Assembly (NCBI GenBank): GCA_950295325.1
Contig: OX485808.1
Location: 23,644,527-23,708,526 of the forward strand
Direction of reading: 5' to 3'
From: Polytrichum commune
Taxonomy: Eukaryota; Streptophyta; Polytrichopsida; Polytrichales; Polytrichaceae
Length of the DNA stretch: 64,000 bases
In this document: positions 1 to 64,000 of the stretch, in pieces
Numbering within the stretch: position 1 is the stretch's first letter
How the letters are laid out: every line of letters starts with the position of its first letter
Made by a program: the position numbers and the translations under genes
The notes under the pieces: generated by a model
What the model was told of the DNA's origin: nothing
Databases searched by the model: none
Seen by the model: only the letters and a program-made list of their open reading frames with translations

Positions 1-85
1 GTTATGTGAAAGATGCATGCATATATTGTAGTTTGTTACTGAGTAGTAAATTTTCAAAATAGTACGAGACGTCGATATATGACTA

Positions 86-279
86 CACTAGCTATCCCAT
101 TTAGTGCGTATTACTGTTTGGGGTTACAAAGTGCTAAAATTATGTAAGGAGATTATAATATTTCACCAAGCAAGTCATTACTTGTTTTATAATGCATGAA
201 CAACCTATTGAACTCTTGAGTAAGACGTTATTGCCTTGGGTAACTCTGAATAATAGCACACGCTAAATGGGATAATCAC
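86..279. mobile_element. Palindromic-end MITE-like element at the left edge
   Basis: CACTAGCTATCCCATTTAGT(G) after TA, then CGTATTACTGTTTGGGGTTA. The right side carries CGCTAAATGGGATAATCACC as its complement. The right flank is not a clean TA, so the end is approximate. Confidence 0.55.
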
Positions 280-319
280 CATAACATTGGAACGACCTAA
301 TTACACATATCAATGTAGA

Positions 320-1420
320 AGGTCCCACATGAGACCAAATTCACCACAAACTCATAAAGAGTTAGGGTTTCACCCAACCCCGTTACGTTAGTAATAGTGG
401 TGGGGGCCCGATCCAAAGATGCGGGCATCCGTGTAACTTCTTAGCCAAGTGGACCTTATTAGTGATGGTGCAACTTGTTGAGGAGCGAAATTCATGGGCC
501 CATGTTGTCCAACCAACTTTGCTCACCAACCGACTCAATCTCGCTCCCATCATCTAGCCCGGAAATAGTGTGGTGTGCTACAATTCCATAGTGGTCCACG
601 GCAAACGAGTGTCAAATCTTTCATTTATATGGAAATTCCGTTTGGTTAATTTTAATCTAGTTTTCATAATAAAATATGTACAAACATCATGATTTTCAAT
701 GATCATTAATAATAATTATTATTATTAAAAAAAAACTCGTTGCCTTTGGGGACATCTTGAGGAGAGAATCCAATATTTTGGCACAATTGAGTTCTCTAAT
801 CTTCATATGATCACGAAAACCAATAGCAATATGAGTGGCCAAAGCACTTCACCCTTCTAACGCTCCACCATATTGCTTATGGCCTCCATGACAATTTCTA
901 CAAGCCTCCTAACAAGTATCAAAGTCTAATTTTACTTGTTCTATGCACTCGACAATATAGTATGTGGGTAACTCAAACAACCCCAAGTCTCTCATCCATT
1001 GATAGGTATGTTAATTTAAAATGGGGACAATTTTAACATTCGCATATGAAACTAACAACGTGAAGAACCTGAAACATCTTTCTAAAACATCTTGTAGCCC
1101 ATCACGAGGTTTGGTCATGGCTAGATGCCCACCTCTTTCAAGATGGACCCCACCACTAATATCCAAGGGTGAAAAACATAGTCAGTTCTATCCTAGCACA
1201 TACACTTTGTGAATTTATTGTTAAGATTTGACATCAAAATTAACATTAGAAGCCCTGAACTATTGTAGGGAACCCCCCTTGAGACAAATCAACCATAAAA
1301 CTTTGGGGGTCAAGTTTCAATAGACGCTCTTTACCCTGGTAACAATGGTGGGGGCCAAACTCAAAGAGGTGGGCGTCTACACAGTTTTGTCTAATTCGTG
1401 CAAGTGACCATGTGGAGTTC
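320..1420. repeat. Diverged direct repeat at 320-440 and 1270-1400; no gene
   Basis: Both segments run through AC..CAAAAC/AACTC, GGTGGGGGCC, AAAG(A/G).TG(C/G)GGGC and a CTAATTCGTG-like tail, about 950 bp apart. Nothing in 280-1466 has coding character. Confidence 0.4.
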
Positions 1421-1468
1421 ACGTTTTATTGAGAGCATCATTTTGTTTTTACCCAATTAACTTAAGTA

Positions 1469-1817
1469 CACTAAATGTGATATTTAGTGTCACCGATTCT
1501 AATTGTCTTGCTTAATACTAATTGTAAACTGTGGTATAGTGTCACCAACACTAAATGTTCACCCAACATTATTTGTCACTCCTTGTAGATTATTTTGGGG
1601 GATTATAGGTTTACAGGTTCGCAACTACTGTCAATTACCAAGTGAATTTTCATCCAAATTTCAATCATCCATGACAATATTTCATCACACATTGCTGACA
1701 AGAGAAGGTAGGGTTTTGGCCGACGGATGAACTCATCCATGACATCATTCGTTCACTTATTCATAAGAAGACTTATCCGAAAAGTTGCCCATATGACACT
1801 AAGCATCATACTTAGTG
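1469..1817. mobile_element. TA-flanked MITE with palindromic ends
   Basis: The left end CACTAAATGTGATATTTAGT(G) is itself a palindrome. The right end CACTAAGCATCATACTTAGT(G) mirrors it. TA dinucleotides flank both (1467-1468 and 1818-1819). The interior matches copies at 17724 and 54117 (a tract with ACATTATTTGTCA and CCAAATTTCAATCATCCATG). Confidence 0.75.
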
Positions 1818-2066
1818 TAGTTAGTATGCACGCCAACGAATATGATATAACTTAGTTGATAAAAGAACCGATAATGTTGGTGTAAAGTTATAGCAACACG
1901 TAACTCGGAATGGTAACCCACACTAATTAGATAATTTAGTGTTAGTGTGAGGGCCTTGGCCTTTAGGGGTTGAGCCGTACGATTACCAACCATCCACCCA
2001 TCTCTTTGTGACTTAGTTCCAAACTTACGATCTCAAGATAAGCTCAAGAATAATCTTGATTAGTTA

Positions 2067-2750
2067 ACACCAAATAGTAACCCACACTAGATTCACTTGC
2101 ATGAGAACGTGGACCCCAAACAAGTGTGTTTGTGCATTTTTAGCATATTCATCAAGATGTACAAACAATTTATATTTTCTCAAAGTGCATGGCATTTCAT
2201 CTTGAATACGAATGGTCGAAATCAAGGCACATGGATTTAAGGATGCTTTCACACAAGGGTCTTCTTGCAATGCGCAAGTTGATGAGTAACAAACTTGAAA
2301 AAGTTCTTCGAACTTGCTCCTCATCACCTAAACACAAGTTGGAGGCCGTTTCATGGGTAATTGGGATCATGCACAAATATTCCGGAGTGCTCACATATCA
2401 TAATAACGATTCGAGGATAGTTTGAACTCTATAATGTCAATATAAGGTAGAGGATAATCTAAAGTATGTATGGTGAAATAGTACCCCCCACTAGCTATAG
2501 ATTTCACTTGCATGGGAAGGTGGACCCAAGTGTGCTTGTGCGTTGAAGTTTTGTCATTAAGATGTATAAACAACAAATGTCTTGTTTTGTGGAGCACATG
2601 GCCGTATTGAGTCTTGAATATGAACGGTCAAAATCAAGGCATGAGGATTAAAGGATGCTTGACACAAAAGAGGCAACCCATGCATAAGTTAATAAGTAAC
2701 GGACTTGAAGATCTTCATTGTTTCACTCCTCCCAAGTTTTTCTTGATGCT
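2067..2750. repeat. Tandem duplication, two ~280-bp copies
   Basis: The segment at 2067-2345 recurs at about 2473-2750. Shared blocks in order: CACTAG, TTTCACTTGCATG, GTGGACCC, AAGTGTG, AAGATGTA.AAACAA, GAATA.GAA.GGTC, AAATCAAGGCA, GGATT.AAGGATGCTT, AACAAACTTGAA or AACGGACTTGAA. Spacing is about 406 bp. No protein signal is seen. Confidence 0.7.
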
Positions 2751-2969
2751 TAAATGACCATACACAAAAAGTGGTGTCAGGTTATTGCAAACCAACTTTC
2801 TAGCTTGTTCTACTAGGATGGGTGGGCCAAGCTGAACTTGCTTAGACTAATGTGGGATTTTGCATGTCAACAAGTCCCATGTGTATACCCAATTTTAGAT
2901 TTGTAAACTCTCTCGAAGTTCAGAGGTGAAAAGAGGAGGTCCCAAAAGCTTCTCTCAACTTTCAAATTA

Positions 2970-3457
2970 GGGCCACTTCACACACGAGACTGATAGCCCA
3001 TGACCATTGCACTTCAAGCATTCTCATTGGTGAAAAAGGTGGACGTGGTCCAAGTTCTCTTCACACTACGCTTTAGGGACCAATGAAGTATGTGAATGCA
3101 AGATGGATGTAAAGTCTACATGGATTCCTATATGACATCAAATGGATCATGTTTCATGGTCACTTGGATTATTTTCAAAAACCACCTCTTGGAGGTAGGC
3201 CTAACACAAAACCAAGAGACCATGGCACTCCGAACGCTCACAACCATTGATCCATTCTATTTTATCATGTGTGAGGACTCTCATGAACAAAAAAAAATCA
3301 TTGAAATAGCATTTGGTTGAGAGCCCGGTGACATATGACTTCACACTACACTCGAGGGTATGTGACCACACGACATGATTTTGGAGGTGTGTTGGGACGG
3401 CCTTTGGGCTCTCACAATTTTATGGTCATGGCTCTTGGCTCATGTGTGAAGTGGCCC
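2970..3457 (-). mobile_element. PIF/Harbinger-like MITE, GGGCCACTTCACAC family, copy 1
   Basis: Termini GGGCCACTTCACACACGA and TGTGTGAAGTGGCCC, flanked by TTA on both sides (2967-2969 and 3458-3460). The 488-bp body matches copies at 3931, 46016 and 55444, in opposite orientation. Small frames inside (3096-3320) are shared by the copies only because the DNA is shared. Confidence 0.88.
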
Positions 3458-3930
3458 TTAGGCTCAATACACAACGAGCTAACTATATTATACATCTCGA
3501 AACCATACTATTATTGGACGATGCACAATATCATATTCTCGGGTGCTATGGTATCATAATCATGCTTTGTGGATCCATGGGTTTCTTCCGACGACTAAAA
3601 AAGTGGCCAAAAATAAAATAAAGATATTTCTCCAGCCGAGATTCTTAGCATACGGTTAGCACCTATAATTCCCGTATCTGTACCTATCTGACTATGTATC
3701 ATCTGGTATTCTAGCCACTGACAAACTCTATTACTATTCTATGAAAATATCTTCCTAATTCCATGCAACAAAAAGAACATTCCGCGAGGAATTTGGACAA
3801 CAAGGACTTTGTCATAAGGAATTCCCAATTCCCATTCACTCCGGGTTTGGTTTGGTTTCCTAACACCTACCAAGAATAGTTAAAGCCGACCCCATGCATG
3901 TTTGAGGGAGGTTGATTCATCCCAAGTTAA

Positions 3931-4429
3931 CGGCCACTTCACACACGAGCCAAGAGCCGTGACCAAGAAATTGTGAGAGCCCAAAAGAAAGTGCCCAAAG
4001 GCCGTCCCAACACACCTCCAAAATCATGTAATGTGGTCACCAACACTCAAGTGTACTGTGAAGTCATATGTGACCGGGTCCTCAACCAAATGCTATTTCA
4101 ATGAATCTCTATTCATGTGGGTCCTCACACATAATAAAATAGAATAAATCAACGGTTGTGAGCATTCGGAGTGCCACGGTCTCCCGGTTTTGTGTTGGGC
4201 CTACCTCCAAGAGGTGGTTTTTAAAAATAATCCAAGTGACCATGAAACATGATCCATTCGATGCCATGTAGGAATCCATGTAGACTTTACATCCATCTTG
4301 CATTCACATACTTTGTTGGTCCCTTATGTGTAGTGTGAAGTGAACTTGGACCGGCTCCGCCTTGTCCACCAATGAGAGTGCTTGAAGTGTATTGGTCATG
4401 GGCTCTTAGTCATGTGTGTGAAGTGGCCC
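3931..4429 (+). mobile_element. PIF/Harbinger-like MITE, GGGCCACTTCACAC family, copy 2
   Basis: Termini CGGCCACTTCACACACGAGC and TGTGTGAAGTGGCCC, with TAA target duplication at 3928-3930 and 4430-4432; 499 bp. It lies 473 bp from copy 1 in inverted orientation. Confidence 0.88.
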
Positions 4430-6308
4430 TAAGTTCACTACATTGGTTACCCCAGTTAGTGAGGGTGGGCTGATAGTGAGCGTGGGAAATTATTAGTGAA
4501 GGCGATATTAATTTCTTTGTGTTGTTAAATTAGTGCCACCAAAAGATACAGGAAGCATTGTTCATCCCAACATTATTCGCTAAAAACACTATTCATATGA
4601 GCATTGCACATTCACTCAAGTACCGACACTTGGCACTATTTACATACACGCATGTGGCATGCACTAATCACAAGCACGCTAATTTTCTTAGAATATGTGG
4701 TGAATGAGCACGTGTATATGAATTGGCTATCACTCATTAAAAAATTCAGCCCTCAATAACTTTGAGACTTGGCTAGATAGTGTGTGCTTTGGGAATTAGT
4801 ACCACCCTCACCAACTGCAATGATCATTGTAGACTATTTGGAGATCTTTGACCTCGCTTTAGGAGTTTAACTTTTTTTTTTTAAAAGTAGTTAGATGGCT
4901 CTACAGTAGCAATCAATGTTCTCATCTTCCTAATTATGTGCACACTGCAAGCAATAGGAGCTACACTCTGCAAAGAATCCGGAGGTCAATGACCAAAGTT
5001 TGTGACTTTGTCTTATTTCCTTATCATTCCAATTTGGTTTCCTAACACATGCCAAGGGAGTGATAGTAAAATCAATTCCTTGCAAGTTGGTTGTTGATTC
5101 ATCCTTATTTAAGGTCATTGGACTAATTTGAGACTTATGACCTCGATTTAGGAGTTAAATTATCTAAAAATAATTCTCACATGGCTCTATGATAGTAATA
5201 ATCATTTTCACCCTCCCTTCCTCTGGTTCATCATCCCTCTTGGTAGGTGTTGTGAACATTTACTTTTGTCTCTCTACATACCATATGAGAATTGTGTTTT
5301 TTGATAATATTTAAACACCTTCTCCTTTACACTCTACCATGTGTCCTCCTTACATTGGTTGAGACCCACTCGAGTTTAACGTGGACATTACATTCTAGTT
5401 GTAGTAGTAAAGCTTGAATAGAGTGCTCCCTACTTACTATTTGAGGTTTATCCTTAAAAAACGGGGTCCGGATGAAGGAGATGAATATACCGGGAGTTTG
5501 GTTTTGAGTGCTATTCATGGAGCCTTTGATTCACATGAAATGGAATCCAAAAACAAACACACAAATTAAATTAAACCATGATCTACCGTCTACTTCAATG
5601 TTTGTATGCTTTATAGGTGAACGCATGGCATCAATCAAATCAACATCACTAATGGTATGAACCTCCTATTTCCAAGTAAACTTGGCCAAGCTCACAATTT
5701 ACAACTACGCTAAGTAGTCCTATTAGTGTGGACTACATTGATTCTCTAGAACCCTAATTAATGTTCAACCCAATAGGGTAATTGTAAAATTGGCCCCTAT
5801 AATTTGGTTGGTGATTCATCCCAATTTAAATTCACTAGACTAATTTAGGGTCATTGAACCCACTTTAGGGGTTATATTAACTTTCAAAACAAAAATCAAG
5901 CCCTATAGTAGTAGTCAATGTTTTCACCCTCCCCTTGCCTAGTTTGCCCTCCCCCTTGGTAGGTGTTGTGAATATTTACCCTTGGAACTCAAGGGAGAGA
6001 GAAAATTCTCATATACGAGTGTATGTTTTATTTATCCAACATAAAAGCCTTACAACAATATGCAAGTCAAAGGTTATTTTCTAAGTTCAATTGACACCAC
6101 AATTAGCTCTAAGACCTTGAATTAGTGTACTCAAGGACATTTGCGATACATTGACCGAAAAAACACCTATAGGGGTCAAGTTTTTATGTTGCATGCATGA
6201 GAAGCACGCTTGAACACGATGATTCTCTCTCTTTCTCAACTCGAGGGTGAGGGCAAACTTCATATGGTTAAGATATCTCTATCATAACAAGCAAGTCCTT
6301 TACCATTA
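4430..6308. repeat. Dispersed direct repeats, no gene
   Basis: A block of about 175 bp at 5092-5270 (TTGTTGATTCATCC, ACTAATTTGAG, TTTAGGAGTTAAAT, TTCACCCTCCC, TTGGTAGGTGTTGTGAA) recurs at 5808-5980. A partial copy occurs at about 4840-4935. A left-end fragment of the intron-17 MITE lies at about 5712-5745. No supported coding sequence. Confidence 0.6.
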
Positions 6309-6650
6309 AGGTAGATGGCTCTTAAGTGCCTCGCTTTCTTAATCGGACCCTTGGGATTTGATTGATATGTTATTCGGTGAGGATCAAAGAGCAAACATCA
6401 TAAAGACACTTGTTTACAAGAGATTGGACTGCATTCTCATATATTGATAACCACTCTACACTCGATAGTGAACACAATTGGGAGGACATGTGTAACCAAT
6501 TAAGAAATCAACAAGATGCGATTCCGATAACCATAACTAAATCAAGGAAGGTCCAACTTTCTATCCAATTTTGGCATATATTTCATTGTAGATTTGCTAA
6601 TGCAACACGAGGTGTGTATTGTAGAGCTCATCCGTAGGAGGTGGAGAACA
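6309..6650. repeat. Copy of the ~360-bp dispersed repeat
   Basis: AAGGTAGATGGCTCTTAAGT, then AATCGGACCCTTGG, GAGGATCAAAGAGCAAACAT, ACACAATTGGGAGGACATGT, TAAGAAATCAACA and TTTGCTAATGCAACACGAGG, in the same order as the array at 29.8-30.7 kb. The small frame inside (6410-6637) is not conserved as protein. Confidence 0.65.
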
Positions 6651-6800
6651 TGAAATACGACCCAAATAGCATCCATGCACCTTCTAGCACTTTCTATAAG
6701 TAATGGTCACATGGTTTAGTAGTAGTTGGTTTCCTCCAACTCAAGAGAGATTCCTATAACTTTATTTAAACTATTCCATCATATGACCAACTTTTATTAA

Positions 6801-7223
6801 GGGTGAGTTTCCACGTAGGCCACTTGCCCACTAGATTCTAGATAATAGTGGGTTGGAGGTGTTCACATATAGTCAAGCACAAGCCACCATCCAACCACAC
6901 TTTGGCGGTCCACTAGAATGTGGAGGGTTGTGGACATGGGCCGCTAGACTTTCATGTGCCCACTAAAGAATCTTCAACCTACAAGTGCCGGTCACCAAAG
7001 GATTAAGACCGGTTACAAACTCAAGAGAACCAATGTTGGTCTAGAACTTCATCCATGATAACTAGGAGGGGGAGGTTAGTAGGTCGGCCTTGATTTGAGA
7101 AGATGGGAGTAGGTAGTTGGCACATACGAACCCTACCCCACCATATTCCCTCTACATTTGGGCAGGTTTTTCCTTATTCACACTAAAATCTGGTGGGCAA
7201 GCGGCCTACATGGAAACTCACCC
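6801..7223. mobile_element. 423-bp MITE, GGGTGAGTTTCCA ends
   Basis: GGGTGAGTTTCCACGTAGGC at the left and its complement at the right (GCCTACATGGAAACTCACCC) form an inverted repeat of about 37 bp reaching GCCCAC..AGATT. TAA target duplications lie at 6798-6800 and 7224-7226. No coding capacity. Confidence 0.87.
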
Positions 7224-10200
7224 TAAAGCAACTTTGAAGTTCCAACTCTCATCCAATGTATTATTTTTTAAAAGAGCCACCGTGACATTACTCAACCATG
7301 TGGGTCGGTTCCAATGTTCAAGTTTGAAGTGTGCACATGCATTTCAATGTGAAGGGCTTCAAAATAATCACATTTCACTCATATTTTCATTTTTTTTGGC
7401 AACACTTCACAAAAAAAACTTGATATTGGCCGTTTTGTATTGAATATGAAAATAATACGATGTCTCACTATATTGAAGAAGTACATGCAATAAAATGATG
7501 CACTAAAAGTATTTAGTTTCCTTACATAATGCACTTAATCATCATCCAACTCCAAAGGCAAAGCCTTCCAGTTTTTGGTCGAAAGCCTTTCCGGTTTCCA
7601 GTTTCCAGTTTCCAAGTGTCAAAAATTCTAGCCCAATCCATATTTTCCATCAGAGGACCACATAATGACACTTGCATCAATGCATCCAATGTTTCAAGTT
7701 TCAATCGACTTCTGCGATCACTCTTCACCCAGTTCTGTTTGGAAAATCCACATTCACATATAGTTGTGCTTGCCAAGCCGAGGTTGCAATTAGTGCCAAG
7801 TCAAAGTTGCAGAGTCGAAATTGCAAGAGTTATTGGAATTTGGAAGTGTATGCTAGAGTGCCAAGATTGGAGTCCAACTATATTTTTATTTGCAAATTGC
7901 AACCACTATATTTTGTGACATGCAATTTTTGGAGAGGCCTTCACTACGACTGATGGAAACTTTGCAGAGCACACATTTTTGTGGAGTGCCCAAAAAAAAA
8001 ATTTGATAGGTGTTGAAGACTTCAATATTGAACATTTGTCAGTTCACAACCCTAGAATATGTCAATTATATTATGTGGACCCCCAAACAAAATAAGAATA
8101 TCTGTTTACTATTCATACATTCAGGCTGGCACTTGAAAAAGTTGGGTGGAGTTATGCTCCCAATATTATTCAATGAAAATACCAACACCGTTCACAATAT
8201 CCATACTAGTCACACCGACACTATTCACTAACTGTAGTAACATCAGTTTCTTCGTGTTTTATGAGTTCCTTCCCATGAAGGTAAGATAGCAGAGGCCCAC
8301 GTCAGATGCTAAATATAGAATGGAACACAAACACACAACTCAATAATGTTATGACATGGGATCCACCCCTCCTCCACGTCAATTTCTCACTAGTCGGAGA
8401 TACCAAGATATTTCAAGCCCATTTATTTATGGTAGGGCTGTGTGGCCAATGGCCATAGGTCGATCCTATAAATCGATCCCAAAGGGTCCTATTCGCTCTT
8501 CTTAATTGGGCATGTGCATTGGAGTGGTTAATGGCAAGGTCCGTAATTAAGAACTGGCACTAAAAAGACACGTTTAGGATTAGCTGAATTTTAACAATTC
8601 TGGTCTCAGTAGATTACATATCCTATCATTGTGTTCATGCCAAAAAGGAAAGATGAGTCCGATGTTGCCACCAGCGTGGATTATGGTGTTGTATCATTTT
8701 CGAGCTGGTTAAGTCTACATGTAGTCCCAGATCAGATAGTATGAGAATTAGTGGGCCTTCAACGACTACTACCTCCTTTCGAAGGTGAACACCTTGAATG
8801 GGCGTAGACAAGCTGGTGGCACTTATCTTCCCCAAGGGCAAGCCCATACGTCCCCGTATGGTTGGTTGGAATGTCTGGTTCACCTAGATACTCCACTGTG
8901 ATTGAGTGGATCATAGGTCGTAGGGTGCACCAATCAAGTGAGAAGACGAATCCAAAGAGCTCAAAACTAACTCTTAAGTCTAAATATTGAGCAGTATACA
9001 TCAACAATATAAATAAAACAACAGTTGATATTGGAATGGTCATTGTGACCACATGGATCCATGTAAGACTTAGGAGCCAATCTTGGCATTTGTGAAACGA
9101 TATTGACAGACTTTATAACATGAAATGTAATATTCTTATTCATTTATTGGGTGAAGAAAGAAAGAAAATAAGATTTGAAAGAGAGATCACATTACTTGAA
9201 AAGTTGAAAGTATTTCGTAAAGATAGGCTTTGGTGGTGAACACCACCTTTTACCAAACACATGTTTGCTTTAAGGAGAAAACCCACTTGTCAAAACACCT
9301 AGATGTACACCACTACCCTAGATAAGCCCTTGTTCAAATTTAAGTACATTCACATTCACCTCATCTTTCTTCCCCATTGGCCATGAACTTTGTGTTGACC
9401 AAAACCCCTTCCCCCTCCCAACACAAAAAAATACTCATCTTAGCCATGGCCCACATAACGCCATGGCTAAGCTGAGTAATGGTATGCAAAGAACATGGTA
9501 CACTAAGCAAGTAATTAGTGTGGTGCCTCAAAATCGGGAACCTTTATTAGGTAAAGTGCTCTTTGTGACTTATCATGTAGCATCACATGTCATATGACCC
9601 CGTCTCTAGTTCCCACCCTAGTGAGTACAAGACATTTAGTGTAAGTCGGTGATGAATAGTGTAAGTCGGGGCCACACTAAACTAGATGTTCAATGTACAT
9701 ATTGCTCATCTATTCAAGTGAGAAGTGCACATTACTTACCAATGCAATAAACAATGATGGATAATGAAAACCGAGAATCAAATGGTCATGCATCGGGTGC
9801 CTCTTGTGTATTTCTCGCATGATGCTTCCAAAAGCGTCCTTCAAGTTGAAAATTGATGTGGCCCACACTTGAAAGATGGAAAGAGAGTGTTGAAGTTGAC
9901 ACGTCCATTTTGTATGGGAAAGAAAGTGTGAGTATCACGGTAGAGTTTTAAGAGGCGGTCTCAATAGTCCCAATGTTGCTCCCCAACCCCGGCTCGCCCT
10001 TTGGGAGGGGCCCATAACTTAGGACAAGCAATCATTTTGGTTCAACAGGTGGTTTGAGCTTGAAGGCCTCTATATAGAGCTCCCCCTTGTGCGACAAGTG
10101 TACTTGGACATGCAAATTTTCCATTGAGACAAGTGTTCACCTCACCTATTCAAATCGATGACAACAACAAGCCCTAAATACAAGTGCGGTTTCCCATTTT

Positions 10201-10960
10201 GGAAAGGCGGTTGAAGGAAGTGGGCCTTAGTGGCGGCAACTTTGAAGCCACTCTTTTGGACCTAAAGAGCCATGGCCCACAACGTTGAAGTTTGAGAACT
10301 CGTTACCTTGTAGACGTGTGTACATAGAAGGGGGGGAGGGGGGGAATTAGTAAGTGTTTGTGGTTGTGTTTGTTGTGGACATTCTTATCATTTTAGTATA
10401 CGATATGAGTGAAGCTACTTCATCATTGGAGTGATGGAATGTTATTTAGAATGAGCTATGTGAATTTGAATTTTTCGAGTTCTATTAAGAGTTATATATA
10501 TAATAGGCAATGCCCAATTAAAAAAGAGACACATAGATAACTTATACAACTTTGCATTAGTTTGTTGTTCTTGCAACAAAGGTTTAATTGTTCAAGGAGT
10601 TTCATCACGGGTTTCAAGATTTGCATGCTTTCGTATTTTTAAGTTTATGATAGATGTATGGGGTTTGACCACAAAATGGAATCAAACACTACATGAACAC
10701 ATTTGCAAATCCAGATCAGGATCATGACAAAGAAGCTTGTTGTTTTGGGAGTGAAGGGAAAACATATCATGAAAACATGAATTGAAACACACAAATGACC
10801 GAGAATTGTTTTTTTGGATATGTAGGTTTTAGACTTGAATAGGCACTCATACAAGTCATTGTCCACATTAACCTCCTCTCATTGACCCGTGGAGCCAATA
10901 AATCGCATTTTTATTGAGCTTCCTTATCCATCATGCCATCTGACTTCAGAATCATCACTA
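7224..10960. other. No supported gene
   Basis: AT-rich unique-looking sequence with scattered short frames in every phase (longest about 129 codons at 7529-7918, overlapping other frames) and no domain, splice pattern or codon bias. A G run lies at about 10330-10346. Confidence 0.5.
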
Positions 10961-11168
10961 CACTAAATATGATATTTAGTGCTACTTACTATTTGGAATT
11001 ACGCAATGCTATATATCCCATATTTTATCAACAAATGTAAAATCAATAGTATGGACATTATAGAACATTACAAAATTACTTGGTGAGAAATTACATCAAT
11101 AGTAAGAAAATACAGCAGAGCATAAATCCAAATAGTAATTGACACTAAATATCATGTTTGGTTTAGTT
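10961..11168. mobile_element. Short palindromic-end MITE
   Basis: Begins CACTAAATATGATATTTAGT(G) after TA, then CTTACTATTTGGAATT. It ends with the complementary AATAGTAATTGACACTAAAT and a degenerate last palindrome (ATCATGTTTGGTTTAGT). About 208 bp. Confidence 0.68.
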
Positions 11169-12844
11169 GCCCCAACTTGGGAACTTCAATTTTGCAATAT
11201 TTGGATCTTATCAAATTTTGTTGAAATGAGGAGAGCTTCCTTCCTAGATCTTCATAATGGAGTTGGTCCACAACACTTACAAGAGCCCGATCATAAAATA
11301 TTTTGGTGATAATGGGGTTGAAATGCCTTCGACAACAAGGGTGGTATGAAAGCTCCAAGTTCATTGAAATGCACCATGTGGCAATAAGGGGCTAAGGTCC
11401 TACTAATGCCCCCTTCCCACTTGACTTCAACAAAGCCTAAAAGTTGGTTCTAAGAACACGGCCTTCACATCATTGACACTATCTAGTGCCGAGCCTAGTT
11501 GGCAAGTGATGTGGCATGGTTTAAAAACGAAGGTTTAATTTTAAGCCTCAAGCACCGACCCTCCCATCGGTACCTAGAGATGAGGCAAGAATGTAGGACC
11601 TTTAAAAGTGCCGCCTCCTGTCCTTGTGATTGGTTGCTTTTAGTCTTGGCTACGAGGGCATGAGGAGCTTCATTAACAAAAATTGATGGTAAGATGGATG
11701 AGTAGTAAGGCATTTGGGGATGGGACATAAACTCTCCAAAATTTCATTGCTTGGTAGATAAAACGATGAACATGTGTGAAAACTACGTAACTAAAACCTA
11801 CTCGACAATCTCCAGAGTAAGTCTTGTAAGTGCATTGGGATAGCCGGATGCATGTGCTATAACCGAGGGAGCTTTACCTGGTTTTTAGGAAATACTTTGG
11901 TTATTTGGTAAAGTCGGGTGGAAAGGGGGCATTATAAGGTAAGTTAACCTGTAGCGGCCACTTTCACCAACATAAGACAAATCACAGTTGAATCATCTTG
12001 TGAGTTGACTCATTTGGTCAACAATTGCGAATCAAGAAGAATGTCAATTCTAGTTTGAAATCGAAGTTTGGGATGAAAAGATGTATGAAGTCAAAGTGAA
12101 AATTCCCGTTCTTTTTTAGTTGTTCCATCAACATTCCCGATCATGTGAAATAATGTTATATTAAAGCAATCTCAATAACTTGAGCACATAGTCCAATCTC
12201 ATCATAACACATGTCTTTTCAATGATTGCTCTTTAATAGATCCAATGCCATATTCATTGAAATAAAGGGTTCAAACTAAAAGGAGTGAATGTATAAGGCC
12301 CACTCTCAAGGGGTGCATCCTTCATTAAAAACATATGTCATGTGCATGTGCTACCGAGGCGCCAACTAAAATTCAATACCCCTATATATAGTTTTTGGGT
12401 GAACTAGACCAAGAATTTACATGCAAAATTATGGCTAAGAGATTGGAAGAGGTGCATCTACCACACAAAATCAAAAGTAATACTACAACAAACGTATATG
12501 GGGAAAAAAAAAAAAACTTGCAAAAAAACATGCCTCAAATGTTTGTAGGGAAATATAATTCAATAATTCATCATAGATTTTTTTTTTCTATTTAATTCTC
12601 CTCATAATCTCCTATATTTGTATGCCTTTGATGCAAGTTTATGCACCACTTTAGTTCTCTTTACTTCCAATTTTCCTTTAAATACGTATAGACATTGACC
12701 CAAAAAAGCCTTAGCCCTATGTTTTTTTGTAACCTAGAGTCCTAATGAAAGCCTTCAATGGGGCTTTCATTGGTCCAAAAGTATGTGGCCCCTTGGGATT
12801 AGATATCCTTACGTGTAGCACATAGATTTTTTCTTCTTCTTTAC
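11169..12844. other. No supported gene
   Basis: Only short, overlapping frames on both strands and homopolymer runs (A run near 12505-12515, T run near 12581-12588). I recognise no family. Confidence 0.5.
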
Positions 12845-13290
12845 ATCACCCCATTGAAGGCTCCTCATCACGTTATACAATGTCCAAACATTCCTCCTTC
12901 CAAGGAAATGTATCCTAGGCATAAACAAGAGTCACTTTGGATATTCACGGTGCCACTTCATTTATTCATACTTTGAACTTGGACTTAATGTAACCTCCTT
13001 GGGTCCATTTTTATTTTACATTGAACAATATGAACGCTCAGTTTTGGAGTTTCTTTGACGTTCGACCCTAGTGGAGACCTAGGCTTAGGTACCCACCTGA
13101 ACTTACATGTCAATAAACATCATTTGTAGTGCCCCATTGAAATGCTCCTCATCAAACACTCAAAACAAGGAGGTACGTATCCTAGGTATAAGCAAGAATC
13201 ACCCTGGACATTGATGGTGCCACTTCATTTCTTTTCATACTTTGAACTCAAACCTTGAGGTAATCTCCTTGAGTCCAAATATTCTCAACC
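12845..13290. repeat. Tandem duplication, ~160-bp copies 290 bp apart
   Basis: CCCCATTGAA.G.CTCCTCATC, then TATCCTAGG.ATAA.CAAGA, GGTGCCACTTCATTT, CATACTTTGAACT and CTCCTTGRGTCCA occur at 12848-13015 and again at 13133-13292. Confidence 0.7.
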
Positions 13291-13329
13291 AATAGGATTT
13301 CTCAAAAAAACAAGATTGGTTTCTTTGCT

Positions 13330-13635
13330 CTTTGGACCCTGGTATAGACCAATTGTTGGATTGGTATCGTTCTTTTTATACCACTCATATATCTATAATG
13401 AGGATTTCACCATTTTGATACCAAAAGGGTATGGATATGTGAAGATATGTTCCTTTTGATACCATTTTGGTCTATATATTGTACCATGCAATAACTTTCA
13501 TATCTAAGTAGCATTGCCCCAATATCAACATGGTTTATGAATGGAATTGACCCGAATAATAATTCAGATATACAAAGATCCTCACACCTTGACATACCCA
13601 CCAAACATGAATAGTTGATTGGTATTGGGTCTTGG
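13330..13635. repeat. Copy of the START-intron-3 repeat
   Basis: Matches 61965-62345 in the same orientation through the blocks listed for that copy. The surrounding sequence has no gene. Confidence 0.55.
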
Positions 13636-14867
13636 AGGGTGGACTTTTCATTGGAAACGTAAATGACGTGTGTGGGTCACTATGAAATAAAACACAATTT
13701 ATTAGGAGTTTCTCAAGAAAAACAAATGTATGCATACTAACAACATACTAGAAAATGGATTTATATATTTATATTGAGCTTTTCAATTGAATGTGATAAA
13801 TGCCTCCACTATATGATAGCATGTAACTTAATGATTGCATCAAACAAACAAATACAGTAACACAATAATTTAGCCACAACTTGGAGAGCAAAACTCCAGT
13901 GAACCCATGAGCACTCCAAGAGCCTCTAGCTTGTCTTAAAACCCAAATGTGAACCCTAACAAGAGTGGACAAGAGAGTCATTGAGGACTATTACCATATG
14001 ACAACAATGGTGCATGTGAATTGGATGAAACTAACACATCTATTGTCAAGTTCTTCACGAAAAACTTAGGGTTGCCTTTTGTGTATCTACCTTTACCTCA
14101 AAACTCTTAATAGCCTTGTAAATGTACACATAAGAGAAAACTAATATATCTCCCTTATGTATATGTGAGGCCAAACCCCCCACCCTTAAGCGTCCGTAGT
14201 CCGAGTAGTGGGTTTGGGCTCACATTCCTCCGCGGTATTGGATTTGGACTTGGATGAGTCCATAGTACAAGGTTCACCCTTCAAGTGGTCTTGGATTTAA
14301 CTGGAATTTCACTTTTAACAACTCAATGTACGATTTCAATACGTATGTGGAGAATGCACAAGTTAACTATGTTATTTTAACCTCCTTATGCTCGGGTGCT
14401 ATTTTGTCTTTGTTTGCTTCTAACGTCCATCCGGCTGCTTTAGCTACACAAGCCCTTAAGGATATCCCTCTCCTAAATGGAGTCCGTGCCGTTGACTCTA
14501 TACTACCACTTGAACTATCACTTGTGTATTCCGTATCGCTACTATAAGAGGTCTCACTTGGTGTCTCCATACCGTACATAAGCCTTTAAGTATTAAGAAA
14601 TACTTATGTGACTTATGTCAATCTCTCCCTCGCACCTTTGGTCTTTGCTTCCTTTGTCTTGCCATCGCGAGAGTGCTCCACATTCTCCATTAAGTTGTGC
14701 ACGTGGTTTATTTTTAAAGAGAGGATGCAAGTGTTAAAAAAACACTATTCTCTATAGTCAATCTCAAATACATTTACTTGTGAAAGCCACACATAACACT
14801 AACTAGCATAATGTAACTAACTACTTGTCTATGAGCTAATTAGGTAGGCTATCTACTAAGCTCCTTC

Positions 14868-15113
14868 ATGAACCCATCTCTTTACTTTCTAATTACATAA
14901 ACCTAGCTCCTTCATAAACCCAGCTCCTTCATAAACCCAGCTTCTTAGCTTCTAACTAAACAAACCCAGCTCCTTCATAAACCCAGCTCCTTCATGAACC
15001 CAGCTCCTTAGCTTCTAACTAAACAAACCCAGGTCCTTCATAAACCCAGCTCTTTACTTTCTAACTAAACAAACCCAGCTCCTTCATAAACCCAGCTCCT
15101 TCATGAACCCACA
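14868..15113. repeat. Short-period minisatellite, CCCAGCTCCTTCATAAA
   Basis: About ten variants of CCCAGCTCCTTCATAAA / CATGAA are interleaved with TAGCTTCTAACTAAACAAA. This gives a higher-order repeat of about 70 bp with three to four cycles. Confidence 0.85.
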
Positions 15114-17284
15114 ACTTTGTAGTTGTAATCCCCAATTACCTCACTAATTATTCAAGCCCTTAACTAATCTTCCTACCTAATTTCCCTAATTCTACTAACA
15201 ACCCCTTTCTAATCACACAATTCTTCTCTAATCCTAAAATCCTAAAATCCTAGAGAGGAGAGGGGGAGAGAGAATTTCCTAACTTCACTAAGACTAACTA
15301 ATCCACACAAGTATATTTTTGCACTCATCACAACATCAAGTGCTCAACTCTTAAACATGGAACTTGCAACCACGTGTATTCAAAACATGAACTTTAAGTA
15401 CCACAAATTGGAATCATGAATTAACTTTAAAATCCTTCACGTCAACACTAATTCTACCAAGAGGTCAAGCCCTCTTCAAGGCTAACAAGCCTTGGCTCTC
15501 AAACTAAAAACTAAGCACACACATGTGCTCCAATATGGCTTCCCACACCCACACTTATAACTCGTGGGGTGCCTTGGAGCACAAAGGAAAGAGAGGATGA
15601 GTGAGGGAAGAATGAGGGATTATATAGTAAGCTTGAGGGGGTGAGCACCCTCAAGGCTCACGATAAGCCCTTGAGATTTCCTCCTACTTAGTAGGCGCCA
15701 ATCCTATCTTCTAAGCCTTCCTCCTTCAAATGATCAACAAGGATCCTAATTCGAACATTTAACTAGCCTTGGCTTTCTACCTACTACACTTTACCAAACT
15801 TGGGATGCTTCAACCCAAACTTAGCCTCCTTCGCTTTCCGCCGCCATAACTTTCTCCCCTTACTTTCCCAAATCGTCGCTCACCACTTAATTCAAACCAC
15901 GATGCTTAACTCGTGATTTGATTGGTGCTTTGAGAATTTGCTTATCCTCCACCTTGTATTCTTCCTTGGGCCTTCCCCATTAAGTGGCCATGATGAGGTG
16001 GTCCACTTGTGCGCTCCATGTGATCCTCCATTCATCCCAATTCGAATGCACTTGCCTCTTGAGTCACTTTGGTTGTCTCCATCCATTTGTACTAGCCTAC
16101 TCACTAACTACTCAATCCAAGTTCTCCTTACCTATCCTCATTCATTCAAATCCTTCCGAAGGTAAAAACACAATAACAACTCACATCCTAGCCTCTTACA
16201 ACATGGTACTTCTAAGACTAACATTTCACTCTTTTTATATTTTTGTGAAGTAACATGCTACTTCAAAGTGCATCAACTAACGTTTCAAGGGTCTAAGACT
16301 AAATGTGGGCACCCTTTTGGGCTCACAGTATACTATGTACGCTAGTGCCTCAAATAATACCCCTTCTTACACTTACGTTTGTTCATAGGGTCCATTCATG
16401 ATTGAGGTACTACTTTTGGGACAAAGGACTTAAGGACTTCGCAATATTTGGGTACGTTTAGGGTATTTTTATTAATTACCAAAAAATCGGGGAGAACCAA
16501 CGGCCGGGATCTTCTCGGATAAGCGTCAGCGGGAAGGTGACGGGATTTCCAGAGCAGCATGAATCCAAAATAAAAATTGACAATTTGGCGACATCAATGG
16601 CATTTTTTGTTATTTAGGTGTGCATTGGTGGTCAATTGTTTCCTGCTTTGCATCTTGGTACCTTGGCATAAGTGTCATGTGTCCATTCATATAATTTTTT
16701 TTGTCCAATTCTTATACTAGACGTTCCTTTTACGTGTGGCCGTGTACATATGTATTTTTGGCCATGTTTGGTGCCACATGTAAAGTTGGGCAATTGGTAT
16801 TGAATACATTTTTGGTTCTATTGGTACACACTTGAAGGATGATTGTGAGGAAAAAATTTGGGATCGTTTCAACTAATTCTTGTTGTCCTTTTCATTCCTT
16901 GATCCTAAGGTGAACAATTAAGACAACACTCCTCAATGTCCTTTAAGGAATCAAAATGATATCTTAGATGACCCTGTTCCTTCTAAATTAACTTTGTCGG
17001 TGTACTCAATATGGAGTATGAATGGTAGGTATGATCCAAAATATGCTTCACAATACAAATCCAAGCATACCAAGCATGTGAAGTTATCCAAAAAAATCCT
17101 TTTTCCGTTAGACACCCAAAAGTAGTACCCCAACCGTGAATGCCCCCCATACGTGATATGAAGAGTTCACCCCCAGGTATTGAGTTGGTATTACAAATTT
17201 GATACCCTCGGGTAGGTTCTTTGAGGCCATAATTAATGTTGATTATGAAATACATGCTCCACCTATAAGATATGCATGTTTTAT
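15114..17284. other. No supported gene
   Basis: Unique-looking non-coding sequence. A GAG..CACCCTCAAGG hairpin lies near 15638-15652. The frames at 15892-16253 overlap on both strands and show no domain. Confidence 0.45.
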
Positions 17285-17640
17285 TCAAATATCTTTCTCA
17301 ATCGGACCCCTATATTTTGACTGGTGCGTGGTTTGGTAAGGATAAAAAAACAAACATCATTCAGGCACATGTTTAAAAGAAATCGGACTACGCCTTCAAA
17401 TTCTATTACCTACTCCACACTTAATAATGAACTCAAATGGGAGGACCGATGTTATCAATTTTTTTTTTGAAAAAAATAAAAATCAACAAACATGCGTTTC
17501 CAGACACCGGAAGTGAATATTTCAACCCAATTTTTTGAGAATGCTTCATCGCTAACTTGCTTATGCAACACACATTTCAATGTGTAAATCTACTCGGTAG
17601 TAATTGGAGAACATGAAAAACGTACCACATGACACCCACA
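17285..17640. repeat. Degenerate copy of the ~360-bp dispersed repeat
   Basis: CTCAATCGGACCCCTATATT, AACAAACATCATTCAGGCAC, GGGAGGACCGATG, AAAATCAACAAACATGCGTTTC and CGCTAACTTGCTTATGCAAC follow the same order as the copies at 6309 and 30003, with more divergence. Confidence 0.55.
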
Positions 17641-17723
17641 TACCTTACACAATACCATACCAACGCTGGTGCAAATTTGGTGTTAATGTAAGAGTTAAAA
17701 AAAGAAGTAGTTGACACTAAGTA

Positions 17724-18144
17724 CACTAAACATTTTGTTTAGTGTCACTAATTCTATTTGCCTTGCTCAACACTTATTTGCAAACCGCCCATGTCGTGTC
17801 GCCCACACTAAAATCTTGACCTAACATTATTTGCCATCCCTTACTAAAAGAAAAAGTTGGGCATCATAGATTTACAATGTTGCAATTACTTGTCACCCCA
17901 CTAAGTGAATTTCCATCCAAATTTAACCGTCCATGTCAATAGTCCATTACAAAATTGGTAGAATGTAGAATAAAGACCCAACTTTGTTTGCAATAAGGGG
18001 CACGGGTTTCATCCTAATTTCATCCAATCGTATCATCCACGACGGCACTTGTGATGAACTTATGTCATAAGCGAACGCCATTAGGAAAAGGTACGATGAC
18101 AATGACGTAAAATGCCTTATGACACGAAACCACACTATTTAGTG
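17724..18144. mobile_element. TA-flanked MITE with palindromic ends
   Basis: Starts CACTAAACATTTTGTTTAGT(G) after TA and ends CACTATTTAGTG before TA. The interior matches the copy at 1469. It lies just upstream of the beta-galactosidase promoter region. Confidence 0.72.
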
Positions 18145-18179
18145 TACCCATGTCCCCGAGACACATCGTTTGCATCGCC

Positions 18180-18610
18180 CAATTGGGGAAAGCCCCCCCC
18201 CCCCCCCCCCCTCCCCAAATAACACATCGACTCGTACAAAGGCACACTTGATGGGGGAAAAGGTGTGAGGAAACTAAAGCCCAAGGAAGTGACTTAATGC
18301 TTAAAATAGAAGCAAGGGGAATCAAACGGGAGGTGGAGGAGGCAAGGGTGGATGCCAACGACCCACAGTAATTTAGGGACACATGGGGAGCAATGGGGGG
18401 AGGACACGTGGCTGCCGCGTGGCCGCCTTGCTTGTGACGACGACCGGAAGATGCCCGGTAAGCTGAAGTGAAGCGAAGCGAATCGAATCAAACGGTGGCC
18501 GCCTCGCAGTTCCGACGTCCCATCGAGCCAGGGATGGATACATCGATCGATCGATCGACTGATAACCAGCTCTGCAGTCAATTTCTTCAACGGACGGCCT
18601 GAAATCAATC
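18180..18610. promoter_or_regulatory. Candidate promoter-proximal region of the beta-galactosidase gene
   Basis: GC content rises sharply here compared with the AT-rich left part of the window. A long C homopolymer lies at about 18190-18210, and an ATCG tandem run at about 18540-18557. No clear TATA box can be assigned, and the transcription start is unknown. Confidence 0.3.
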
Positions 18611-18847
18611 TTCGGAGAGTGCGCGGCAGAATCTGGGGATGTAAGAGGGATTCCTCCCCCCCACCCGGCCCGCCGGGCTCACCATGCAGAACAATCGCAC
18701 CAGCGATTCGTTCGCCACAGTTTCATGCAGAATTCGCCTGCCACCTCACCGCCGCTGAGTTACATGGGGCGCTCAGATGCTTCGGGAGGTTGATGACACC
18801 ATCATTCATTTGATTGGGAGAAGTGATCAGAGTTCGCAGGTACCAAT

Positions 18848-19515
18848 CCCTGGGTGAGTCGTCGCCGACCACTCGCCTGCGTCGGTCGAGCGAGCGCCGC
18901 AAGGTGTCGTCCTTGTTGGTGGGTTCTCTTGGGTTCTCCCGCCCTCTCTACGTGGGGCTCATATGCTCCGAAGACTGAACGCATTTGATTGAGAGAGAGG
19001 TCCAAGTTGGAGAGTTCCTGGGTTCGTCTCCGATCATTCGTCGGCGTCGATCGTGCGCCCAAAGGTGTCGTGGTCCTGTTGGGTTTTCTTGGGTTGGCTT
19101 TCTGGCGGTGGGAGTGCAGTGTGGGTGGTGGAGACTGATCACATTTGATGGGAGAGTGTCGCTCGAAGTTGTAAATTCGAATTTGTAGCTTAAATTCCCT
19201 GGGTTCGTCTTCGAATCGATCTCCTACGTCGATCGAGCGTTGCAAGGTGTCATCTTCCTGTTGGGCTTTCTTGTGCTTTCCTTCTTGCGTCTGGAGTGCA
19301 GTGTGGTGGGAGACTGACCACATTTGATCGGAGAGTAGTGTTCGAAGTTGTAACTTAAATTCCTGCGTTCGTCTCCGATCGGTCTCCTTCGTCGATCGAG
19401 CGTTGCAAGGGTGTCATCTTCCTGTTGGGTTTTCTTGGTTTCCCTTGAGTTTCCTTCTTCCGGGCTCGGGCGGAGTGACGGGTTTGGTCGCCATTTGGTT
19501 ACCATTTGATCGACC
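18848..19515 (+). repeat. Four imperfect ~150-180 bp tandem repeats in the BGAL leader region
   Basis: Four diverged copies begin near 18848, 19016, 19197 and 19361. Each opens with a CCTGGGTTCGTC-like string, continues through a GTCGATCGAGCG / GCAAGGTGTC / CTGTTGGGTTTTCTTGGG core, and ends in a CATTTGAT..GAGAG string. A partial end copy precedes the first one at about 18770-18835. The block lies 0.5-1.2 kb upstream of the beta-galactosidase ATG, in promoter or 5' untranslated sequence. Long open frames here on both strands (for example 18802-19323 minus) come from the repeat and the high GC. Confidence 0.85.
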
Positions 19516-19835
19516 CAGTAGCTGTTCAGCCTCAAGTTTTTGTGGGTGCAACTCCAATCGTCGCAGGGTGGAGTTTGTTTCTTGGGTTTTACTTAAAGCT
19601 GCCGACAATTGGGTGCCAGTGGAAGGAAAGTGGAGGCCATGATTGCTACTTCAACGTGGCTCTCATTGCGAAGTGTACCAGCATTGCAGTGTCAATAAGT
19701 GCTTGTGGGGGGTGCATTACAGCAGCTCAGTGCAGTGGAGCCATTTTTACTTCTTTCTTTGTTGCTTTCCCCCCTTGGTGTTGGGTTGTCTTAGTTCGGA
19801 GGGAGAGCAAACTGATTTGCTTTCTTTCTTAGTAC

Positions 19836-19940
19836 ATGGGAAGGAGTAGCGAGTTGAGGCAGCAGACGGCGGCCTCAGAAGGCCGACCTGTTCAGACTTG
19901 GGGTAGGGAGTTAGCTCAGACCATCTTGGAAGACTTTTGA
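19836..19940 (+). promoter_or_regulatory. Candidate upstream ORF of the beta-galactosidase gene
   Basis: A 34-codon ATG-to-TGA frame ends 74 bases before the main ATG at 20015. It encodes a polar peptide beginning MGRSSELRQQ with no recognised homologue. If the leader is transcribed through here it could reduce translation of the main frame. Conservation and transcript data are not available from the sequence, so this is only a candidate. Confidence 0.35.
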
Positions 19941-20014
19941 AGTTTCTACTTGCTTCAATTTAGAAAGCTGCTTTGTTTTTTTTGTGAGGCGGTGGTCGGA
20001 AGTTGGCGGTAACT

Positions 20015-23000
20015 ATGGGGGATAAAGACGTCCGAGCGCTTATGCTGATGTCAGCGATACTTCTCCCACTCTGCTTCGCCAGTGTCATCTCGGCTACTTC
20101 TGTAAGGAATTTCTTTAAAATCTGAACCTCCACTTGAAGAAATTCCTGTACAAGAATGCACTTGTGTGTTTTGAGGTTAGTATGCTACTATGGCATGGAC
20201 AGATCAGGACAATAACGGACACCTCATCATGACTTGGTGCATTTCTTCACACAACGGTGAGGCAGAATCTTTGATGACTCATCAGATTGCCATTTTCTTG
20301 TGAATTCAATTAAAAAAAAGGAACTACTGTAGGTGCCATTTATTATGGCTGTCGTCTTATAAGTCGGTCTCGAAAGATTCACATCACCATTTTCAAGGAG
20401 CTGGTGACATGGTCATGACTCACTTGCTGCCGATTTTCCTCTACTTATCCATATCAAGCTCTTGTTATTCAAGTCCGATTTCTAAATTGTTGACGGTCTC
20501 TAACTTAAATGCGTGGAAGATTAAGTTAAGCTTAGGTACATCCATCCAAATAATCATATGATCTGATGTTTTTTGCATTCCTTGTTAATCTGCCAATTTG
20601 CAGGCCATTTCCCTCCCAGGCCACAGCTTTGTAATCGAGAATGATCAGTTCGTGAAAAATGGTGTACCATTTCGGATTATCGGGGGCGATCTCCACTACT
20701 TTCGTGTCCTCCCAGAGGTAAATAAAACTTAGCCATATTTGAGGATCTGGTTCTGGAATTTGTCTGCTCAGTGATTTTTGTCTCCTTGGTAATAGCAAAG
20801 CATATTTGAGCTCTAATGCAATCTCTCTCTCCCTCTCTTTCTGACATTTTGTGGAACTATGACACTGGCAGCTCTGGAAGGACAGACTTCTAAGAGCAAA
20901 GGCACTAGGGTTGAACACAATCCAAACGTATGTCCCGTGGAACTTCCATGAGCCACGATCCGGCCTCTATAATTTCCAAGGGTCAGCAGATCTGCAGGCA
21001 TTTTTGAACCTCGCCCAGGATCTTGACTTGTTGGTTATGCTCCGAATTGGACCTTACATTTGTGGAGGTATGCAGAACTCTTTAGTCTAGGCACTAAACT
21101 TCAACTTTCATAATGTTCCTTCATCAGTGTTGTCTACTAGACCTTTCCTTTGTTGGAGCAACTTCCATATTATTAAATTGCAAACATACAGCGAATGTTA
21201 TGTATTCTTCGAGAAAACGACATCTTTTTCTTGAGGAGTCCATGTGTGATGATGAACAGAAAATATCCTTACATCTGTAAAGAGTTGTTAATTTAGTAAT
21301 ACATGGAAATATGAAGATAACTTGATCTACGGTTGAAGTCACTTTAGATAAATTGATCTATGGTTGAAGTTGCTTTGATGATAGTAAGATTTGAAAGGAA
21401 AGACTGAGATTTTGAGTTATGAAATTGCAGAGTGGGATTTAGGAGGTCTTCCTGCATGGCTGCTTGAACTTAAACCATCAGTGAGGTTACGTTCGTCAAA
21501 TGCACAATTTCTCAATCAGGTGTGCAATCACCCTACACCCTTTTCTGGGGCCTAGGCTGTTAGATCTCAGTGTAAAATTGGGTAACTTTGTCAAGAAAGC
21601 AGGAGGAATTTGTTGAGGTTGTTTCTTGCAGTTTGTTTTTGACCCAGATGCTGGAAATCGTATAGGATGTATTTATAGGAAATGGTCATCTTGTAGAGGT
21701 AATTTCCAATTGTCAGAATCTGCTTTCTGGTTCTAGTGACAGATCTTTTACCTACAACTGTTTTTAAATCGGCAGGTGGACAAATGGTGGAAAAAACTGC
21801 TTCCAATTGTTGCACCAACACTTTTCTCAGCCGGTGGCCCTGTCATCATGGTGCAAGTAAGGTCCATAGCCCTCACTTGAAATTTGTAGCTATAATTCAC
21901 ATGTTAGCAATACTCGTCACTTCAGCTTTGAGGGTACAGAAAGGGGAAAACACAGATTCTACAACTCCACTTTGGATTTAATTATTTATACATAATAAAA
22001 CACGTCCCATCTTGCTCCTCCCTTGAATTTCTAAGGCTCATTGTGATTAGCTGAATTTTAACCTACTTATGTCACAAATTCAATGGTGAGCAAATTGTTT
22101 ATTTTCTTACAAAAGATTTTCCCGTGGTCTCCCAAGGATGTCTTTCCCCTTGAACGCTTTTATTTGATTTCTTTTTAACAGATGATTTTGGAACCCAACA
22201 GATTGAAAACGAATATGGATCATATGGTAGTGACAGAGTATACCTGGAGCACCTTCTTGATCAAGCTAGGCTGCACCTTGGGAATAATGTTATCCTGTAA
22301 GTATGCTCCACAAGTATCTCTTAACTAAAGAGTGATATGTCTTGTATCAGTGTTTTGGACAGTTTCCGATGTACTCCGCTGCGCGACCTTTGGGGCTTGC
22401 TAATTCTTTTATTATACAGTTAAAATACGGCATACCGAAAGAATCAAAATTGTAACTCTCTGCTGATCTTTATTATACCAGATAATACATTGAATTTTGG
22501 AGTTTGTATAATAATTTTCTATATCATTCATTCATGTTATATTTTTTCCTAATTGGGGGAGGGGGGGGGGGGGGTTTGGGCGCTCTAGACTCACATAAAA
22601 TTTACGACTTGCACTCTTCGATTGATGTTTTAAAACCCACTTGCAATTTATTGCCACTTAGAGAGATGACTATAATGATGTCACATTTCTGTGCAGATAC
22701 ACCACTGATGGGGCAGGCAGGGAGACTCTAAGTGATGGGAGCCTATCTAAACATGGTGTTTTTGCAGGTTGGTCATTCTTAAGAATATGCATTAAATCTG
22801 TCACAGATTCTTACTATTGTTAGGAGCTTCGTGCTCAAGCAGACATAACTCCAAGCTCTTCAAGTTATCAAATAATGTGTAGTATTTTGCTTCAACGTTC
22901 TTCACCAGAAAAGTAGGGAGCATCATAGCTTTTCAATTTCTATAGCACTATCCTCCACCTGTTTAATGACATTACCTTCCAGATATTCCAAATTATTCCC

Positions 23001-26000
23001 TTTTATCTGTGTCCAAGCAGATCATATATTTGAGCACAATGTCAGTTGTTTATTCCATGGCTTTATGAAATAATCAACATGGCAGTGTGGCTTTTCTCTG
23101 CACTGACTAGGGTCTTCTTTTTCCATAAGGAATTTTATTGAATTGATATTTGGCTGTTCAGCAATCGATTTTCCAACTGGCTCGGATCCTGCATCTGCAT
23201 TTGCATTGCAGAAAGAATACAACCCCCCAGGAATGGCGCCTTCACTTACTGCGTGAGTTCACTCCCTACTACCCTTTGCAATCTTGATCAATTTCCACGA
23301 GTTGGGCGCTATTTAGCAATATTCTATTCACAAGGTAGATTGCATGTAACACCATGTTAAAATGACCTTATGACTTGTGGTAGGTAGAAATTTGTGTGTT
23401 ATAGACTCAACTTTTATTTCCAAAAGTCTTGAGACTTCCTAACTCTGCTGTAGGACCTATCATTTGAACGTTGTATCGTTGTATCACCTGGAGCCTGTTA
23501 CTCCAAAATGGGCATGCTTAAAAAAATGACACTGGCTGGTTACTGCAGGGAGTTTTACACTGGTTGGCTGAGCCATTGGGGTGAGCGGCTGGCTCACACA
23601 GATGCACAAAGCACTGCCAATGCACTTGATTCTGTTTTACAGCTAAATGCTTCTGTTGTGCTCTATGTAAGTCCAACACCTCCTGATTGGTCAGTTGAAT
23701 ATCGTGACACAAAGAGTATTTATTATTTTTTTGCGTTTATTATATGCACGAATCACATAAGATCCACATGTAAAACATTTGTTTGGGTGTTCAGTAGAAT
23801 ACCAAGTACATGTTAATGAACATGGTCACAAAATTCAAACTGAAGCTGCTTATGCAAGTCATTTAGAGAAGCTCTTAATTCATAACGGTCCAACTCTTAT
23901 TAGGTCTTCACGATCTTTTTACAACAGAATTCAAAAGAATAGATTGTTTCTAGAGTCGCAACCATCATTTCATATCATATTTAAGCCCCTCAATCAGGAA
24001 ATTGATTATTCACACTTTAAGCTGCATTGATTTGATGTGGTCCATGGTGATTTGTCTTTATTGGATGCAGATGGCGCATGGGGGAACCAATTTTGGGTTT
24101 TCTAGTGGTGCAAATACAGGGGATCTTGCTTCAGAGTTCCAACCAGACCTCACATCCTACGATTATGTAAAATCTTGTCTCCCAATCCCTGTTGCATTCT
24201 GAGAATTTTACAATGTTGTAGACAATAATACTTATTTGCGTAATTCTACCCACTTTTGTACTATCTGGTGGAGGAGCTGAAGCAAAGACATGTAGTTGAT
24301 GTCCGTTTAAGTTTAATTGTGAATTGCAATTCGTTCTTTCAGTACTAGTGTTGTCTGGAGTTTGAAATTTATTGTCTGGACTCTTTTGTCCTTATTAACA
24401 GGGAACTACTTCAAAGTGTTTGTTCTGTACATAAGATTCATTATGTAATTGTCTAAGGCTGCAATAAGTTAACCTATCTTTAAATTTTGCTTCCGTCAGG
24501 ATGCTCCAATTGGGGAAGCTGGAGATGTCAACAGTGCCAAGTTTCAATGTAGGCCACTCAACATAACGTTGTGATGTAAAAAATCAGTGTTTGTGATTCT
24601 TTCTCAGAAAAAGTATTCCTGTTTGTTTGACTAAATTCTTCTGGTGTTCACTACATAGTGGTCTAACAGTTGATTCGTTATGTATATTTGTTTTCTAAAT
24701 TAATTCTGTGCCTGACCTCATCTGTGATGATAATTGCAGCAATAAGGACAGTGCTGAGCAAATATGCAAATGGCACACTGCCTGAACCCCCTCCTCTTCC
24801 TGAGAGAATCGCGTATGGGGAAGTAACAATGCTAACCATCGGGTCCCTTTTTGATATCCTCGAGCACGTCAGTCAACCATCACGTGGAATTAGGATGGAG
24901 TGGCCTCTTCCTATGGAACAAGTTAAACAAGTAAGTAATCTTGTTCCTTGCATCTTATCTTAATTGGATATCTATATTTGAGTGGGTGTGTGGTTGACCG
25001 TGGATCTAAGAGTTGACACCAAAGAGATATGTGCTTAAAAGAGGTTGAACTATGTGCTCAAAATTTGGCAACTAGGTCAAATAGTCAACATTATGAGGTG
25101 AGGGGGGAAAGAGGAACCTGTATGATCATTAAGAAGAAAGAGAGTCTTCAATTTGATAATGAACAAAGTATTCACATGAGCTCCGAAAATGATGAAGAAA
25201 TTGGCTATGGCGTTGATGTGGATGTGCTAATCATCTTGTGCAAATTGTATTGTTCAATATCTTAGGAAGAGTGGGAGTGTAGAGTTAAATGTGTCTGTTT
25301 CAGGCCCATTTACTTTAGCTCAATGCTCTCCATTTTATATTCAGCCTTAGTGAAGCCAGGTGTGACCATCTAAGTGTACTGAATATCCTCATCGATGTTG
25401 ATGCAAGTGCACCCAGACTTTAAACAACTTCACAACACCGTTAATGGTGTTTAGTATCACCTACTGTTTGGAATTATGCAGTGCTATAACTATTTGCTAC
25501 AGATCTCAATTTTTACCAACGAAGGTCAATTTGGTTGTTTGGACATTATGAAGTATTAACATCTATATGTGGAAGAGCTTACATTAAGCGAAAAAACTAA
25601 TAGTACTACATAACCATGAATAGTAAGTGACACCAAATATCATAATTGGTGTACTCTAGTTTCTGTTTCTTAGTGAATTGAAGTTTCTTACTTCAACAGT
25701 GCCTGTATATTATGTTGTTGCACTTAAATGCAGCAGTGAGGTACTGCTTTGGTCAAAACTGATCCAGCTATGCATTTTGAAATTGCTATGCATGTTTACA
25801 GGCCTCTGGGTTTATTTTGTACCGATCAAAGCTTCCTGCCAGCATTAGGCCAGGAAGCAAACTTTCTGTCATACAGGTCAGTTATGTTGCATCTGTTTCA
25901 AAATTTGTAGCTTATTTGAGTTATGTAACATATCCAAATATGACTTCTTTCCACATTGTCAGTGATATCTGTAGTGTTTTTTGAGCTTACTGGTGGGCCT

Positions 26001-27952
26001 TGGGATTTGTAAATGGCAGGTATACGACAGGGCGCAAGTCTTTGTTGGGAGCACCACCACAAAACGGCTATATGTTGGCACATTGGAACGTTGGTCTCAC
26101 AACACTTTAATATTACCTGCTGCAGCTGCGTTGGCGGGTTTACATATTGACATTCTGGTACTGTGCACATTTTAAGCTCATGTTGAATTCATCTAGATTA
26201 ATGAATATAGGGTAATTGAGAAGAATATGCGAGTTGAGTGAGTCTTTATGAATTGCAAGAAATGGATGTGATAATGGCAATTGATGACGGGGAGTTCAAA
26301 GAGATTATTTGTACAGTCCAATTGGAAGGATTCTTGAAGGAGGGAATGGACATTAAGTATCTTTTAAAAAAATCTCCTATGAGCACCTAGAATGTTGAAC
26401 AAGTATATTAATGCTTATTTTCTAAGCCTCTTCTAAGCTTATCTATTAAGCTCATCGATGCATTTTTTTGTTTTTGATTAACTGCAGGTTGAGAACATGG
26501 GACGTGTTAACTATGGGCTATTTATGGGCGAACGCAAGGTTTCAATCTTCACCTGAAAATTTGAATTGCATTGTGTTCAGATGAGAAGTCCTTGAATTCA
26601 CATCAGGTTATGGCAGTTACTAATTGGCACAGTGTACAACAAACTGCCTGATAATGTCACTGAAATTATAACGGTTATTCTTTGTTGGGAGACATATCTA
26701 ACTTTCAATGGTGTTCCAACTTTAAGAATTGTAACTTACGTGTGTAGGGCATTACGGAAGCTGTGTTGGTGGATGATGAGCCAATTCTTGGTTGGACTGC
26801 ATATTCGATTGAATTAAACGAAGTCAGAGAGCTAAGTTCCAGAATCAAAGAAAAGAAGACGGCTGACAAGACTGCGAGTAGTCTTCCAAGAAGATTACTC
26901 TCTCCTTCCAATTCAACCCAACCTGCACTTCCACTTGGTACTGCAATCATTATTCCAATGTTCATTCTTGTCATCGATGAGTTTAAAAATGCCAATTTCA
27001 AGAATCTGTTGTTAACTTATCTGCTGTTTAACAAATCTTGGAAAATTGATGAGTGGGGTGGCTGCTGTTTTTGACAGTTGACCTTGTAAGCGGGCCTCAA
27101 TTTTATGAAGGAGTTCTCCATGTCGAAAAGCCTTGTGACACATTTTTGTCTTTCAAGGGCTGGGTCAAGGGGGTGGCCTTCATCAATGGTTTCAATCTCG
27201 GTAGATTTTGGCCTGTGAGTGTTGGTTCTTGCCCTATACCGAGGGTAGATGTTCTTTGTGACAAACTGCATGGGATATGATATATCCAAATAACATGATG
27301 GAAGTGATGATATGGAGATGGTGAAGTCTTACCTGCTATACGTGTAACTACACTAAGTGGTCCTATTAGTGTGGGTGACATTGATTCTCCAGCACGCACA
27401 TCAATTTTCAACCCATGCAAAAATGCGAGCTTAAAATTAGTGTGCGCCACATTATTTGTTTTTCTACAAAATTGATCTGGGTGACTATTCTATTTTATGC
27501 TGTTTTTGTCCTTAAACTGATACTCAAGGTCTTGGTCAGAAGTCTCCAGGAATGCTTAGGGGGAGACCTAGGGTCTTTGGCCAACATTAAATGACCACCT
27601 ACACTAATAGGACTTTAGTTATTTTAGTGCTCATGGAGACTTAACCCTCGTTCCTTTGGTCCTGCAGAGCATGGGCCCACAATGCACACTATATGTTCCC
27701 GGACCCCTGCTTAAAAGCGGCAATAATCATCTGGTAAGCATATCTGTCTTTTAGCCTTTTCCATAAGTCATGTACATGTAGCGCCATCAAAAATTGCAAT
27801 GTCTGAAGGGTTTATTTTTTAAGCTAGCCATCTCATGAGGTTGCTGGTTGTTTGTGTGGTGGTAGGTAATATTGGAGCTGGAGAGCTCAAGTCAAGCTCA
27901 AACTGTGCAATTCACAGACAAGGCAGACTTCACTTGCACTTATAAATTCTAA
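20015..27952 (+). CDS. BGAL17: Beta-galactosidase, GH35, BGAL17-like, 19 exons
   Basis: Secreted glycoside hydrolase expected to release terminal beta-galactose from cell-wall or glycoprotein glycans. Exons: 20015-20101, 20604-20717, 20872-21067, 21431-21519, 21776-21856, 22202-22296, 22697-22767, 23162-23252, 23549-23666, 24071-24166, 24500-24548, 24740-24930, 25802-25876, 26020-26157, 26488-26538, 26748-26937, 27078-27214, 27668-27733, 27866-27952. All introns are GT-AG and the phases join without a break, giving 2022 nt and 673 residues. Residues 1-29 look like a signal peptide. The GH35 signature [13 protein letters not shown] ends at residue 194, with acid/base Glu193. AEFYTGW carries the nucleophile Glu276. 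[10 protein letters not shown] and LTSYDY follow, and the C-terminal beta domains hold [10 protein letters not shown] and [19 protein letters not shown]. No C-terminal lectin domain is present, which fits the short BGAL17 class rather than the usual ~840-residue plant enzymes. The start is the first ATG in frame with the signal peptide. Introns 12 and 17 carry MITEs. Confidence 0.97.
25436..25651. mobile_element. Short palindromic-end MITE in beta-galactosidase intron 12
   Basis: CACCGTTAATGGTG and ACCTACTGTTTGGAATTATG at the left, AGTAAGTGACACCAAATATC and ATTGGTG before TA at the right. The internal TTGGTTGTTTGGACATTATG matches the copies at 10961 and 53433. The left flank is AA, not TA, so that edge is approximate. 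Confidence 0.65.
27351..27619. mobile_element. Palindromic-end MITE in beta-galactosidase intron 17
   Basis: CACTAAGTGGTCCTATTAGT(G) at the left and CACTAATAGGACTTTAGT at the right, with TA flanks at 27349-27350 and 27620-27621. A related left end occurs near 5712 (CTAAGTAGTCCTATTAGTGT). Non-coding, wholly intronic. Confidence 0.72.
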
Positions 27953-29759
27953 GGAGGTAATAGATATACAGTTGTATCATAAACCACGACCCCATGATTA
28001 GGGGGTCTGAGGATTGTATATTGATAAAATTTTGTTTTGAGATCAATCACAGGGTGTGTTTCGTAACGATTGTCATGGTGGTCCTTTGTCTTTCCATTGA
28101 ATTGGTGCTTTGAGGACACCAGGATTGAATCAATTTACCGGATGCATGTGCTCTCCGATTCTTTGAGAAGGCAATCATACTAACGTCTGTAGGTCTGCTG
28201 GGTACATATTGGAATGAACACATATACCACCAATCTTGTCGGAGGTTTCTTTGATTATTTGTGAGATTAATCTGTATGTGATTTAGTTTTGAAGTAAATT
28301 GAGTTATACTTCAAATCTGGTGCAAAATCTCTTAAAGGGATTGGTTATAGGTGCTTCTACTAGTGCCACAACACATGCCATGGTTTTGAGTGCTAAAGTG
28401 AGGAGGAATGAGTGGTTCTCGCAGATTCTAGACATTGGGAATGTGTTCAAACCAATTTTTGGTTTTAAAAATTCTCAGTTTTTGTAATTAAAGGAATGAA
28501 ATTACTGAAAGGTACATAACATTATTCAGATACATAACAATGTTCTATGAAAGTGAAAATATTCCATCGAATATTCTTGTATATTCCCACATCCAGTATG
28601 AATGTGGGGAATATTTTGTGGAATATTGTTAGTTCCACAAAACATTGTTATGGATCTTTATAATGTTATGAAGTGGTTTTCTTTACAAAATTAAAATTAA
28701 AATTAAAACGAGCATGGATTTCTACAAGTACGTGGATCAAATTTCCTCTCTTCAGCAAACTTATGATCATGATGTTGACAATACATTTCAAGTGGTTCAC
28801 TCAAACTCATTATGTTGAGATTGTTACTAAATATTTGGTTGGTTTCTCTCCACTATTGTTGTTGTTGTCATGCCTCTCATTTGTCTAGTGAAAATGTTGA
28901 GAATTGGTTACAATTTGAAATTCATTTTTAAGGCCATTTGACACCAAGATTTACTCCAAGGACCTTGAGTTAGCCTAGTGATACCATGTTGATATTAAGT
29001 TATAGTTGTCATATCACTATTATTTTACTTTACTTTACTTTACAATTATTAGAATCTATTCTCAAAGTTGTTTGTCCAAAACTTTGCAATACGTAGCTTG
29101 TGTGCTCCCCCATGAATAGGGAATCTTGTAATGAAAAGAAGAAGAATGCTTGCCTAATACCTAATCGTATGGAACGCGGCCAAGGGAGCTAAATAATGCT
29201 ATGGGGATTTGGTAAGAGCATGGCATGCTAAGCAACAAAAAGGTTTATCGCCATGGAGTTTCAAGCAAGGGCAAAGAATTTGAATGTCCAAACCCGTGGG
29301 GCCCTTGCTCCAAATGAAGGAACAAATCTCCTTGAGGGTCCAAATGATCTTGATGACCCACACAAAATTGAAATACAAGACTTGAGTCCAAGAGGTAATG
29401 GACAATGGTAGTCTTGGAATGGCTATTAAACCTTCCAAGATCAAGATTTGAGTTGACAATTGACCCTATAGATTTCCACGATCGTGACTACACAACTCAT
29501 GTATTTCGGAGAATTATACTCAATGACATGCTACTACATGTATCATTGTTGTTTCTTTCTATGTAATGTCATAACGCTTTCAAAAAATATGTATACCTTG
29601 ACGAGCTTGAAGTCATGGGACATTTGAGATAAGTAGGAAGGCATTAAACATTTTGATTCACCTTGCAAGCGAATGAGAGGACAACATGGATGAGACGCAT
29701 TACTTTGCAAGTGATGAAATTGCATAAGCCTATCGGATTTGCTAAGGTATGTGGATGCT
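27953..29759. other. Beta-galactosidase 3' flank and intergenic DNA, no gene
   Basis: Begins with the 3' untranslated region. AT-rich, with repeated GGAATATT / ACATAACATTGTT motifs at about 28500-28665 forming weak inverted repeats. No coding signal. Confidence 0.5.
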
Positions 29760-30672
29760 ATTCGGTCACTTTTCTTAATTGAACCCCTATATTTGATCGG
29801 TGTGCTATGTATCCAATTAAGAAAATAATAAACACGCATTTCTATTAACCATACCTAAATTTGGGGAGGTTCGGTTTTCAATCCGGTTTTTGCAAATGTT
29901 TCATCGTAGATTTGCTAATGCAAGACGAGTTTTGTTGTGTGAGGTATATTGGGTGTTATGTGGTTCCATTTTCATGCTCTCCAACTTTTAATGATTAGAA
30001 TTTAAGGTAGATGGGTCTTAAGTGGCTACTCTCCTTAATCGGACCCCTAGACTTGATTGGTATGTGGTTCCGCAAGGATCAAAGAGCAAACATCACAGAG
30101 ACATATGTTCAAAAGAGATTGGATTGCGCCTTCATATATTAATAACTACTCTACAATCAATGATGAACACAATTGGGAGGACCTATGTATCTAGTTAAGA
30201 AATCAACAAACATGCACTTCTGATATCCGTAGCTGAAATCGGGGGATGCCAATTTTTGCAGATGTTTCATCGTAGACTTGCTAATGAAACACGAGTTTTG
30301 TTGTGTGAGGTATGTGGGTGTTATGTGGTTCCTTTTTCAAGCTCTCCAACTTCTACCGGTTAGAATTTAAGGTAGATGAGACTTTAAGTGGCTTGTTCTC
30401 TTAATCAAACCCCTAGATTTGATTGGTATGTGGTTCCGTGAGGATCAAAGAACAAACATCATAGAAACACATGTTCAAAAGGGATCAAACTACATCTTTC
30501 AACTAATAATAATTACTCTACACTCAATAGTAAACAGAGTTGGGAGGACCTATATATCCAGGTAAGAAATCAATAAACATGCACTTCTGATAACCATAAC
30601 CAAAATCAGGGATGTTGATTTTTGTAGATGTTTCATCATAGATTTGCTAATGTGACACGAGATTTGTTGTGT
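29760..30672. repeat. Tandem array of the ~360-bp dispersed repeat
   Basis: Full units start at AAGGTAGATGGGTCTTAAGT (30003) and AAGGTAGATGAGACTTTAAG (30368), spaced about 365 bp. A partial unit with an internal deletion precedes them from about 29760. Each contains CATGCACTTCTGATA and TGTTTCATCRTAGAYTTGCTAAT. The array ends where the inverted-repeat element at 30687 begins. Confidence 0.75.
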
Positions 30673-30686
30673 AGACCTTTAGACTC

Positions 30687-30930
30687 ATATGGTAGCCACA
30701 CTGGGCCCAGCTAGCCCGACCGGTGTGGGGGGGGGGGGGGGCGGTTTTGGTGCCGTCCATCCAGGGCACAAAGGACAACGTCCAAGAGTGCCCCCGCTGG
30801 CTAGATGCAAAGCTCCCAGCCAACCAACCAGGGCACTCTTGGACGTTGTCCTTAGTGCCCTGAATGGGCAACACCAACACTGGAGACCTGCATCGGCCGG
30901 GTTGGCTAGGCCCAAGTGTGGCTACCATAT
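30687..30930. mobile_element. Foldback/MITE-like inverted-repeat element
   Basis: Begins ATATGGTAGCCACAC and ends with its reverse complement GTGTGGCTACCATAT. The arms stay complementary through most of the 244 bp, including GGACAACGTCCAAGAGTGCC at about 30772 and its complement at about 30835. A long G run interrupts the left arm near 30727-30741. No convincing target duplication is visible, so the superfamily is not assigned. It abuts the minisatellite. Confidence 0.8.
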
Positions 30931-30932
30931 CA

Positions 30933-31025
30933 TCAGTAGAAGTTGGGGAACATGCAAACAAGAACCCCATACCTTATTAGTGTGGCATAGTAGAAGCTGG
31001 GGAACACACAAAAAGGAACCACATA
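30933..31025. repeat. Left part of the 54-bp minisatellite split by the CACTA element
   Basis: Nearly two units of AGTAGAAGTTGGGGAACATG / AAGGAACCACATACCTTATT type precede the CACTA left end. The last unit stops at ATA and resumes with ATACCTCATTAGCG at 40928, proving that insertion split one unit. Confidence 0.9.
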
Positions 31026-32021
31026 CACTACAAAAAATCGGGCGCACCAATGACTGCAATAAATGACTCACACAAAGTCATTCAAGAAAAAAATGACTGC
31101 ATGGTGACTAGGGTCCCTGGAGTCATTGTGGACAAGTTTTAGATCATGACTTCAATTGTACTATCACCATCCATTTCAACGGTGGATGAATTGAAAAATG
31201 TCAGGGGTCTGTAGGGCAGCAAAGTCTGTACGGCAGGAAATTTTTGGGAAGATTTCGGGCAGGGTCCCATATTCCACTCTACCCGGACGACGTGGCATGC
31301 CAGCTCGGGCTAGTGCGATGTCACTCTTCAGTGAAAATTCAGTGCGGTTTAGGGTGACGTGGACTGCCCAGTCACCTTCAGAGTCAGTCACAGAGAAGTC
31401 ATTTGCTAGTTTCGCATTTAATAGGTTTTGGGATACGTGGCATTTGCGGAAAATGATTTTGAAGTCGGCAGATAGTCATTTATATGGCACTAATTATCAC
31501 TTCGTCAAGTGGAAAATGTGACGATTTAGTCACAAGTGCGTCACGTTTGTGTGGTGTATGAGAAGGGTCCCTTTAGCTGAAGAGTCACAACGACGTCATA
31601 AACAATTGCGTCTTACAGTGGGTACGGTGACAAACAACAACATGGCCTTCTCTGGCAATAACATAATTAGGACCGCAAGGATTCAATACACTTCTGGACA
31701 TGGGCAAATGCATTCACGGGAACAGCGTTAGCTGCATGGGTAATTTACGAATATTTGTACATCAACGTACTCCTGCACCAATCCCGAAACACGGCAAGGA
31801 AATACAACATTCTGATAATCCATTCATGCCTGACATTGCAACTTCAATAGAGGTAAAAAAGGTTGAGTCAGGAGTTTAGGGTAGTTGTCCATGAAATGCC
31901 ACCGTGAATGTTGAACTCAATTTCAGCGCTTCAAGTTACAAATTACTGTTTCTCATAGAAGAGTCATCTTAAGAGATGCAGCGCACTAACCCTATGAAAC
32001 AAATCACTCCGATGTTACCAC

Positions 32022-35000
32022 TCAACCAACTGCCTTAAGGTACTTCTGGTCCCATAGAGTAGCTGTCCCTTTCACATCCTCAATCTTGTCCTGCTCATCG
32101 TCACGACTGGGAAACATGAGCTTGACCCCTGGAATCAAAATTTCATGTACATCTATCTTGAACCAATTTACAGGGATGTCCTGGAAGTGAAACTTGTGTT
32201 TCCCTGGAATCCCACTAATCTTCCCAATTGCAGCTTTGTGGCGGATGGCGCGCGGGTTCATGAGGAAGACTTCATCGCCAATCCCATACTGTACAAAACG
32301 ACACCAATTAGGTGATGATGGTTTAGGGGGTTCAAGCACGGAAATAACATTGATCACGGGTTGAACAAGATGGTACCTGCTTCGAGGAGGGGACAGAAGT
32401 TTTCTTCTCTGCGGCGGAAGCCGCCTTTGGTTTCGGTTCTTTCTTCAGTGCCTTCACCTGCACACGCATAAGATTCCATTACATACGATAATCAAAGGAA
32501 GGTGAGGGCGCAAGTCTGTAACGACGTGAGTGGGACGGGGAGATTACCTGTTGCTCCGATTTCGGTGGTCTCCTACACCTCCTTTGCGATGGAGACCCCG
32601 CAGCTGGTGGTGCTTCTGCAGGCTTCTGCTGAGCTGCTTCTGCAGGCTTCGTCTGAGCGGTCGGTGGCGACGCATGGGAGACGAGTTCCTGGACAGGGGA
32701 CACCTCGCTATTCATTTCGTCGAGCGCTGCGGGGCCACCGTCCTCAGAATTGCTGTCCTCGGATGGTCCTCCACTATCAGGCGTTTTGGGCGTCTTAACA
32801 AGACCTTCGACGGCTACAACCTCCACGTTCTCCTCAGTTTGCGAAGGGGGCAAGTCTGTAACGTCCGTTGTAGACAAAGTAATGTCGAGCTCAGTCGTGG
32901 ATGTTGGTGGAGCATGGGAGGGCTGTTGTGTTTCGGGCACCTCCATGGTTGGGTCCGCCACATCCACTTCACTGGGCCCCTGCCCAATCCGTTCTTCGAC
33001 CTGCATTGCTACATTTGGGACCTCTCTTGACGGTACCAGGTCAGACACAACCCACGCTCCGGCTTCTGCCAATGAATCCACGTCAGGGTCAGTCACAAAG
33101 GGGAGGTCGTCATTGGAATTTGATATATCCACTCTCGCAATCTTCCGTGTAGTTCGACCACCTTCCTTCTTCCCAGTTGTGCTCACGGGAGATTGCTGCT
33201 TCTCCTTTCCTACTCCCGTCCTTGGTTTACAGGCTTTTTGTTGTTGGCTCTCCAATGCAGATTCTGTCATAGAGGGGCTGCCTTCGTCCAAGATCTTCTC
33301 CTTCCCTACAATGGTCGCGAACATGGATCGCAATTCCTCCATTGCCACGGCATGGGCTTTGGAATGTGATAGGAATGTGTCAAACTTGACTTCCACCTCC
33401 TTCTTCCAAGACTCCAGGGACTCCAATCGAGCTGACTCACCTTCCCCCCTAATCTGATCACACGAAAGAGCAGAAGATAAATGCCGAAGTCATGTGAGAG
33501 GTAGGACGAAGTCACCACATATGACTCTGTTATAACTGGCACGTACGCCCAACTTGTTAGTCACCCCTGCGCAACTAAACAGCAACTACCTAGTCACTGA
33601 ATTTCAACTTCACCAAAATGGGTCAAATTCATATGACCAATGTCACTCTTACATTTTTTTGGCCGCCGCGCGAGGAACTTGCCACCCTCGTTTCGGCCAC
33701 ATCTGTGATTCCCGGGCTAGTTTCACGCCCCTCCCTCTGCCAACATGCAAGCACGAAACACTTAGCACAAATTATCTGCATGCAATACTAAATTACAGCG
33801 ATCCCCTAGCGGATGGAGTGGACTCTCACCAGTCGTGCTTCCCGAGCAGCCCTGCCTCTCCTCCCTACAAGTCCATCACTGCGAACGCTTCGTCGAGCGA
33901 TGGTCATCTTCTGCGCTTTAATTTTCTGCGCATCTGTGCTCCAGTACGCCTTCAGGTTGGCCCACTCTGCATCGCTGACGTGAAGAGGAGGCGCGGTGTC
34001 TTTGTCTTTGAGCCACCAAATTTTCAGTCGAGCCCTCTCTGCCTTCAAGTACTTCATCACAGACTGTCGGAAGCCGTGAATGCTCAAGGGATTTCCTAAG
34101 TACTCAAACTCATTGTCTAGAGCAGCTCTAAGTCTTTTCAGCGTGTGATCCTCGTGCTTGGACCACGAAACAACTGACATGTCCAAGCATTTCGGCACCA
34201 ATTCCCGCAGGGCTTCATCCCATGCGTTCTTCCCCTCGCATGTCACATCCACTTCTCCGCCTGGTAGAACGAAGACTCGATTTGGTTTCCTCCCGGCTGT
34301 AGCCCGTTGTCGACTCTCCAAATCATACTCTGCTTTCCTCTTTCGCCTGCATGAGCGGTCCACACTGTCTGGGGCTAGGTCAACAGCAACTTGGCCAGAC
34401 CAAGGAGCTCCATACGATGGTGGCGGCCCTGCAGGCCAAGGGTTTGTGCCGGTCGCCTGGCTAGGAACGTAGTGGCCTGGGACCCAAGACCAGTTGGGTT
34501 GGCCGTAAGATTCCGATGCAGTTTGCAGAGCAGGAGGCCGCGGTGGTATCTTCTGTGGGGGTAGAACGGGCGTTGGGATCTTCTTCCTTGGTGCCCGACG
34601 AATCAACAGGGGTTCTTCATCGGAGAGGTCGATTTCCTCTTCGGATGAATCCACGAGCCTAAGCTCCGATGCTGCAGCAACAATGTTGGACACATGATGT
34701 GTCAGCACTGTATTGCGGTGCACTGACTATGGTTTAGGGATCAGCCAAGCAAAGCGCAGAACTTTCTTCGCAAAAAACAAATGAATCGCCCAACCCAAGC
34801 ACTAAACCCTAAACCCAAGAGTTGAGGAGCGGAATGTTTTTTTACCTGCTGCTCTATCGAATCTCTTGGATTGCCGGTCAACATGGGTACAAGCAATGGC
34901 GAGGTGCATCATACCTGTGGCAATGTCCTCGTCATTGGTATTCGTCGCCTCCGACGAAGTTGTGCGCAAGCTCGACATTTTCACCGTCTCCTCACCCCGC

Positions 35001-35703
35001 TTTCCAATCTGATCTCTCCCGGGAGCCTTTATTGCCTCTTGCCCTCCAAGATAGAGCCGCCTTCCACTTCGACGGACAGGTATAGCTTCGTTACTGGTGG
35101 GCTTCTCCACAAATCGGACCTGCTTGGGCTTCGCTTTCGAAGCCTCCCTGCGCCACCCCCAACTACCTAAAACATCTGGCCTCCCACACGCAAGACTCAA
35201 ACACGCAAGACTCATACACGCCAAGCACAAGGAGAGCCGTGAGTGCTAAACTAACTCAAACTATACAGAAGACTATGGCACGCACAGCCAACTGACCAAA
35301 GGGAGAAGAAGAGAAACACTGGCTAGGGTTTGTCGAGACTCTCACGTGGCTACAATGCTCAAGGCTGGGATCCTGATTGGTCCTCCACTTCCCTCTGACT
35401 AGGACCCAACTTCTGAGACACTAGGACGTCACTCATTTGTAGTCACGTTCTAGTTAGGAGTCATTGAATGTGACTTCCCTGTATCCTAATGCCAACTCAA
35501 ACTATCCCAAGGGAGAAAAAGACTCACAGACGCCCATAACCTCCACTCAACCCTAGAAATGCGCCGCCATGAAATGGCTGGAGTACTCACCACTCCTGTA
35601 GAGCTGCCACAACCGGTGCCATTCTCTTCTGCACCTCGGCCACTCTACGGTCGCGAGCAAGCTCGTAAGCACCTTTTTCTGGGGGCGTGCTGTCCATCTC
35701 CAT
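32022..35703 (-). CDS. CACTA accessory protein, TNPA/TNP1-like (Transposase_24 type), six exons
   Basis: Likely binds the subterminal motifs of the element and assists the transposase. In transcription order the exons are 35703-35591, 35162-34846, 34671-33830, 33453-32548, 32457-32377 and 32288-32022. All junctions are GT-AG and the phases match, giving 2526 nt (841 residues). Exon 1 has the YELARDRRVAEVQKRM motif common at the start of such proteins. Exon 3 has an acidic patch (SSEEEIDLSDEE), a basic RRKRK cluster, and a Transposase_24-like helical region (GFRQSVMKYLKAERARLKIW, WANLKAYWSTDAQKIKAQK). Exon 4 begins with a likely coiled coil and continues low-complexity acidic and Ser/Pro-rich. 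Exon 6 resembles the C-terminal TNP1/EN-SPM domain (YGIGDEVFLMNPRAIRHKAA to TLWDQKYL). The family call is from motif memory; the exon structure is well supported. Plus-strand frames across this region are shadows. Confidence 0.82.
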
Positions 35704-36440
35704 GAGCTGCGGTAAGTGCCACCTCGTTGGTCTCCTTGGGAATTCAGGGCTTTGTAGAACTCTATTGCTTACATGAAACTTGGGGATCGTGAAAGTCGCC
35801 GTGTACAAGCAAAACACACAAAAAAACAAAGGCAAAACGAGAATTGCACCAAGTCCGCAGCCTCTCTCTCTCTTTCACGGAGAGACAGAAGCGAAAAGAA
35901 TTTTCCTCCGTAATGTGACTGAACAGAAATCATGAGCTAATGTTAAGTGCTTGATGTTTGAATAGGTAGTGCTTCTGCTGGCGGCTCCCAATTATTCACC
36001 ATGTAGCGAGGAGGTCGGCCGTTTCTGAAGTGATCTTGCATTTAGTGCGTCCCCTAATCCCTAGTTGGTACCCCTTTAGCTTAGGGGTACCCTGAACGGT
36101 AATCCTTGAACGCTCATTGAATTTTTGTAGTCACTTTGGAGTCCTAGTTGTCTAAAACGACTTCCGGTAGTCATACTGAAGTCACTGTCACCCAAATTTT
36201 AGTCAGTCATAAGTCAGTCATAAGTCAGTTAGAAGTCATTGAAGAGGCATTTGTTAGTCATTCTCTAGTGTCACTAACCTAACTAACCCCAAAAGTAGAG
36301 GTTAGTGACGTTGGTGGCAATTGATAAAGTACCTTGTGTCATATTCGAACACTGTGCATAATGTGTTGGAGCAGAGCAGTCTTTTCTCCGTGGCTAAGAA
36401 ATCTTTCTGCAGGTTTGTAATTGTCGCCCTGAGTAAAGAG
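35704..36440. promoter_or_regulatory. Divergent promoter region of the CACTA element
   Basis: The gap between the two divergent start codons contains many AGTCA/TGACT motifs, including a run of AGTCAGTCATAAGTCAGTC type at about 36195-36245. The same motif clusters at the element termini, which suggests that the element's own DNA-binding protein may regulate its genes here. No TATA box is assigned with confidence. Confidence 0.5.
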
Positions 36441-39400
36441 ATGATACCCAGCAGACTACCGTTGTCTGACAGTAGAAGGCAGCGATTACGAGATGACAGA
36501 TTGTGGGTTAGGGAGTTGAAGCGAGCCAGGGAGTGCAATGTTCAGAAATTGCATTGCCCTTGCATAAATTGTAGGGGGCGTAAGAGACTCTTCATACGGA
36601 ACGTGCGGGAGCATCTCATCCAAAACGGTCGACATCCTGAATCACGGATTTGGAGAGGACCCGGCGCAAGAGATTCTTCGGACGAAGAGTGGGAACATCA
36701 ATTCTGGGGACCCATTGAAGCAGAGCGTGATGGAGGACACGATGTTGGTGATACAAGTGTTCCGATTGCGCAAGAAACAAATGTGTTGGATGCCACCGTG
36801 GACACCCGTGGCATGGTCGACCATGCACAACCAACAGTGGACGTTCAGACATATTCAGCGGAGAGGCTTGGCGAGGAAGTCAGGGAAGCCTTTGGAATTG
36901 CTGATTCTGTTCATGAAGAATTCATGGAAGCGGAGTTCGGTGACCAAGTAGAGGAAGAGGAGTGTCGTGACGAGGAACCCCTCGCTGATGCTGATGTTGA
37001 CCAGGGAGACGGTGACCCCCACCTTGACGATAGGGCCCTACAGGATTCACTGGAGCATTTATATGATGGGTCTCGTTGCAGCAAGCTTGCGGCTACAGTG
37101 TTGTTGATGAATTTGTGCACTGTGCACGGCGTGAGCAATCAGTGCGCGAACGAGCTCTTTAGCATTTTGCATTTGCATGTGTTGCCAGAGAAGAATACAT
37201 TGCCGCGAACACATCATGCAGCAAAGACCCTTACCGCAAAGTTGGGTTTGACATACAACACCATCCATGCATGTGAGCACGGGTGTGTGCTATTCCGGGG
37301 ACCCCATGAGGATGCACTTCGTTGTCCTAAATGTGGAGGCCGTAGATACCGAGATGAGGATCGGCGTTGTTACCCTTTGAAGGTGCTTCGTCACTTTCCA
37401 ATCATTCCACGGTTGCAGCGCATGTACATGAGTCCGAGCATATCAAAGCTGATGGTATGGCATGCAGAGAACCGGAGCAACAAAGACGGAGGAGATGGCT
37501 TGGTTAGACACCCCTGCGACGCCAAGGCATGGCGGCACTTTGAGGAAAATGTCGACCCGAGTTTTGCACTTGATCCACGAAACGTCCATTTCGCTTTGGC
37601 AGCCGACGGAGTGAACCCTTACAAGCAGAATCGATCCACATGGTCAACGTGGCCCGTTCTACTGCTGAATTACAACTTGCCTCCATGGCTGAGCACCAAA
37701 AATTTCTTTATGGTGTTGGCACTTTTGATTCCAGGAAAGGAATCTGTGACGTCCGATGTATTTGACGTGTACTTAGAGCCTCTTGTGGATGAATTGAAGG
37801 AGTTATGGGCTGGAGTGCCTGCTTACGACGTATCAAAAGATGCGGGCTCCAAGACTTTCCAATTGCGTGCCATGTTGCTATGGACAATCCATGACTTCCC
37901 AGGCTACGGCACTGTTGGCGGTTTTGCTCATCAGGGCTACGCAGCATGTCCTTGCTGTGGAGAGGACTTAGGCGCAGAGCATTCAACCGAACTTGGGAAG
38001 CAAACTTACGGTGGTACCCGACGTTGGTTGCCTGAAGATCACCCGTACAGGTCACCTGAATTGAAGGACCACTTCAACGGACAGATTGAACATCGACCAA
38101 AACCAAGGGCCGTGACAGTGGAAGACCAAATTCGTCATGCCCTGGAGTGCGAGGCTTGGAAGGCCGACGGAAATAGGTGGGGTGCTGCTGGCGATCCTTC
38201 CAAAATACATGGTGTGAAACGTCTCAGCATTCTCTTCCGCTTGCCGTATTGGAAGGTCAGTGACTTCATCCCCATTGATATCTACTATAATGACTTACAA
38301 ATGACTTTCCATGAACTACATGGGTACTATAGAAAATGCTTCGTGAGTCACTGCGTAGTCATAGAGTCGTTGTAGTGAAGTTGAGTTACTCTCAGGCGCC
38401 GAGTATATGACTTACCAGACGAGTCACACATGAGTTATGACGTACATGACGTGCCTTTTCACTGTCTGTAATGTTTAGAGTCTTCTCATTCGGAACACAC
38501 TGGACGTCATGCACTGCGAGCTGAACCTAGCCAAGAACTTCTTGAAGACCATCGCAGGGAAGAAGGACACCGTGAAAGTCAGAAGAGACTTACAAAGGAG
38601 GAACATTAGACCACACCTATGGCTAACTCCAAACCCACGAAAGGCAGGGAAGATGGTGAAACCACGCGCATCTTACGTCTTGTCCGATGCAGAATTTGAG
38701 AAGTTTGTGAAGTGCATTGAGACCTTAAAGACGCCTAGTGGTTACTCTTCTGACCTTGGCAAATGTCTCCGCAAGAAGAACTTTGGGGGGTTAAAGTCCC
38801 ACGATTACCACATTCTGATGCAGCAAGTGATGCCACTATCTCTGCGTGGACTGATGGAACCCGGACCTCGCACAGCTATCATGAGAATGTGTCGGGTATT
38901 TCGCCGGTTGTGCACGAAAGTGTACAATCCCGCAGATTTTCCCTCACTTGAAGCGGATGTGGCAGAGAGCATGGCGTTATTGGAGATACAATTTCCACCC
39001 TCGTTTTTTGACATCATGACGCACCTCCCATATCACTTGGCAAAGGAGTTGGACTTGTGTGGTCCAGTTAGCGCCCGCTGGATGTATCCGGTGGAACGAT
39101 TTATGAAAGTGTTGAAGAACCATGTCAGGAACATGGCGCGTCCAGAGGCTTGCATGGCGGAGGGCTACTTGAAAGATGAATGCATAGGCTTCATTACCGA
39201 GTACCTCCACCGATTTGAAGGAACTCAAAGACGTGTATGGGATGAAGATGAAGAATATGGAGATGCTGAAGAGGTCCTGCAAGGGGCAGGGAAACCGTAC
39301 ATTATGAGTCCAGAGATGGGAGCTGTAGCCCACCAGTATGTGCTATCAAATGCCTCGGCTATGCAGGATTTGTACAGGTAACCTGGAACTGACCATTTTA

Positions 39401-40263
39401 TGTGTTGCACGTGCTTGAAGTGAAGTTGGAAGCAGTGTTGTGCAAGTACTCTTTGGGGATGCCATGCTTATTGAACCATTCTGTGACCCAATTTCGATCA
39501 TATCCCGGGACACTCATTCCCTTGTTTTTGCAGAGCGTGGAGTCGAGAAGCAGATGAGAATCAGGGAACACCTGATCTAGCAGACTGGATTGAACGCACA
39601 GTGCAGGCATGCAATTTAGATTTGCGGAAGCCGGAGGACATGGACCGGTTTCTACTAAGTAAGAGGCCATCACACCGAGCGACTAGGTATGCCAGAGTAC
39701 TGGCGTTTGGTAACCGCTTTCGAGTGGACGATGACAGCACCGGACACTTGCTCAGCTACAACTCCGGGGTGGCGTCAGTGTTTCAGGAGGTGTCCGAGAA
39801 TTCCCAAGAATCTTCTGTGAACTACGTGGGAGTATTGAAGGACATACTAGAGTTGGATTATGGTGCACTGACTATGAAGATTATTCTTATGCGATGTGAG
39901 TGGATTAAAACCCAAGACAATCGAGGCAACCCCACGTACATCCGCGACGATGCAGGATTCCTTACAGTGAACTTCCGCCACAAACTCCCTCGCCTGGCAG
40001 ACCCTTTCATCTTTCCGAGCCAAGCGACACAAGTCTTCTTCTCAGATGTTTGTGAAAGACCTGGGTGGAAAGTTGTTTTACGGAAAGAGGCACGAGCCAG
40101 ACGGGAAGTGGTGGAGGTTGCAGACGCATTTATTTGCACATCAACGGAGAGTACCGGTTTAAGAGCTCCAGACAGATTGCCCGTTCCTGCAAGTACGGTA
40201 AATCTAGTTGGTGCCATCGAATTGTCTGAGGAAGACAATTTGCTAGCAAATGCAGGGTATTAG
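36441..40263 (+). CDS. CACTA transposase, TNP2 family, three exons
   Basis: Catalyses excision and reinsertion of the element. Exons 36441-38255, 38479-39377 and 39534-40263 join in frame into 3444 nt (1147 residues). The N-terminus carries a transposase-associated cysteine cluster (CPCINC). The TNP2 core follows, with candidate DDE residues Asp389 (FALAADGVNPY), Asp485 (HDFPGYG) and Glu619 (LDVMHCELNL), the last restored only by splicing. Exon 2 continues as a DUF4218-like region (PYHLAKELDLCGPV, ARWMYPVERFMKVLKNHVRN). Exon 3 holds a DUF4216-like region (YVGVLKDILELDYG, DPFIFPSQATQVFFSDV). The ATG at 36441 was chosen because it opens the conserved N-terminus; the frame extends upstream to 36321 without an ATG. 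No stop or frameshift is seen. Confidence 0.95.
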
Positions 40264-40927
40264 GTATGAATGCAATTTACTAGCTACGACACGTGAATTC
40301 AAGTTGATGCCAAATTATGTTAAGGATTTAGGGTTTTCATGTAGATTCAATTTAGATGTAGGGTCAAGTATTTGTGGCGTGTACATTCTTTTGTGCACTG
40401 TGATCCAATTTTTGTGCAATTATTGAACATATTCAGCGACGAATATATCCTCACTTAGCCCTATGAGCTATATGCGAGTACTAATTGACTCGACTACTGT
40501 TGATTCTAGACTGATAATGAGTCACCCAAAAATGACTGCAGCCACGTCAGCATAGCGAACTGCCCGTGAAACTTTTCTGAGATGACCTAATTGTCCATGT
40601 GAAACCATAAAGTCATTCTGTAGTCAGGTGACAGTGGAATACACGCGCCTTGTAACTCACTGTAGTGGACTTATATGACTGCGCGACGTACGTGAGACAT
40701 CCATCCTCTCCATCCAGCCTCATCCCAGTTCTATCAATGAAAAATTGCGGATGAACGTGGCACGTCGCATCAGGTTCATCAATAGTCATACTCCATGACT
40801 ATGTTGTGACTGGAAGACCATGGATAGATCTTGAGTCGTGCCAAACGGGAATGTGGAGTCATTCAGAAGTAACTTCGGACATGAAGTCATTTCTTGCAGT
40901 CACATTTACCCCCGATTTTTTGTAGTG

Positions 40928-41275
40928 ATACCTCATTAGCGTGGCGTAGTAGAAGTTGGGGAACATGCAAACATGAACCACATACCTTATTAGTGTGGCG
41001 TAGTAGAAGTTGGGGAACATGCAAAAAGGAACGACATACCTTATTAGTGTGGCGTAGTAGAAGTTGGGGAACATGCAAAAAGGAACGACATACCTTATTA
41101 GTGAGGCGTAGTAGAAGTTGGAGACACGCAAAAAGGAACCACATACCTTATTAGTGTGGCGTAGTAGAAGTTGGAGAACATGCAAAAAGGATCCATATGC
41201 CTTATTAGTGTGGCGTAGTAGAAGTTGGGGAACATGCAAAAAGGATCCACATACTTATCATTGGTGTGGCGTAGG
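40928..41275. repeat. Right part of the 54-bp minisatellite, about six units
   Basis: Units recur at a spacing of 52-54 bp (CATACC starts at about 40981, 41035, 41089 and 41142), each containing TTATTAGTGTGGCGTAGTAG and AACATGCAAAAAGGA. The array ends 0.4 kb before the NEET start codon. Repetitive frames with HVPQLLLRHTNK-like repeats on the minus strand derive from it and are not genes. Confidence 0.92.
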
Positions 41276-41571
41276 AAAAGCAGCGAGCAGCAGGCTGCGG
41301 AGAGAACGACAGCCACAGAAACACTCGCGAGCGCCCCAAAACGACACACGAGACTCGTTTCTCGAAGAGCAGCCGACGACACCACGACGACGACGACGAA
41401 GAAGCCGCCGTGGAAAGATCGTCACCTGTGCCGCCCACATGCCGTATCCGCCACCTCATAACCTCACTCATTTGCATTCGTTATCCGCCCCCCACACACC
41501 CACCACACTCCTCGCCCCTCAACTCTCTGTCTCCGATTTCTCCACTTCCCTTCACATTCGAGTTTTGGACA

Positions 41572-41639
41572 TCTTCTTCGCATCTGTGTAATTTGAGATT
41601 TGGAGTCTTCTTCGCATCTGTGTAATTTGGGTTTGTTGA
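41572..41639 (+). repeat. 34-bp tandem duplication in the NEET leader
   Basis: TCTTCTTCGCATCTGTGTAA starts at 41572 and again at 41606, immediately before the NEET start codon. It is pyrimidine-rich and probably lies in the 5' untranslated region. Confidence 0.85.
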
Positions 41640-41654
41640 GCCGGATTTGAGGAG

Positions 41655-43198
41655 ATGGCGGCGACGGTGGCGCAGGCGGTGAGTTTGGCGTCGATTTCGT
41701 CGACGGCGTTCCAGGGCGCGGCTGCTGCTCCTCGCCCGGTGTCGCGAGCTTGGACTGCGCAGTCGCGGAGGAGGGTTAGCGGCGCCGTGGGAGTACGTGC
41801 GGAGGGGGAAACGCAGCAGGTTATACTTAACCCTGGAATTAAGAAGGACGTGGACAAGGTGGTCGACACGGTGGTGGCCTCCGAGCTGTCCAAGCCCATG
41901 ACGGCTTACTGCAGGTAAACAAACTGCGGAGAGGCTTTAATTTGTTGAGAGCTGGAGCTTTTCAATGTGCGTGTAGTCCAGCTGGTTGAGTACATATACA
42001 TTTGTTTCTGTCGGTTTTGTCTTTGATGTATCGGAACTGTTGCGAAGGATAATATCAAAGACCGAGCAGGTTCGTCAATGATGGTCAATGAGCTTGTCAT
42101 ACCCATTATTTGTTCGACATTTCTTTTGAATGTTGGTATGGCGGAGTATGTGTGTGAGGTTTAATTGTATGCCAATGACATCGGAGGGGCTTATCTCTTA
42201 GTTTTGTGGTTGCAAGATTGCCATCTGGCCCAACCAATGCTCTTCATCTTGATTCTATCACTTGACCTGTCCGTATGTTAGCATCGGAGGTGTTGCTAAG
42301 GATTATCACAGATGATTGTCGAGCAGGGTGTGATGATCAATGAGGAAATCTTGGCTCATTGAGCCACATTTAGGATTGAACCTGCAGGGAAGAATTTCAC
42401 GGGAGCTTCGTGATATGTACTCTCTGTTCGACATAACCTACAAATGGGATATGGGTTTCCTAGTATGTTTGTCAGGTTTACTGTATATCAATGCATCCGA
42501 CTTAATACCGAGGCTTTTTCTCTTGGTGCCAGGTGTTGTTGGCCCAACACTGATCTCCACCTCGATGCTGTCGGTTGGATTTCTAGTTCTTGACGTTTTA
42601 TTTTCCAGCTTTTGAGTCTCTGTTTGAAGGTTGTGAGAGAAAACAGAATTGTCACAGTCGTGAGTCTGTCAACAAGACAATGTAGGTTTTGAATCCATTC
42701 GGAAACTGAACACCTGGCAGACAATGGTCAAACAATTTTCGACTTGAATGTTTTTCTTTTAACATGATGACCACCCGTGATTTCTTCCTCCTCTGTGACT
42801 CATCCCTTGCAATTGTGGCATGGCCAAATTATGTTTGTCGCTGTAAGTCATTGCATTGGAGTAGACCATCCCTATGTGTCATAACATTGTTCTTCATCTG
42901 GACAATATATTTCTGGACATCTAGACATCTGGACATTGTATGCTTCTTTTGTTATCCTGGACATTGCATATTTCATTCACACAAGACAATGTAGGTTTTG
43001 AGTCCATTTGGAGAACTCAACACCCTGGAGACTCAACTTGAATGTCAAAGAGATGGGTGAGAGGCACTTACTAATAACTCCTGTGGGCGTCTATGCAGGT
43101 GCTGGAGATCTGGGACATTCCCTCTTTGTGATGGAACCCATGCCAAGCACAACAAAGCTACCGGCGACAATGTTGGACCCCTTCTTTTGAAGAAGTAG
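41655..43198 (+). CDS. NEET: NEET (CDGSH iron-sulfur domain) protein, two exons
   Basis: Organelle-targeted homodimeric [2Fe-2S] protein, implicated in plants in iron and reactive-oxygen homeostasis and cluster transfer (as Arabidopsis At5g51720). Exons 41655-41914 and 43099-43198, with a 1184-bp GT-AG intron, give 360 nt and 119 residues. Residues 1-48 are Ala/Ser/Arg-rich, like a plastid/mitochondrial transit peptide ending near VRAEG. The conserved region starts at [19 protein letters not shown]. The cluster ligands are Cys86, Cys88, Cys97 and His101 in [16 protein letters not shown], split by the intron inside Arg87, and the protein ends [16 protein letters not shown]. Length is normal. 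The second exon is only 33 codons and would be missed by single-frame gene finding. The upstream region is occupied by the minisatellite and CACTA element. Confidence 0.97.
42060..43030 (+). repeat. Degenerate internal duplications in NEET intron 1
   Basis: GAGCAGG..ATGATCAATGAG-type segments occur at about 42065 and 42321, each followed by a GTTCGACAT and GGTTTA(A/C)TGTAT string. AAGACAATGTAGGTTTTGA occurs at about 42672 and 42982, about 310 bp apart. The intron appears to have grown by local duplication. Confidence 0.6.
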
Positions 43199-46015
43199 AG
43201 ATTCAGTAGATGGAAATTATTCGGTATTGAAGTTATTCGGTGTGATGTTGCCTCAGTGAGTTTATGCATCCTGAAGGTCGCAGGGAATTTTGACATGCCC
43301 TGTGAGAATGTAAAGTCAAGAGAGTGGTTCTCTTCTGTCACAGTGAGAAAGAAGCCAATGTAATGAACATGTGCACATATTTCTTTTTGTAAATTCAAAC
43401 CATTTTTTCTTCATCGTTATCGTCTGTGCTTCATTTTCTCACTTAATGAGAGTGGACTGGAGGGTGATCAAATGATTGTACTACAAAGTCAATGTTTTGA
43501 GGTAACAAGAGGAATTACGATCATTCAACAAGTATGGAATCCACTCTGAAGCTCTAAAGATGCTGGAGGACTAATAAAGCTGTGTCAAACTTTCAGGAGA
43601 CAATCAGTCACAATTGTAGCAAATCATCCAATATAAGTACTCAATCTTTTTAATTTTTTGTGTTGTCAACTTCACATGCTGCATAGAGAACTGAGAGGAA
43701 GTAGGATTGTGAATGAAACCAAGTGTCCAGAGTGTATGAGACGTACTCTTCCTTGAAAATGCTGAAGATTTATGTGCAATTTATGATGCAGTCACATGAA
43801 GCTCACTTTATACATGGCTTGGGGCTAGCTCAATTCATGTACAATTAATAGCTCACTCACACCTACTAGTGAGGGCCACCAATGAACAGATTCTATCAGT
43901 ATTGGTTACATCCAATGGTTCTCACTACCTAAACTGGAACTAAAAGTGGCCCCTGCTTGTAAGCGTTGTATACTCCTTGCACACGCCAGTAAGTGTGAGC
44001 ATGCTAAAAGTTTAGCTCTCAATCTGGCCCAAGCTTATCAACTTTTTGCAGGCCCAACCTTGTCACACATAAAGTGATGAGACCCAATTTTAGGTTTAGA
44101 TGTTGTTGAGAAGAAAATGTCTTGAAGAGAATCAACATTTCATGGAATAATGATACATAGGTTCATTATCCAACGGATGAGCCCAATCTGGCCCAAGTTG
44201 AGACTTTGGGCCAAGGAAAAACTCAACATGATTCCTTGAAGCATGTTCGAAGATTTGGCGCCAAAATTGTGCCACCATCACATGGGATGAGTGAGTGTTC
44301 GGGCCCAACTCTAATATGAAACCTTTGGGCTGGATTTGATGAAACTGAGCAATCCTATTGAGCTAATTTTTTAGAGTTCAAGCAAGCCCTCAATCCATCT
44401 TCAAGTATAAAGTGGGCCTTAGGTGTTACACCCATTTTACCAACAATCTCTTGTTTACCTCACTCCAATTTTTTTTCCTTATGAGAAGCTCTTTCACATG
44501 TGTTCACTGCTTGTTGCACACTCCATAGAGCATTAGTAGGGGGGGGGGGGGAAACAAAACAAAAAAACGTATGTGCATTGTGAAATTAGAATGAATTCAA
44601 CGAGCACGAAAGTTATCCTCACCTCAAGAGGCTTACAAAGGTGTACATTTCTCAACATAGGTGCACTTATTTCAAATTTTCATTTATACACAAATTAAGT
44701 GTACAATGGACATAAAGCATATGTTATATGCTTCTCAAAGAAATCAAAACCAAACTTGAGGCACAGGATAGAAGCATCTATGACGAACATTTTGAGCACT
44801 TGACACCTTAAACATGTATAAAATGTTTCACAGAAACCTTCAAGAATTTAGTAGATCCACAAGGAGGCTAATGCACTTGGGATCATCAAATTTAGATATA
44901 TTGCGTGATTTAGATATAATTTATGATCTAGCCAATGTTCTTTTGCAACCCAAAGTGGATGTATAGGCCTACCCAAACTAGATGATGTTAATCGTTGACA
45001 TTTTATCTCTTCAATCAATGAGTTGCGTTCTTAGTTCTTATATTTTGATAAGTAGGTTCAAAATTTGTAGCTTGATTTCGGGACAAAATATAAGTGTTGG
45101 AATTGGGGTTCTTGATGGAATTGGGCGCTTCTATCTTAGTATGGCACATTAGCCCAAATAAAATGCCCGTGGCCCATCATAACAGGACCATAATAGACGT
45201 AATAGTGAGCAGAAGATCCATAATAAGTGAGTTTAGGAGCTTGCCAATTTTACTCTCTAATGAACTATATGTATGGCATAATGAACAAGTGTGGAATTCA
45301 ATTTGTGGTTGCACAAACAAATGCTCCAATAGTCACTAGAATAGGTGTTGGGATATTTTAACTTCAAAATTTTGTAAAATTTTGGATTACATTTTCAAAA
45401 ACTTCTCGTTATATCCTCTCCAAAGCAGTTTGAACACATTATAATGAACAAAATTACACATAAATTGGGATATTCATATTTTAGTGTTGTTTACTCAATC
45501 AATGGAAAATGAAACAAACAAACACGAACTGGAACAAATTAATTTTGAATGATCATAGTCAAATAGGCTATAGTCACAAGCTAAAAAGTTCTTGATTATA
45601 GCCCATCCAAGTTATTGTGACATCTTCCTTATGTCATGTGTTTCAAAACCCTTAACTAAGCTCTCATTATCAAATAAATTTCAAAATCCCGAAATGGCGC
45701 CATGGGGCTAGAAAACCCCTTCAACCAAACTAGCCACCTAATGGTTGGCTAATATCCGGCCAGTATCCGGAAGGTTTTAGTTTGACCTAGTTGAAATCCG
45801 TCTTATACCCTTGGAGAGTTTTTAAATATTTGCCTCCCACTTAGGTTAGCCCGCCCACATCCACATGGAACCAATATTTGGATGGATGTCCATCCACAAG
45901 TCTTCAACTTTAACCGGTTCAATTGTAACTAACTTCCGTTTCTTTCCATTCATGGGGTAAGAACCAAGTGCATGTGGACTTATTAGAGAAAAGGAGGGGG
46001 GGGGGGGCAATGCTA
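43199..46015. other. NEET 3' flank and intergenic DNA, no gene
   Basis: After the NEET 3' untranslated region only short frames are seen. G runs occur at about 44540-44551 and 45994-46007. No recognisable element. Confidence 0.5.
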
Positions 46016-46486
46016 GTGACCATGAAGTTGTGAGAGCCCAAAAGAAAGTGTCCAAAGGCCGTCCCAACACACCTCCCAAATCATGTAGTGTGGTCACAGA
46101 TCCTCAAGTGTAGTGTGAAGTCATATGTGATTGGGCCCTCAACCAAATTCTATTTCAATGAATTTCTATTCATGCGGGTCCTCACACATGATAGAATAGA
46201 ATAAATCAACGGTTGGGAGCATTTGGAGTGCCATGGTCTCCCGGTTTTGTGTTAGGCCTACCTCCAAGAGGTGGTTTTTGAAAACAGTCCAAGTGACCAT
46301 GAAACACGATCCATTCGATGCCATGTAGGAATCCATGTAGATTTTACATCCATCTTGCATTCACGTACTCTGTTGGTCCCTCAAGCGTAGTGTGAAGCGA
46401 ACTAAGACTGGCTCCGCCTTTTCCACCAATGAGAGTGCTTGAGGTGTAATGATCACGGGCTCTCAGTCTCGTGTGTGAAGTGGCCC
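46016..46486 (+). mobile_element. MITE of the GGGCCACTTCACAC family, copy 3, left end lost
   Basis: Matches the family from GTGACCATGAAGTTGTGAGA to the right terminus TGTGTGAAGTGGCCC, followed by TTA. The left terminal repeat is replaced by a G-rich run at about 45994-46007. A TTA at 45983-45985 may be the original left target. Confidence 0.8.
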
Positions 46487-46879
46487 TTAGACCGTTGGTC
46501 AGGGAGATTTATGGCATAATCGGTCAAAATCCTAGTGTTTCCAAGTCCAACCGCTTACATGTTGACATTTTTTGGTGTTTTTTTTATTATTATTACCTCG
46601 TTGTGTTTATATGCTTATAACGATAGGTTATTTGCATTCTGCCTATTGCAACAATCATGTCGTCATTTGCAGGAAGTTAGAAACTTGAGGATTTGCTTCC
46701 TCAAGCTCAAAGCAAGTTGGCTTTGGCATCATCTTGAGCAAGAGGTCTTTGTTGATCTATGACTTGATGATGTCCATATTCAAATCCAATCACTTCCTAC
46801 AAGAATAGATACCTAGACTTAATCCAAACAATCCAATTGGGTTAGCTTCCCCAACTTCATCACACTTAAAGGTTTACTC

Positions 46880-47185
46880 CATGAGAATAAGGAGATGCAC
46901 TAAGCATTGCAAAAATGGTATGTAAGGTTACTAAGGTAGTACGGATGGATACCAAAGATAAGGATGCAAAGGACCCATGGATTTGTGTGAATTTAGAGTT
47001 GAAGAAAAATGGGTTGCATTGATTTGCATGAATGGTGATCCATACGATGTCCTCATAGACTATGATCAGTTGTTTTTAAGATGATGGATTTGTCTTGAAA
47101 CGTGCCATAGAGCCAAGGATTGCCCAAACCATGAGGAATGTATTTCCAAGAAATCAAGAGAGAAAGTTTGATGCATTGGAACACA
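46880..47185 (+). pseudogene. LINE ORF1-like fragment (zinc-knuckle region), degenerate
   Basis: Conceptual reading with frame changes gives a VTKVVRMDTKDKDAKDPWIC-type segment, then WICLETCHRAKDCP near 47088-47130. This resembles the region before and within the zinc knuckle of plant L1-type ORF1 proteins. A TGA interrupts the frame just before the Cys motif, and one expected Cys spacing is lost. It lies upstream of, and in the same orientation as, the reverse-transcriptase remnant. Confidence 0.45.
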
Positions 47186-48219
47186 AGCCACCTACTCAGA
47201 GGCCTTACACAAGATATGAGGAAGGCTTCACCATGGTTGTGAGAAGGCATGCATGCAATTTTTTAGGAGACGCCCACAATCATTCCTCCCAAGGACTTCA
47301 ACGAGGCCCACATGAGACCCAAAGCACAAACTACAGATACAACTCATGTGAGGGCTTCCGGAGAGTAGACTCACACTAAGGAGGTGGTTGTATCTATCAA
47401 CCCAAGGATCGGAGATATAGAGAATTACAACCTGCAACCTTACCCTCGTAACTAGGGTCACCCATAAGATTGGCAGGTTAAAAAAGAATGCTAGAGGTTT
47501 TGTTGGAGAATGAGTGCCTTCAAGGAGAAGAGGCAGAGGATGGAGACGAGGAGGAGGCGGAGGAACGAAAAGAAGGTGAGGAAGAGGAGGACAAGGAATA
47601 AAAAAAATTAAAAAGAAGAAGAAAAAGAATTGGAGGAGGGGGAGTTCAATAGTGATAAAGGAATGGTAGAGATCAAGAAAGGCAAAATTGAGGCAGAATG
47701 CGAGGCAGGCAAAATACTTGTTATGGAGCTAGAGGTTGGTGTCAATGAGGAAGTTGCCAAAGATGGTATTGTAGGAACATGATGGCCACACCTCTCATTC
47801 TACCCACCCAAGTAACAATCCCCTACCTCTTGGTATGCCACCAAAATCTATCCTTCGGAAGTTTAAACGGACATTGTGCTATGGGGCCCAAGGAGAGACA
47901 TCCTCCCACACCACATTCCTAACGTGCACTAATGTAGAGGTAAGAGCCAAGCTATGGGCGGACATCGGCCTTGACAGTCCTCACGCTTCCATCACTAGTC
48001 AAAATTTTAAAAAATCTCTTGCTCTAGAGGTAATTCTACTTTCTTGCAACATGGAAATATGGCACCCAAAACACAAGGGCAACTTGTAGCCAATAGGTTG
48101 TGGAATTTTGTGGGGAAGTTACAACAAAAAGAAGAGACTTGGAGGACATTTTTTTTTATTCTTATGGCTCACGTAACAAGGTCAACAATCCTTAGAAGAG
48201 GCTATGGCTAAAATGTTAG
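47186..48219. other. Degenerate spacer inside the L1-like remnant
   Basis: Contains a GAGGAG/GAAGAA-rich stretch at about 47520-47660 that reads as acidic low complexity, and no intact domain. The endonuclease that would precede the RT in an L1 element is not recognisable. Confidence 0.4.
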
Positions 48220-49210
48220 ATGGCTTGGCTATCTCAATTACTACTAAAATGTGAGGAATTAGTCAAACCTTTTACCATTCTTGATATTTTCAAATTTGTT
48301 GAGGGTATGGCTGATGGCAAGGCAACATGGCATGATGGCATACCCATTGAATTTTTGATAGAATGTTGGCTCATAATAGGAGAGGGTTTTTTCGATATGA
48401 TTACCTAGACCTTGGATGTGGGAGAATTTCACCTAGGGATGACTAAGGGGTTGGTAAGTCATATCCCTAAGGACGGTGATCTCAAGGACCTCAAATATTG
48501 GAGGCCCATCACCCTCCTTGCCGTCATGTATAAGAACATTGCCAAGGCAACACAACTCATGCCTCAACCTCTTCTTATGGAAGTCATTAGCTTAGAGCAA
48601 ACCACCCACAATCTTCCTCAAACTAGATTTCTCCAAAGCTTATGATAAAGTACCTTGAAATTTTATATTTGAAGCCATGCATATGCTAGGCATGTATGAA
48701 ATCTTTATCAAATGAACTAAGATGATCTTTGGCAATGCACAAGCATCTGTGAACCTCCACGGTAGCCCATGCAAGGAATTAAAAGTGGAGAGAGGGTTCA
48801 AGTAACAATGCCCACTGGCACCCTACCTCTTCCTACTAGTAGGGGAAGTCCTAAATCACATCACCACGAAAGCAATGAGAGAAAAAGAATGCTTGGAGTC
48901 AAAACCCCAGGGGGGGGGGGGAGTAATCAACAATCACAATACATTGATGGGTTCGTCTGCCTCCTAGGGATTTTTAGTCGGGCATCAGGCATGGAGATCA
49001 ATTGGCATAAATCTTGTGTGTGTTGGTTTGACCGTCGTACCAATACCCCAAACATGCCTAGCTTAGCTACTACAATTGCTAGTTTGTCAAAAGTGATCCT
49101 ATCTAAAATGAACTCATCTTCAAATTTATTTCTCAAATTATTTGAATACCTTAATATTATTGAAGATCTAGGAAATATAGCTAGGGTTTCGGAGAGGTCA
49201 TCATGGTGCA
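48220..49210 (+). pseudogene. LINE (L1-like) reverse-transcriptase remnant
   Basis: Ordered RT landmarks are present in two frames with stops. DGIPIEFLIECW is near 48340, HIPKDGDLKDLKYWRPITLL at 48457-48516, then LKLDFSKAYDKVP at about 48617-48655, which holds the first catalytic Asp. GNAQASVNLHGSP is near 48733-48770, and FSRASGMEINWHKS at about 48973-49015, the segment that normally follows the YxDD box. The YxDD itself is lost near a 12-base G run at about 48911. Stops at 48406-48408 and after AYDKVP, plus frameshifts, make it non-functional. Confidence 0.85.
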
Positions 49211-49520
49211 TGTAGAAAACTACATGAGATCAATGGTAGCACGGGTTCCATTCACAAAGGCTAAAGATTCCAACGTGCATAGAAGTTTGGCAACATTGGG
49301 GGGGGGGGTGGGTGGGAAAAAGGACCCAAAAACGATCGCTTAAACACCATAGTGCATCATCAAAAGTGGTGCAATATGCAATTATTAGATGTATTTAAGG
49401 GTAGATTTACTTTTGTGGGGAGATTCTTCTAGATTGGGATCCGATGTAATGATGACATGTTGATCAAGACTTGGGTTACAATGGAGATGTTTGATTGCAA
49501 GTATGAATAAGATTGACTCA

Positions 49521-50651
49521 GGGCCGGTTTACACTATGGACCATGAAGTTGGACCAGGGCTCTGCAAGGCAGTTGATTGGTTGTTGAAGGTCTCCCAAGA
49601 CAACTTCGGTTTACACTAAGGAGAAAATGGCAGAGGGACCATGAAGGTCGAGGTCCCCAAAATATAAATTTTAAGGCCTAATAAATGCACTGACATGGTC
49701 CAACGGGTTTTGTGGTGAGAGAGGCAAGAGAGGTGGTATGGTAGGAAAAGGCAAAGGCCCATGTCAGAGAAATACCATTTCAATAAATTTGTAATGGATC
49801 TACCTTTTATGTGCCTTAATTATACCATAACCCATGAGACATACCAGCATTACCTTGCCCTACCCCTTAAACCGGCTCACACGTGTTTCACCAAACAACG
49901 TGGAACATCTAGAACTCAAGAATTCAAGTGCATATTTGTTTTTTTGGTCTACCAAATGCAATGTTTGGAATTTTGGGGCTTGTAATATACCGTTGGAAAG
50001 GTCTTGAAAATAAATTTCCAACAGTATATTACACACCCCAGAATGTATACAAAATACAAAAACAAAAAACAAAAAACAAAAATATGTAGTGGTTTAGTGA
50101 CTGTAGATCAGAGTAGTCAAAAGAAGTGCAATGGGAAATCTTCTAACACTAATTATCAGAGAATTGAAAATTAGTGTTGAGCAAGGTAGGGTGGTAACAA
50201 CATTAAATATAATCAAACACTAAATATCCTATTTAGTGTAGTGACAACACAAGGTATATGTCACATGTAAATTACATTGAGCATGTACAAATTAAATTGC
50301 TAATTTTTTTGTCGTAAAAATTGTTGTGAGAAGATTTGCAAGCCACATCTTCGACACATTTAACAAGAAGTGAAGACAAGTGAAGCCCAAGAGAAGACAA
50401 GGAATGATCAAACTTAATTTTTTTTCAAAATTGCCCTTTTTAGGCATGTATTAAAAAAATCAGCACCTTCACATTTTCGTGCGTGGTCATTCTTCTTGGT
50501 CCATATTTGGTTTACACCTAGTGAGGGGCCCAAGGCTCTCAAAACTATTTTTTTATGAAGTCGGACCATGAAAGTTGGACCATGAACTCGGACCATTGAC
50601 AAAGGCCATCTTCCATGGTCCGACTTCATGGTCCATAGTGTAAACCGGCCC
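49521..50651. mobile_element. 1131-bp TIR element, GGGCCGGTTTACACTATGG ends
   Basis: GGGCCGGTTTACACTATGG continues through ACCATGAAGT as an almost perfect inverted repeat of about 35 bp at the two ends. TCA flanks both sides (49518-49520 and 50652-50654). The interior contains a CACTAAAT..ATTTAGTG palindrome near 50205 but no transposase, so it is non-autonomous. It separates two LINE-derived pieces. Confidence 0.88.
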
Positions 50652-51029
50652 TCAATGAAGTATGCCTATACTTTGGATGGTTGATACATGGTTGAGTCAT
50701 CTATTGGAGTGGGGGTGGGGGATGGCAGTCATAAAAATAATGACATTAATGAATTAAAAGTTAAAATATCATTTGATGCTCTATAAATACATTCATACAT
50801 GTTAGTGCTTTCCTTGAAATACCCAAAAATAAACAAAATCTCTTATAGGGAGGGAAATAAAACGAAGGATTGTAAGTAAATACCTTGGTTTGACACTTGC
50901 CCAAGGATAGTGTGTGTAGTTGCATGCCCTTAGTTGCCACCAATATGTAGTGGGTGTTTCTATTTATGAAGGGCCTTGTAGGTAAGTTGTTATAGGGATG
51001 GCCTTGAAAAACATCTCATGAAATAAGAT

Positions 51030-51921
51030 AAGAATACAAATCTAGAATTGATCCCCATACTATATTCCAACATAGATAAATGGATAGCTGATGAGAAAAT
51101 AAATAACGAGATGTCAAATAAATTATGGACAAACAAAAACATAACTGACACTCAAAAAACATGTCTTCTAAAATTGAGACATGGTCAATATATGGGGCAC
51201 GCTAGGAAACAACTGTTCTTTGGCAGGGAACCCTTCCCATTGATCACATGTCCCATATGTAAGTCTCTAGACCCTGGTACATGGCTACATGTACTTCTAA
51301 AGTGCAAACAACGCCACATACATGCCTTCCGAACCAAAAGTCATAATAAAGCAGTATGGGAATTAAGAAAACTTATAGTGGCATCAAAAAAGACAAGATG
51401 CTATGTTCTCATGAATGTAGGCACATTCAATAATGACCCTACAGAAAACACCGTCCCCCCATGGCTATTACCTTGCATGTGTGGCCAACAAAGATGTCAC
51501 TGCAATGCCAAATTTAGACTAGACATTTTATGTGTGAAAGGACTACCATATCAATCTCCACCACCAACAGAACCTATTGACAACTTAATAATACAATTTT
51601 TTGAAATTACATATTGTAATGATAGAATACTAGATGAAACTTTAATTATAAAATATAAAATATAAACCACTAATAGACAATATTACCAATAGAGGATGGA
51701 AGATAGATCCACTAATAGTCATCACTGCAAGTGCTAGGGTGGCCACACACACCCCTTCCATGAAAAGTATTGAAACAACATTTAAAATCCCTAAGCTAAA
51801 TATCAAATACACATTTGAGGAAATCAACATTATCGCCATACAATATGTCATGTTCATAATTCTACACAAAAGGAGGATAGAAAACAACGAACCACTACCA
51901 ATTGACACACAACTACCATAG
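51030..51921 (+). pseudogene. LINE C-terminal fragment resembling an R2/NeSL-type CCHC plus restriction-like endonuclease
   Basis: An open frame (51048-51665, 205 codons) contains CPICKSLDPGTWLHVLLKC, a C-x2-C-x9-H-x4-C cluster, followed by SHNKAVWELRKLI, the position of the RHN motif in restriction-like-endonuclease LINEs. Downstream, CNAKFRLDILCVKGLP and IIQFFEITYCND resemble the PD..(D/E)xT core, with Pro of PD changed to Leu. A one-base shift near 51655-51662 moves the reading to YKPLIDNITNRGWKIDPLIV and TASARVATH, ending at 51921. The clade call is from motif memory and is uncertain; that it is a LINE-type tail is more secure. No reverse-transcriptase domain adjoins it directly. Confidence 0.6.
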
Positions 51922-53432
51922 CAACCCCTAATACCCACCAACCAATAAATAATTAGGATTACAAAAGCATAAATGCCAACATTGGCTAAGGAATTGTCAC
52001 AGCTTACGGTAGGGGTTGGTGGCCATAGGATACAACTTTCCTGCCAAATAACTCACATAGCGTATGCCAAGTCACTTACATCACAATACAATGCTTGTAC
52101 AAGGCCATTAGGAATCAAACCTGGATCACTAAACATGTGATGTTAACCCTCACGTACAATGAACCATTGAGAAGTCCCATGACTCGGCGGCTACCTCACG
52201 AAGAAAAGTGGTCATATACCCCTACAACACCACAACCACACTAACCCTACCAATACAAAAAACACATAAACACTAAGTTCTCATGGTTACTTTGATTACC
52301 GTGATTACTATAGTGCCCACCCTGAGAGGGGTTAGTAGTCATGCACCATTGATATTATGTCCAGTGGGCATAATATCATGGGTAGGTCGAATGGGCATTT
52401 TCATCATGTTGATCCCACTAAGGTCAGAGTTTCTTCCCTCTTATATTGATGGCGTTGATTGAGGTCCAAGATGACCCTAAACTACCTAAAGATGATAGGG
52501 GAGAGGTACCCATTTCCAAATGAAGTGGTTGGCGGTTCGATTCCCGCTGTGAAATCTTCTCTCAACTTGATGAGAAAAAAACTAGCTCGGTATGTAGGAA
52601 GCCAAGAGCCCACCCACCACAAGGTAAGCAGTAAACCCCACCATGCAGCAAGAAGATTCTTGCAGTAGGTAAGGCCAACATGCTCAAATTCACATAAGAT
52701 TGTCTAACATTGGTTGTTTATTTTATTGACGTCGATTGCTTGTCAAATGACCAATCGATTGAATCAGAAGGTGGAACTTATATATCCAATATGAATACAA
52801 ACCCTATGAAAACATCAATAGAACAACATTGGACAACTTATAAATGATCATGCGAAACTCGAAACACCAACTAAGAACATCCATTGGATAGTGAGATGTG
52901 AACCGGGTTTCTCGGACGCTTATTAAAGGTTAACACACCAAAGCACGAAAGTTCGACGAGAGCATGACACGTTTCCCCCCTTCACTACCTTTCCACTTTC
53001 CCAACTACTCCAAAGTAAAGTAGTTGTAGTAATAACCATAACTTTTTCTAAGCCATTGGATTGGGCCACCGTGGAATTTCGGGTGTTTTCTTAAAGCTTG
53101 CGGGATTCGTCGAAGCAAGAAGAGGAGGAGCTTGGGAGACCGGGAAAAGGTCTCCTTTGTGGAGCTCAAGCTTGCTTTATTCTTTTGTGGTTGCCATGGT
53201 CGCACAAGTGGTGGAGCTTATCATGGTGACTCACCCCACCCGCGGTTTGTGGCTATTGCACGACGAGCGACCGTATAATAGCGACAATATATTATAGTAG
53301 TATATAGGCTTCGGAATCCCTCTTTGTAGGGTTGAATGATGATGAGTCAAGATAGACACCTATTTACGCACAAAACTTATGCATCGCAACTTGACATGCC
53401 GATGAATGAGGGTAGTGTGTTTGGTTAGTGTA
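51922..53432. other. No supported gene; possible SINE-like B box
   Basis: GGTTCGATTCC at 52534-52544 matches the RNA polymerase III B-box consensus, but no A box lies at the expected distance and no tRNA cloverleaf folds. Otherwise non-coding. Confidence 0.35.
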
Positions 53433-53654
53433 CACTAATGATTGCATTAGTGTCACTTACTATTTGGAATCAAAACTATTCATCGTGTGTCTCTCTCTTC
53501 TCTTTTTTGGCGAACCAAGGTCGAATTGGTTGTTTGGACATTATAGAACATTGGCACCTTTATTTGGTAAACAATTACAGTGATAATGGATGAAAGACAT
53601 ATCACAATGTTACTCAAGTAGTAAGTAACGTTGAATGTCATATTTAGTATAGTG
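53433..53654. mobile_element. Short palindromic-end MITE
   Basis: CACTAATGATTGCATTAGTG opens after TA, followed by TCACTTACTATTTGGAAT. The right end carries AGTAAGTAACG and CATATTTAGTATAGTG before TA. It shares TTGGTTGTTTGGACATTATA with the copies at 10961 and 25436. Confidence 0.7.
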
Positions 53655-53679
53655 TATGTAGTTGAAAAAGGTCTCTCGG

Positions 53680-53702
53680 AATATATATATATATATATAT
53701 AT
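53680..53702. repeat. (AT)n microsatellite
   Basis: Uninterrupted alternating AT run of about 11 units, 26 bases after the MITE at 53433-53654. Confidence 0.95.
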
Positions 53703-54116
53703 ACACTTCTTGAGTTTCTTTTGTAATTGTATATGGAATATGACTACATCGCACCACATTGTTCACCAAGCCATGTCTTAAGGTGTTCCAATACCAACGA
53801 AACTATGAAATTGAATGATCCCATTAGGTCAACGAGAGAAAAATGGACTCAAGATGATCAAAGTAGGGTTTTGTATCCACAGTACGAGAAAAGAAAAGGG
53901 AAGTGGTGCTAATATGGCATTGCTTTCTCGCCAAATCATATCGAACTTGCCTTTAAAAAACCAAATTTACCAAAATTGAGAAACTTCGAGTTTGGGTTTC
54001 AATTAGACGTGATTTGCACCTCAAGTTTTCTACATCTAAACCATAATGTAGCCCTACGTGTGGGGCATATCATTGCATTTGCTTTGGTGATTTGCAATAA
54101 CTTAATGAACTTACTA

Positions 54117-54485
54117 CACTAAATATGGTATTTAGTGCTATATGGTAGTTGATGTCACTATGGTAACTTTTTGGATGACACTTCTTATGAACAAGTCAAC
54201 AAATACTGGCATGGAGGATGGATGAGTTCATCCATTGGCCAAAACCTTGCCTTCTCTTGTCAACAACGTGTGATGAAGTGTTGTCATGCATGATTGAAAT
54301 TTGGATGAATTATCATTTGGTAAGTGATAGTAATTGCAACACTGTAAATCTATAATCTCCCCCCTTTTTTTAATTTACAAGGAATGACAAATAATGTTGG
54401 GTTAACATTTAGTGTTGGCGACACTATACCGCGGTTTACAGAGCAAGACAAATAGAATTGGTGACACTAAATATCATATTTAGTG
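54117..54485. mobile_element. TA-flanked MITE with palindromic ends
   Basis: CACTAAATATGGTATTTAGT(G) at the left and CACTAAATATCATATTTAGT(G) at the right, with TA on both flanks. The interior is the reverse orientation of the copy at 1469, including CATCCATTGGCCAAAACC and AATAATGTTGGGTTAACATT. Confidence 0.78.
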
Positions 54486-55206
54486 TAGTTGCTCTTTCCT
54501 TGAGTTGTATAACCCTAAGAATATAACTAGTCATAACATAGTGAATGTCTCCCAATTCGGTTGTGTTGATTATGGTTAATAATGTGGGCATATGCAAGGT
54601 GACTTTCCCTTTGCATCCCTAGATAAATATATACATATGGTGGTCCAACATACACCATCAAGCATGAAAATAATGTGTGATGCTAGTTACAATTCAATCT
54701 TCAACTTGTTTCTTGACGACAAATGTAGTTGGTCGTCGATTGTGCCCTAATGGCTAAGAGTTAGAAGGTGATCTTGATGTCTTTTGAAAGAGCACACAAA
54801 ACTCAATTAGATTAACAACTTGTCTATCTATAAAAAAAACGACAAGCAACATTTGGAACACAATATGATCATTTGTTTCTTGAACCCATGATATTAGAGA
54901 GTGCAAGTCGATAAATGACGTGCACCCACAATGCTAATGTTCCCAATGTAAACCAATATAGTGTGAATATGTTGTAAATAACGAGGCCCACAATATATTA
55001 CCGGAAATCTAGCGAATGTGAAAGAAAATAGTAAAGCGAAAACCGACACTCATTACGACTTCATTGTGCTCTTGACCAAAGAAGGCCCCCAAGTTAATGA
55101 CCACCAGTCAAGTTTCGTAACTTCCTCTTGGATACCCGGCTCTATACCTCAAAGAAACATTCAGCACATCAACAGCAAAAGCACTGAGATATTTTCATAC
55201 AATCTC

Positions 55207-55208
55207 TT

Positions 55209-55249
<41 letters not shown>

Positions 55250-55260
55250 ACAAATAAAAC
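55207..55260. repeat. (AAAT)n microsatellite
   Basis: About eleven AAAT units with one CAAAT variant near the end. Confidence 0.95.
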
Positions 55261-55443
55261 AAAAAATAAAATAAATATCTGTGGTTCACCGGTTTCGATT
55301 AGAATCATTGATGCTACATATCAGTGTTCCCGCATGATAATTCTTTGGCACTTGCATAGTGGCCATCAAAGTTGAAGTGAGCACCCCACTTGACCCACAA
55401 CTCCATGTTTTTGGGGATACCACTACACCATTGATGGTATTGA

Positions 55444-55942
55444 GGGCCACTTCACATACGAGCCAAGAGCCGTGACCATGAAATTGTGAGAGCCCAAAAG
55501 AAAGTGTCCAAAGGCCGTCCCAACACACCTCCCAAATCATGTGGTGTGGTCACGGACCCTCGAGTGTAGTGTGAAGTCATATGTGACCGGGCCCTCAATG
55601 AAATGCTATTTCGATGAATTTCTATTCATGCGGGTCTTCACGCATGATACAATAGAATGAATCGACGGTTGTGAGCTTTCGGAGTACCATGGTCTCCCGG
55701 TTTTGTGTTAGGCCTACCTCCAAGAGGTGGTTTTTGAGAATAGTCCAAGTGACCATGAAACATGATCCATTCGATGCCATGTAGGGATCCACGTAGACTT
55801 TACATTCATCTTGCATTCACGTACTCCGTTGGTCCCTCAAGCGTAGTGTGAAGTGAACTTGAACCGGCTCCGCCTTTTCCACCAATGAGAGTGCTTGAAG
55901 TGTAATGATCACGGGCTCTCAGTCCCGTGTGTGAAGTGACCC
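55444..55942 (+). mobile_element. PIF/Harbinger-like MITE, GGGCCACTTCACAC family, copy 4
   Basis: Termini GGGCCACTTCACATACGAGC and TGTGTGAAGTGACCC, with TGA on both flanks (55441-55443 and 55943-55945); 499 bp, the same length as copy 2. Confidence 0.88.
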
Positions 55943-55956
55943 TGAAGCCCGGTTTA

Positions 55957-56459
55957 GGGCCGTTTCACACTATGGATGTCCAAGCCGAGAGGCCGTGGGA
56001 TTGAATGACCAAACTTTGTTGAGAGTCCAAAGAAATGGGTTGAAAATAGCTAGCCAATAAAATATAGGAATTGGAGCCTTCAGTCGGGCATATTGTGAAG
56101 CCTCCAAAGGCCAAGCCCAAAGTCCAAAGGAAGAGGGAGCATCCCACTCTAATCCCTACCCAAAACAACCCCTCCAATCTAACGGTCAAGATCTTGTCGG
56201 ATTTTTTTTTTTGAATTATGAAAAAAATCGACGGCCCCTCGACCATAGTTTGGGTTTTCATTCTTGTTTGACCCAAACTTCCTTCAAGAGTCCATCGCCT
56301 TGGTCAAAAAGTGTTGCCATGTAGGCATTTTGGAGAGCAACGGCCTTTGGACTTTGGCCTCTAGTGTGAAGGGTCGAGAGGCCGAATTCTTGGTTTCTTG
56401 CCTTCTGATTGGTGGAAATCAACACCCTCTCGACCTTCAGCCATAGTGTGAAGTGACTT
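55957..56459. mobile_element. MITE-like element with TTCACACTATGG inverted ends
   Basis: The left end GGGCCGTTTCACACTATGG and the right end CCATAGTGTGAAGTGACTT share a terminal inverted repeat strongest at CACACTATGG. TTA flanks both sides (55954-55956 and 56460-56462). It starts 14 bases after copy 4 of the previous family. 503 bp, no coding. Confidence 0.75.
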
Positions 56460-56643
56460 TTAGACTATGGTGTAGAAATGCATTGGTCGAGAAATTTAGG
56501 AGAACAGAGCAACGTGATTGGCTACAAAATGGGGTCTTCACCGGCCAGAGTTTACACTACGGTCAAGTCTTCTCTAGCGGATAATTTCAAGCATGAATGA
56601 AAAAATGACATGGTTGTCAACATGACAACATTTTTTTGTTAGG

Positions 56644-56718
56644 GGAGTTCTCTGGAGGTCAAGTTTCTTGGGCAACCTCAAAACCCTCAAATAAGAAACT
56701 TGGCCTCTAGAGACCTCC
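56644..56718. repeat. 75-bp imperfect hairpin
   Basis: TCTCTGGAGGTCAAGTTTCT and AGAAACTTGGCCTCTAGAGA face each other around a short CTCAAAACCCTC loop, with two mismatches in about 21 bp. Confidence 0.75.
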
Positions 56719-58389
56719 AACTTGAGGCCTTCTTTTTAAAAAAAAATCCATCTTGCTCGCCATACCAAATGTTGCCTCAAATAGCCTTGTTTTGAGCATA
56801 CATTCTTGACCAACCGGTGCACTTCTTTAGTGCAGTCTAAACATGAGACCATTAGTGTCACATGCGTAATAGGGTCACTTATGCTATTGCAAGGCGTATG
56901 CCAAGTTACACTAATGATCGCCAACTTTGCCATTAGTGTCACCTCATGACACTTTGTGTTCATGTGCGCTAATTACTAATATCTTGTTATGAGGTATATT
57001 CCTACATTACATAGTGGTCTGCAAGTTGACCAAAGTTGACTAATTTGAGTGGGATTCCAATGTAGTGCGACATTGAATTGCCCGCACCAATTGTATGGAA
57101 TATGGATCAAAGCTTGTCCCATTATTCAAGACAAAAACGAGGCAATATAAATACATTAGATATATATGCAAAGTTCTTGTGTTGAGGCTTAATTTTGAAA
57201 CACAAATGAGACTCATTGGACCTCCTCTTCCAATCCAAATTTTTAGAAGCGATTTCCATAGTTTAAAATATTGCTGGATACATGGGACCCGTCACATATT
57301 ACATACTAGCCTATGCAAGACTAGAATATCAAACCAAACTTAGTATAACAACCCATAAAGCATGTTTTAAAATTTAAAAAATAAAATAATCCGATCCCAC
57401 TCTCTTAACAATCAATTCAAGCGTTAATAAAACTTGGGGCCACTATGCCATAAACTTTCAAACTCACCTTTTAGCTAACTCACTAGAGTTTGGCCTAGAG
57501 AATTCATGAACAACTCTAATATACCCTAAAATTTGTAATATGAACTTCCATAATGTCACTCACTCTCTAATATCCCAAAACCCTAGGATGTTGCACTTTG
57601 TGTTATTCCATAGTGTCACATTCTACACTAATTCTACAGTATCATGCATCCATGTTAACACTATAAAACTCCGTAATATCATGTACACTTTGGTTGCCAC
57701 ATGTGTGATACTACGGAGTTTAGAGTGTATAAAATCCAACAAATAAAAAACAACAATTATGATGTTCAGGACTAAAAGATTCTCACCTTGAGGTTCTTCC
57801 GCGTGCAACTGAAATGAAAGAACTACATTAACACTTGGATTCCCCCAAAAAAACACGGAAAACAAAGATGAAAGCTAACTTATTAGGTGTCAAAGTTAAA
57901 GCAACTTGAACAAACTATAACTGAATGTTCCTTAGTTTTCACTTGAATTTTAGCATGTTGGTGAATGTAAACCCTAACTTAATAAAACAAACTTGGGTCA
58001 CTTTAAGCATAAGCTTCCAAGCTCATCCGGAAATTCAATCCAGATGATTTCCAAACAACTCCCATTTATTAAGAAATCGAACATAAAAAAAACAACGGTC
58101 AAGACTCACCCTGCAAGAGGGATTCTCGCCTCCTCGAAGGTTCTTCATCAGTATGTATACATACGGACAATTGATGCGATTGAAACGAAAATGACTGGCA
58201 CTTGTTTTGGGGAGAACCAAAAAAATGAAAATTGAAGGCAACTTGAAGGAAGTACTGTTGAGTAATTGTAACTTATAAACTTTTGTCTCGGGGTTTGGGC
58301 CTCATCAGTACAGTTGTTTGTCGCCTCCTCCGATGGATTCCGATTCAATGTGACTTGGAAAGTGCTAATTCGTTCTAGATTCATAGCCC
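56719..58389. other. Intergenic DNA before the START gene, no gene
   Basis: AT-rich, with short frames only. Inverted TCACATTC..CCGTAATATCATG motifs recur near 57600-57720 but do not define an element. Confidence 0.45.
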
Positions 58390-59735
58390 CCACCTCCGAC
58401 CTCCGCGCACTGGATAAGCTTCTGTCCTAACGCAACATCATCATCATCAACAACAGCAGCAGCAACAACAGCAGCAACAACAACGAATTATTCTTACAAA
58501 TTCTATTCTACTTCTCTTGCTTTGATCACTCAAGGAGAATCGGGATTCTGTGACTGCTTGGAATTAACGGAGTGGTTAAGCGGTCATTTGTTCTTTGAGG
58601 CGTGATTCTTTGAGTCGGGGTATCGTGGGGTGCCAGATTCTTTATTTCCATGTTGCGATTTGATGTAAGTTGAAGGGAGTCGATGATCACCCATTTTCAC
58701 TCGATTTGTTGATCTTCTTGTGGCCAGTGAGAGTTTTCGAATATTGGGTGTGCCGGAAACTTTAGTAAGTGATTTGTGGGTTTTGGGGGGTTTTCTTTTG
58801 GGTACCCGCACGATTGGAAGGCTTTCTTTTGCATCTCGTCGTTTTTGCAAGGGTTGGTGTGCGGAGGAACCTCACTTGACCTAAAGATGGGGTAGAGGCG
58901 ACTTGAAGAAATCCTACGATGGGGTTCTTTTTAAAATAAAATTTACCTTCGATTTCCCAGATTCTGTGCTTGGCCCTGGATCTTAAACTTCGCAAGTTTT
59001 TGTAGTAGCCAGATTTCCCCTGTTATTGCAGGAGGAGTGTGTGCTTGAATCTTTTTCGAGGTGGTTCTTTCTTGCGGATGACTAAGCATTGGTTTTGTGT
59101 TTTCAAGTTCTTCTTCGATCCCGCCCATTTTCCTAAGCTTTGTTACCTTCTTGTTGCAAAGGAGAAAGTGCTAGGTGAAAGCATGATTGTTGGAAATCAC
59201 CCGCAGAAACCTTTTAGGCTCAATGTTTGGGCTCACCCCGCCTGTAGTTGCACCACCTGATGCTTCACAGAATTTGACCCTTGGATGTTTGCAAGAAAAG
59301 ATGTGCATCTATGTCAAATTTCAAATTGGATTTCTTGTCTCCTCCAGACACACATTTATGTAACTCTCAAAACTTCCTCAGGCCTTGTTGACTAAGTCAT
59401 TCTGAAGTATTCCGTGGATGCTCGAGACACTGAATGTTTTGCTGGTGGTGCCCCATTTGCAGAAATTGCTTGAAATGGAGTATTTTGAGCATTTTGAGCA
59501 ACGTGTTCGAGGTTGAGATTTCTGTGCAGAACTTCCTGAAGAGCACCGTCACAGTTTTGGGAGGAGTTGTGGATGATATGTAGCATGTGGCCAAGTCATT
59601 GAGTTGGGGAAGTGCACATTATTAGAAATTTGAAGAAATATGGCAGGTGGGTAGTTTGTTTTTTCCCAAGAGGAGGAGGAGGAGGAGGAGGAGCCATTTT
59701 ATTTTAGATTTTTCATTTCTTCATGGGGTAAAACC
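58390..59735 (+). promoter_or_regulatory. Upstream/leader region of the START gene
   Basis: GC rises after about 58380. A CAA/CAG microsatellite lies at about 58448-58486 and a GAG run at about 59672-59694, close to the start codon. TTATTGCAG at about 59024-59032 could be the acceptor of a leader intron. The small open frames here on either strand show no recognisable domain. Confidence 0.4.
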
Positions 59736-62700
59736 ATGGTTGAAATTGGCTTGAGCAATTATTATGTGGTGGACGAGAGGGCGTTGAGAAGCTGTGGCAT
59801 AAACATGACGACAAGCGATGATTGGACTAGGTTGAGTTGGACATCAGTGTGGACATCATGGGTGGCACTTGCAGCCATCTGCGTTTTTCTCTTATTGAAA
59901 TTCACGGTCTCTTTTTTGAGGCAGGCGATCCGCAAATCAAAGAAATCTCAAGGCATTTCTTCTGTCAGGTATGTGCCTTTTTGAAAAGGTTGAGAGGTCG
60001 GCATAAATGTGTAAATTGTAAGTGATGTTATATTCAAGTTGGCTGAAGGCAAATGAACTTCAGTGAAAGAAAGGTGTATCCTCAGTGTCCTTCATGGCAT
60101 GCTTTAGGAGTGGCCACCAAATAACGGAAGAGGCAGGAATTATGATGAACCCACAATAGAGTTATCCTTTAACTCAATGGGACTTTGTGTCACGAGTTTG
60201 TCCCCTGTGATTTTCCAATGGTTGTTTTGCATACACAATCAATAATTTCTTTCCACTTGTGATGGTGCATGCTCGGAGGTGGTTTTTGAATTTGAACAAA
60301 GATCAACCTAATTCAGTTCATTGAGGGCCAACTCATTTCACGTCACTCTTGGCATGCCAAAATGAGTTTGGCCCTTAATGAACCGTTATTGACTTCTTTT
60401 GCTCAAACCTCCACACTATTACCTCCAAGCATGCATCGAAAAATTACTAGTCGTGGAAGGTGTTGTATGCACAAGCATCAACTCCCAGCCAAAAAGTCAT
60501 GTTGGGTTTGAGGAAAGCTCTGATATAGCAGAACACTGACGTCCCTCTTTATTGCATACATGTTAGTGTAGTGTTTTGAAAGTGATGAATTGAAAGCTAT
60601 AAATGATATTAACCTAGAGCCCACAACACATTGTGATTGGAACAAACTTTTTGGCCACCTGATGCAGCAAGGAAAAGAGTGGGACTGGATCTGCAGCATC
60701 CAATTCTGCTATTCGCATAGAGGATGATGAGCTGGCACATGTAATGGAGCTTCTAAATGACGGCGATGGGCAGAGTGGTGGTTCCAATGAGCAATGGGAG
60801 GCAGTGATTGACAAACAATCGGATGCCGTGGCTTACACAGCAAAGCGGAGAGATCCCAAGGTTTGTACAGATATTAATCTTAAAGGCCCAATTTACACAC
60901 AACCACCATTCCGGTGGTTGATGGTTTGGTTCTATTTTTGAGAGATAAGACCACAACCACTATACCTTGCCCAACTACAATACGAGTTGTAGCTGGGAAT
61001 GGTTGCGATGGTTGTCGTCTACTTTCTTTGCTTCTATTCTGTTTGTAGTTACTATATGGCACCGGGAGAGAACTTCAAGGCCAAAGGATTGGAGAGGATT
61101 TGTAGGAGGCAATTGTCTACAATTGTCTACAATTGTCTAGACAAACTTTCCACTAGAATTCTTAAACTGTTTGTCTGCACTCCATGGATTGCACCAATAG
61201 GAGGGACGATCATTGAGGTCAAATCTACTCTTCAACCACCAGTAGGTGCGTGTAAATGTAAAAGATTTTAGTTGTGGTTGAAAGTGGACCTAAACAACAA
61301 TCACAACCACTTCAGTAGTTGTGTGTAAACGCCCCTTCAGGTCAAATTCTCTAGCTTGTTTGGGTGTGATTGACCTTTGAGTTTTGATGCATGTGGGATG
61401 GAGGATTTCTGTATTTTATCAAAGAGGATGCAGTTTGAAGTTGCTTCCTCTAGTTACAAAAGTTCGATGTGAATGTTGGATCATCCTTTCCTTGTTTAGG
61501 AGGGCTGTAGTGAGTTATGATGGTTAGAGTTTGAGCTGAGATGAGGGCTTCTGATTTCCATAGTTTCAAGACAAGAAAATGTTGAACAATGTCTATAATG
61601 AGTTGGCTTACAAAAGTTTTCGAAACTGCAGGATGGAGGTGCTACAGAATACCTGAGCACAACAGTTTTTGAGAACTGTTCTACAAAGCTAGTGCGAGAC
61701 TACTACATGGACAGTGACTACCGCGCAGAATGGGATAAAACTTTGATCCAACATCGGCAGCTGGAGGTTTGTCCAGTAACTGGAACAGAGATTGGGCTGA
61801 TGGTCAAAAAGTTCCCTCTCTTGACTCCTCGGGATTACGTTCTTGCCTGGCGCTTGTGGGAAGGCAATGATGGAACATATTATTGTGTTTTAAAGGTAAT
61901 TGCATATTCATAATCAAGTCCTGAGTGATGCGATTTGTTATTTGTACCTTGTTCAAACATCAAGGTTCTGACCAGTTTTGGACTGGTATTAACTTTTCTT
62001 GATACCACTCAGTTATATGCAATGAGTAAATCACATCCTTTTGATACCTTTAGGGTATTTTAGAACTTTTTTGTTCTTGATGCCATTTGGGTCTATGTAC
62101 TGTGCAAAGAACCTTCATACCTAGGTAAAATTACCCTAGTTTCAATATGGTAGTAGGATAATAATAATGATGACCATAATAATAAGTCAAGGTAGACAGA
62201 GATTCTCTCATCTTGGATACCCACCAAGTATCAATATTTGACTGGTATTACAAATTTGATATCAGTTGAGTAGGTTCTTTGATACTGTTCTAGATAATGT
62301 GTATCGATTCCTTATATACACCTACATATCAATCCAACATTGGTTTTTCAGGTTTTATTGTAATTCAAGGCTAATTAGATGTTCTTCTTATTAATATTGA
62401 ATGTGTGGACAATGGACAGGCTTGTGAGCACAAGGATGCACCAAGGCAAGCAAAGTATAAGCGTGTGGAGGTATATAATTCAGGATGGCGCATTAGGAAA
62501 GGTTGGTATATTTGTCATTTTCCTAAACAGGACTTTAAGACACTGCAATCACTTTGTCAAGTGTATTTGATTGCCAAGGACCAACGATTTACCATATATT
62601 TTTTATTCTGTTTTCGTTTTACTGTTTGTACAAAAAGTACTTGTTTGTATGGTTTTTTGATATGTATTTCCCACGGTTTGTTTTGTATGTTTATGAAGGT

Positions 62701-64000
62701 TGGTATTATGTATACCACTTCTGGATGAATAAAGAATATGCTTGCAGCTTTAATAATTTAAATCTTCCCTTGAAATGCTGCAGGATAGTGTGAAATGCTT
62801 GCTCTAAACCCTGGTTGTTGTCCTGTTGATTTTGTGGTTTGAAGTGTGTGGATGATGTTGTTATTCACAGGGGATTTATTTTCTTGAATGATTGAATGTT
62901 TGGCAGTTGCTGGAAGAGATGCTGGAAGAGATGCATGTGAAGTGAAGATGATACACCAGGAGGACACAGGCATGCAGCGAGAGATGGCTAAAGTTGCATT
63001 TCGTCGCGGCATTTGGAGCTACATTCTCAAGATGGACATCCATCTCCGCAAATATGCTCTGAGACCCAATGCGCTAGCAAATGAAGTCAATGCTGTATCT
63101 CTTGCCCACAAGGTACATCCTACAGACCCACTCAAGTTTCTTCTCATCTTGCTATTCTGTCTTTGACATCTGCAGCTGTGAGTCTATCTCAGTTTTGTTG
63201 TTTTTTCTTTTTTCTTTTTTCTTTTTTCTAGACACAAATCACATCTGTAGAGAGGGATGTATCCTAGTGCAAGATTCAAAAAGAAAGTGGGGAGTCTTTT
63301 GTATACTGAAAGTTGGCATTCTTGTGAAAATTATGGGTTATGGATTGAGTTATTGTGACAATTTTGGCTGTTAAATTGGGTCAGGAATTGTCTCATCCGG
63401 TTACAAAATTAAGAAACTGCAAATCAGTAAGATTGTCAAGTACAATGTTCCAGAATTGGAGTTGAGTTACAAAAGCTTTAAGAGGTCAAGATTTTCTTGC
63501 TGTTTAAACAATCACATAGACCTTCCCATTTTTGTCCACTATTGAACCTATAATACTATCTATATTCTGAGCACGTAATCCAGTCTCATTCCAACACGTG
63601 TTTTTCTAGTGTCCGTTCTTAACCACAAACCTTGCCATATACAATTAATTATAGGTCTCCAATCAAGAAGAGTGACCACATAACACATACATATATTCTA
63701 ACTGGAAATATGTGCCTGATTGATTCTTATTTCAACATATAAACCTTTTCTTATAAAGGATTCACCATCTTGTGCCGAGCATGGTAAGTTATGTCTGCCT
63801 TCCTAAATGCTAACAATTTGTTTCCTGCGTACAGGTTCCCGAAGCACTGAGGGTGAAGTATTTGGCCGCAGACAACACATCTGAAATACCCCAAGAAGGT
63901 AATTTAGATGCCCTGACACCTGAAGGTGGCAAACTTCAAAGACTCTCCTCGAAAAGGAAGCTGGCCAAAGGGTTGCTACTGGTAGGAGGAGCCTTATTTT
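59736..64000 (+). CDS. START-domain lipid-transfer protein, membrane-anchored (3' end beyond window)
   Basis: Belongs to the plant PC-TP-like START / polyketide-cyclase group (like At3g13062 and At1g55960), expected to bind and move a lipid near a membrane. Visible exons: 59736-59968, 60668-60860, 61632-61895, 62420-62501, 62907-63112 and 63835 to the window end, in continuous frame for 381 codons. Residues 36-60 form a hydrophobic anchor (SVWTSWVALAAICVFLLLKF). A linker with an acidic segment follows. The START domain runs from about residue 120 to 325: EYLSTTVFENCSTKLVRDYY, KFPLLTPRDYVLAWRLWEG, YNSGWRIRKG, MAKVAFRRGIWSYI. The last exon begins a linker leading to KLAKGLLLVGGALF, probably a C-terminal hydrophobic segment cut by the window. 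The ATG has a good context (ACCATGG). A 12-base duplication repeats AGRD at residues 259-266. Introns 2 and 3 hold repeats. Confidence 0.93.
60325..60374. repeat. 50-bp hairpin (GGGCCAACTCATTT inverted repeat)
   Basis: GGGCCAACTCATTT and AAAATGAGTTTGGCCC face each other in START intron 1. The flanks TGA and TTA resemble the TNA targets of the larger GGGCC elements in this window, so it may be a tiny internal-deletion relative. Confidence 0.6.
60885..61335. mobile_element. MITE-like element in START intron 2
   Basis: The left end AAGGCCCAATTTACACACAAC matches, in reverse complement, the right end GTTGTGTGTAAACGCCCCTT, sharing TTTACACACAAC and GGCC/GGGC-type tips. It fills most of intron 2 (60861-61631). 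The target duplication is not clear, so the exact edges may shift by a few bases. Confidence 0.65.
61965..62345. repeat. Dispersed repeat in START intron 3, also at 13.3 kb
   Basis: Shares ordered blocks with 13330-13635: a GGACTGGTAT / GGATTGGTAT opening, GATACCACTCA, CCTTTTGATACC, GGTCTATRTA, a GTACC/GTGCAA block, CATACCYACCAA and TTGAYTGGTATT. Neither copy has coding potential. It is probably a transposable element of unknown class. Confidence 0.6.

Follow-up and report, generated by a model that had tools for sequence, protein, structure and literature searches.

A complete, two-gene and probably autonomous CACTA (En/Spm) transposon of a low-copy family with signs of very recent transposition

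In the maize En/Spm system (TNPD/TNPA), CACTA ends are combined with a conserved tnp2-type transposase and a poorly conserved second protein that binds repeated motifs in the ends (PMC2613891); the tnpD and tnpA transcripts of Spm overlap and are alternatively spliced (PMC8195511). Jozin elements of Chenopodium, 8.3-10.1 kb in length, have been described with an ORF1 carrying TAD, Transposase_21, DUF4218 and DUF4216 domains, with ends of CACTAGTAGAAA and similar sequences, and with 12-bp subterminal units (PMC8978399). Across the monocot and eudicot hosts covered by the survey of Buchmann et al. (2014), Region I introns of CACTA transposases fall at the catalytic E or close to it (PMC4158355).

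Here we describe a 9,902-bp element at positions 31026-40927 of the window, the whole stretch of 64,000 nucleotides that was analysed. By its terminal inverted repeats, which start with CACTA and form a perfect 17-bp pair, it belongs to the known CACTA (En/Spm) superfamily, and it is a new low-copy family within it. We consider it highly likely that the element is a complete, two-gene, probably autonomous cut-and-paste transposon that has transposed very recently; as is expected of an autonomous element, intact genes are found together with recent new insertions. To our knowledge, few CACTA elements have been described from non-seed plants, the group that the plastid rbcL of the host assembly presumably places it in, judging its resemblance by eye. 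The assembly itself comprises seven chromosome-sized contigs of 42-78 Mb; a further contig, C8, of 146,561 bp, carries an intact rbcL together with a 344-aa frame that matches RNA_pol_A_CTD and is taken as rpoA.

Architecture of the element and its two genes

An earlier note on this DNA had claimed perfect 17-bp termini, an identical ATA target duplication, a three-exon gene for a 1147-aa transposase with all three candidate DDE residues, and a six-exon gene for an 841-aa second protein. All of these were recovered here (Table 1), the last with the amendment that a seven-exon model serves better. Beyond the exact repeats, a longer terminal arm at 31026-31068 (43 bp) is 84% complementary to 40885-40927.

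Table 1. Features of the element and its immediate surroundings, in window coordinates
Feature	Positions	Strand	Remarks
Left target-site duplication	31023-31025	.	ATA
Left 17-bp terminal inverted repeat	31026-31042	+	CACTACAAAAAATCGGG
Left subterminal region	31026-32021	.	16 AGTCA/TGACT sites
ORF2 exon 7	32022-32288	-	with stop
ORF2 exon 6	32377-32457	-	
ORF2 exon 5	32548-33453	-	
ORF2 exon 4	33653-33736	-	84 nt; missing from earlier six-exon model
ORF2 exon 3	33830-34671	-	translation has at least 134 genome matches
ORF2 exon 2	34846-35162	-	
ORF2 exon 1	35591-35703	-	tentative; its acceptor not conserved in C2 and C3a
Intergenic region of the divergent genes	35704-36440	.	11 AGTCA/TGACT sites; candidate shared promoter
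Transposase exon 1	36441-38255	+	Transpos_assoc (below its cut-off), Transposase_21; D389, D485, CxxC 503-506
Transposase exon 2	38479-39377	+	E619, DUF4218
Transposase exon 3	39534-40263	+	DUF4216; stop at 40263
Right subterminal region	40264-40927	.	12 AGTCA/TGACT sites
Right 17-bp terminal inverted repeat	40911-40927	-	exact reverse complement of left
Right target-site duplication	40928-40930	.	ATA
54-bp tandem array	40928-41274	.	insertion target; units also left of the element

The transposase gene reads through three exons and GT-AG introns without an internal stop. Its Pfam domains are Transposase_21 (1.4e-66), DUF4218 (8.2e-35) and DUF4216 (2.8e-12), the latter two above their cut-offs, along with a TAD (Transpos_assoc) match that reaches 24.2 bits against a cut-off of 27.7 bits (E 3.9e-5). 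D389, D485 and E619 are candidate DDE catalytic residues, assigned by their order and conservation: in distant homologues of the same genome, for which 12 of 33 distant transposase places were taken, D389 is kept in 11 of 11, D485 in 10 of 12 (N in two) and E619 in 12 of 12, and the CxxC motif is likewise aligned (up to 12 homologues). A search of solved structures with exon 1 returned no match.

The divergent second gene, ORF2, probably has seven exons (869 aa) rather than six (841 aa). Both forms are open, the shorter omitting the 84-nt exon at 33736-33653; we prefer the longer because AG and GT flank this exon in each of the six aligned copies, and because it matches that of an older copy, C3a, at 97.6% identity, as against 76-82% for the adjoining introns. 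Exon 1 is the least certain, since the AG acceptor that it joins is absent from C3a and from another older copy, C2. An alternative six-exon model of 768 aa was discarded for a non-GT donor, and seven-exon variants with other acceptors for a broken frame. The protein has no accepted Pfam domain, Transposase_24 and Peptidase_C48 included; a match to HGD-D, at E 0.0005 and with a score of 20.2 bits where 28.4 is required, is taken as chance, and structure predictions for two pieces, with mean pLDDT of 50.5 and 32.2, were unusable. Relatives of ORF2 elsewhere in the genome also stand divergently beside transposases.

Judged by dN/dS against C3a, both genes are shown to have been under constraint in the older copies, strong for the transposase (0.22) and weaker for ORF2 (0.49 overall; 0.75, 0.36 and 0.46 for exons 5, 6 and 7), whose exon 5 is little constrained. 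In C3a (a copy about 87% identical) the ORF2 exons keep an open frame through 869 codons; all indels there are in frame, although one acceptor has been lost. Across the whole comparison with C3a, four of five coding indels are multiples of three, against 7 of 31 in non-coding sequence.

The AGTCA/TGACT core and a proposed mechanism

The motif AGTCA/TGACT occurs 56 times in the 3,848 non-coding bp of the window element, against 7 times in its 6,054 coding bp; shuffling gives an expectation of 12.0 +/- 3.5 for the non-coding portion (maximum 24 in 300 shuffles). The sites lie in both ends, in the intergenic region and in four of the eight introns. Of these 56 sites, 39 are intact in C3a; random positions give 25.8 +/- 3.6, with none of 2000 draws as high, so the motif is better conserved than its surroundings. 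A longer subterminal unit of the usual 10-20 bp was looked for and not found, the strong excess in both ends being limited to a core of 5-6 bp. The motif is also in excess in two related copies of a distant CACTA family (58 against 23.7 +/- 4.5 and 57 against 22.4 +/- 4.4), these loci being 97% copies of each other; the third distant locus tested, C5y, has no such excess.

By analogy with the superfamily, the plus-strand DDE transposase would cut at the CACTA ends and join the element to staggered 3-bp target cuts, while the ORF2 protein may be a TNPA-like helper that binds the AGTCA/TGACT sites in the ends. It would probably also control the element's own transcription, because such sites are found between the genes and in introns as well. 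More tentatively, we suggest that the core could be a shared recognition site of ORF2 (TNPA-like) proteins across a whole CACTA lineage in this genome, kept though the ends of the families do not otherwise align, and used both for transposition, at the ends, and for self-regulation, at the sites in introns and between the divergent genes. Plant CACTA subterminal motifs have been described as widely divergent (PMC2613891), so a fixed core, if true, would open ORF2-site recognition to direct test.

Family copies, insertion sites and rival explanations

The 408-Mb assembly contains 10 occurrences of the exact 17-mer end, arranged in five inverted pairs that delimit five elements, whereas the reversed control pattern of the 17-mer occurs 0 times; the ends are therefore not due to chance. 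Four of the five are near-identical (the window copy, C4a, C4b and C7), and the fifth is C2. Since the exact end is found nowhere else in the assembly, deletion derivatives that keep the exact ends intact are absent. C4b differs from the window copy by 1 base in 9,902 bp, C4a by that same difference and a 15-bp slip in an intron, and C7 by 14 substitutions and 24 bp in frame, its transposase and ORF2 having 2 amino acid changes each and ORF2 also an 8-aa deletion. In all four, both genes are open and their splice sites intact. Two older copies, C2 and C3a, were aligned over their full length, and in both the transposase is broken. Of the two older copies in which both ends are present, C6b has a duplication (ACT/ACT) and C3a has none (att/aaa).

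Such near-identity might also arise by segmental duplication, gene conversion or assembly duplication rather than transposition, and C4a and C4b do lie on one chromosome, about 176 kb apart, but the insertion sites render this origin hardly credible. Each of the five exact-end copies has its own 3-bp duplication (ATA, GTT, TAC, TGA and AGG) and is thus an independent insertion, and the flanks of different copies, C4a and C4b included, have no mutual similarity at E 1e-5 (1 kb each; right of C2 only 181 bp). Furthermore, four of the insertions have unoccupied paralogous sites that contain neither the element nor the second copy of the duplication: the site of the window insertion is displayed by other units of the 54-bp array, that of C4b by an adjoining tandem copy (98% identical), and those of C4a and C7 among dispersed repeats (best 99% and 93%, respectively). 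Near-identical copies with different target duplications, three of them additional to the window copy and all full-length, thus combine with unoccupied sites to make recent transposition well supported, as the earlier note had proposed. The lack of any near-identical copy, which the note had named as evidence against recent activity, is thereby contradicted. The spacing of C4a and C4b is no more than suggestive of local hopping; the chance that any of ten pairs would fall within 176 kb is about 0.009, and the pattern was noticed after the fact.

Whether the family is still mobile is a separate matter. Plant CACTA elements usually end up silenced, and it is nearly an even prospect that this family multiplied recently and that DNA methylation and small RNAs now keep it silent, its copies being intact for want of decay time. 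The exact-end copies number just five, and C:G to T:A changes make up 7 of the 8 substitutions assigned to the C7 lineage, as methylated cytosine predicts and as fits methylated, silenced DNA; against this, the single base between the window copy and C4b makes at least one of these insertions very young. It is unlikely, in turn, that the element relies on another CACTA family for one protein, as it might if its own ORF2 did not function. Related genes are common in the genome (at least 134 ORF2-exon and at least 41 transposase matches), constraint on ORF2 is the weaker of the two, and the motif core is common to a distant family; yet each of the four near-identical copies retains both genes open, and the reading frame of ORF2 has persisted in C3a despite the lost acceptor. 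Taken as a complete and probably autonomous transposon, the element offers a clean reference: its four near-identical full-length copies have open genes and arose by independent insertion, so that insertion polymorphism, excision and ORF2-DNA binding can be tested easily.

Comparison with known CACTA systems

Within the same genome, a second CACTA family of about 13 kb (C5:10443362-10456438 and C6:34027536-34040364), with ends CACTAGAAGAAT, resembles the element in its divergent ORF2 and transposase, its 3-bp duplications (TCT and TGA) and its AGTCA/TGACT excess. In aligned pieces its transposase is 45-67% and its ORF2 39-46% identical to those of the element, and the ends have no DNA similarity (C5 copy compared). 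With maize En/Spm the element shares CACTA ends, a tnp2-type transposase and a second gene, for which a binding role would apply here by analogy; unlike in Spm, its two genes lie apart in divergent orientation, and AGTCA forms the core of the motif. Element length and the ORF1 domain set (TAD here under its cut-off) recall Jozin as it has been described, whereas the ends here are CACTACAAAAAATCGGG and the motif is shorter than the units given for Jozin and occurs also in the intergenic region and in four of eight introns. Finally, exon 1 of the transposase ends with residue 605, 14 before E619, as in the Region I introns reported by Buchmann et al. (2014); unlike the monocot and eudicot hosts of that survey, the host here would fall outside seed plants, going by the likeness of its plastid rbcL.

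An intact element and its recent copies

The element at window 31026-40927 is confirmed as an intact, very recently transposed CACTA transposon of a small family, bearing out, past what sequence alone could show, the completeness and recent activity proposed for it in an earlier reading; it may still be active. Its 17-bp ends and ATA target duplication stand as first described: the ends are exact reverse complements, and ATA lies on either side. The insertion site is a 54-bp tandem array, in which units without the element read ...CATACCTTATTAG... and the interrupted unit reads ...CACATA-element-ATACCTCATTAG...; the neighbouring units, with only one ATA, thus represent the unoccupied site of this insertion. 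Just to the left of the element lie a 366-bp tandem repeat (window 29887-30672) and a 64-bp inverted repeat (30744-30880, 81%).

Across the assembly (407.8 Mb, 64 contigs, of which C1 to C8 are named here, as are the copies on them), ten exact matches to the 17-mer end form five inverted pairs. Allowing one mismatch adds six further sites (reversed control, one): two are the left ends of C3a and C6b, which are older copies, and four lie in other places. The left 600 bp of the element has seven matches and the right 600 bp is found at eight places. Near-identical copies, which the earlier note had proposed searching for, number three besides the window copy (C4b, C4a and C7), and the variant base at 39409 is confined to the window copy. 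C3a and C6b show 84-93% identity, piece by piece; C3b is a right-end fragment within the stretch fetched.

Element copies, genes and a second CACTA family (TSD, 3-bp target duplication)
Feature	Location	Strand	TSD	Description
CACTA element	window 31026-40927		ATA	9,902 bp; ends CACTACAAAAAATCGGG and exact reverse complement
C4b copy	C4:30491582-30501483		TAC	one base differs from window copy, at 39409 (intron 2)
C4a copy	C4:30667452-30677338		GTT	same single base (39409) and 15-bp slip in intron, relative to window copy
C7 copy	C7:17537383-17547260		TGA	14 bases and 24-bp in-frame repeat unit, relative to window copy
C2 copy	C2:171849-189667		AGG	96-98% identical over three aligned pieces; two nested insertions inside
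Transposase		plus		three exons, 1147 aa; Transposase_21 1.4e-66, DUF4218 8.2e-35, DUF4216 2.8e-12
ORF2		minus		seven exons in present model, 869 aa
Second CACTA family	C5:10443362-10456438, C6:34027536-34040364			two 97% copies; ends CACTAGAAGAAT

No similarity between flanks of different copies was detected at E 1e-5 (1 kb per flank; 181 bp right of C2). The proposed search for empty sites likewise succeeded, with unoccupied counterparts for the window, C4b, C4a and C7 insertions: for C4b, a tandem copy 199 bp off, 98.2% identical to the 169 bp that cross the junction and aligned to them without net gap; for C4a and C7, dispersed repeats matching the joined flank at best at 99% over all 240 bp and 93% over 236 of 240 bp, respectively. 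Using T = K/2r with r = 9e-9, a rate applied to Physcomitrium in one source (PMC7466625), one difference corresponds to ~5,600 years (upper 95% bound 31,000) and 14 differences to ~79,000 years (43,000-132,000); these ages are orders of magnitude, because the host's rate may differ and the single difference may be an assembly error. With C2 and C3a used for polarising, the C7 lineage takes eight changes (one by C2 alone), seven of them C:G to T:A; the branch leading to the remaining three copies has three, the window copy has one, and two are ambiguous.

Several further features were observed among these copies and elsewhere. Tandem units of 15 bp (window 35186-35221) and 24 bp (32611-32658) vary in copy number among otherwise near-identical copies, shifts that probably arose by slippage. 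The 950-bp and 6,946-bp insertions in C2 are bounded by LTR-retrotransposon-like ends (TGTCGCGCACC...GGTTGCGACA), and a 7,051-bp insertion in C6b has the same ends, reversed; a single LTR-like family, so labelled by eye, seems to have struck these CACTA copies three times. A second C6b insertion, of 8,547 bp with inverted ends GGGTAGAAGCACGCTAA, is probably another DNA transposon. Within ~96 kb at C5:52080168-52176449 lie three ends CACTACAAAACATCGGG, one mismatch from the element's own, possibly a related small family. In the window, a 205-aa open frame at 51048-51665 (+), without Pfam match, resembles by eye the final portion of a LINE reverse-transcriptase ORF. Outside it, contig C8 (146,561 bp), with an intact rbcL and an rpoA-like match, is taken as the plastid genome; the host has the look of a non-seed land plant.

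Two divergent genes

We translated the window, C4a, C4b, C7, C2 and C3a copies. The three-exon, 1147-aa transposase frame reported earlier holds, being open with GT-AG borders in the first four; C2 and C3a each carry a frameshift. A Transpos_assoc match falls below the Pfam cut-off. Relative to C3a, the transposase exons show 93-95% identity and the introns between them 84-85% (slightly older exon borders), with dN/dS of 0.22 (0.15 against C2). Across the element, indels against C3a come in multiples of three in four of five coding and seven of 31 non-coding cases. The three DDE candidates noticed earlier are present, and in the 12 distant homologues checked, of at least 33, D389 is kept in 11 of 11 (one not extending to it), E619, C503 and C506 in all 12, and D485 in 10 of the 12, the other two having N and one of these also stops nearby. 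Conservation and order thus make D389, D485 and E619 candidate catalytic residues. Exon 1 ends 14 residues ahead of E619; Region I introns are described as sitting on or near the catalytic E (PMC4158355).

For ORF2, the minus-strand gene, the six-exon, 841-aa form described earlier was reproduced and is open, but the seven-exon model is preferred. Its frame is likewise open, and its exon borders GT-AG, in the window, C4a, C4b and C7 copies; C2 has one stop and two lost acceptors, and C3a has lost the acceptor of exon 2. Exons are 86-98% identical to C3a and introns 70-82% (slightly older exon borders), with dN/dS of 0.49 against both C3a and C2. The protein of exon 5 (window 32548-33453, minus) evolves much faster than that of exon 3 (dN/dS against C3a and C2 of 0.75 and 0.71 versus 0.30 and 0.35), and may be either a linker under loose constraint or a region that changes fast. 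A Pfam search gave no accepted domain in ORF2, and structure prediction on pieces of it no usable fold.

Transposase exon 1 DNA has at least seven close matches, at least 33 distant places (64-69% identity) and one 95-bp fragment in the assembly, counts that are lower bounds (40 of 58 candidates scored); ORF2 exon 3 has at least 134 protein matches (138 of 242 scored). We compared the layout at 40 transposase places (41 minus the fragment) with the best 69 of these ORF2 matches, dropping 65 weaker ones. Within 25 kb, a divergent upstream ORF2 match accompanies 7/7 family members and 22/33 distant places, the latter at distances of 4.7-23 kb; head-to-head is therefore the rule in this lineage where both genes are found together. 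Ten distant places have no ORF2 match within 25 kb among those 69, and at the one remaining the nearest is that of the C2 family copy, convergent. Weak relatives of ORF2 exon 3 (~22-33% identity; C1:43383418, C2:8897569, C6:40026819 and others), many in unbroken frames of 300-540 aa, may belong to a different class of element, or to host genes that share the domain.

A repeated motif and a candidate binder

AGTCA/TGACT is the most frequent 5-mer in the element's non-coding DNA, with 56 sites in 3,848 bp against 12.0 +/- 3.5 expected (300 dinucleotide shuffles, maximum 24) and seven in 6,054 bp of coding DNA; the density in the non-coding DNA is 14.6 per kb, versus 1.8 per kb elsewhere in the window. 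Of the 56, the two ends hold 16 and 12, the stretch that separates the genes 11, transposase intron 1 seven and three ORF2 introns ten, with zero in the element's other four introns. In C3a, 39 of the 56 are intact, compared with 25.8 +/- 3.6 at random positions in the same segments (0/2000 as high). The motif was also counted at three distant loci, where non-coding means without match to the window's proteins. Two of them, the copies of the second CACTA family, carry 58 (C5) and 57 (C6) sites in non-coding DNA, with 23.7 and 22.4 expected. The third, C5:43926500-43941499, shows no excess (35 against 36.5, whole stretch), and no element ends were recognised there. It is the motif core common to the families that deserves testing.

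As elsewhere in the superfamily, the transposase would act at the CACTA ends. That the ORF2 protein is the candidate binder, and AGTCA/TGACT its candidate site, we infer from where the motif lies, its enrichment and its conservation; sites between the divergent genes would allow the same protein to control both. The element adds to the known CACTA superfamily, for which a transposase working at the terminal CACTA sequences has been described, together with a TNPA-like protein binding repeated end sites (PMC2613891, PMC8195511).
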